Shown: positions 1 to 40,791 of the stretch, in pieces
How the letters are laid out: each line of letters opens with the position of its first letter
Numbering within the stretch: the first letter of the stretch is position 1
NCBI GenBank assembly: GCA_035620395.1
Contig: DASPGW010000182.1
Span: 1-40,791, forward strand
Source of the DNA: Desulfuromonadales bacterium
GTDB taxonomy: Bacteria; Desulfobacterota; Desulfuromonadia; Desulfuromonadales; DASPGW01
Direction of reading: 5' to 3'
Length of the DNA stretch: 40,791 nt
Program-made: the position numbers and the translations under genes
The notes under the pieces: model-generated
The model's database searches: none
What the model was told of the DNA's origin: nothing
What the model saw: the letters and a program-made list of their open reading frames with translations, nothing else

Positions 1-353
1 CCGCGAACATCGCGGGGGAGTTCCCGGAATGTCGTCGGGATGAGCCGGTCGGCACCCCGCACCTCCCGGGTGGTAATCGTAACATCTTCCCCCGTCACGA
101 GCTCCAGCGCCCCGCCTTCCATCAGGCCGGTGCGGATTTTAGGTCCCTGCAGATCACCGAGGATCGCCACCGCCCTTTGCCGCCGGCGCGACAGCTCACG
201 GATGCGCTGGATCAGCACCACCTTGGACGCCTGGTCCCCATGCGAAAAGTTCAGGCGGAAGACGTCCGCGCCGGCCTCCATGAGGGCAAGCAGCATGGCC
301 TCCGACTCGCTGGCCGGGCCGACGGTGGCGACAATCTTGGTGCGGCGGAACAT
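1..353 (-). CDS. pyk: Pyruvate kinase, N-terminal part (cut by window edge)
   Basis: Pyruvate kinase transfers phosphate from phosphoenolpyruvate to ADP at the end of glycolysis in the cytoplasm. The first 117 codons are present and the rest lies beyond position 1. The N-terminus carries the family opening KIVATVGPAS (residues 6-15), the active-site segment RLNFSHG (33-39, with the substrate/K+ ligands Arg33, Asn35 and Ser37), and the block GDLQGPKIRTG that leads into the B domain. ATG at 353 is preceded by a good AAGGGAGGAG ribosome site. The gene lies downstream of the cytochrome gene on the same strand, but a hairpin with a T-run separates them. Family assignment is sure; nothing can be said about the C-terminal regulatory domain. 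Confidence 0.95.
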   Translation of the reverse strand, partial: MFRRTKIVATVGPASESEAMLLALMEAGADVFRLNFSHGDQASKVVLIQRIRELSRRRQRAVAILGDLQGPKIRTGLMEGGALELVTGEDVTITTREVRGADRLIPTTFRELPRDVR

Positions 354-400
354 GGCATCTCCTCCCTTGCCGGTCCCGGATGGTTTAGCTGCCGGAACTG

Positions 401-430
401 AAAAAGACCCTCCCCGCACGGGAAGGGCCT
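401..430 (-). terminator. Intrinsic terminator after the cytochrome gene
   Basis: Read on the minus strand, a GC-rich stem (CCCTTCCC, loop GTGC, GGGGAGGG) is followed by TCTTTTTC. It lies 29 nt past the cytochrome stop codon and before pyk, so it should end the cytochrome transcript. The stem contains at least one non-Watson-Crick pair. Confidence 0.65.
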
Positions 431-458
431 GGGGTACCGCGGGTCGCGGCCGTCCGGA

Positions 459-779
459 TCAATGGTGGTAACGGCCCTTGTACTCGGTGTGCGCCTTGTC
501 CGGGCCCTTGTGGCAACGAAAGCAGCGTTCCTCCGTCACCTTCTTCTGCTCGATGGGCGAAGCTTGTGGCGGCAGCACCGACTCCGGCCTCTGCCACGGG
601 TTCTTGCCGGTTTCGTCGGTCAGCATGGCCGGCGAATAGGCCACCTTCCAATCGGCGCTGATCTGCTTGGTATGGCACTGGTCACACCCCCCGGGAGGCG
701 GAATGGCCTTCCACGAACCGAACATGGCGCAGCCGACAAGGAACGCGGTAAAAAGAACCGGCGCGAGCATTTTCTTCAT
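459..779 (-). CDS. Small diheme c-type cytochrome lipoprotein
   Basis: This is a 106-residue protein with a lipoprotein signal (hydrophobic residues 4-16, lipobox LVGC with Cys17 as the lipidation site) and two heme c attachment motifs, CDQCH (32-36) and CFRCH (86-90). It should be exported by Sec, lipidated, and loaded with two hemes in the periplasm. His97, His105 and His106 near the C-terminus are candidate distal heme ligands. An in-frame upstream ATG at 854 would add 25 residues; ATG 779 was preferred because it gives a clean signal peptide, has GGAAAG upstream, and lies just downstream of a likely promoter. It has its own terminator and is divergent from the penicillin-binding protein gene. 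Electron transfer is inferred from the hemes; the redox partner is unknown, and I do not recognise a named family. Confidence 0.85.
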   Translation of the reverse strand: MKKMLAPVLFTAFLVGCAMFGSWKAIPPPGGCDQCHTKQISADWKVAYSPAMLTDETGKNPWQRPESVLPPQASPIEQKKVTEERCFRCHKGPDKAHTEYKGRYHH

Positions 780-819
780 GAGAGCCCCTGCTTTCCTTTC
801 TTCTTGAATATTTGGCGAA

Positions 820-847
820 ACTATAACATACCCCTCGGGGGTGGCAA
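820..847 (-). promoter_or_regulatory. Sigma-70 promoter for the cytochrome gene
   Basis: On the minus strand TTGCCA (847-842), a 16-nt spacer and TATAGT (825-820) form a good sigma-70 promoter about 40 nt upstream of the cytochrome start at 779. The predicted transcript start near 813 excludes the longer reading frame that begins at 854. Confidence 0.6.
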
Positions 848-876
848 ACGGCAAAACACCGCAAATGGCAAAACGG

Positions 877-906
877 TTGCCGCCTGCCTGCCGGCTGTGC
901 TATGTA
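877..906 (+). promoter_or_regulatory. Possible promoter for the penicillin-binding protein gene
   Basis: TTGCCG (877-882), an 18-nt spacer and TATGTA (901-906) lie about 35 nt upstream of the preferred start at 941. The match is moderate. If it is used, translation from the earlier in-frame ATG at 902 is impossible. Confidence 0.4.
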
Positions 907-940
907 TAGTTTTTTGCCGCCGAATGGAGCGTTTATCCTT

Positions 941-3340
941 ATGTTTCGCATGAATCCAGGCAAATACTGGCGCCTCGCCCTGCTCGGGCTGGCCGGCTGC
1001 TTTCTCGCCGGAGTACTGGCCCTGCTCGGTGCCTACCTGTATGTTTCCAACTCCCTTCCCCGGGTCGACACTCTGGCCGACTACCGCCCCCCTGTCATCA
1101 CCCGTGTCTTCGGCGACGACGGCACGGTCATCGCGGAGTTTTACAAGGAACGGCGGATCGTTGTTCCCGTCTCACGCATGCCAAAGCAGCTCATTCAGGC
1201 CTTCGTCGCCGCCGAGGATGCCAATTTCTTCCAGCACCAGGGGGTCGACTTCGTCTCCATTCTACGGGCCGCCATCAAGAACCTGCTGGCCGGCGGCATC
1301 GTTCAGGGAGGGAGCACGATTACCCAGCAGGTCGCCAAAAGCCTGCTGCTGACGCCCGAGAAAAAATTTTCCCGCAAGTTCAAGGAGGCCATCCTCGCCT
1401 GGCGCATGGAGCAGAAGCTCTCCAAGGACGATATCCTCTACCTCTACCTGAATCAGATTTTCCTCGGCCACGGCGCCTACGGCGTCCAGGCGGCCAGTGA
1501 AAACTACTTCGACAAGGACGTCGAGGCACTCACCCTGGCCGAGATGGCCATGCTCGCCGGTCTCCCCCAGGCGCCTAGCCGCTACTCGCCCTATGAGCAC
1601 CTCGCCCGGGCCAAGGAGCGGCAGAAGTACGTGCTCGGCCGCATGGTGCATGAGGGCTACATCACCGAAGCCACTGCCCAGGCGGCCTTCGCCAGGGAAC
1701 TCACCATCCACCCGCGGGTCAACCGGCACGTCGCCGGCGCTGCCTACTTTGCCGAACAGGTGCGCCGTTACCTGGAGCAGACCTACGGCGATGAAGCGCT
1801 CAATACCGGCGGCCTGCAGGTCCACACCACCATGGACGTGGCGATGCAGGAAGCGGCAGAGCGCGCGGTTCGGCAGAACCTGCATGAGCACGACAAGCGG
1901 CAGGGATACCGCGGCCCGCAGAAAGTCCTTTCCGAGGGGGAAGAGCGCGAGTTCCTCGCCGAGCAGGCGATCGCCCTTGAAAAACGGCCTCCGGTTCCCG
2001 GGGAGCTGCTCAAGGCCGTTCTCAGCGGCGGCACTGGCAAGTTTCTGCAGGTACGCATTGGCCGCAGCGGTGGCGAGATTCCCTTGGAGTCTACCAGTTG
2101 GGCCGGCCCATTGCGGGTCGTCAGTCGCGACAAGACCCCGGGCAAAGCCCGCCTGCCGATCGGCTCACTGCTCGAAGTGCGCGTCGAGAAGCGGCGCGCC
2201 GACGGCTCGCTGCTGCTTTCCCTCGACCAGACCCCGCTGACGGAGGGCGCCCTGGTTGCCCTGGAGCCCGGCAGCGGCCATGTCAAGGCCATGGTCGGCG
2301 GCTACGATTTCGCCCGCAGCCAGTTCAATCGGGCACTCCAGGCTCGCCGGCTGCCGGGCTCCGCGATCAAACCGCTCATCTATGCCGCGGCCCTTGACAA
2401 GGGTTACACTCCGGCCTCTGTCATTCTCGACACCCCGATAATCTACAAGGATCGGCTGGAGAGCGGGGAATTAACCGAATGGAAACCGAAGAACTACGAT
2501 GAGAAGTTCTACGGTGCTGTTTCGGTGCGTTCCGCTCTGACCCACTCGATGAACATCATCACCATCAAGATGCTTGAGGATATCGGCGTCAGCTATGCCG
2601 CCAGCTACGCCAGGAAACTCGGCATCACCTCTCCCATGGCTCGTGACCTGACCATGGCTCTCGGCTCCTCCGCCCTGACCCCCATCGAGTTGGCCACCGC
2701 CTATAACGTATTTGCCAGCAGCGGCGTCCGGGTGAGTCCTGCCTACATCACCCGGATTGCCGACCGAGACGGCCGCATCCTCGAGTCGGTCGATCCTGTC
2801 GACTTCCCGGAGGGACCGAAGCAGGGACAACGTCTCATTCCGCAGACGGCAGAACGGGTGATCTCGCCTGAAACTGCCTATCTGGTCACCAACCTCATGG
2901 AGAGCGTCGTACGCAACGGGACCGGTGCCCGCGCTCAGGCACTCGGTCGGCCGGTCGCCGGCAAAACCGGGACCACCAACGATATGAAGGACGCCTGGTT
3001 CGCCGGCTTCGTGCCGCAACTGGTGGCGGTTTCGTGGATCGGCTATGATCAGGAGCGGTCCCTGGGGAGGGGTGAAACCGGCTCCCGCGCCGCCCTGCCC
3101 GGGTGGCTCGCCTTCATGCAGGAGGCGGTCAAGGGGATGGAGCCTCTCGATTTTCCGGTTCCCGACGGCGTCGAATTCCGCCCCATCGACAGGGAAACCG
3201 GGTTGCTCGCCCCGGGAGACAGCACTCAGGCCTACATCGAGGCCTTCGCCAGCGGTACCGCCCCAACCCGTTACGCGCTCGACGCCAAACGGCCCAAGGC
3301 CCGGGACTTCTTCCGCCTCGACAGCGAAGACAATTACTGA
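941..3340 (+). CDS. mrcA: Penicillin-binding protein 1A, bifunctional transglycosylase/transpeptidase
   Basis: Class A PBPs polymerise lipid II into glycan strands and cross-link the peptides on the outer face of the inner membrane. This 799-residue protein has a short cytoplasmic tail, one membrane segment (about residues 11-35), and a GT51 transglycosylase domain with EDANFFQHQG (catalytic Glu92) and GGSTITQQ (123-130). After an inserted OB-like region comes a transpeptidase domain with SAIK (Ser474 nucleophile, Lys477), SMN (536-538) and KTGT (675-678). All catalytic motifs are intact and the length is usual for PBP1A. An earlier in-frame ATG at 902 would add 13 residues; ATG 941 has GGAG 11 nt upstream and fits the promoter better. 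It is the only plus-strand gene left of the origin and so runs against replication fork movement there. It ends at a strong terminator. Confidence 0.96.
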   Translation: MFRMNPGKYWRLALLGLAGCFLAGVLALLGAYLYVSNSLPRVDTLADYRPPVITRVFGDDGTVIAEFYKERRIVVPVSRMPKQLIQAFVAAEDANFFQHQGVDFVSILRAAIKNLLAGGIVQGGSTITQQVAKSLLLTPEKKFSRKFKEAILAWRMEQKLSKDDILYLYLNQIFLGHGAYGVQAASENYFDKDVEALTLAEMAMLAGLPQAPSRYSPYEHLARAKERQKYVLGRMVHEGYITEATAQAAFARELTIHPRVNRHVAGAAYFAEQVRRYLEQTYGDEALNTGGLQVHTTMDVAMQEAAERAVRQNLHEHDKRQGYRGPQKVLSEGEEREFLAEQAIALEKRPPVPGELLKAVLSGGTGKFLQVRIGRSGGEIPLESTSWAGPLRVVSRDKTPGKARLPIGSLLEVRVEKRRADGSLLLSLDQTPLTEGALVALEPGSGHVKAMVGGYDFARSQFNRALQARRLPGSAIKPLIYAAALDKGYTPASVILDTPIIYKDRLESGELTEWKPKNYDEKFYGAVSVRSALTHSMNIITIKMLEDIGVSYAASYARKLGITSPMARDLTMALGSSALTPIELATAYNVFASSGVRVSPAYITRIADRDGRILESVDPVDFPEGPKQGQRLIPQTAERVISPETAYLVTNLMESVVRNGTGARAQALGRPVAGKTGTTNDMKDAWFAGFVPQLVAVSWIGYDQERSLGRGETGSRAALPGWLAFMQEAVKGMEPLDFPVPDGVEFRPIDRETGLLAPGDSTQAYIEAFASGTAPTRYALDAKRPKARDFFRLDSEDNY

Positions 3341-3362
3341 TTTTCAATTCATCGGACCGCTG

Positions 3363-3395
3363 AAAAGGCCACACCCATCAGGATGTGGCCTTTTT
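3363..3395 (+). terminator. Intrinsic terminator of the PBP1A gene
   Basis: An 11-bp perfect stem (AAAAGGCCACA, 10-nt loop, TGTGGCCTTTT) ends in a T-run 22 nt after the stop codon. The A-run on the other side could let it also work on the minus strand. Confidence 0.9.
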
Positions 3396-3730
3396 GATGT
3401 CCGAAGGTCGGCAAGCAGGCCAAGGACCGTCCGCCACTGCTGTAAAGCAATCCCTTGGCTGGTCGCGATCCTTGAACGGCAAAACCGGTACAGGGAGGAG
3501 GCGTCCCCGGTACCGGCTTTGATCCGCAAACGTGAGAAAGAAACGAAAGGAAGAAGGTTTCTCCGGCCCGCCTGCCACAACAGGCCTTCGATGGTTAACA
3601 GTATAACCCGGTGAGTACAGGTTTCCACGTGCCGACGCGTGAAAATTCCGCGAAGGATGGGCGGTGTGGAGTGTGGATTTGCGCAGTTTCAAGGGACAGG
3701 GCAGCCTCGACGGCCCCCAGGGTGCTCTCC
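3396..3730. other. 335-bp gap between convergent genes, no recognised gene
   Basis: This stretch lies between the PBP1A terminator and the end of nth. The reading frames that cross it have no ribosome site, no family resemblance and no coding feel. It holds one strong hairpin (separate entry). A GCCACTG string near 3431 recalls the cobalamin riboswitch core, but the rest of that fold is missing. No tRNA or other known RNA was recognised. Confidence 0.5.
3485..3516. repeat. Strong unexplained hairpin in the PBP1A-nth gap
   Basis: CCGGTAC (3485-3491) pairs with GTACCGG (3510-3516), and GGGA (3493-3496) with TCCC (3504-3507), around a 7-nt loop and a small internal bulge. There is no T-run, so it is not a normal terminator. 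It could belong to a small RNA, an mRNA 3' end or a REP-type repeat. Confidence 0.5.
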
Positions 3731-4381
3731 TCATTTCGACTTGTTTACCCCGATCCGCGGGCAGAGCTCGAACACCGGGCATGTGGAGCAGAGGGGAACC
3801 GGGGCCTTGCAGATACGCCGGCCGTGAAAAATGAGAACGTGGCTGGCCCAGGTCCACTTCTCTTTCGGCAGCAGCCGGCAGAGATCACGCTCGATCTTCC
3901 CGGGATCTCTTTCCCGGGTCCAGCCCAGTCGGGTCGCGACACGCCCGACATGGGTGTCGACCACCATACCCGGGACGCCAAAGGCGTTGCCAAGCACTAC
4001 ATTGGCGGTCTTGCGCCCGACGCCGGGAAGTGCTGTCAGCTCCTCCATGGTCTGCGGCACCTCGCCTCCGTGACGTTCAATGAGGGCCGATGCGCAGCCA
4101 ATCAGGCTTTTTGCCTTGTTCCGGAAGAAACCCGTAGAGCGGATGTCCTGCTCCAGTTGGTCGAGGTCGGCCTCGGCATAAGCCCTGGCATGGGGATATT
4201 TGCGAAACAGATCCCTGGTGACCAGGTTCACCCGCACATCGGTGCACTGCGCCGAGAGGATGGTCGCCACCAGCAGTTCCAGGGGGCTGGTGAAGTTCAA
4301 GGCAATGCAGGCGTCAGCATGGACCTGCTCCAGGATGGCAAGAACCCGGCCGGCCTCTTGTCTCGGCTTCATCTGCGTCAT
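3731..4381 (-). CDS. nth: Endonuclease III, DNA base-excision glycosylase/AP lyase
   Basis: Nth removes oxidised pyrimidines from DNA and cleaves the resulting abasic site. The 216-residue protein has the helix-hairpin-helix ALPGVGRKTA with catalytic Lys124, the catalytic Asp142 in VVDTHVGR, and a C-terminal [4Fe-4S] loop with Cys191, Cys198, Cys201 and Cys207 in the family spacing C-X6-C-X2-C-X5-C. The length is normal. ATG 4381 has GAGAGG upstream; Met4 is a possible alternative start. It is convergent with PBP1A and lies downstream of the EEP-fold gene on the same strand, with 121 nt between them that include two DnaA-box-like sequences. Assignment is secure. Confidence 0.96.
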   Translation of the reverse strand: MTQMKPRQEAGRVLAILEQVHADACIALNFTSPLELLVATILSAQCTDVRVNLVTRDLFRKYPHARAYAEADLDQLEQDIRSTGFFRNKAKSLIGCASALIERHGGEVPQTMEELTALPGVGRKTANVVLGNAFGVPGMVVDTHVGRVATRLGWTRERDPGKIERDLCRLLPKEKWTWASHVLIFHGRRICKAPVPLCSTCPVFELCPRIGVNKSK

Positions 4382-4460
4382 GCGCCCCTCTCACTCGCTC
4401 CGTTGCTGCACGCGCGGTTTGACTCCGGCAATCCCTGCAGGGTCACCAATCCATCAACTG

Positions 4461-4480
4461 TTTCCACAGTCTTATCCACA
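4461..4480. promoter_or_regulatory. Perfect DnaA box plus a box-like neighbour upstream of nth
   Basis: TTATCCACA at 4472-4480 matches the consensus DnaA box exactly. TTTCCACAG at 4461-4469 lies one helical turn away in the same orientation and is a weaker relative. They sit between the EEP-fold gene and nth, about 12 kb from dnaA. This could be a DnaA titration or regulatory site; function is inferred from sequence alone. Confidence 0.5.
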
Positions 4481-4502
4481 GGCATGATAGCCAGCCCCCC
4501 CC

Positions 4503-5225
4503 TTACCCCGGGGCGATTTCCATCCGGCTGTGGCTGAGTTTTTCAAGTTTGAGGTAGGTGCGGGGATCGCAAATCTGCACCGTCAGGACGAGAGGCAGGT
4601 GGGAAGAAGCGTTACGGGCGAGTGTCCCGCGCGGAATCATTGCATCGACCACTCGCAGATCACCGCAGAGGTAGGCCCGGTCTCTTGTCACCAGCGGCCA
4701 GCGGGCCGGAAAGGTGGCACTCCAGAGCGGTCCCCGGGCCTTGCGCAGACGGCCGGAGAGATAAGTGCCGCCCGGGCCTCCCCCCATGTCGGCGAAATCG
4801 CCCAGAACCAGCACGGGGCAGGCCAGACTGCGGTTGCCGAGGATGTCCGGGCCGAGGAGCCTGGCCATCTGGCCATGGCGGCCAGCCGCATCGAGGCGCA
4901 GATTGATCAGGTGCACCCGCTTGCCGGCAACATCCAGATCGGCCCGCAGACAGCAACCGCCATGAAGATCGAAGGCGCAGATGCCCCGCAGTGGATAATA
5001 GGAGAGAAACGCGTTGCTGCAATCGGCATGGTCATAGCGCCGCATGCCGAGGCGTTCGGCCAGGTAGGCGAGGTACTCCTGACCAGAGGCGGATTCGATT
5101 TCCTGCAGGGCAACGATATCGGGTGCCGCTTCGCCGATGACCTGGAGAATGCGGTCGGGGTCGACATTGTCGTCGCCGCCTCGGCAACCGTGGATATTGT
5201 AGGTCATGATGCGGATGGTAGTCAC
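4503..5225 (-). CDS. Endonuclease/exonuclease/phosphatase (EEP) fold protein with altered active site
   Basis: This 240-residue protein is recognisable as an EEP (DNase I-like) family member from TYNIHG (Asn10), LQEIE (Glu42), NAFLSYYPL (71-79), LGDF (Asp143) and SSHLP (His209). The family cleaves phosphodiester or phosphomonoester bonds in nucleic acids, lipids or other substrates using Mg2+. Several usual catalytic positions differ here: GDFN reads GDFA, SDH reads SSH, and the THL motif reads NLRL. It may therefore be inactive or use another chemistry. The start is GTG 5225, chosen for AGGAGGGGG 4-7 nt upstream; an ATG at 5207 would remove only six residues. No signal peptide is seen. It lies 73 nt after the cyclophilin gene on the same strand. 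Substrate unknown. Confidence 0.75.
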   Translation of the reverse strand: MTTIRIMTYNIHGCRGGDDNVDPDRILQVIGEAAPDIVALQEIESASGQEYLAYLAERLGMRRYDHADCSNAFLSYYPLRGICAFDLHGGCCLRADLDVAGKRVHLINLRLDAAGRHGQMARLLGPDILGNRSLACPVLVLGDFADMGGGPGGTYLSGRLRKARGPLWSATFPARWPLVTRDRAYLCGDLRVVDAMIPRGTLARNASSHLPLVLTVQICDPRTYLKLEKLSHSRMEIAPG

Positions 5226-5298
5226 AACACCCCCTCCTGCTTCAAGACTGCCCTCGACAGTTCACCCGTTCCACGGCCGCAGCCTTCGCGGCCGAGAG

Positions 5299-5865
5299 CT
5301 ACTCCTTGAGCCTCTTGGCCCCTTTGATGAGGACCGGCTCCACCGGAAAGTCCTGAAAAAGCGCGTCTCGCCTATGCGTAGGACCGGCAGCAATCTTATC
5401 GACCACATCCATGCCCTCAACGACTCTGCCGAAGACGGCATAACCATACGCAGAGGGGGCTTTGCTCTGGTGGTTGAGAAAACCATTATCCTTGAGATTG
5501 ATGAAAAACTGGCTGGTGGCACTGTCAACCACGTTCGTTCGCGCCATGGCAATCGTCCCGCGATCGTTTTTCAGTCCGTTGTCGGCTTCGTTCTTTATGG
5601 GCGGACGGGTCTTTTTTTGCACCCCTTCTGCAGAAAAACCACCCCCCTGGATCATGAAATCCTTGATGACCCGGTGAAAGATCGTGCCCTCGAAATAGCC
5701 TGCATCCACATAGTCCAGGAAATTTTTTACCGTTACCGGAGCCTTGTCATCGTAAAGTTCGAGCTTGATATCGCCACGGGTGGTCTGGAGCACCACGTAC
5801 TCTTTGGCAAAAGCTGGTCCGGCCAGCAACAACAACACTAGTCCGCAGAAAGCGCTTCGCAACAT
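5299..5865 (-). CDS. Periplasmic cyclophilin-type peptidyl-prolyl isomerase
   Basis: Cyclophilins catalyse cis-trans isomerisation of proline peptide bonds and help proteins fold. The 188-residue product has a Sec signal peptide (residues 1-20, cleavage after AFA), placing it in the periplasm, and the cyclophilin core: [13 protein letters not shown] with the catalytic Arg, Phe and Gln, then [10 protein letters not shown] and YAVFGRV. It resembles PpiA/CypA in size and export. ATG 5865 has AAAGGAG at good spacing. It follows gpsA by 21 nt and is probably co-transcribed with it. Isomerase activity is well supported by motifs; substrates are unknown. Confidence 0.93.
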
Positions 5866-5886
5866 GATATTTTCTCCTTTTCCCGT

Positions 5887-6888
5887 TCAGGCCCCTTCAG
5901 GTTTGAGTTCCCGCAGCATCAGGTCGGCCACCGCCTGGCGGGCCTCTTTTCCCGCGTAGAGAATAAGATACATCTGTTCAATGATCGGTGCCTCCACCCC
6001 CAGCTTGCGGGTCAACTGGTAGGCGGAAAGGGTCGTTTTGACACCCTCGGCCACCATCTTCATCCCGCCCAGAATCTCTTCGAGTTTTCTGCCCCGTCCC
6101 AGCTCCATCCCCACGGTTCGATTTCGGGAAAGGTCGCCGGTGCAGGTCAACACCAGGTCTCCCATTCCGGCCAGGCCGGCAAAAGTTGCCGGGTTGGCTC
6201 CCATCGCCGTGCCGAGGCGGGTCATCTCCGCCAAGCCCCGGGTAATGAGGGCCGCCCGGGTATTGTAGCCGAAACCCAGGCCATCGGAAACCCCGGCCGC
6301 CACGGCAATGACGTTTTTCAGGGCGCCGCCGAGTTCAACGCCGATGACGTCGTCGTTGGTATAGACACGGAAGGTCTCGGTACTGAAGACCTCCTGAACC
6401 CTGCGGGCAACATCCACCCGGCTGGCAGCCGCGACCACGGCGGTCGGCATGCCGGCGGCCACTTCCCGGGCAAAGGATGGTCCCGAGAGAAAGGCCAGTC
6501 CCTCGGCAATCTCAATCGGCAGGACCTCAAGAAGAACTTCGGACATCGGCAGCAGAGTATCGTTCTCGATCCCCTTGGCGGCGGACACAAGCAGCGCGCC
6601 AGGCTCGATGTCTGCCGCCGCCTGCTTCATCACACTCCGCATGACCTGCGAGGGGGGCACCAGCACCAGCAGTTCGCGGCTGGCGACGGCCTCCCTGAGG
6701 TCGGCGGTAAAGGTCAGGCCGGGCGCCAGGGTAAATCCGGGCAGATAGAGGTCGTTTTCGCGGGTTTCAGCCATCCGCGCGACCAGTTCCTTTTCATAGG
6801 CCCAGAGGGTTACGTCAAACCCTTTTCTGGCCAGCAGGTCGGCAAGAGTCGACCCCCAGCTGCCAGCACCGATGACTCCAATTTTCAT
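5887..6888 (-). CDS. gpsA: Glycerol-3-phosphate dehydrogenase [NAD(P)+]
   Basis: GpsA reduces dihydroxyacetone phosphate to sn-glycerol 3-phosphate, the backbone for phospholipid synthesis, in the cytoplasm. The 333-residue protein opens with the Rossmann loop GAGSWG (7-12). It has SAAKGIE in the middle and the substrate-binding/catalytic helix ALKNVIAVAAG followed by NTRAALITRG in the C-terminal domain. Length is typical. ATG 6888 is chosen because it gives the canonical MKIGVIGAGSWG start; the open frame extends upstream to 7092 but there overlaps the TPR gene. The ribosome site is weak (GGGAAC). It sits 14 nt after the TPR gene and 21 nt before the cyclophilin gene, suggesting one operon. 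Confidence 0.96.
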   Translation of the reverse strand: MKIGVIGAGSWGSTLADLLARKGFDVTLWAYEKELVARMAETRENDLYLPGFTLAPGLTFTADLREAVASRELLVLVPPSQVMRSVMKQAAADIEPGALLVSAAKGIENDTLLPMSEVLLEVLPIEIAEGLAFLSGPSFAREVAAGMPTAVVAAASRVDVARRVQEVFSTETFRVYTNDDVIGVELGGALKNVIAVAAGVSDGLGFGYNTRAALITRGLAEMTRLGTAMGANPATFAGLAGMGDLVLTCTGDLSRNRTVGMELGRGRKLEEILGGMKMVAEGVKTTLSAYQLTRKLGVEAPIIEQMYLILYAGKEARQAVADLMLRELKPEGA

Positions 6889-7716
6889 GGCAGAGTTCCC
6901 GTCTAGATGGCTTTTTTCTTCTTGCGCATGCGCTCCTGGACCTGTTCGATCTTCTTCGCCACTGCTTCGGTATTGGGATAAGCCCCCGTCAGTGATTCGA
7001 GCACCCTCAGTGCCTCGCTCAGCTCTTCCCGCTCTTCCAGCGAGGTGGCCAGGCCATAGCGCGCCTCGAGGGCGTAGGTACTCTCCGGCCACCGCTCGGA
7101 AACCCGGCGGAAAACAGCCTCGGCCTCCCTGGGGTGTCCCTCGAGCGACCAGGTGACGGCGATGCGATATTCAACTTCGGGCAGCAAGGCACTGCCAGGG
7201 AAGTTTTTCAGCAGGCTCTCGAACTCGATGCGGGCCTGCTCGAAGTTTTCCAGGCGAAAGTAGGTATCCGCGACTTCGTACTGAATGCGGTCACCGCCTT
7301 CTGCTCCGCTGTCGAGAAGTTTCTGGTAGGCGACGATCGCCCGCGGGTAGTCGCGCAGCCGGTTCTTGTAGATATCGGCCACCTGCCGCTGGGCACGGCG
7401 TGATAGTTCCGTGTTCGGATAGTCCTTTTCCACCAGCAGGTAGGCCAGCACCGCCTCGTGGTAGTTCTGCAGATAGAGGTTGAGGATCTCCCCCGCCTGA
7501 AAGATGGCCTGGGGCGCCTGGGAGTAACTCGGATGATGCTCGTAAATCCGGCGGAAAGCCTCGACCGCCTGCTCGTACCGCTGCTCCTCGAGCAGCGCCT
7601 CGGCCTGGCTGAAATCATCCGTCAGCAACTCACCGAGGTGTGTCATGTAGTAGATCAGTCCGCCGAAGAGCAGAATCAGGATGAGCAGGGCGCCACGGAT
7701 CAGAAGTCGGTGTTTC

Positions 7717-10221
<2,505 letters not shown>

Positions 10222-10241
10222 GATTTTCCTCCGGAAAATCA

Positions 10242-10313
10242 GGCTAGAGGCCATAGGCTAAAGGCTTGAGGAAAAAAGTCTTTCCTCGTGCCTCGTGCCT
10301 CTAACCTCGCGCC
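10242..10313. repeat. Paired 30-nt heptad-repeat element between gyrB and gyrA
   Basis: Two 30-nt arms (10242-10271 and 10284-10313) are separated by 12 nt. Read on the minus strand, arm one (10313-10284) is four 7-nt units of the form GGNNNGA plus GG, for example two copies of GGCACGA. Arm two (10271-10242) is four units beginning CC, for example CCTTTAG and CCTATGG, plus CC. The arms are imperfect inverted complements (20 of 30 positions) and can fold into a hairpin in the gyrB-gyrA mRNA. The same architecture recurs at 31337-31400. Confidence 0.75.
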
Positions 10314-10319
10314 CGCTTT

Positions 10320-13821
<3,502 letters not shown>

Positions 13822-13840
13822 GATAATTCGAACTCATCAT

Positions 13841-13870
13841 GAAAAAAGCCTTTTCACAAAGGCTTTTTTC
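13841..13870. terminator. Bidirectional-looking hairpin terminator between dnaN and recF
   Basis: A perfect 13-bp stem (GAAAAAAGCCTTT with its complement) closes on a TCAC loop, with the T-run inside the downstream arm in either direction. It should end dnaA-dnaN transcripts 20 nt after the dnaN stop codon and limit entry into recF-gyrB-gyrA. Confidence 0.8.
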
Positions 13871-13890
13871 ATCACCAATCCGGCATTTTT

Positions 13891-15009
13891 CTACAGTCGC
13901 ATGGGCATGACGACGGCGAGAAAATCATCATCGCCTTTAGAACGAATGAGTCCTGGTGACAGATTATCCTTTATTTGTAGAAGAACCTGATCACCACCCT
14001 GGGCTTGAAGAATATCAATAAGATATCGGGCATTGAAACCGATGGAAATTTCTGCCCCCTCATAGAGAACTTCCATGTCTTCACGAGCATCACCCAAATC
14101 GGGGTTCGAGGAGGATAATTCCATTAAATCTTTTTTTAAAATAATTTTTACCCCACGAGACTTTTCACTTGAAAGTATAGACATGCGACGAAGCGCATGT
14201 AAAAAGGTATCTTGACCTATTTGGACAGTTAAATTATTGCTTTTAGGTATGACTCGATTATAGTCCGGAAATTCGCCGTCAACCAGGCGCATAACGACAA
14301 TGGTCTGATCTTTTTTAATAACAGCATTATTATCCATGAAACCGAGATATATTTCACTATCCCCTTCATCTGCAATTTTTTTAAGTTCGAAAATACCTTT
14401 TCGTGGAAATATTACGCCTTTTTGTAGTTGTTCTATTTGAGTATTATTAATTTCTCTTTGAATAGTAGCAAGGCGATGTCCATCTGTTGCCACCATACGG
14501 AGTAAATTTCGTCCGCTTTCTTCTAATGTTTTAAAATAAATTCCATTTAAATTATATTTGCTTTCGTCAGTTGAAATGGAAAAAAAAGTTTTTTCAATCA
14601 TCTCTTTAAGTAGAGAGCTTTTTATTATAATGAAATTATCTTCTTCAGGTTTAGGAAAATAAGGAAATTCTTCAGCAGACAATCCGACTATGTTAAAAAA
14701 AGCTTTTCCACAACGTATTTCTATCCAGCAATTTTCTTTTGAAATAAATGAAATTTCCTTTTCAGGAAGCTCTTTAATTATTTCATGAATTTTCTTTGCT
14801 GATACAGTTACTTTTCCTGGAGTTTTTACTGCAGCTGGATAAATTGCTTTCATTCCAACTTCCAGGTCTGTGGCTGTTAAATGAATTTCTCCATCACTTG
14901 CCTCTATGAGGACATTGGAAAGAATTGGAATGGTATTCCTTTTTTCTACAATCCCCTGGACGCGACTCAATCCTTTGAGAAAAACCTCCTTTTCAACCGT
15001 AAAATGCAT
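13891..15009 (-). CDS. dnaN: DNA polymerase III beta subunit (sliding clamp)
   Basis: DnaN forms the ring that tethers DNA polymerase III and other enzymes to DNA. The 372-residue product has the three-domain clamp pattern, ending in the typical clamp C-terminus VMPMRL. It starts at ATG 15009 with a textbook AAAGGAGG ribosome site. Its base composition is strikingly unlike its neighbours: the middle of the gene (14521-14640) has about 25 G or C in 120 bases, while gyrB and gyrA are near 60%. The reading frame is intact and the protein looks ordinary, so the gene is functional. It follows dnaA after 251 nt that contain DnaA boxes. Confidence 0.97.
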   Translation of the reverse strand: MHFTVEKEVFLKGLSRVQGIVEKRNTIPILSNVLIEASDGEIHLTATDLEVGMKAIYPAAVKTPGKVTVSAKKIHEIIKELPEKEISFISKENCWIEIRCGKAFFNIVGLSAEEFPYFPKPEEDNFIIIKSSLLKEMIEKTFFSISTDESKYNLNGIYFKTLEESGRNLLRMVATDGHRLATIQREINNTQIEQLQKGVIFPRKGIFELKKIADEGDSEIYLGFMDNNAVIKKDQTIVVMRLVDGEFPDYNRVIPKSNNLTVQIGQDTFLHALRRMSILSSEKSRGVKIILKKDLMELSSSNPDLGDAREDMEVLYEGAEISIGFNARYLIDILQAQGGDQVLLQIKDNLSPGLIRSKGDDDFLAVVMPMRL

Positions 15010-15039
15010 GAGGCCCTCCTTTAACAGGCTACTGTTTCT

Positions 15040-15240
15040 ATTATTTTATAAATTCTTTTAGTCTATAGTAATAATAGCTGTGAATTAGTGGATAAATTTA
15101 AATTTGTCTGTAAAAATAGTTATTTATCCTGTTTATAAACCTGTATGAAAAAACTTGCTTTCACTGGCATGTCTGTTGATAAGGTTTTAATGTTTTTAGT
15201 TTTCCCCAGCATATACCGTTTTATTCACACAGGGGGTGAA
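15040..15240. other. Candidate origin element II: AT-rich DnaA-box region between dnaN and dnaA
   Basis: The dnaA-dnaN gap is very AT-rich. It contains TTATTCACA (15221-15229, fits TTWTNCACA), TTATCCACT as AGTGGATAA on plus (15087-15095), and TTATCAACA as TGTTGATAA on plus (15174-15182), each of the last two one mismatch from consensus. The A/T stretch 15041-15080 could be an unwinding element. Together with the boxes upstream of dnaA this resembles the bipartite origins described in some bacteria. Assignment rests on sequence only. Confidence 0.55.
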
Positions 15241-15260
15241 TCGTTTTATATTGAATTTTT

Positions 15261-16619
15261 TTAGTGAAGAAAACCGTTTTTTATTCCATTAATAATGGAT
15301 CTCAATTGAAAATCCTGGTCCAACTGCTTCTCTATTTTTTTTATGGCATGAATAATAGTTGAATGGTCTTTCCCGCCGAAACGTTCGCCAATCTCTGGAT
15401 ATGAACATGATGTAAGTTGCCGTGCCAAGTACATGGCAATTTGTCGTGGTAAAACAAGGGCTTTAAGGCGCTTGGGTGATTTAAGGTCGGCGACTTTAAT
15501 ATTGAAGTGGTTCGCTACAATTTTCTGGATTTCCTCTACGGTAATTTCCCGGTTTTTTTCTACCAAAATATCTTTGAGAATTTCTCGTGCCATAGACAGA
15601 CTTACCGGTGTGGAAGTCAGGCTGGCATAAGCACCTATACGGATGAGAAAACCTTCCAATTCCCGCACATTACTGCTAACCGAAGTGGCCAGAAACTGGG
15701 TTACCTCTTCTGGCAGTTCAATTCCGTTATGTTCTGCTTTCATCTTCAATATAGCCTGTTTCGTTTCTACGTCTGGCGGTTGGATGTCGGCGATGAGTCC
15801 CCATTCAAAACGTGAACGCAGTCTTTCTTCCAACCCTGGAATTTCCTTTGGAAATTTATCTGAAGTAACAACTATTTGTTTGTGCGATTCATAAAGAGCG
15901 TTGAACGTGTGAAAAAATTCTTCCTGGGTTCGCTCTTTACCTGCAATAAACTGAACATCATCTATTAGAAGGACGTCCATGGAACGAAATTTGTTGCGAA
16001 ATTCATCCATCTTTGCATATCTTAAGGAATTGATGAGCTCATTCATGAATTTTTCCGAGGTGTAGTAGCATACCCGCATCCCGGGATTTTTTTTCATGAT
16101 GGCATTGCCGATGGCATTCACCAAATGCGTTTTTCCAAGTCCAACCCCACCGTAAATAAATAAAGGATTGTAGGTTGTCGCCGGGTTGCTTGCTACGGCC
16201 ATTGCTGCTGCATAGGCGAACTGATTGGATGAACCAGCAACAAATTCATCGAAAACATACTTGCTATTAATGTTTCCCGTTCCGTTCCATTCACGCTGTT
16301 GGTTTTCTCGTGAAATATCAACCGGGGGAATATGACGAGTCGTTTCAATCTCGGAAATATTGGATTCCTTTTCCTGGAGATTGTTCCTGATTTCCAGTTG
16401 AATTCGATAGGCCACAGCGCCAATTCGGGAAACAGTTTCCCGGATCATCGGTATATAGTGGTCCCGTATCCAGTCACGGACGAAGCGGTTGGGAACCTCC
16501 AGCCGTATTACATCCTTTTCAACGCTGACAAAGCGAATAGCCTTGATCCAGGTGGAAAAATGCTGGGGATTCAGGGATTGCTCGAGATGAGCAAGTGTTT
16601 CTTGCCAGAGTCGATTCAT
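15261..16619 (-). CDS. dnaA: Chromosomal replication initiator protein DnaA
   Basis: DnaA binds DnaA boxes at oriC, melts the DNA and loads the helicase. The 452-residue protein has an N-terminal DnaB/DiaA contact domain (1-80), a linker, the AAA+ domain with Walker A GGVGLGKT (157-164) and Walker B LLIDD (217-221), and the C-terminal DNA-binding helix-turn-helix with the family signature ending GKDHSTIIHA (416-425). Length is typical. ATG 16619 begins the canonical short N-terminal domain but lacks a clear ribosome site, which may keep translation low. The upstream promoter contains a DnaA box, implying autoregulation. It is divergent from rpmH, with dnaN downstream. Confidence 0.98.
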   Translation of the reverse strand: MNRLWQETLAHLEQSLNPQHFSTWIKAIRFVSVEKDVIRLEVPNRFVRDWIRDHYIPMIRETVSRIGAVAYRIQLEIRNNLQEKESNISEIETTRHIPPVDISRENQQREWNGTGNINSKYVFDEFVAGSSNQFAYAAAMAVASNPATTYNPLFIYGGVGLGKTHLVNAIGNAIMKKNPGMRVCYYTSEKFMNELINSLRYAKMDEFRNKFRSMDVLLIDDVQFIAGKERTQEEFFHTFNALYESHKQIVVTSDKFPKEIPGLEERLRSRFEWGLIADIQPPDVETKQAILKMKAEHNGIELPEEVTQFLATSVSSNVRELEGFLIRIGAYASLTSTPVSLSMAREILKDILVEKNREITVEEIQKIVANHFNIKVADLKSPKRLKALVLPRQIAMYLARQLTSCSYPEIGERFGGKDHSTIIHAIKKIEKQLDQDFQLRSIINGIKNGFLH

Positions 16620-16675
16620 GAATAGATCAATAGACGGTACCGTCAGGTGTTATTCTTTTGGTTAGGAACGGAGGA

Positions 16676-16704
16676 TAATTAACACTTATCCACAGATTTG
16701 CCAA
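16676..16704 (-). promoter_or_regulatory. dnaA promoter with a DnaA box in its spacer
   Basis: On the minus strand TTGGCA (16704-16699), a 17-nt spacer and TAATTA (16681-16676) form a promoter about 60 nt upstream of dnaA. The spacer holds a perfect DnaA box (16686-16694), so DnaA bound there should block polymerase. Confidence 0.55.
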
Positions 16705-16740
16705 CAGTTGTGGATAATGGTTTTTTCTTATCCAAAAAGG
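16680..16740. other. Candidate origin element I: DnaA boxes between dnaA and rpmH
   Basis: Two perfect DnaA boxes face each other: TTATCCACA at 16686-16694 and its complement TGTGGATAA at 16709-16717. A weaker TTATCCAAA lies at 16728-16736. They lie in the 352-bp gap between the divergent dnaA and rpmH genes, where gene direction also switches from minus to plus, as expected at the start point of two replication forks. The rest of the gap (16741-16880) shows no gene. Confidence 0.65.
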
Positions 16741-16883
16741 CGTGTTTTGCCGTTTTTGACACTCTATCCGAGCGGGTTGATGGACGCTTAAAGCTAACAG
16801 AGCTCCTAACCATTTGCAAGAATTTTCTAGCCTTTGCTTCCCCTGTGTTTGTTGGCTGAATGACCCCTGTTGTTCGTTTCATC

Positions 16884-16913
16884 TTGACAGGAAGGGCTAA
16901 ATGTGTTTAAAGA
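16884..16913 (+). promoter_or_regulatory. Promoter for the rpmH-rnpA operon
   Basis: TTGACA at 16884-16889 is perfect. A weak -10 such as TAAAGA (16908-16913) follows after 18 nt. It lies about 60 nt upstream of rpmH. Confidence 0.5.
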
Positions 16914-16971
16914 TACCCTTTGCCGAAAGTTAAAATAAGCTGGATTAAAAAATAATTAAGGAGTCATTATT

Positions 16972-17124
16972 ATGAGCAAACGCACATACCAGCCGAGCCG
17001 AATTAAGAGAAAACGTACGCATGGTTTCCGTAAACGTATGCAGACCAAAAACGGTCAAATAGTTCTTAAACGGCGCCGTGCTAAAGGCCGCAAGCAACTT
17101 TCGGTTTCCATCCCGACAAAGTAA
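16972..17124 (+). CDS. rpmH: 50S ribosomal protein L34
   Basis: L34 is a small basic protein of the large ribosomal subunit. The 50-residue product ([20 protein letters not shown]...) has the family pattern [13 protein letters not shown] and [10 protein letters not shown]. It has 4-6 more residues than the shortest L34 proteins, ending in SIPTK. AAGGAG lies 8 nt before the ATG. It is the first gene of the rightward block; rnpA starts directly at its stop codon. The order rpmH-rnpA-yidD-yidC next to dnaA is widely conserved. Confidence 0.97.
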
Positions 17125-17520
17125 TTGGACGTTCTCGTTACTATCAGGGACGGGAAGACCTTTCCGCCCACTTGCCGGCTCCATTGCCGTAAGGAATTCG
17201 ATCATGTCTGGAAAGGTGGGCGCAGATATCACACCGCTCATTTTCTAGTCATTGTTATGCAAAGGCCTTCTGGCCCCACCAGACTTGGGTTGACTGTCAG
17301 CCGTAAGATTGGTGGGGCCGTTGCGCGTAATCGCGTCAAACGAATTCTGAGAGAATTTTTTCGCCTCTCATATGACCTATGGCCTTTTCCGGTTGACCTG
17401 GTAGTTGTCGCCAGGCAGGGGGCAGGAAAACTTTCGTACGCGGAATTAGCAGATGAGTTGGATATTTCGAAGGTCGTTCGTGCGACCCTGAGTCCATCAT
17501 GTTCAAAAAAGCAGCTTTGA
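17125..17520 (+). CDS. rnpA: Ribonuclease P protein component
   Basis: RnpA is the protein partner of the RNase P RNA, which trims the 5' end of tRNA precursors. The signature [12 protein letters not shown] is present, and [20 protein letters not shown] matches the family N-terminal region. Length is about 131 residues if the frame begins at TTG 17125, immediately after the rpmH stop. No ATG or GTG start lies between there and the conserved region and no ribosome site is obvious, so the exact start is uncertain and translation is probably coupled to rpmH. The end overlaps yidD by 22 nt. Confidence 0.93.
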
Positions 17521-17711
17521 TAACGATTCACTTTTATCAGTACTTCCTCTCTCCCCTTAAAGCACCCTCTTGCCGTTTTTATCCTTCCTGTTCCACCTAT
17601 GCACTCCAGGCTATTGATAAGTATGGGATAGGGAGGGGGTTATTGATGAGCCTCAGGCGAATTGGCCGTTGTCATCCCTGGCACCCGGGTGGCCATGATC
17701 CCATTCACTGA
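17499..17711 (+). CDS. yidD: Membrane protein insertion efficiency factor YidD
   Basis: YidD is a small membrane-associated protein that assists YidC-dependent insertion. The 70-residue product shows the family pattern [27 protein letters not shown] with conserved cysteines, then [23 protein letters not shown]. It overlaps the end of rnpA by 22 nt, an arrangement common in this operon, and yidC follows after 38 nt. The ribosome site is weak, consistent with coupling. Confidence 0.96.
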
Positions 17712-17749
17712 GGGCAGTTACAAGATTGCATTCAAACAGGAGTTTTTCG

Positions 17750-19357
17750 GTGGAAAATAAAAATGTCGTAGTAGCTCTCATTCTCATGCTGGCTGTTTGG
17801 TTAGGATATTCCTTTCTTTTTCCTCCTCAGCAGCCCGCGCCTACATCTCCTCCTTCCTCGGCGCAAACCGAACCGGCACCGGTCTTGCCAGCACCATCGA
17901 TCAATATTGCGACGGGTGTAAATCAGGAGTCGTTTTCGGTTGCATCGACGGAACAGGCTGAGGCCCGCGACCTGATCATTGAGACTGAAAAGTACAGGGC
18001 AGTTTTTTCTTCCGTCGGCGCACGGCTCAAGGTATTTGAACTCAAGGAATACAGGGTTTCCCCCAAGCCTGATTCTCCTCTCGTTTCGATTGTCACATCC
18101 AGTCAGGACCGCTTCGCAACCTTGCGCACCACCGGAAGTGAGGGTTTCGCTCTTTCTGCTGATGCCCGTTATACCGTTTCAGTTGCCGAGGGTACTCTAC
18201 ATCTTGCGGCTGGTGAATCTCGTCAGGTGGTGTTCCGCTCCGTTTCTCCTGGCGGGTTGCAGATCGAAAAAATCTTTACATTCCGGGGTGATCAGTACGA
18301 TTTCGACTATCGTCTGCAGGTGACCAACGCCAGCAGTCTACCCGTCTCCGGCAACCTGAGCCTGTCTCTGGTGCATCAATGGGACGATTCCCAGGAAGGT
18401 GGTCAGCTTGAGTTTGTCGGTCCGGCAACACTGGCGGCCGATAAGCTGCACACCGATCAGGTCGACGATCTGGTCAAAGAGCCCCGCTCCTACGGGCAGG
18501 ACGTCGTCTGGAGTGCTTTCGAGGATAAGTACTTCCTGAAAGCTGCCATTCCTTTGGAAGGGGCGGTTCAAAAGGTACTGGTGCAGAAAGATGCCGATAT
18601 TGTCGAGAACGTTTTCGTCGCCCCAACTCGCACCCTGCACACCGGTGAAACCTTTTCGCTTGACTATCTTCTCTATTTTGGGCCCAAGGATCTTGATATC
18701 CTCAAGGTTGTCGATCATCAACTGGCTCGAGCTGTCGATTTTGGTTTTTTCGCTCCTATTGCCAGGCCGCTATTATACGTACTTAAATTTTTCTATTCCT
18801 TCATCGGCAACTATGGTGTTGCCATTATTTTACTGACAGCGATCATCAAGGCACTCTTCTGGCCGCTGACCCAGAAAAGCTACAGCTCGATGAAGGCGAT
18901 GCAGAAGCTGCAGCCGGAGATGCTGCGGATCAAGGAGAAATACAAGAATGATCGCGAACGGCTGAATCGTGAGACCATGGAGCTTTACAAGACGAATCGG
19001 GTTAACCCTTTGGGGGGCTGTCTCCCGATGCTGGTGCAGATTCCCGTATTTTTCGCTTTATATAAAGTTCTTCTGGATGCTATTGAGTTACGGCACGCCC
19101 CTTTTGCGCTCTGGCTCACCGATCTGTCTGCCAAGGATCCCTATTACATTACTCCGATCGTCATGGGCGCCACCATGTTCATCCAGCAGAAGATGACCCC
19201 CACGAACATGGATCCAATGCAAGCAAAGATGTTCATGATCATGCCGATCGTCTTTACTTTTCTCTTTTTGAATTTTCCTTCCGGTCTGGTCATCTACTGG
19301 TTGGTCAACAACGTGCTAACCATTGTCCAGCAATTTTTCATCAATCGGAAAGCCTGA
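17750..19357 (+). CDS. yidC: Membrane protein insertase YidC
   Basis: YidC inserts and folds inner-membrane proteins, alone or with SecYEG; the F0 subunit c of ATP synthase is a classic client. The 535-residue protein has an N-terminal membrane segment, a large periplasmic beta domain (about residues 55-330) and the conserved C-terminal insertase core with GNYGVAIILLTAIIKALFWPLT and NPLGGCLPMLVQIPVFFALY. This is the long Gram-negative form. The start is GTG 17750, chosen for AGGAG 7 nt upstream; a TTG at 17726 has no ribosome site. The jag gene, often found next, is absent: 96 nt without a gene lead directly to mnmE. Confidence 0.97.
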   Translation: MENKNVVVALILMLAVWLGYSFLFPPQQPAPTSPPSSAQTEPAPVLPAPSINIATGVNQESFSVASTEQAEARDLIIETEKYRAVFSSVGARLKVFELKEYRVSPKPDSPLVSIVTSSQDRFATLRTTGSEGFALSADARYTVSVAEGTLHLAAGESRQVVFRSVSPGGLQIEKIFTFRGDQYDFDYRLQVTNASSLPVSGNLSLSLVHQWDDSQEGGQLEFVGPATLAADKLHTDQVDDLVKEPRSYGQDVVWSAFEDKYFLKAAIPLEGAVQKVLVQKDADIVENVFVAPTRTLHTGETFSLDYLLYFGPKDLDILKVVDHQLARAVDFGFFAPIARPLLYVLKFFYSFIGNYGVAIILLTAIIKALFWPLTQKSYSSMKAMQKLQPEMLRIKEKYKNDRERLNRETMELYKTNRVNPLGGCLPMLVQIPVFFALYKVLLDAIELRHAPFALWLTDLSAKDPYYITPIVMGATMFIQQKMTPTNMDPMQAKMFMIMPIVFTFLFLNFPSGLVIYWLVNNVLTIVQQFFINRKA

Positions 19358-19453
19358 TCGCAAAAGCACCGCTTCGGCCCTTTGTTGCGCAAAACGACAA
19401 TTTGCGGCGAGTCAGGTGCACGAACACCGCACAAACACTAACTTTTATCCAGC

Positions 19454-20830
19454 ATGATTGCCGATTGCCACCAGACCATTATTGCCCCGGCCACCCCTCC
19501 CGGCGAGGGAGGGGTGGGTATCATACGCCTTTCCGGAAGGCTGGCCGAACCCGCCCTCCTTCGCTTTTTTCATCCTTCAAGACGGCCCTCTACCCTTGCT
19601 TCGCATCGCCTGTATCACGGCCATGTCTGTAGCCTTGCGGGTGAATTGATCGATGAGGTGCTGGCGGTGGTCATGCGCGCACCCCACTCGTTCACTCGAG
19701 AGGATGTGGCAGAGATCCATTGCCACGGTGGACCCGTCGTAACGAAGCGCGTTCTCGACCTCTTTCTGGGAAACGGCGATGTGCGGCTAGCCCGACCCGG
19801 TGAATTCACCCTGCGAGCCTTTCTTAATGGTCGCCTCGATTTGACTCAGGCGGAAGCCGTCATCGATGTTATTCGTTCCCGTTCGGAGGCTGCCTGTAGC
19901 GTAGCGATGCGCCAACTGGACGGGCGTCTGTCTCATGCAATTCACCAGTTTCGCAGCGAGTTGGCCGATTTGCTCGCCTTCCTTGAAGCCCACATTGACT
20001 TCCCCGAAGAGGACATAGATCTGCCCGGCCAGAGACGTCTGGTGGCAGATGGTCGCGACGTGCTGAACCGGATGGATCTTCTGCTGGCCACCTTCGATGA
20101 GGGGCGGGCCCTGCGGGAGGGCCTTTCGGTGCTGATCCTTGGACGTCCGAATGTCGGGAAAAGTTCTTTGTTGAATGCCCTTCTCGGCGAGGCGCGTGCG
20201 ATCGTTACCGATGTCCCTGGCACCACTCGCGACACGATCGAGGAGTCACTGTCGCTCGGTGGACTTCCCTTGCGGTTGATCGATACGGCAGGCATTCGTG
20301 ACACGGTTGATCCGGTTGAAGCTGAAGGGGTTCGGCGGGCACAGAGCAAGGTCGCCTCGGCCGACCTGATCCTGCTGGTTGTCGATGGCAGCGAGAACAT
20401 CCGGGACGAGGATCTTTTGGCACTAAAGGCGTGCAAGGGATCCCGTCTTATTCTGGTCGTCAGCAAGCGGGATCTGCCTGCGGTTCCACTGCCCGAGCCG
20501 TTCGCTTCGCTCCCTTCAGTTCGGCTGTCAGCACGTACGGGAGAGGGCCTGTCGGAGTTGACTCAGCGCATCATCGCTTTGTTTTCCACCACCACTTCTC
20601 GCGAGGGGCAGGAGTCCGTTCTGCTCTCCGACCGTCGGCATCGAGATGCGCTGTTGCGAGCTCGGCGAGCGCTTGGCCATTTTTGTTCCGAAGCCCAAGC
20701 CACCACTTCTCTCGAGTTTCTGGCGATCGACCTGCATGAGGCATTGCAGGCTTTGGGGGAGATTACCGGCGAAACCACCCCCGACGACATACTCGACCGG
20801 ATATTCTCTCGTTTCTGTATAGGCAAGTGA
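19454..20830 (+). CDS. mnmE: tRNA modification GTPase MnmE
   Basis: MnmE works with MnmG to add a carboxymethylaminomethyl group at U34 in the wobble position of certain tRNAs. The 458-residue protein has the N-terminal folate-binding domain (IIAPATPPGEGGVGIIRLSG), the inserted G domain with GRPNVGKS (230-237), DVPGTTRDT (from Asp253) and DTAG (277-280), and the C-terminal CIGK whose Cys is conserved for function. Length is normal. ATG 19454 lacks a clear ribosome site. Its partner mnmG follows after 98 nt, which contain a parS site. Confidence 0.97.
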   Translation: MIADCHQTIIAPATPPGEGGVGIIRLSGRLAEPALLRFFHPSRRPSTLASHRLYHGHVCSLAGELIDEVLAVVMRAPHSFTREDVAEIHCHGGPVVTKRVLDLFLGNGDVRLARPGEFTLRAFLNGRLDLTQAEAVIDVIRSRSEAACSVAMRQLDGRLSHAIHQFRSELADLLAFLEAHIDFPEEDIDLPGQRRLVADGRDVLNRMDLLLATFDEGRALREGLSVLILGRPNVGKSSLLNALLGEARAIVTDVPGTTRDTIEESLSLGGLPLRLIDTAGIRDTVDPVEAEGVRRAQSKVASADLILLVVDGSENIRDEDLLALKACKGSRLILVVSKRDLPAVPLPEPFASLPSVRLSARTGEGLSELTQRIIALFSTTTSREGQESVLLSDRRHRDALLRARRALGHFCSEAQATTSLEFLAIDLHEALQALGEITGETTPDDILDRIFSRFCIGK

Positions 20831-20834
20831 GGGC

Positions 20835-20850
20835 TGTTTCACGTGAAACA
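20835..20850. promoter_or_regulatory. parS: parS centromere site, perfect match
   Basis: TGTTTCACGTGAAACA is a perfect 16-bp palindrome and equals the parS consensus bound by ParB in many bacteria. It lies 5 nt after the mnmE stop codon, 4 kb from the candidate origin and 3.5 kb before parB. ParB should load here and, with ParA, move the origin regions apart. Confidence 0.95.
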
Positions 20851-20928
20851 AATCGTCAATGTTCTGATTTTGTTGGTATTTGGACGTTTTGAGCGGTTTG
20901 GCCGTGGCAGATTGCCAGGCGTGGAGAG

Positions 20929-22806
20929 ATGATGTCGACCTATGGGAAAGAATATCAGGTAATCGTGGTTGGAGCCGGGCATGCAGGCTGCGAGGCGGCT
21001 TTGGCTGCAGCACGCATGGGTTGCAGGACGCTGCTGTTGAATCTTAGTCTCGACGCGGTGGCCCAGATGTCGTGTAATCCGGCCATTGGTGGTTTGGCCA
21101 AGGGGCACCTGGTAAAAGAGATTGACGCCCTGGGTGGTGAGATGGCGAGAAATATAGATGCCACCGGAATCCAGTTCCGCATGCTCAATACAAAGAAGGG
21201 GCCAGCGGTGCATGCCTCCCGTGCCCAGGCTGACCGCCGCCGCTACGCGGAACGTATGAAGCGGGTCGTCGAGGGACAACCCCTGCTAGACCTTAAGCAG
21301 GGAGCTGTTGCCAGGCTGCTGTTGCAGGGAAACCGTGTCGCTGGTGTCGAAACCAGAGAGGGAATTGTTTTTCGCGGGCAGACGGTTGTCCTGACCACCG
21401 GGACCTTCATGCGCGGTCTTATCCATATCGGGCTGCATCACTATCCGGGCGGCAGGGCGGGTGAGCCCCCTTCGGAGGGTCTCTCCGACCACCTGCGGGC
21501 ACTCGGTTTTAGGGTGGGCAGGCTGAAAACGGGAACCCCTGCCCGTCTTGATGCGCGCAGTATCGACTTCAGCCGCCTCGAGCCACAGTACGGAGATACC
21601 CCTCCCCGCCCCTTTTCTTTTCTCACTGACGAAATTGTGGAGCGACAGGTCCCTTGTCATATAACCTGGACAAATGGTCGGACACACGAATTTATTCGTG
21701 GCGGCCTGGATCGCTCGCCTCTCTACAGTGGAGTCATTGAAGGGGTCGGACCGCGATATTGCCCCTCCATAGAGGACAAGGTGGTTCGTTTTCCGGAGAA
21801 GGAAAAGCACCAGATATTTCTCGAACCCGAGGGTCTGGCGAGCATGGAGGTCTACCCCAATGGTGTCTCCACCTCTCTGCCGCCTGATGTTCAACTGGCT
21901 TTCCTGAGGACGATCGAAGGGTTGGAGCAGGTGGAGGTCATGCGTCCCGGCTACGCCATCGAGTATGACTACGTCGATCCAATCCAGTTGACCCCAACCC
22001 TGGAAACCAAGGAAGTTGAAGGCCTTTTTCATGCCGGGCAGATCAACGGCACCTCGGGCTACGAGGAGGCCGCCGCCCAGGGGCTGTTGGCCGGGATCAA
22101 TGCGGCCCTGCGGGTGCGGGGCGATGAGCCTCTGGTGTTACGTCGTGACCAGGCATATATCGGCGTGTTGATTGATGACCTGATCAATCTCGGGACCAGC
22201 GAGCCCTATCGCATGTTCACCTCCAGGGCAGAGTATCGTCTGCTGCTGCGGGAAGATAACGCCGATCAGCGACTTACCGGCATTGGCTATCGGCTGGGCT
22301 TGGCGACGGAAGCGCGCTGGTTGCAGTACGAAAGGAAGATGGAGCTGTTGGAGAGGGGACGAGAGCGCCTAAGCCATGTTCGGTTGGCGCCCTCGGACCG
22401 GCCGGCGTTGTCGCAACTCGGCCTGGACGAACTGAAAAATGGGGCATCCCTGGAAGAGTTGCTGCGGCGTCCGGAAATTACGATCGATGCGCTCCTTTTT
22501 CTCGATCCGGAGCTTTCCGGACTCCCTCCCGAGGCTCTCGAGCAGTTGGAGATCGGCATCAAATACGCCGGCTATATCGAGCGGCAATTGGAGCAGGTAG
22601 AACGCTCTCGCCGGACCGAGGAGGTGGCGATCCCGGCCGCCTTCGATTACGATGCAGTCAGTGGTTTCTCCATTGAGGTGCGTGATAAGCTGAAGAAGGT
22701 GCGGCCTCTTACCCTCGGCCAGGCCGCCCGGATTCCTGGTGTGACGCCGGCCGCTATTGGCATTCTGGCCGTCCAGTTGCGCCGGAGGCGAGATGGAGTC
22801 TCTTGA
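20929..22806 (+). CDS. mnmG: tRNA uridine-5-carboxymethylaminomethyl synthesis enzyme MnmG (GidA)
   Basis: MnmG is the FAD- and NADH-dependent partner of MnmE in wobble-uridine modification. The 625-residue protein has the FAD-binding loop GAGHAGCEAA (15-24), the family block SCNPAIGGLAKGHLVKEIDALGG with its conserved catalytic Cys, and the second signature GQINGTSGYEEAAAQGL. Length is typical. Two ATG codons stand in tandem (20929 and 20932); GGAGAG lies immediately before, so the second may be used. rsmG overlaps its end by 14 nt. Confidence 0.97.
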   Translation: MMSTYGKEYQVIVVGAGHAGCEAALAAARMGCRTLLLNLSLDAVAQMSCNPAIGGLAKGHLVKEIDALGGEMARNIDATGIQFRMLNTKKGPAVHASRAQADRRRYAERMKRVVEGQPLLDLKQGAVARLLLQGNRVAGVETREGIVFRGQTVVLTTGTFMRGLIHIGLHHYPGGRAGEPPSEGLSDHLRALGFRVGRLKTGTPARLDARSIDFSRLEPQYGDTPPRPFSFLTDEIVERQVPCHITWTNGRTHEFIRGGLDRSPLYSGVIEGVGPRYCPSIEDKVVRFPEKEKHQIFLEPEGLASMEVYPNGVSTSLPPDVQLAFLRTIEGLEQVEVMRPGYAIEYDYVDPIQLTPTLETKEVEGLFHAGQINGTSGYEEAAAQGLLAGINAALRVRGDEPLVLRRDQAYIGVLIDDLINLGTSEPYRMFTSRAEYRLLLREDNADQRLTGIGYRLGLATEARWLQYERKMELLERGRERLSHVRLAPSDRPALSQLGLDELKNGASLEELLRRPEITIDALLFLDPELSGLPPEALEQLEIGIKYAGYIERQLEQVERSRRTEEVAIPAAFDYDAVSGFSIEVRDKLKKVRPLTLGQAARIPGVTPAAIGILAVQLRRRRDGVS

Positions 22807-23446
22807 ACATCTCGTCCGCCAGCTCCGGCCGCTCTCCCTTGAGGTGCCTTTGGGCGCCCACGAAAAGCTGCTGCGCCTGCTCGATGAGTTGCTGCGCTGG
22901 AACCGTACCCACAATCTGACCGCCATTACCGATCCGGTCGAGGGAATAGAAAAGCATCTGGTCGATTCCCTCACCCCGCTGCAGTTGCTGGCCGGCAACG
23001 AGCGATTGCTTGATCTCGGCTCGGGCGGCGGTTTTCCCGGCCTACCGCTGAAGATCGCCCGACCCGGCTTATCCATCGTCTCTGTCGACTCGGTGGCCAA
23101 GAAAATCAACTTCCAGCGCCACGCCGCCCGCCTGCTCGGTCTGCGGGGATTCGAGCCGCTGCATGCCCGGGCCGAATCCCTGCCGAAGCGCCCCGGGTAC
23201 GCCGGCGGCTTCGATGTGGTCGTTTCGCGTGCCTTTGCTTCTCTCCCTGCCTTTGCCGCCCTGGCCCTTCCCTGTCTGCAGCCGGGGGGGAGAATCCTGG
23301 CGATGAAGGGGGCGGAAGGTGAGAGGGAGCTGGCCGAAGCGGAAAGCGAATTGGCGGAGCTCGGACTGTTATGCACCGAACTGCGACAGTTGCGACTGCC
23401 AGCCTCGGGGGCGCTGCGCTGCCTGCTGGTTTTACGGCGTCGCTAG
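22793..23446 (+). CDS. rsmG: 16S rRNA (guanine-N7) methyltransferase RsmG (GidB)
   Basis: RsmG methylates N7 of G527 (E. coli numbering) in 16S rRNA with S-adenosylmethionine. The 217-residue protein has the family N-terminus WNRTHNLTAI, the SAM loop LLDLGSGGGFPGLPL and VVSRAFASLP. ATG 22793 has GGAGG 4 nt upstream and gives MESLEHL; an upstream frame to 22757 lies within mnmG and was rejected. It overlaps mnmG by 14 nt, so translation is likely coupled. Confidence 0.96.
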   Translation: MESLEHLVRQLRPLSLEVPLGAHEKLLRLLDELLRWNRTHNLTAITDPVEGIEKHLVDSLTPLQLLAGNERLLDLGSGGGFPGLPLKIARPGLSIVSVDSVAKKINFQRHAARLLGLRGFEPLHARAESLPKRPGYAGGFDVVVSRAFASLPAFAALALPCLQPGGRILAMKGAEGERELAEAESELAELGLLCTELRQLRLPASGALRCLLVLRRR

Positions 23447-23600
23447 CCAGTCCAGCACAAGATGTTGGGGGGCGTGGGAGACGGCGACACCAGATGTCCA
23501 AGAGCCCTCAACCAGCGAGGTTTCGGCGCCTTTTTCCTTTTCTGGCAAGGGGGTTTGTGGTACTCTTTTCGCCCCGGAGCAGCACGCAAGGAGATAAGGT

Positions 23601-24362
23601 ATGGCGCAGATCATCGCCGTTGCCAATCAAAAGGGTGGAGTGGGAAAGACGACCACGTCAGTGAACCTGGCGGCGTCTCTGGCAGCTGCAGAGAAGCGAA
23701 CCCTTTTGGTCGACATGGATCCCCAGGCCAATGCCTGCAGCGGCATCGGTCTCAACAAGAGCACCCAGGAGCGGACGGTCTACAATGCGTTGCTCGGGGA
23801 AGAGTCGGCTCGGGACGTACTGGTTCACACCTCTCTGCAGCATCTGGACGTCCTTCCCTCCAACACCGACCTGATCGGCGCCGAGATCGAACTGGTGACA
23901 GCCTTCTCCCGGGAGCGAAAGCTGCTGGGGGTTCTGGAGCCGCTGCGCGACGACTACGACTTCATTGTCATCGACTGCCCGCCATCCCTGGGCCTGCTTA
24001 CCGTAAATGCGCTGACCGCTGCCGACTCGGTGCTGGTCCCCCTGCAGTGCGAGTTCTACGCCATGGAGGGGTTGAGCCAGTTGATGAACACCATCCGCCT
24101 CATCCAGAAAGAGCTCAACCCGCGACTGAAGATCCACGGCATCCTGTTGACCATGTTCGATTCCCGCAATAATCTGTCGCATCAGGTCAGCGAGGAGATT
24201 CGCCGGCATTTCACCGACCAAGTATTTACCACGGTCATCCCCCGTAATGTTCGCCTCTCCGAGGCACCGAGTCACGGACTCCCCGTCCTGCTCTACGACA
24301 TCAGTTCGCGCGGGGCAACGGCCTATCTCGAACTGGCGAAGGAAATCATCGACCTAAGGTAG
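23601..24362 (+). CDS. parA: Chromosome partitioning ATPase ParA (Soj)
   Basis: ParA binds DNA non-specifically in its ATP dimer form and draws ParB-parS complexes apart as ParB triggers its hydrolysis. The 253-residue protein has the deviant Walker A KGGVGKTT (11-18), LLVDMDPQANA and IDCPPSLGLLT. It lacks the N-terminal DNA-binding extension of plasmid ParA proteins, matching the chromosomal Soj type. AAGGAG precedes ATG 23601 by 8 nt. The 154-nt gap upstream has a weak extended -10 (TGGTACTCT near 23560) that might drive parAB. parB follows after 6 nt. Confidence 0.96.
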   Translation: MAQIIAVANQKGGVGKTTTSVNLAASLAAAEKRTLLVDMDPQANACSGIGLNKSTQERTVYNALLGEESARDVLVHTSLQHLDVLPSNTDLIGAEIELVTAFSRERKLLGVLEPLRDDYDFIVIDCPPSLGLLTVNALTAADSVLVPLQCEFYAMEGLSQLMNTIRLIQKELNPRLKIHGILLTMFDSRNNLSHQVSEEIRRHFTDQVFTTVIPRNVRLSEAPSHGLPVLLYDISSRGATAYLELAKEIIDLR

Positions 24363-24368
24363 CAAACC

Positions 24369-25223
24369 ATGAGCAAACGACCTTCCCTTGGAAAGGGGAT
24401 CGGTGCCCTCCTCAGCTCGGCAACCCAGGAAGGGGGACGGAAGTATTTTCTCTGTCCTATCGAGGAGTTGCGGCCGCACAGCAACCAGCCGCGGAAGACC
24501 TTCAACGATGAGAAGATGGCAGAGTTGGTCGCTTCGATTCGCGAAAAGGGCATCATCCAGCCCTTGGTGGTCCGCCGTCACGGAGATCACTACCAGATCA
24601 TCGCCGGCGAGCGGCGCTGGCGAGCCTCGCAGAAGGCGGGCCTGCGCGAGGTTCCGGTGGTCATCCAGGATGTTTCGGAAGACTGGGCCCTTGAGCTGGC
24701 GTTGATCGAAAACATCCAACGCGAAGATCTCAACGCTATCGAGGAGGCCGAAGCTTACCGCAATCTCATCGACGTCTTCGACCTCTCCCAGGATGAGGTG
24801 GCCAAGCGGGTTGGCAAGGACCGTTCCACCGTCGCCAATGCCCTGCGTCTTCTTCGGCTTCCGGGAAAAGTTCGCGACGATGTCGTTACGGCCCTTCTCT
24901 CCATGGGCCACGCCCGTGCCCTGCTTGCTCTGGAAACTGACGAGGATATTCTCGAGGCCAGGACGCAGGTTGTGCAGAAGCGTTTGTCCGTACGGGAGAC
25001 CGAGGCTCTGGTTAAAAAGATCAAGAGCTTCGGCCGCAGCGCTCCGAAGATGAAGGGTAAAAGCGAGGCCGACCCCGAACTGGTGCACCTGGCCGGGGAA
25101 CTTAAAAGAGCCCTGGGTACCCAGGTCAAGATTTCCGCCCGCGGAAAAGGCGGAAAAATAGAGATTTCCTATTACTCTCCCCAGGATCTTGATCGGCTCC
25201 TGGACGTTCTGGGCATTTCCTGA
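24369..25223 (+). CDS. parB: Chromosome partitioning protein ParB (Spo0J)
   Basis: ParB is a CTP-dependent DNA clamp that loads at parS and spreads along the origin region. The 284-residue protein has the N-terminal box RKTF (42-45), the CTP-binding motif GERRWR (80-85), ENIQRE (114-119), a helix-turn-helix (about 138-165) that reads parS, and a C-terminal dimer domain. All key motifs are intact. AAGGT lies upstream of ATG 24369 within the end of parA. A perfect parS lies at 20835-20850. The bactofilin gene follows after 33 nt. Confidence 0.96.
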   Translation: MSKRPSLGKGIGALLSSATQEGGRKYFLCPIEELRPHSNQPRKTFNDEKMAELVASIREKGIIQPLVVRRHGDHYQIIAGERRWRASQKAGLREVPVVIQDVSEDWALELALIENIQREDLNAIEEAEAYRNLIDVFDLSQDEVAKRVGKDRSTVANALRLLRLPGKVRDDVVTALLSMGHARALLALETDEDILEARTQVVQKRLSVRETEALVKKIKSFGRSAPKMKGKSEADPELVHLAGELKRALGTQVKISARGKGGKIEISYYSPQDLDRLLDVLGIS

Positions 25224-25256
25224 GACTTGGTGACAAATTGAGAGGTGATCGATTCC

Positions 25257-25682
25257 ATGTTTGAGAGGAAGGACAAGGTTGGCATGCGTAAAGAAACGCC
25301 GATAGAAAAGAGCGACATCAAGGCCTTTCTCGGGCCAGGGAGCCAATTTGAGGGGAAACTGCTGTTCGATGAAATAGTTCGGTTGGACGGCACTTTTCGT
25401 GGCGAGGTGACCTCACGTGATACGCTAATCGTCGGCGAAACAGCTGACCTTCAAGCCGAGGTCACCGTTGGCACCCTTATCCTGAGTGGCCGCTTCAAAG
25501 GTAATATCAAGGCGACGCGAAAGGTGGAGCTGCGAGCGCCGGCCCAACTGGAAGGGAATATTGAAACTCCCGTGCTGGTTGTTGAAGAGGGGGTCCTGCT
25601 CAACAGCAATATCTGCATGAAGCTCGAAGTAACAGCTCCGGGTGAGGAAGAGAAGGCGAAAGTCCATTCCGTCAAGAAGTGA
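25257..25682 (+). CDS. Bactofilin (polymer-forming cytoskeletal protein)
   Basis: Bactofilins assemble without nucleotide into beta-helical filaments that position enzymes or chromosome-segregation proteins. This 141-residue product has short disordered ends and a central bactofilin domain (about 20-120) of repeated beta-rungs with the pattern FEGKLLFDEIVRLDGTFRGE ... GRFKGNIKATRKVEL. ATG 25257 is preferred, with AGAGG about 11 nt upstream; a GTG at 25245 overlaps its own ribosome site. It follows parB by 33 nt, probably in one operon. In Myxococcus xanthus bactofilins are known to scaffold ParABS, so a similar partnership is a reasonable inference here. Confidence 0.92.
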   Translation: MFERKDKVGMRKETPIEKSDIKAFLGPGSQFEGKLLFDEIVRLDGTFRGEVTSRDTLIVGETADLQAEVTVGTLILSGRFKGNIKATRKVELRAPAQLEGNIETPVLVVEEGVLLNSNICMKLEVTAPGEEEKAKVHSVKK

Positions 25683-25732
25683 ATCAGGCGGCACGGTTTG
25701 GTCAAAGTGTGTCCAAAAAAAACAAAAGAATC

Positions 25733-25761
25733 TTGACATTCGGCGGGGGGTGTGATAGCAA
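25733..25761 (+). promoter_or_regulatory. Upstream promoter (P1) of the ATP synthase operon
   Basis: TTGACA (25733-25738), a 17-nt spacer and TAGCAA (25756-25761). An A-run (25715-25729) just upstream could act as an UP element. Confidence 0.5.
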
Positions 25762-25770
25762 TTCCCTGTT

Positions 25771-25798
25771 TTGCCCGCCGCCAAGGGCACATTTTAAT
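25771..25798 (+). promoter_or_regulatory. Possible downstream promoter (P2) of the ATP synthase operon
   Basis: TTGCCC (25771-25776), a 16-nt spacer and TTTAAT (25793-25798). The predicted start near 25806 would place the GTATAC palindrome at about +5 to +20, a repressing position. Confidence 0.4.
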
Positions 25799-25810
25799 CT
25801 TCGGAAAATA

Positions 25811-25825
25811 TGTATACAGTATACG
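25811..25825. promoter_or_regulatory. GntR-type operator in the ATP synthase leader
   Basis: TGTATACAGTATACG repeats, with a single change at the last base, the palindrome at 33781-33795 in the promoter of the GntR gene that starts at 33843. It lies 54 nt upstream of atpF'. The most likely ligand is that regulator; direct evidence is lacking. Confidence 0.65.
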
Positions 25826-25878
25826 CATCCGGAAGTCAGGTTGCGGAACGTTTGTAGCGCTTTCAACGAGGTGTGGCA

Positions 25879-26304
25879 GTGATTAAGATCGATTGGACAA
25901 TACTACTGCAAGCGGCCAACTTCATGGTGCTGATGCTGGTCCTCAACATCATCCTTTACCGGCCTCTGCGCGACCTTTTGAATCGGCGCCGCGAGAGTGT
26001 TAACGGTGCCCACAGCCGGGCCCGTGAGCTGGAGGCACAGATTGCCGAGAAGATGAACCGTTACCAGGAGCAACTGCAGCAGGCCAAACTCAAGGGAAAC
26101 GAGGAGAAGGCAGCCCTGCGTGCCGCCGCCGCCCGGGAGGAGGCCGAACTGCTGGCAACAGCCCATCACAGTGGCAGCGAGCAGCTGCAGACCATCAAAA
26201 AAAGGGTGCAGGCGGAAGCGGCGGCGGCTCGGATGTCGCTCAAGGTCGAAACCGAGGCTCTTGCCGCTCACGTTGCCACCAAGGTTCTGGGGAGGGCCCT
26301 TTAA
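25879..26304 (+). CDS. atpX: ATP synthase F0 subunit b' (AtpF', AtpX)
   Basis: Subunit b' forms one half of the peripheral stalk that holds F1 still against the turning rotor. The 141-residue protein has one N-terminal membrane helix (about 4-25) and a long charged coiled coil. The start is GTG 25879, with GAGG 7 nt upstream; GTG 25873 is two codons earlier but too close to that site. It opens the operon and its stop touches the earliest possible atpF start (TAATG). The presence of both b' and b is known from photosynthetic bacteria and several Deltaproteobacteria. Confidence 0.9.
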   Translation: MIKIDWTILLQAANFMVLMLVLNIILYRPLRDLLNRRRESVNGAHSRARELEAQIAEKMNRYQEQLQQAKLKGNEEKAALRAAAAREEAELLATAHHSGSEQLQTIKKRVQAEAAAARMSLKVETEALAAHVATKVLGRAL

Positions 26305-26327
26305 TGCGTTTCGATAAGGGGATTACC

Positions 26328-26912
26328 ATGAAAAAAGGGACCGTCATCGCCGTCGCGACCCTGATGCTGGCCGCTTGGGCCACTGTCGCCCTGGCAGCAT
26401 CCGGAGGCGATGGACATCATGTCGACAGCGGTGTTCTGTTGAAGGACTTTATCTGGCGCTGTCTGAGTTTCGGTGTCACCCTGGGCCTCCTGATCTATTT
26501 CGTTAGAAAGCCGATCCGCCAAGGCCTGGCCGGTCGCCGCGACGCCATCGAGAAGGCTTTGCGTGAAGCTGAAGCGGCCAAAGCCGAGGCCGAGGCCAAG
26601 TTTGCCGAGTACGACCGCAAGTTGAGCAAGGCTGCGGCAGAGATCGAGGAGATTCAGGCCGCACTTCGTCGGGAGGGCGAAATGGAGCGAGAACGAACTC
26701 TCGCCAACGCCCGGGAGATGGCCGAGAAGATCAAGAAGGAAGCCGAAAAATCCGCCGCCAACGAGGTCGCCAAGGCCCGCGCCGAGCTCCGTCAGGAAGC
26801 GGCCCGGATGGCAATTGCCATGGCAGAGGATCTGTTGAAGAATAATTTTACCAGTGACGACCAGAAACGTCTGGTGAGTGAATACCTGCAGAAGGTGGGA
26901 GAACTACATTGA
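26328..26912 (+). CDS. atpF: ATP synthase F0 subunit b with an N-terminal signal-like segment
   Basis: Subunit b is the second peripheral-stalk strand. From ATG 26328 the 194-residue protein has a signal-like hydrophobic stretch (3-23, ending VALAASGG), a second hydrophobic membrane helix (about 43-62, CLSFGVTLGLLIYFV), then a highly charged coiled coil rich in EAEAKAE-type sequence. Two starts are plausible: 26328 with AAGGGG, and 26304 with GGAGGG 7 nt upstream overlapping the atpX stop; the first gives a cleaner signal. A cleaved or extra N-terminal helix on b seems to be a trait of this lineage. atpH overlaps the end. Confidence 0.9.
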   Translation: MKKGTVIAVATLMLAAWATVALAASGGDGHHVDSGVLLKDFIWRCLSFGVTLGLLIYFVRKPIRQGLAGRRDAIEKALREAEAAKAEAEAKFAEYDRKLSKAAAEIEEIQAALRREGEMERERTLANAREMAEKIKKEAEKSAANEVAKARAELRQEAARMAIAMAEDLLKNNFTSDDQKRLVSEYLQKVGELH

Positions 26913-27451
26913 GCAGCAGCGCGATATCCAGGAGGTACGCTAAGGCCCTGGTCGACCTGGGCGCCGAGCAGAAAATGGTGGAGCAGTACGGCGATGAGTT
27001 GGCCCAGGTGAGTTCCACCTTTGCCGCACAAAGCGCCTTGCGGCTCATTCTCGAGAGCCCCACATTCCCGGCGGAGAAAAAAACGGCCATTATGGCCGAC
27101 CTGACTGAGAAGATGCAGCTCTCCGGCGGCATGAAAAGTTTCCTCGAGCTCCTGCTGGCAAAGGACCGTATCCAGTATCTGGCGCAAATCGAAGGAAACT
27201 ATCGCCATTTCGCCGATGAGCTTTCGGGCATTCTCCGGGCGCGGATCATCTCGGCGGCCGAATTGGATGCCGGTCAGTGCGCGACCATCCGCGCCAGCCT
27301 GGAAAAACAGAGCGGCAAGAAGGTCGAGCTGAAGGTGGATCTCGATCCTTCCCTGATCGGCGGCGTTCAGGTCGAGATCGGCGGGAAGGTCTTTGACGGC
27401 AGTGTGAAAACCCAGCTGAAACGGATTGAAGATACCTTAAAGAAGGGGTGA
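26909..27451 (+). CDS. atpH: ATP synthase F1 subunit delta
   Basis: Delta links the top of F1 to the peripheral stalk. The 180-residue protein has the family N-terminus SAISRRYAKALVDLG and the C-terminal block GGVQVEIGGKVFDGSVKTQLKRI. The start is TTG 26909, overlapping the atpF stop by 4 nt, with GGGAG upstream, so translation is probably coupled. Length is typical. Confidence 0.95.
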   Translation: MSSSAISRRYAKALVDLGAEQKMVEQYGDELAQVSSTFAAQSALRLILESPTFPAEKKTAIMADLTEKMQLSGGMKSFLELLLAKDRIQYLAQIEGNYRHFADELSGILRARIISAAELDAGQCATIRASLEKQSGKKVELKVDLDPSLIGGVQVEIGGKVFDGSVKTQLKRIEDTLKKG

Positions 27452-28969
<1,518 letters not shown>

Positions 28970-28996
28970 TCAAACGCAAGCAGAGGGTTTGGACAG

Positions 28997-29863
28997 ATGC
29001 CAAGTCTGAAGGATATAAAAAAGCGGATCGGGTCGGTCAAAAACACCCGACAGATCACCAAGGCGATGAAAATGGTTTCCGCCGCCAAGCTTCGGCGGGC
29101 CCAGGATGCCGTGGTGGCCGCGCGGCCGTACGCCAACAAGATGCTGGAGGTTCTCTCCAGCCTCGCTTTGCGCGAAGAGCCGGGTGCGCACGCGCTGCTC
29201 ACGCAGCGCGGCAAGGGGCGGGCGTTGGTCCTGTTGCTGACCGCCGATCGTGGCCTCTGTGGTGGCTTCAACGGCAACGTCTCCAAGGCCGCTGAGCGCT
29301 TCATCCGTGCCAACGCCGAGGGCTATGAGAGCTACGACTTGATGATCGTTGGCCGCAAAGGGCGCGACTACCTCAGAACGCGTCCGGGCATGAATATCAC
29401 CAAGGTTTACGAAAACATCACCAGCGGCATTTCCTACAGCACGGCCGCGCTGCTTGGGCAGGAGATCGTCGACGGGTACATCGCCGAGAAATACGATGCA
29501 GTCTATTTCATCTATAATGCCTTTCGCAGTGCCATCTCACAGGATGTGACCATTGACAAGCTCTTGCCGATCGTCCCCAAACAGGTCGAAGAGGGAGCCC
29601 ACGTGGCCGAATATCTGTACGAGCCGAGCCGCAGTGAGGTGCTTGCGCAGATCCTGCCCAAGCATGTGGAAGTGCAGATCTTCCGCGGTCTGCTCGAGTC
29701 GGTGGCCTCGGAACACGGCGCGCGGATGAGTTCCATGGACAGCGCGAGCAAGAATGCCTCGGAGATGATCGGCAAGCTGACCTTGCAGTATAACCGGGCC
29801 CGCCAGGCCGCCATCACGAAAGAGCTGATGGAAATCATTTCCGGCGCCGAATCTATCAAGTAA
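28997..29863 (+). CDS. atpG: ATP synthase F1 subunit gamma
   Basis: Gamma is the central shaft whose rotation drives the three catalytic sites. The 288-residue protein has the family N-terminus [26 protein letters not shown] and the C-terminal block [34 protein letters not shown]. Length is typical. AGAGGG precedes ATG 28997. It lies between atpA and atpD as usual. Confidence 0.97.
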
Positions 29864-29889
29864 TTCAGCAAATAGCGATTTACACCTGA

Positions 29890-31326
<1,437 letters not shown>

Positions 31327-31336
31327 TCAAAAAACC

Positions 31337-31400
31337 GGCATAAGGTAAAGGGTCTATGGCAAAAGGACAACCTTTAGCCCTTTGCCCTTGGCCCTTAGCC
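31337..31400. repeat. Paired 30-nt heptad-repeat element between atpD and atpC
   Basis: Arm one (31337-31366) is four 7-nt units beginning GG (such as GGTAAAG and GGCAAAA) plus GG. After the 4-nt spacer ACAA, arm two (31371-31400) is four units beginning CC (such as CCTTTAG and CCCTTGG) plus CC. The arms are imperfect inverted complements at 20 of 30 positions. It starts 11 nt after the atpD stop and ends just before the atpC ribosome site. It has the same design as the element at 10242-10313. Confidence 0.75.
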
Positions 31401-31413
31401 AGAGGTGTTATAA

Positions 31414-31836
31414 ATGGCAGAAAAACTCAGACTGGACATGGTCACCCCCTACAAGCAGGTCCTTTCTCAGGATGTAGATGAAGTCACTGCGCCCGGTACC
31501 GTCGGGGAGTTTGGAATCCTGCCGGGCCATACGCCGCTCTTGACCACGCTGAAGATCGGTGAACTGAGCTATCGTCAGGGTTCTGAAACCTTCCACGTGG
31601 CTGTCAACTGGGGCTACGTAGAAGTGGAGGAGGACAAGGTGACGGTCCTGGTAGAGACCGCCGAGCCGGCTGACGAGATCGACCTGGAGCGTGCCAAAGC
31701 GGCACTCGGCAGGGCGGAAGAGGCCCTCAGAAAACTGTCGCCGGAGGACAAGGATTTTCTGGCCCAGCAGGCAGCCGTCGAGCGTGCCATGATTCGCATC
31801 CAGGTGGCGGGCCGGCGTGTGCAGCGCGGGCACTAG
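31414..31836 (+). CDS. atpC: ATP synthase F1 subunit epsilon
   Basis: Epsilon binds the foot of the gamma shaft and can inhibit ATP hydrolysis. The 140-residue protein has the N-terminal beta sandwich (LRLDMVTPYKQVLSQDVDEVTAPGTVGEFGILPGHTPLLTTLKIG) and the C-terminal helical hairpin with ALGRAEEAL. Length is normal. AGAGG precedes ATG 31414. It ends the operon; a strong terminator follows. The genes for subunits a, c and i are not in this window. Confidence 0.96.
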   Translation: MAEKLRLDMVTPYKQVLSQDVDEVTAPGTVGEFGILPGHTPLLTTLKIGELSYRQGSETFHVAVNWGYVEVEEDKVTVLVETAEPADEIDLERAKAALGRAEEALRKLSPEDKDFLAQQAAVERAMIRIQVAGRRVQRGH

Positions 31837-31857
31837 TAGATACACTGCTCACTCAAG

Positions 31858-31898
31858 AAATAAAGAAAGGCGGCCTGCTGGGCCGCCTTTCTTTATTT
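31858..31898. terminator. Strong bidirectional terminator between atpC and the GntR gene
   Basis: An 18-bp perfect stem (AAATAAAGAAAGGCGGCC with its complement, loop TGCTG) is flanked by A-rich and T-rich sides. It can end the atp operon on plus and the convergent GntR gene on minus, whose stop codon lies inside it. Confidence 0.95.
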
Positions 31899-32645
31899 GG
31901 ATGGCACAGCTGATGTCCGCTCAGCTTCGCGCTCCTGAAGAATCTGCGGCATCTTCTCTTGCACGAATTGCAGATGATCCATCATCGCCTGCCGGGCCTG
32001 CTCCGGGTTGCGGTCGCTGATTGCCTCGAAAATCGACCTGTGTTGGGCAAGCAGAGCCTCCAGATAGCCTTCGCGCCGGTAGAATTCGGTCAGGGCCAGT
32101 TCGATAGTGGCGTGAAACAGGCCGCGGATGGTGTCGAGCACATGCAGTTGCAGAGTGTTATGGGTCGCCGTGGTGATGGTGTAATGAAATTGGGCGTCCA
32201 CCTTGGGATCCCAGCCGCCGCGGGCAGCCTGGCGTTCCATTTCCTTGAGCAGTTTGGCCAAGGTGTCAATTTCCTCTTGGGTGGCACGGCTTGCGGCCAG
32301 AAAAGCAGCCCAGCTCTCGATACCCATGCGCACTTCGACCAAAGCCTGCAAGAGGAGGGGATCTTTCTCCACCATGGTCGTCAGGGGGTCGGCCAAAACG
32401 GTCTCGGTCAGCGAGCGGACGTAGGTGCCCCCCCCTTGCCGTGATTCGAGCAGCCCCATGGCTTCAAGAACCATAATTGCTTCACGGACGGACGGACGGC
32501 TGACCCCAAGCAGCGTAGCCAGATCGCGCTCCGAGGGGATACGCTCACCGGGTTTGAGTTGGCCCTTGGAAATGAGGACCTTGATTTGCTCGACAATCTC
32601 CTCGGAGATTTTCTTGGGGCGAATCGGTTTGAATACTATGGTCAT
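31893..32645 (-). CDS. GntR-family regulator, FadR/FCD subfamily (first of two)
   Basis: This 250-residue protein has an N-terminal winged helix-turn-helix (about 12-75, with IPSERDLATLLGVSRPSVREAIMVLEAMGLLESRQGGG) and a C-terminal all-helical FCD ligand domain (about 90-235). Members such as PdhR, LldR and GlcC sense carboxylic acids, so a small organic acid is a likely effector here, though which one cannot be read from sequence. ATG 32645 has GGAG 8 nt upstream. The promoter overlaps the stop codon of the isomerase gene, and an ATTGG/CCAAT palindrome next to the -10 suggests autorepression. It is convergent with the atp operon. Confidence 0.9.
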   Translation of the reverse strand: MTIVFKPIRPKKISEEIVEQIKVLISKGQLKPGERIPSERDLATLLGVSRPSVREAIMVLEAMGLLESRQGGGTYVRSLTETVLADPLTTMVEKDPLLLQALVEVRMGIESWAAFLAASRATQEEIDTLAKLLKEMERQAARGGWDPKVDAQFHYTITTATHNTLQLHVLDTIRGLFHATIELALTEFYRREGYLEALLAQHRSIFEAISDRNPEQARQAMMDHLQFVQEKMPQILQEREAERTSAVPSK

Positions 32646-32665
32646 GCCATTTCTCCGAATGGGCT

Positions 32666-32708
32666 ATTGGTATGGCCAATTTCTAGCATGGACGGCGGTA
32701 AAGGTCAA
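32666..32708 (-). promoter_or_regulatory. Promoter and putative operator of the first GntR gene
   Basis: On the minus strand TTGACC (32708-32703), a 17-nt spacer and TAGAAA (32685-32680) form the promoter. Directly downstream, ATTGG-N5-CCAAT (32680-32666) is a perfect 5-bp-arm palindrome. It resembles FadR-type operators (TGGTNNNACCA) except for one base, and sits where a bound repressor would block initiation. Confidence 0.6.
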
Positions 32709-33538
32709 GAGGGGGACGGAGGGAAATCCGCACTAGCTGCGGGCATAAGATGGGGGCAGAGGCCACTCATCGAGCGCAACAGCGCTTCCTGACTGTGTGC
32801 CTCAAGCGCCATCGTCGGCTGCTGCGGCAGAGTGGAAACCAGGGAGAACAGAGAGGCAAAATCTATCCTCCCTTCTCCCACCGGAAGGTGCTCATCGTAC
32901 TTGCCAAAGTTATCGTGCAGATGCAGGTGCGAGAGGCGTGGGCCGAGAGCGGCAAACCACTCGGCCAGAGAAACTTCGGCGAAAAGGTGCCAATGGCCGA
33001 TGTCGAAGCAGTGCCCCAACAGCGGGGAGTCTAGGCTGTCGAGCAGGGTGACCAGGGTTTCGGCTCTGGCCTCGAATACATTCTCAAGGACCATCCTGCA
33101 GCCGGCTTGCGCGGCCTGCTCAAGCAGGGGGGGCCAGAAAAGCTGACTCTGTTCCAGCCAGAGATGGTCCTGGCCACCATATTTCCAGGAATCATAGCCG
33201 GGATGGAAGACTAGCAGTCGGGCTCCAAGAGCCTGGGCCGCATTGATGCTCTGTGCAAAACGGTGTCGGGTTGCCGCGAAAACCAGAGGCTCCAGGGCTC
33301 CGGGGTTGAGATCCATGAACGGTGCGTGAACAGTGCAGGCGAGGCCGGCAGCCGCCAGCTGGCGGCCGGTATGGCGCAAGGAATCCCAAGACAGTTGGTC
33401 AAGGTCTGAACCCTTGAAGGCGATTTCAGGCTGCAGCCGATGCTCGAGCAAAAAGGGAACAGTGGCCTCGAGTTGTCGGTACGGCACATGGACATGCAGA
33501 AGCTTGCATCGACTGGCGAGCTCGTTTACCAAAGGCAT
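32705..33538 (-). CDS. TIM-barrel sugar-phosphate isomerase/epimerase-like protein
   Basis: This 277-residue protein belongs to the xylose isomerase-like / AP endonuclease 2 TIM-barrel family. Metal and active-site candidates are spread as usual: His71 (VHAP), His112 (FHPG), Glu152 (LENV), Asp179 and His182 (FDIGHWH), His206/His208 (HLHDN), His217 (HLPVGEG) and Glu246 (LEAHS). The family includes sugar isomerases, inosose dehydratases and DNA repair enzymes; the substrate is not known. ATG 33538 directly abuts AGGAG, so a TTG two codons later (33532) may be the real start. It lies upstream of a GntR regulator gene on the same strand, which may control or be linked to it. Confidence 0.85.
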   Translation of the reverse strand: MPLVNELASRCKLLHVHVPYRQLEATVPFLLEHRLQPEIAFKGSDLDQLSWDSLRHTGRQLAAAGLACTVHAPFMDLNPGALEPLVFAATRHRFAQSINAAQALGARLLVFHPGYDSWKYGGQDHLWLEQSQLFWPPLLEQAAQAGCRMVLENVFEARAETLVTLLDSLDSPLLGHCFDIGHWHLFAEVSLAEWFAALGPRLSHLHLHDNFGKYDEHLPVGEGRIDFASLFSLVSTLPQQPTMALEAHSQEALLRSMSGLCPHLMPAASADFPPSPS

Positions 33539-33735
33539 CTCCTGGATTCAGGATTGGCTATTCCTCCGCCGGAGGGGCGAAAGATTTTTGCAGACCGGGC
33601 AAGGTGCCGCCGATGGCGGGTGCCGCAAAAAGGGCGCCCAAATAATGCACGATGGATGTGTTTTGACTCATAAACAGTCGGCCGCACGAGTCTGCTCAGG
33701 ATATCGGTGAAACTAGGAAAAGACAAGGAGATATA

Positions 33736-33822
33736 ATGAGTTGGGGTCTTTTCCGTAAGGAGAAAAGGCTTGACATTGCATGTATACAGTATACAATAAA
33801 TACTGTATACAGTCTACATTAG
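33736..33822 (+). CDS. Possible 28-residue leader peptide across the second GntR promoter
   Basis: An ATG at 33736 has an excellent ribosome site (AAGGAG, 5-nt spacing) and opens a 28-codon frame (MSWGLFRKEKRLDIA...) that ends at TAG just before the GntR gene. It runs through the promoter and both operators of that gene, so it could be made only from a transcript starting further upstream. No family resemblance. It may be chance. Confidence 0.2.
   Translation: MSWGLFRKEKRLDIACIQYTINTVYSLH
33770..33797 (+). promoter_or_regulatory. Promoter of the second GntR gene
   Basis: TTGACA (33770-33775), a 16-nt spacer and TACAAT (33792-33797): a near-consensus, probably strong promoter. The spacer is filled by the first operator and the start point lies at the second, so it should be tightly repressible. 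Confidence 0.75.
33781..33795. promoter_or_regulatory. GntR operator O1
   Basis: TGTATACAGTATACA, a perfect 15-bp palindrome, lies between the -35 and -10 of the regulator's own promoter. Same motif as 25811-25825 at the atp operon. Confidence 0.75.
33804..33818. promoter_or_regulatory. GntR operator O2
   Basis: TGTATACAGTCTACA differs from O1 at one base. Its centre is 23 nt (about two helical turns) from that of O1, on the same face of DNA, and covers the predicted transcription start. Confidence 0.7.
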
Positions 33823-33842
33823 ACATGTCAATGGAGACCCCA

Positions 33843-34553
33843 GTGAGAAGAAAACCGATCGAAAGACACCAAACGCTGCGGGAAAAGATCCTGGAGACGA
33901 TTCGCGAGGCGATCCTCAAAGGGGCACTCAAGCCCGGAGAGAAAGTGGCGGAACCGGAACTTGCCGAACGCTTCGGCATCAGTCGGACGCCGATCCGGGA
34001 AGCTTTCCGACAGCTCGAATCGGAAGGGTATTTGACCGTAATCCCGCGCAAGGGTGCTGTGGTCACTTCCCTCTCCGAACGTGACGTGGCGGAATTCTAT
34101 TCCATCAAGAGCATCCTTGAGGGTTATGCCGCGCGCATTGCTACGGAGAGGCTGAGCGACAAGGAGATCGAACGCCTGGAGGCGATCAACGACAGGCTGG
34201 AGCAGTTGGCCCGGGAAGGGGACGTCAAGACCTTCTTTCGCGTTCACAACGAGTTTCACGAGCTCTTCATAAAAGCCGCTGGTAACGAAAAGCTCTATGA
34301 ACTGATCAGCCATCTGATGATGAAGTTCAACAGGCCCCGGATGGCTTCTCTTTCCCTGCCGGGCAGGATGGAGATCTCCGTACAGGAACACCGCAAGATC
34401 ATCGAGGCCTTCAAGGGCAAGGACGGAGAGAAGGCCGACAATCTGGTGCGCAAGACTGCCGCCTACGGTGGCCAGGTCCTGATCCAGAGCATTGCCCAGG
34501 AAGAAGGCAGACGTGTGGAAAAATCGATACTGCAAAGGGTGGTTGATGTCTGA
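33843..34553 (+). CDS. GntR-family regulator with FCD domain (second), probable ATP synthase regulator
   Basis: This 236-residue protein has an N-terminal winged helix-turn-helix (about 10-72, with LAERFGISRTPIREAFRQLESEGYL) and an FCD ligand domain with metal-site-like histidines in VHNEFHELFIKAAGNEKL and SVQEHRKIIEAF. The start is GTG 33843, chosen for GGAG 6 nt upstream; ATGs at 33825 and 33831 have no ribosome site and 33831 itself forms part of GGAG. Two TGTATACA-type operators lie in its promoter, indicating autoregulation, and a third near-identical site lies in the atp operon leader, so it may control ATP synthase. The effector is unknown. A terminator follows. Confidence 0.9.
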   Translation: MRRKPIERHQTLREKILETIREAILKGALKPGEKVAEPELAERFGISRTPIREAFRQLESEGYLTVIPRKGAVVTSLSERDVAEFYSIKSILEGYAARIATERLSDKEIERLEAINDRLEQLAREGDVKTFFRVHNEFHELFIKAAGNEKLYELISHLMMKFNRPRMASLSLPGRMEISVQEHRKIIEAFKGKDGEKADNLVRKTAAYGGQVLIQSIAQEEGRRVEKSILQRVVDV

Positions 34554-34576
34554 AAAGGCCGCCCCGCGTCCTCCTG

Positions 34577-34608
34577 GCCCGTCCCGCAAGGACGGGCTTT
34601 ATTTTTTC
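34577..34608 (+). terminator. Terminator of the second GntR gene
   Basis: GCCCGTCC and GGACGGGC pair around a short CGCAA loop and are followed by TTTATTTTTT, 23 nt after the stop codon. Confidence 0.9.
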
Positions 34609-34685
34609 GGGGAAAAGGGGATGGCGAACGGCAATTGCCGGGGGCGGCACCCTCCGCTAGACTCGTAGTGAAAGGACCGAACGTC

Positions 34686-35546
34686 ATGCTCTGGATGCTG
34701 CTGGCAATGCTCACCGCCGTTTCTGAATCGGCCAAGGACATTCTGAGCAAACAGCATCTTCATCAGGCGGACGAGTACCTGGTCGCCTGGTCCTGGCGCT
34801 GCTTCGCACTCCCCTTCCTGCTGCCGCCGTTTCTCATCCTCTCCCTACCGCCACTCGGCAGGGAATTCTGGCAGGCGTTGCTGATCAGCGGCGGGCTGAA
34901 TGTCGTGGCCACCGTCCTCTACATGAAGGCAATCAAGGCCTCGGACCTCTCGCTGACTGTGCCGATGGTCGCCTTTTCTCCGCTTTTTCTGTTGCTGACC
35001 TCCCCCCTGCTGCTCGGCGAAGCGCCCGGTCTTGGCGGGGTTGCCGGGGTTTTGCTCATTGTCACCGGCGCCTATCGACTCAAGGCCGGCGAGAGCAAAG
35101 CGGGTTTGCTGGCGCCGTTGCGGGCTCTGCTGGCGGAGCGCGGACCACGCCTGATGCTTCTGGTGGCCCTCATCTGGAGTGTTTCGGCCAACTTCGACAA
35201 GATTGGCGTTCGTAATTCCTCACCTCTGCTGTGGGCGGCGGCGCTCAATCTGTTCATCGCCGCTGCCCTTCTGCCGTTGGTGCTCCATCGCCGGCGAGGG
35301 AAAAAGTTGCTGCCGGACGGCCTCAAAGGGCTGATCCTCATTGGCACGGCCGGAGGTCTGGGTTCGATCTGCCAGATGAACGCAATTATCCTCACTCAGG
35401 TTTCCTACGTAATTGCCGTCAAGCGGACGAGCATACTCATGAGCGGCCTGTGGGGGCACCTGCGTCTGGGTGAGACCGGTCTTCGGGAGAGAGCGCCGGC
35501 GGCCCTTTTAATGGTGGCAGGGGTCGCTCTGCTGACGATCGGTTAG
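34686..35546 (+). CDS. EamA/DMT-family transporter
   Basis: This 286-residue hydrophobic protein shows the two-fold repeat of the drug/metabolite transporter superfamily, with about ten membrane helices. Segments such as ALLISGGLNVVATVLYMKAIKASDLSLTVPMVAFSPLFLLL and a similar block near the C-terminus (LTQVSYVIAVKRTSILMSGLWGHLRLGE) are typical of EamA halves. Family members export amino acids, nucleobases or other metabolites; the substrate here is unknown. ATG 34686 with AAAGGA 9 nt upstream is preferred to an in-frame ATG at 34635. No clear partner gene lies beside it. Confidence 0.85.
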   Translation: MLWMLLAMLTAVSESAKDILSKQHLHQADEYLVAWSWRCFALPFLLPPFLILSLPPLGREFWQALLISGGLNVVATVLYMKAIKASDLSLTVPMVAFSPLFLLLTSPLLLGEAPGLGGVAGVLLIVTGAYRLKAGESKAGLLAPLRALLAERGPRLMLLVALIWSVSANFDKIGVRNSSPLLWAAALNLFIAAALLPLVLHRRRGKKLLPDGLKGLILIGTAGGLGSICQMNAIILTQVSYVIAVKRTSILMSGLWGHLRLGETGLRERAPAALLMVAGVALLTIG

Positions 35547-35561
35547 GTGAGGCGCCAGTTC

Positions 35562-35590
35562 TTGATTCGAGAACCCGGATGTGCCATAGT
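35562..35590 (+). promoter_or_regulatory. Possible promoter for the YfaZ-like gene
   Basis: TTGATT (35562-35567), a 17-nt spacer and CATAGT (35585-35590), about 60 nt upstream of the start codon. Confidence 0.4.
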
Positions 35591-35650
35591 GCGGCGTTGC
35601 AAGCAGATTGTTCCCGATGTTGCGCTTTATCCAGATTCCCGGAGGTCCCC

Positions 35651-36217
35651 ATGAAAAAGTTGCTTTTTCTGTTCTTGCTTTCCTGCCTGCTCGTTGCCCC
35701 GGCCGCGGCGACATCCCTCGACCTGGGCCTCAACGACTTCAGTGTCCAGTTGCAATTCGCACATCCGCTGCACGCGGACGACTACGGCACGGTCCAGGCC
35801 GAAGGGCGGCTGCTCTATAATGACCGCGAGGAGACCAGGGTCGCCTCTGCCGGCCTGATGTTCATCGGTGAACCGGGAAACGTTCCGGGCCTCAATCTTG
35901 GCATCGGCGGACAGCTTTACGGCGGCCGCACCGACGAAAGACAAGATCTGCTGGCCCTGGGGGTCGGCGGCCGGCTGGCCTACGCGCCGCCAGTGCTGGG
36001 CGGGGTCGGAGTCAGCGGCAAACTCTTCTACGCGCCGCAGATTCTCGCCGGCCTCGATGCCGATCGGCTGCTGGAGACCGGGGTCCGGCTCAGCTACGCC
36101 GTCACGCCCATGGTCCGGGTCTATGGTGAATATCAGAACCTGCGCAGCGATTTCGAGGACCGGGGCAACTGGACCATCGACGAGGGGGTGCGGATCGGTT
36201 TCGAAGCCAGCTTCTGA
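35651..36217 (+). CDS. YfaZ-like outer-membrane beta-barrel protein
   Basis: This 188-residue protein has a Sec signal peptide (residues 1-19, cleavage near PAAA) and then alternating hydrophobic/polar beta-strand sequence rich in Gly and Tyr, ending in Phe (GFEASF), as in outer-membrane barrels. The strand pattern LDLGLNDFSVQLQFAHP ... GGVGVSGKLFYAPQILAGLD resembles the YfaZ family, whose function is not known. ATG 35651 has GGAGG upstream; an earlier in-frame ATG would place the signal inside the protein. It is monocistronic, with its own likely promoter and terminator. Confidence 0.75.
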   Translation: MKKLLFLFLLSCLLVAPAAATSLDLGLNDFSVQLQFAHPLHADDYGTVQAEGRLLYNDREETRVASAGLMFIGEPGNVPGLNLGIGGQLYGGRTDERQDLLALGVGGRLAYAPPVLGGVGVSGKLFYAPQILAGLDADRLLETGVRLSYAVTPMVRVYGEYQNLRSDFEDRGNWTIDEGVRIGFEASF

Positions 36218-36240
36218 TCGGCCTGCGGCGGCACGAAGGA

Positions 36241-36276
36241 AAAGGGGCGCAATCGTTAAAGAATGCGCCCTTTTTT
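36241..36276 (+). terminator. Terminator of the YfaZ-like gene
   Basis: GGGCGCA (36245-36251) pairs with TGCGCCC (36264-36270), followed by six T. It lies 24 nt after the stop codon. Confidence 0.85.
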
Positions 36277-36296
36277 GTTGCCGCCGGGCTGAACCT

Positions 36297-37079
36297 TCAG
36301 GAGCGAAGTCGGTAGCCCTTGCCGATCAGCAGTGCCGCCCAGCCAAAAAGTCCCAGCGCCAGCAGGGCGCCGATGCCGAAGGCGGTGGTGAGAGGGAGGT
36401 CGCCGACGCCGAGAATGGCGTGCCGAAAGCCATCGATCAGATAGAAGAGCGGGTTAAGGTGAGAGAGGCCAGCCCAAAGTGGCGGCAGAATGGAAATCGG
36501 ATAAAAGACCCCGCCCAGGTATATGAGCGGCAGCAGAATGAAGTTGGAGTACATCGAGAGGGAATCGAAGTTGCTGGCATATATGGCGGCGATCAGGCCG
36601 AACTGAGCGAAGAGGAAGCTCGCCAGGGCGGCCATGCCGATGGCCGCAGGCGGGTGTACCCATGGCAGTTCGGCGAAAAAGAGCGAGATTACCCAGACCG
36701 CCACGCCGACCAACAGACCCCGCGTCATCGCCGCGAGGGTGTAGGCGAGGATGAACTGGGCCGGAGTGACCGGCGTCACCAACAGGTCGACAATGTTCCC
36801 CATGTAGCGGGACATGAAGAGCGATGAGGAGGTGTTGGCGAAGGCATTGTTGATCACCCCCATCAGGATCAGCCCGGGGATGACGAACTGGGCGTAGCTG
36901 AAGCCGGGCAGGACGCTGATGCGCTCGCCCAGGGTTGCACCGAAGACGAACAGGTAGAGCGAGGCGGTAATGATCGGCGTCAGCAGCGTCTGTGAGGCAA
37001 CCCGCCAGAAGCGGCGCACCTCCTTCTGCAGCAGGGTGACGAAGGGAAGCCAAGGGGTGAAATGGCGCTGCTCGCTCAT
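36297..37079 (-). CDS. ABC-2 type transporter permease (YadH-like)
   Basis: This 260-residue protein has six predicted membrane helices and the ABC-2 permease pattern, including FVIPGLILMGVINNAFANTSSSLF and the C-terminal block LPLIYLGGVFYPISILPPLW followed by NPLFYLIDGFRHAILG. It closely resembles the YadH family of export permeases; the substrate of this family is not established. Its start overlaps the stop of the ATPase gene upstream (ATGA), so the two are translationally coupled and form one transporter. The end lies 20 nt from the YfaZ-like gene's terminator. Confidence 0.9.
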   Translation of the reverse strand: MSEQRHFTPWLPFVTLLQKEVRRFWRVASQTLLTPIITASLYLFVFGATLGERISVLPGFSYAQFVIPGLILMGVINNAFANTSSSLFMSRYMGNIVDLLVTPVTPAQFILAYTLAAMTRGLLVGVAVWVISLFFAELPWVHPPAAIGMAALASFLFAQFGLIAAIYASNFDSLSMYSNFILLPLIYLGGVFYPISILPPLWAGLSHLNPLFYLIDGFRHAILGVGDLPLTTAFGIGALLALGLFGWAALLIGKGYRLRS

Positions 37080-38023
37080 CGCTCCCCTTCCCTCTCCCGC
37101 CGGCCGATGCCGGTGAGCTTGAGAAAGACCTCTTCGAGCCCGGCGCGCCGGGTTTCGATATCGGCCACCGCTATACCCTGGCTGCAGAGCAGGCCGAGCA
37201 CTTCACCGGCATCCGGTCCGCCGTTCATCGGGACCTCCAGGCGGCTGCCGCTGCCGGCAAGGCGGGCTCCGCAGCGCTCCAGCCCTGGCGGCAACGACGC
37301 CAGGGGCTGGCGCAGCTCGACCAGCAGGGTGCGGCCGCCGAGGCGTTCGAGCAGGGCAACTGTCGGCTCCAGGGCGACCAGGTCGCCGTGATTCATGATG
37401 GCGATGCGCCCGCACATCTGCTCGGCCTCCTCCAGGTAATGGGTGGTCAGCAGAATGGTCGTCCCTTGTATATTGATTTCACGCACAAAGTCCCATAGCG
37501 TGTGGCGCAGTTCGACATCGACCCCGGCGGTCGGTTCGTCGAGGATGAGCAGCGGCGGCCTGTGAATCAACGCCTTGGCAATCATGAAGCGCCGTTTCAG
37601 GCCGCCCGAGAGCTTGATCATGATCTTGTGCAGATGCGGACCCAGACCGAGGCGTTCGATCAGTTGCCGGCGCCAGGCAGGGTCGTCGGGTACTCCGTAG
37701 TAACCGCTGTGGAAGCGCAGAGTCTGATCGATGGTGAAGAAATTGTCGATGACCAACTCCTGGTGCATGACTCCGATGAGACGGCGGGTGAGGCGGTAAT
37801 CGCGCCGGTTGTCGTGGCCGAAGACCTCGATGCTGCCGCAGTCGATGCGGGTCACACCTGCCACCATGTTGATGGTCGTGCTCTTGCCGGCCCCATTGGG
37901 CCCGAGCAGGCCGAAAATCTCCCCAGGCTCGATGGCGAAGGAGATGTTCCGGACAGCGGGGATGCCATCGTAGGCTTTCGACAGGTTCTGCAGGCTAAGG
38001 GCCGGAATCATCGGCTGCACCAT
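37076..38023 (-). CDS. ABC transporter ATP-binding protein (YadG-like)
   Basis: This 315-residue ATPase powers the permease downstream. It has Walker A GPNGAGKST (41-49), the signature LSGGLKRR (138-145), Walker B with LDEPT (161-165), and the switch His195 (TTHYLEE). A C-terminal extension of about 90 residues is of the kind seen in ABC-2 export ATPases. ATG 38023 has GGAG almost touching it; a GTG at 38020 or ATG at 38011 could be used instead. Substrate unknown. Confidence 0.92.
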   Translation of the reverse strand: MVQPMIPALSLQNLSKAYDGIPAVRNISFAIEPGEIFGLLGPNGAGKSTTINMVAGVTRIDCGSIEVFGHDNRRDYRLTRRLIGVMHQELVIDNFFTIDQTLRFHSGYYGVPDDPAWRRQLIERLGLGPHLHKIMIKLSGGLKRRFMIAKALIHRPPLLILDEPTAGVDVELRHTLWDFVREINIQGTTILLTTHYLEEAEQMCGRIAIMNHGDLVALEPTVALLERLGGRTLLVELRQPLASLPPGLERCGARLAGSGSRLEVPMNGGPDAGEVLGLLCSQGIAVADIETRRAGLEEVFLKLTGIGRREREGER

Positions 38024-38212
38024 ACTCCGGGACGGCTAAGCGTTTTCAGGTGTCGGACGGACGGGCTGGAGCTTTTTTAAAAGCATACCCGATGACGGTC
38101 CGAACGTCAGCGGAGACGGTGAAGCGAACTTTTTGCCTTCAAGCAGGATGGGATATTTTCGTCAACAAGCCGGCGGATAGACAGATCGCCGTCCGCAGAA
38201 GGAGTCGAGGAG

Positions 38213-38806
38213 ATGGCCAAACCCGACCGCATCACCACCGGCACCGGCGACAGCGGGATAACGAGCCTTGCCGATGGCTCGCGGGTGCCTAAAACCAGCC
38301 CGCGGGTCGCCGCCAGCGGCACTGTCGACGAACTTAACAGCCTGCTCGGGGTGGTGCGCGTCGAGGGAGCGTCCGCCGACATCGACACCGAACTCGCGCG
38401 CATCCAGAACGACCTCTTCGTCCTCGGCGCCGACCTCTCCACCCCGTTCGGAGGAGCCGGAAAGGAGCAGACCCCCCGACTGCGCAATGAGCAGGTGCGT
38501 TGTATCGAGGAGCTGATCGAGGCCGGCACCGCTCGCCTCGCCCCGGCCGCGAGCTTCGTCCTGCCTGGAGGTAGCCGCGCGGCCGCCTTCCTGCACCTCG
38601 CCCGCACTGTCGCCCGCCGCGCCGAGCGCGAGGTGGCGGTTCTGCTCGATGCGGACTCCGCGGGGCGCCCTGAGGGCACGCCGCCGGTCAATCCACTCTG
38701 CCTCAAATACCTCAACCGCCTCTCCGACCTTCTCTTCGTCTGGGCGCGCCGCTGCAACGACGACGGCCGCGCCGACGTCCTCTGGCAACCGTACCCAGAG
38801 CGATAG
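38213..38806 (+). CDS. PduO-type cob(I)alamin adenosyltransferase
   Basis: The enzyme transfers the adenosyl group of ATP to cob(I)alamin to make coenzyme B12. The 197-residue protein has the ATP-binding N-terminus TGTGDSGITSLADGSRVPK, GTVDELNSLLG, and the C-terminal helices with RTVARRAEREV and LKYLNRLSDLLFVWAR, all typical of the PduO/MMAB family. GAGGAG lies just before ATG 38213. The 189-nt gap upstream shows no cobalamin riboswitch core. No other cobalamin gene is in the window, so its B12-dependent partner enzyme must be elsewhere. Confidence 0.95.
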   Translation: MAKPDRITTGTGDSGITSLADGSRVPKTSPRVAASGTVDELNSLLGVVRVEGASADIDTELARIQNDLFVLGADLSTPFGGAGKEQTPRLRNEQVRCIEELIEAGTARLAPAASFVLPGGSRAAAFLHLARTVARRAEREVAVLLDADSAGRPEGTPPVNPLCLKYLNRLSDLLFVWARRCNDDGRADVLWQPYPER

Positions 38807-38826
38807 GATTTTTCTGCATAAGGCAA

Positions 38827-38861
38827 CAGAGGCCCGGACGGTAACGCCGTCCGGGCCTCTG
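38827..38861. terminator. Hairpin between convergent adenosyltransferase and tatC
   Basis: A perfect 15-bp stem (CAGAGGCCCGGACGG with its complement, loop TAACG) lies 20 nt past each stop codon. There is no good T-run, so it may stabilise mRNA ends or need a cofactor to terminate. Confidence 0.6.
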
Positions 38862-38880
38862 AGGTCCACTGCAAGCGAAG

Positions 38881-39651
38881 TTACTCGGAAGCTGGAGACT
38901 CTTCCCCGGCTGTTTCCTCCTCCGCCTTCTTCTTGCCGAAGAATCGTGCCAGGACGATGCCGACCTCGTAGAGAAGGATAAAGGGTATGGCCAGGGAAAC
39001 CTGGGAGATGACGTCGGGGCCGGGGGTGACGATGGCGGCGAAGATGAAGGCGACGATGACCATGTACTTGCGGTTTCGCTTCAGCCACAGGTGGTCGATC
39101 ACCCCCATGCGGGCGAGGATGAGGATAACAATGGGGACCTCGGCGATCAGGCCGAAGGCGAGGAGCATAAGGGCCGCCAGGGAAAGATAGCTGCCCATCG
39201 AGAGCATGGCGTTGACGTCGGAGGCGCCAATGCCGAATTTGATCAACATGGCGAAGATGGTCGGGAAGATGTAAGTGAAGCCGAAGTAGGATCCGGCGCC
39301 GAAACAGAGGCAACTGGCACTCACAAAGGAGATAGCGAAGCGCTTTTCGTGGGTGTAGAGGCCGGGAGCGACAAAGGCCCAGAACTGCCAGAGGATCACG
39401 GGTAGCGAAACGATCAGCGCTGCCAGCGCGGCGATCTTCATGTAGGTAAAGAAAGGCTCGGTAGCGGTGATGAAAACCAGAGAACTCCCCGCGGGCAGCG
39501 CAGCACGTACCGGCTCGGAAATGTAGCGGAAAAGGGGCTCGGCGAAGGCGTAGCAGGCAAAAAAAGCAACCAGCCACGCGCCGCCGGCGATCATCAGGCG
39601 CTTGCGCAGTTCTTCGAGATGGGTGGTGAAGGGAAGTTGCTCATCCGGCAT
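38881..39651 (-). CDS. tatC: Twin-arginine translocase subunit TatC
   Basis: TatC is the signal-recognition core of the Tat pathway, which exports folded, often cofactor-bearing proteins. The 256-residue protein has the conserved N-terminus FTTHLEELRKRL, six membrane helices, and the family stretch LYTHEKR near residue 100. It ends in a charged tail (GKKKAEEETAGEE). ATG 39651 gives MPDEQLPFTTHLEEL; a longer frame to 39747 lies over tatB and was rejected. It overlaps the end of tatB by 11 nt, so translation is coupled. Confidence 0.96.
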   Translation of the reverse strand: MPDEQLPFTTHLEELRKRLMIAGGAWLVAFFACYAFAEPLFRYISEPVRAALPAGSSLVFITATEPFFTYMKIAALAALIVSLPVILWQFWAFVAPGLYTHEKRFAISFVSASCLCFGAGSYFGFTYIFPTIFAMLIKFGIGASDVNAMLSMGSYLSLAALMLLAFGLIAEVPIVILILARMGVIDHLWLKRNRKYMVIVAFIFAAIVTPGPDVISQVSLAIPFILLYEVGIVLARFFGKKKAEEETAGEESPASE

Positions 39652-39976
39652 GGGACGGGTCCTTCTCCTCAGCTTCGGCCTTGGCTGGCGGCTCCTGCGC
39701 GGCTGGCTCCGCCTTGCCGGTGGTGCCCTCAACGTAGGGGTTGGCAACCGGTGCTACCCCTGGAGCGCGGATCTTCCCTTCCTTGAGCAGCTTGTCACGC
39801 GCTTCGGTTGTGCGCACTTCCTCGTTGAAAGAGCTCTTCATCTCGTCGGTGGCGCGCTTGAATTCGGCCAGCCCCCGGCCGAGAGCCTTGGCGATATCGG
39901 GGAGTTTTTTCGGGCCAATGACGATTAGGGCCAGGGCCAGGATTAGCAGCAGCTCGGGCATTCCGATTCCGAACAT
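39641..39976 (-). CDS. tatB: Sec-independent translocase protein TatB (TatA/B family)
   Basis: This 111-residue protein has a single N-terminal membrane helix with Glu8 (MFGIGMPELLLILALALIV), the hinge GPKKLP, an amphipathic helix (AKALGRGLAEFKRATDEM) and a Pro/Ala/Glu-rich tail. Glu8 and the MFGIG start favour TatB over TatA, but in this lineage one protein may serve both roles. ATG 39976 has AGAGGA 9 nt upstream; an in-frame ATG at 40027 adds an unlikely extension. It is followed by tatC. No separate tatA is in the window. Confidence 0.9.
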   Translation of the reverse strand: MFGIGMPELLLILALALIVIGPKKLPDIAKALGRGLAEFKRATDEMKSSFNEEVRTTEARDKLLKEGKIRAPGVAPVANPYVEGTTGKAEPAAQEPPAKAEAEEKDPSHAG

Positions 39977-40022
39977 AAAAATTGTCCTCTGCCGGGAAAA
40001 AGGGTAAATTGAAAGTGCGCTG

Positions 40023-40052
40023 AGCATAGCCCTCTTCCCTGCGCCCTGTCAA
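40023..40052 (-). promoter_or_regulatory. Promoter for tatB-tatC
   Basis: On the minus strand TTGACA (40052-40047), an 18-nt spacer and TATGCT (40028-40023), about 45 nt upstream of tatB. Confidence 0.6.
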
Positions 40053-40077
40053 GGGGCCAGCTTGAGCTGATAAAGGT

Positions 40078-40106
40078 TTGACATGTAAGGGGTTTTAAAC
40101 TAGCAT
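40078..40106 (+). promoter_or_regulatory. Promoter for nadA
   Basis: TTGACA (40078-40083), a 17-nt spacer and TAGCAT (40101-40106), about 33 nt upstream of nadA. It is divergent from the tatB promoter. Confidence 0.65.
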
Positions 40107-40139
40107 GCAGCGCAAACCGCAGCTGGAAAGGGTGGACTG

Positions 40140-40791
40140 ATGTATACGGCAAGAGAGGAAGAAATCAAGCAGGAAATCCGCCGCTTGGCCCGGGAGCGCA
40201 ACGCCCTGCTGCTGGCTCACAACTACCAGCGCGATGAGATACAGGAAATTGCCGATATCACCGGCGACTCCCTCGGCCTCTCCCAGGAAGCAGCGCGCAC
40301 CGCGTGTGAGGTCATCGTCTTCTGCGGCGTGCATTTCATGGCCGAAAGCGCGGCTATTCTCGCTCCGGAGAAGCTTGTTCTGCTGCCGCGCCTCGATGCC
40401 GGCTGCCCCATGGCCGACATGGTCACCCCCGAGGGACTGCGGCAGATGAAGGCGCAGCATCCCGGGGCACCGGTCGTCACCTACGTCAATTCGAGCGCTG
40501 ATGTCAAGGCTGAGAGCGACATTTGCTGCACCAGCGCCAACGCCGTACGGGTGGTCAACTCTCTCGAGGCCGACGAAGTCATCCTGGTTCCGGACCGCAA
40601 CCTCGGTCGCTACATCGCCAGTCATACCGACAAGACCTGCCATCTCTGGGAAGGATACTGCCCGACGCACGACCGTCTGCTGGTCGCCGATGTGGAGCGG
40701 GCACTGGCCGAGCACCCTGACGCCCTCTTCATGGCCCATCCCGAGTGTCCGCCGGAGATTCTCGCCCTGGCGCACCACATCTGCTCCACCA
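40140..40791 (+). CDS. nadA: Quinolinate synthase, N-terminal part (cut by window edge)
   Basis: NadA condenses iminoaspartate with dihydroxyacetone phosphate to quinolinate, the first pyridine ring in NAD synthesis, using an oxygen-sensitive [4Fe-4S] cluster. The first 217 residues are present: [25 protein letters not shown] (His27, Tyr29), DAGCPMADM and EGYCPTHDR, whose Cys89 and Cys174 are the likely first two cluster ligands by family pattern; the third would lie beyond the window. ATG 40140 is preceded by AAAGGGTGG. It is divergent from tatB-tatC with its own promoter. Confidence 0.95.

Follow-up and report, generated by a model that had tools for sequence, protein, structure and literature searches.

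A single origin-proximal parS site between mnmE and mnmG in a Desulfuromonadales genome, and the conservation of its address among relatives

The chromosomes of Bacillus, Caulobacter and Pseudomonas carry several parS sites. According to PMC7022226, a single parS is enough, and most species with a ParABS system have two or more of them near oriC. In Pseudomonas aeruginosa each of the four sites close to the origin suffices by itself (PMC4368675), and the review PMC7333895 describes Xanthomonas campestris as a single-parS chromosome and asks why the number of parS sites varies so widely if one often suffices. Thus, in the light of PMC7022226 and PMC7333895, the parS element described here is of a familiar kind, and so is its occurrence as one copy. 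Another paper, PMC3403914, deals with a subject other than chromosomal parS. Among titles and opening parts of abstracts, no paper on parS in Desulfuromonadales or on a parS between mnmE and mnmG was found; the single-site pattern may already be contained in the tables of the main survey, by Livny et al. (2007).

The DNA analyzed in this work (the window, 40,791 nucleotides in full) belongs to a draft genome (G000) of 3,315,834 bases in 313 contigs, 95.77% complete. Like the chromosomal ParABS systems of Bacillus, Caulobacter and Pseudomonas, it combines a generic 16-bp parS near oriC with a GERR-containing ParB that has parS-type residues, a ParA and an SMC protein; unlike them, it has one parS. 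In this respect it resembles the chromosome of X. campestris, a distant lineage that is likened here by the number of sites alone. The site is unique in the draft genome, lies close to the origin, is accompanied by genes for matching ParA, ParB and SMC proteins, and is conserved in relatives, and we consider it very probable that the chromosome has TGTTTCACGTGAAACA as its one high-affinity parS, serving a ParABS system.

The site, the origin and the segregation proteins

The palindrome TGTTTCACGTGAAACA, a perfect and exact match to the 16-bp parS and as such without strand (20835-20850), starts 4 nt past the stop codon of mnmE (20828-20830) and ends 78 bases ahead of the ATG of mnmG (20929). 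A preliminary description of this DNA had reported a perfect parS between these two genes and no second perfect copy in 40 kb; both statements hold, and the latter extends to three mismatches, since nothing else in the window matches even at this tolerance (mean for shuffled sequences 0.06). Base composition predicts 8e-6 exact copies in the window and 6e-4 in the genome. The search of the full genome proposed in the same description finds no second copy at up to two mismatches in the draft assembly; at three mismatches there are four further places versus three for a reversed-pattern control, and they therefore look like chance. Given the completeness of the draft, another site may lie in the missing DNA. 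A hidden second copy near the site can be dismissed, as the best match has seven mismatches in the remainder of the gap between mnmE and mnmG and six in mnmG. Other candidate elements were considered as well: the region 19300-23600 contains no sigma-70 promoter-like site and just one weak terminator-like site, at 23409, which speaks against a promoter or a terminator at parS, and no Rfam family was found in the window.

The gene order is gyrB-recF-dnaN-dnaA on the minus strand, followed on the plus strand by yidC, mnmE, parS, mnmG, rsmG, parA and parB, with a gene for ATP-synthase subunit b farther along. The name gyrB is presumed from the usual gene order and from 77-87% matches in relatives rather than from a family library scan, and a gene read from the sequence in the dnaA-yidC gap is taken to be rpmH. 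The remaining assignments are those of dnaA (15261-16619, minus strand, TIGR00362), mnmE, encoding a tRNA-modifying GTPase (19454-20830, plus strand, NCBIfam NF003661), mnmG, the downstream neighbour of parS (20929-22806, plus strand, TIGR00136), rsmG, taken as an open reading frame at its longest start (22757-23446, plus strand, TIGR00138), parA, encoding a ParA-type ATPase recognized by similarity and by its place beside parB, with NCBIfam matches below the cut-offs (23601-24362, plus strand), and parB, supported by TIGR00180 above the cut-off and by alignments to PDB structures (24369-25223, plus strand). The pattern TTWTNCACA occurs eight times in the window, against 1.23 expected. Between dnaA and rpmH, a motif search revealed an inverted pair of TTATCCACA DnaA boxes (16686-16717), which adjoins dnaA and likely marks the origin, so that we treat it as the candidate oriC. 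The distance from parS to this pair is 4.1 kb. The site is therefore near the origin, as described previously, although not within 4 kb of it; similarly, it lies upstream of parAB but not "just before" these genes, as the gap of 2.75 kb contains mnmG and rsmG.

Base composition is uneven around the origin. A valley of GC content (13500-16600) covers dnaN (0.36, third positions 0.26) and dnaA (0.43), in contrast to values of 0.58-0.59 in gyrB and mnmG. The valley is deeper in other members of the order (L244-L247, L249 and L250), in which recF has a GC content of 0.17-0.25 (third positions 0.08-0.17) and encodes a protein merely 24-40% identical to the RecF of the window. No paper combining all the terms of a literature search on such a valley at dnaN-recF was found. 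In G013 (L248) the valley is almost missing, and in the sampled members of the class outside the order it is mild or absent.

The genome encodes one protein with a ParB_N domain and an SMC protein (open frame of 1195 aa). The ParB contains GERR at residues 80-83 and ENIQR at residues 114-118, which we take to be the CTP motifs. Its residues 28-224 align with the ParB of 7bnk (E-value 4e-64), and it also aligns with the ParB of 6t1f (E-value 2e-52), presumably the Caulobacter protein, whose R, N, T, A, G and R residues match the spacing given in PMC7383237. According to this source, Caulobacter ParB touches parS through R173 and G201, which are absolutely conserved in ParB and replaced by Q and R in Noc, and S172 is conserved between ParB and Noc. 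In the alignment, the equivalents of R173 and G201 in the window protein are R152 and G180, indicative of parS-type specificity; T179 and A184 correspond to A158 and R163, at positions that vary among ParB proteins. A point against the parS reading is that S172 corresponds to D151. A certain likeness to Noc must be noted, as this protein has its highest NCBIfam score (249 bits) with the Noc model TIGR04285. However, this score is below the cut-off of 315 bits, the discriminating residues are R152 and G180 rather than Q and R, and the site is a parS and not an NBS. The relatives of the protein in named genomes are mostly from Desulfuromonadales, the best being 80% identical.

With a ParA ATPase gene, identified by similarity and place, adjoining parB, the locus has the composition of a ParABS system. 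The unique parS near the origin, the one parS-type ParB_N protein and the SMC together argue for an ordinary chromosomal parS of such a system, and they lend support to the earlier proposal that the origin is segregated from one strong site. By analogy to the characterized systems, ParB dimers would be loaded at positions 20835-20850, form closed clamps with bound CTP, and spread over the flanks, i.e. over mnmE-mnmG-rsmG-parAB and the dnaA side. ParA would then move the ParB-parS complex, making the two copies of the origin the first part of the chromosome to separate, and SMC is probably also loaded at parS.

Conservation of the junction site in the order

We surveyed 88 genomes of the order Desulfuromonadales, each at least 90% complete, for TGTTYCACGTGRAACA with at most one mismatch. 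The site was found in 79 of them (one match in 65 genomes, two in 12 and three in 2), and placement against MnmE and MnmG locates a parS at the mnmE-mnmG junction in all 79. The nine genomes without a match (G008, G016, G068, G069, G078, G079, G085, G087 and G095) cannot be taken as cases of parS loss, because all nine assemblies miss the 5' part of mnmG and the junction cannot be seen in them. Retention of one site across the order makes an accident or an artefact of draft assembly unlikely. The element is ordinary and its address is unusually conserved: one parS behind mnmE has been fixed order-wide. The order is a natural test group for the question of parS number, with one copy in 65 of the 79 genomes and a close pair at the junction in 10 others. 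The second copies of this kind occur in eight genomes of family f12, where they are 35-48 bp apart, and in G031 and G089. In G089 a second mnmE-mnmG junction is present on a separate contig; possibly, it represents contamination of the bin.

Both flanks could be aligned in 77 of the 79 genomes, and these 77 rows form the footprint alignment, from which two genomes were left out: G081, whose contig ends just past parS, and G039, which has an insert between mnmE and parS. One row, probably that of G089 with its two pooled loci, seems out of register and was retained. The 16 bp are nearly invariant, with 1.0-2.0 bits per column and the lowest information at positions 5 (C/T) and 12 (A/G), whereas the flanks drift and do not exceed 0.85 bits. 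In 69 of the 77 genomes parS starts at most 9 nt from the last aligned MnmE codon (counting the stop codon), while the first aligned residue of MnmG is anywhere from 4 to 1135 nt away.

Several individual junctions deserve a comment. The insert in G039 is about 0.8 kb long, leaves parS intact and carries a 179-aa open reading frame (L019:1677-2216, minus strand), which presumably encodes an IS200-type transposase, as judged by resemblance. In G046 (L183), about 1.1 kb separates parS from mnmG, and parS is still 6 nt from the last aligned MnmE codon. The same layout is seen in L037:5150-6270, with no convincing open reading frame in the gap.

It is conceivable that further, degenerate parS sites share the load and that the chromosome is not functionally single-site. 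ParB of P. aeruginosa also binds half-sites (PMC10419367), and therefore weaker sites may exist here too. Two species of genus g6 (G005 and G025) share a parS with one mismatch that lies across the origin, on its gyrB side, at 16.9-17.1 kb from the site at the junction, and part of the remaining class possesses a second site inside mnmG. On the other hand, the genome studied here lacks any match with one or two mismatches, and the 88 order genomes contain only five off-junction sites, all with one mismatch (in G066, G039, G086, G005 and G031), versus 12 for the reversed control. We therefore regard shared function with degenerate sites as unlikely. As an aside, the distal sites of genus g6 (L233:11025-11040 and L235:2496-2511) are each located directly before a terminator-like hairpin, as judged by eye.

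The address of parS in the class and its possible meaning

The class set comprises 98 genomes, of which 48 are outside the order. An exact parS is present in 39 of these 48, and a site with at most one mismatch in 46. The context was inspected in all 46, and in 39 of them a site is directly visible either at the junction or immediately ahead of mnmG. Five others (G108, G128, G134, G143 and G153) have a site within mnmG and another 1,614-1,623 bp upstream; since this is the spacing observed where both sites are visible, we infer that the upstream ones are junction sites, which would probably bring the total to 44 of 48. G113 and G151 have the site inside mnmG alone, and G120 and G138 have none.

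ParA and ParB are absent from beside rsmG in all six longer loci inspected outside the order (L257-L260, L265 and L266), some of which include little DNA beyond rsmG. In Trichlorobacter thiogenes (L093), the 9.2 kb upstream of parA contain neither mnmG nor rsmG. That parS stays at the junction outside the order, although parAB are not adjacent in the sampled loci, suggests that it is closeness to the origin that has been kept and not closeness to parAB. In the more distant bacteria among L098-L114, the parS sites found have other locations, for the most part in the interval from mnmG to parA, within parB or behind it; therefore, among the genomes examined, the junction address is a trait of Desulfuromonadia.

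The conserved address raises the question of whether the palindrome chiefly regulates mnmG, through bound ParB or another factor, with segregation being secondary. Its position ahead of mnmG, in the gap and close behind the MnmE codons, as well as its persistence in sampled class loci where parAB are not adjacent, could be explained in this way. Yet the distance to MnmG is far from constant in the order, no conserved promoter-like motif accompanies parS, and the sequence is that of a generic parS, which together make such a role very improbable. The notion that the palindrome arose by chance or is bound by some unrelated regulator, for which no supporting evidence was found, can be practically discarded, being at odds with the small expected number of copies per genome and already contradicted by the conservation of the motif at one place in 79 order genomes. 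With a segregation site as the preferred reading, it is tempting to speculate that the centromere of the class is held behind the mnmE stop codon, regardless of the place of parAB, by a second local job that makes relocation of parS intolerable. Such a job could be the timing of mnmG expression or the maintenance of a constant spacing between ParB and oriC; we consider this idea unlikely.

Two further features of the class concern the vicinity of the junction. In several genera of family f22 (L272, L274-L276, L279, L284, L290 and L243) the second parS inside the coding sequence of mnmG is situated about 1.61-1.62 kb past the junction site. In 6 of the 11 genomes of genus g58 (L219, L220, L223, L224, L225 and L226), the mnmE-mnmG gap contains two parS sites separated by an array in which a 21-bp unit is repeated about 17-28 times; the unit sequence varies by species while the period is constant. 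These arrays are not centromere-specific, as at least three of the 11 genomes (G127, G130 and G142) have related arrays at other places, and they may represent a dispersed minisatellite.

Follow-up and report, generated by a model that had tools for sequence, protein, structure and literature searches.

A conserved predicted operator points to a GntR-family regulator of ATP synthase, the citric acid cycle and respiratory complexes in Desulfuromonadales and Geobacter

The ATP synthase operon of a Desulfuromonadales bacterium, found in a stretch of 40,791 nucleotides that was analysed as a whole (the window), carries in the leader of its first gene, atpX, a palindrome that recurs at the promoter of a GntR-family gene downstream. 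This raises the question of whether the operon answers to a transcription factor and, if so, to which one and together with which other genes. A sequence-only reading had proposed a repressor dedicated to ATP synthase. Our comparison of this genome with its relatives points, with a probability that we would put at roughly 0.8, to the palindrome being the operator of the FCD-domain GntR protein encoded from position 33843 (gntR), which would regulate its own gene and control a regulon of central energy metabolism.

The copies in the atpX leader and in the gntR promoter (Table 1) differ at a single base, as had been noticed at first reading. Allowing up to three mismatches, the palindrome gave eight strand-matches in the window, against 0.17 expected from shuffled sequences, and all eight were confined to these two regions; the copy in the atpX leader is far from chance. 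The second element that had been described as common to both promoters, TTGACATT, is indeed present at 25733-25740 and 33770-33777 but amounts to a canonical -35 box, and its extra TT is uninformative because relatives keep only TTGACA. The gene order also needs a correction, since the regulator is the third gene past the operon and not the second: atpC is followed by another FCD GntR gene, a TIM-barrel gene and then gntR.

Table 1. Features of the atpX leader, the gntR promoter and the adjoining genes in the window.
Feature	Position	Strand	Remark
-35 TTGACA, atpX promoter	25733..25738	+	conserved in most of about 50 relatives
-10 region TAGCAAT, preceded by TGTGA	25756..25762	+	conserved in the same comparison as the -35
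Terminator-like hairpin TGCCC..GGGCA, then CATTTTAATC	25772..25789	+	just past the inferred transcription start
Putative GntR operator TGTATACAGTATACG, atpX leader	25811..25825	+	same place in 32/41 promoters with the regulator, 0/10 without
atpX, ATP synthase b' subunit, first gene of the atp operon	25879..26304	+	Pfam PF00430
Second FCD GntR, LldR/PdhR-like, nearest gene past atpC	31893..32645	-	no close orthologue in G041 or Geobacter sp. AOG1
TIM-barrel gene	32705-33538	-	between the second GntR and the GntR of 33843
-35 TTGACA, gntR promoter	33770..33775	+	TTGACA-16-TACAAT, 11/12
Putative autoregulatory operator TGTATACAGTATACA, -35/-10 spacer and -10 of gntR	33781..33795	+	same geometry in 6/7 genomes compared
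Second putative gntR operator TGTATACAGTCTACA	33804..33818	+	conservation in relatives not clear
GntR-family regulator with FCD domain, predicted master regulator	33843..34553	+	Pfam PF00392 + PF07729

Over the 3.3-Mb assembly, matches with at most three mismatches numbered 18 on the forward and 20 on the reverse strand, where the reversed pattern gave 4 and 6. With target genes named by Pfam and tblastn, sites with at most two mismatches outside the window were found to precede the genes of isocitrate dehydrogenase (L002), citrate synthase (L012) and aconitase B (L013), nuoA (L008, overlapping L010), sdhC (L009, succinate dehydrogenase cytochrome b-like), a second ATP synthase cluster, atpI-atpB (L007), glyQ (L003) and an oxidoreductase with Fer4_20, Pyr_redox_2 and NADH_4Fe-4S domains (L004) that we take to be SfrB-like. 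A pyruvate:ferredoxin oxidoreductase gene (L018) has a three-mismatch site upstream. Two others of this class, one inside a ribosomal protein gene (L014) and one with no fitting gene downstream (L016), look like chance. The site in the atpX leader is one of about ten genome-wide, covering citric acid cycle genes, complex I, succinate dehydrogenase and both ATP synthase clusters, and a switch dedicated to ATP synthase can be set aside. The predicted operator in front of glyQ (glycyl-tRNA synthetase) is odd for an energy regulon; it was seen in seven genomes (L003:1501-1515, and also L192, L214, L219, L238, L365 and L371).

The same set of sites is found in relatives that carry the regulator. 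Searching with GTATACAGTATAC and at most one mismatch, we found 8-13 distinct sites per genome in six regulator-carrying genomes (the Desulfuromonadales G012, G019, G033, G041 and G013, and Geobacter sp. AOG1, G058), while the control gave 0-1 per strand and three genomes without the regulator (G001, G003 and G023) had 0-1 matches. Nine further regulator-carrying genomes keep sites, and nine without it have 0-2 matches. The recurrent targets, assigned by tblastn, are gltA, acnB, idh, nuoA, sdhC, the sfrB-like gene, glyQ, atpX, atpI/B and gntR, in subsets that vary: all eight sites of G012 precede a regulon gene by tblastn, and those of Geobacter sp. AOG1 stand at gltA, acnB, idh, nuoA, sdhC, atpX and gntR. 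In G041 one site precedes a gene that reads as malate dehydrogenase (L228) and another a gene that reads as rnfC (L237), both names coming from reading of the sequence with no family search. In G019 a multihaem-cytochrome-like gene near atpB is preceded by a perfect site (L217:4364-4376).

At atpX itself we compared 51 upstream regions with enough sequence, allowing one mismatch in the core. Where the genome has the regulator, 32 of 41 promoters carry the site, 44-74 bp upstream of the gene; where no copy of the regulator was detected, none of the 10 does (Fisher p = 7e-6, with phylogeny ignored and counts that are not phylogenetically independent). The 32 sites comprise 28 exact and four near-exact copies of the 13-bp core, kept at one place in many families. 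The sequence-only reading had regarded absence of the atpX site from close relatives that keep the regulator as evidence against its proposal. Such absences do occur, in 9 of the 41 cases, but they are mostly losses at the level of clades from the atpX promoter, and other regulon sites persist there.

Regulator and sites are missing together in the genomes of f2 genus g2, f4 and f7. Citrate synthase is 61-86% identical in f2 and f4, both without regulator or sites, and distant or missing in f7; the persistence of the enzyme in f2 and f4 speaks against loss of the regulator tracking loss of citrate synthase, and indicates that cells can do without the regulator while keeping the enzyme. Exceptions of the opposite kind are G062, of the family of Geobacter sp. 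AOG1, where sites are kept and no regulator orthologue was detected, and the only two f9 genomes that a wider look yielded, G008 and G028, with six to seven sites each and again no orthologue detected. Absence from f9 does not follow, because the contigs (L378:1-245 in G008:C37, and G028:C124:1-178) end about 200 bp past the second GntR gene, where the regulator would be expected. The autoregulatory site and the strong co-occurrence across genomes argue, as first proposed, for a real operator with the GntR of 33843 as by far the best candidate to bind this GTATAC-type palindrome. In Geobacter the gene is flanked by a channel gene and one that reads as selA, away from the atp operon, so the link between regulator and sites is independent of neighbourhood.

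A rival candidate is the second FCD GntR, which could bind the operator alone or as well. It adjoins the atp operon in G000, G012, G019 and G013, and the f9 genomes, which yielded no copy of the first GntR, keep it along with the other regulon sites. Nevertheless, nothing in G041 matches it at E <= 1e-30 and the relative in Geobacter sp. AOG1 is only 41% identical, yet both genomes have the site set; conversely, the f2 genomes G001, G021 and G034 carry a 39% relative and zero sites, G028 has the gene beside an atp operon that lacks the atpX site, and its own upstream region in the window is without a copy of the palindrome. We consider this alternative very improbable and favour the GntR of 33843, because genomes without the second GntR carry the same sites.

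The favoured protein has an N-terminal GntR winged helix (PF00392, 69.6 bits against a cut-off of 27) and a C-terminal FCD domain (PF07729, 95.1 bits against 24.3), and its predicted model is all-helical from residue 79 (mean pLDDT 85). Orthologues are 66-90% identical across the order Desulfuromonadales and Geobacter. In the metal site of the FCD domain H139 and H183 are invariant across them, the usual Asp is replaced by an invariant H135 and the last His by T or N at position 205 (T205 in the window protein), a pattern that would be compatible with a three-His metal site. The nearest solved structure is PmiR of Pseudomonas aeruginosa (PDB 7xp0, 7xp1), also a GntR protein with an FCD domain; it is found by sequence at E 1.2e-31 and ranks first by fold (7xp0) with 35% identity, although two of the four metal ligands are changed here (D to H135 and H to T205).

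A second rival is suggested by the published targets of HgtR (GSU3364). In Geobacter sulfurreducens this protein exerts global control of energy generation, acting as a repressor at gltA, at nuoA and at the atp operon gene for the b' subunit (PMC7726332, PMC7894505). The palindrome could then be the site of HgtR or of a relative, and Geobacter sp. AOG1 does have palindromes at all three of its targets, gltA, nuoA and atpG (F0 b' subunit, atpX here; PMC7726332). Against this, the published description of the GSU3364 locus places the gene of an enhancer-binding protein upstream and predicts an RpoN promoter (PMC2725144), and gene context makes HgtR a much smaller protein, whereas gntR in the window has a TTGACA-16-TACAAT promoter and no enhancer-binding-protein neighbour. 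In Geobacter the gene upstream of the GntR orthologues is mostly a channel or TIM-barrel gene, and no sigma-54-like site was found near them in the 16-kb regions scanned. HgtR being the GntR of 33843 itself is contradicted by this context. Several Geobacter relatives have a gene for a ribbon-helix-helix-like protein of about 60 residues, with a sigma-54-like promoter, between an enhancer-binding-protein gene and cysS, presumably the neighbour of GSU3364 (L302:679-864; also L335, L336, L340, L342 and L343). This small gene, to which the description of GSU3364 fits, is likely the published HgtR; it lies 13-15 kb from the GntR gene in Geobacter genomes, and no close relative of it was found in Desulfuromonadales (40-44% over about 50 residues at best), where the palindromes are nonetheless present. 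Ownership of the palindrome by HgtR thus seems very improbable to us.

HgtR, as a published repressor of the atp operon, already means that control of ATP synthase by a transcription factor is not unprecedented, and the earlier statement that such operons are usually constitutive or growth-rate controlled, which would make this control unusual, was too strong. Another precedent is CceR of Rhodobacter sphaeroides, a LacI-type regulator. Its targets include enzymes of the citric acid cycle as well as NADH dehydrogenase and ATP synthase (PMC11323563), the same combination that is joined here by sites only, but it belongs to another protein family than the one that Pfam assigns here (GntR/FCD) and acts as an alphaproteobacterial switch between glycolysis and gluconeogenesis. 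A further precedent for joint control of the cycle, complex I and ATP synthase is RedB of Rhodobacter capsulatus, which limits ATP and NADH production and represses atpH directly (PMC9603517); it differs in being a CRP/FNR-family protein, also alphaproteobacterial, with hundreds of genes under it. In the literature searched, which leaves most subscription journals outside, we found no description of the regulon of the 33843 GntR, nothing on the motif together with a GntR protein and no matching description of Geobacter GntR regulons.

The promoter of atpX is itself well conserved, with TTGACA-N17-18-TAGC(A/T)AT kept in most of about 50 relatives, although a mechanical consensus scan gave no match at the -10 region (25756..25762). 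Just downstream, 31 of 47 leaders have a hairpin followed by a T run at or below -4 kcal/mol (mean -5.9 against -1.8 in shuffles; 25772-25799 in the window, T run included), with stems that differ between leaders. It may be a promoter-proximal attenuator or a 5'-stabilising stem. We rejected a second promoter near the operator (TTGCCC and TTTAAT), the spacing of which varies among relatives; the hairpin and T run fit this sequence. That the atp operon is governed mainly by this hairpin or is constitutive, the palindrome having little weight, is the reading to which we give the least chance: promoter and hairpin are indeed conserved in clades where the operator is lost (e.g., G041, G051 and G054), but the 13-bp core would not be expected to survive in so many leaders at one place without selection, and in the window genome both ATP synthase clusters carry the palindrome.

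The operator core begins 74-83 bp past the start of the atpX -35 in most relatives, which would place it roughly at +40 to +55 of the transcript if the start predicted from the promoter is correct. The placing of the site in the leader stands, but it lies about 50 bp past this start, whereas the gntR site covers the promoter. The start codon of atpX is more likely the GTG at 25879 than a start at 25873, a GTGAT start being conserved.

For each target the position of the site relative to the promoter is nearly fixed across genomes. At gntR, acnB and idh it lies between or on the -35 and -10, and at glyQ, the sfrB-like gene and atpI/B just past the -10, geometries that would all be repressive. 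At gltA and nuoA, in nearly all genomes, it lies 9-12 bp upstream of the -35, where either activation or hindrance of an upstream element is possible. The direction of control may differ by target since the geometry differs between promoters. We infer that the GntR of 33843 would repress its own gene by sitting on the -35/-10 spacer and the -10 of the gntR promoter, and that it would bind in the atpX leader most likely as a repressor or roadblock, with which the position in the transcript is compatible. Its predicted regulon comprises citrate synthase, aconitase B, isocitrate dehydrogenase, succinate dehydrogenase, complex I, the SfrB-like NAD(P)H oxidoreductase and both ATP synthase clusters. 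The FCD domain would sense a metabolite of acetate or citric acid cycle metabolism, the binding of which would lift repression. The atypical metal-site residues do not let the effector be read from the sequence; a tricarboxylate such as citrate or isocitrate is a speculative first guess, made because PmiR, the nearest solved relative, is presented in the title of its paper as a sensor of 2-methylisocitrate levels.

The group of Desulfuromonadales and Geobacter drives metal reduction and current production, and little is known about how these bacteria balance carbon oxidation against ATP synthesis. One conserved predicted operator at cycle enzymes, complex I and both ATP synthase clusters offers a ready handle on energy control: one protein, one motif and one deletion strain. 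Across this group of sediment bacteria, ATP synthase, the citric acid cycle and the respiratory complexes appear to share one GntR protein as their regulator. In Geobacter this would complicate the HgtR picture, because two regulators would apparently meet at the same promoters. More tentatively, and at somewhat less than even odds, the protein may be a master switch of oxidative energy metabolism in Desulfuromonadia including Geobacter, by which one metabolite signal would match the synthesis of ATP synthase and complex I to the flux through the citric acid cycle, mostly by repression and by activation at gltA and nuoA, converging with HgtR in Geobacter. If true, the FCD GntR proteins would extend from local catabolic switches to the control of core energy metabolism.
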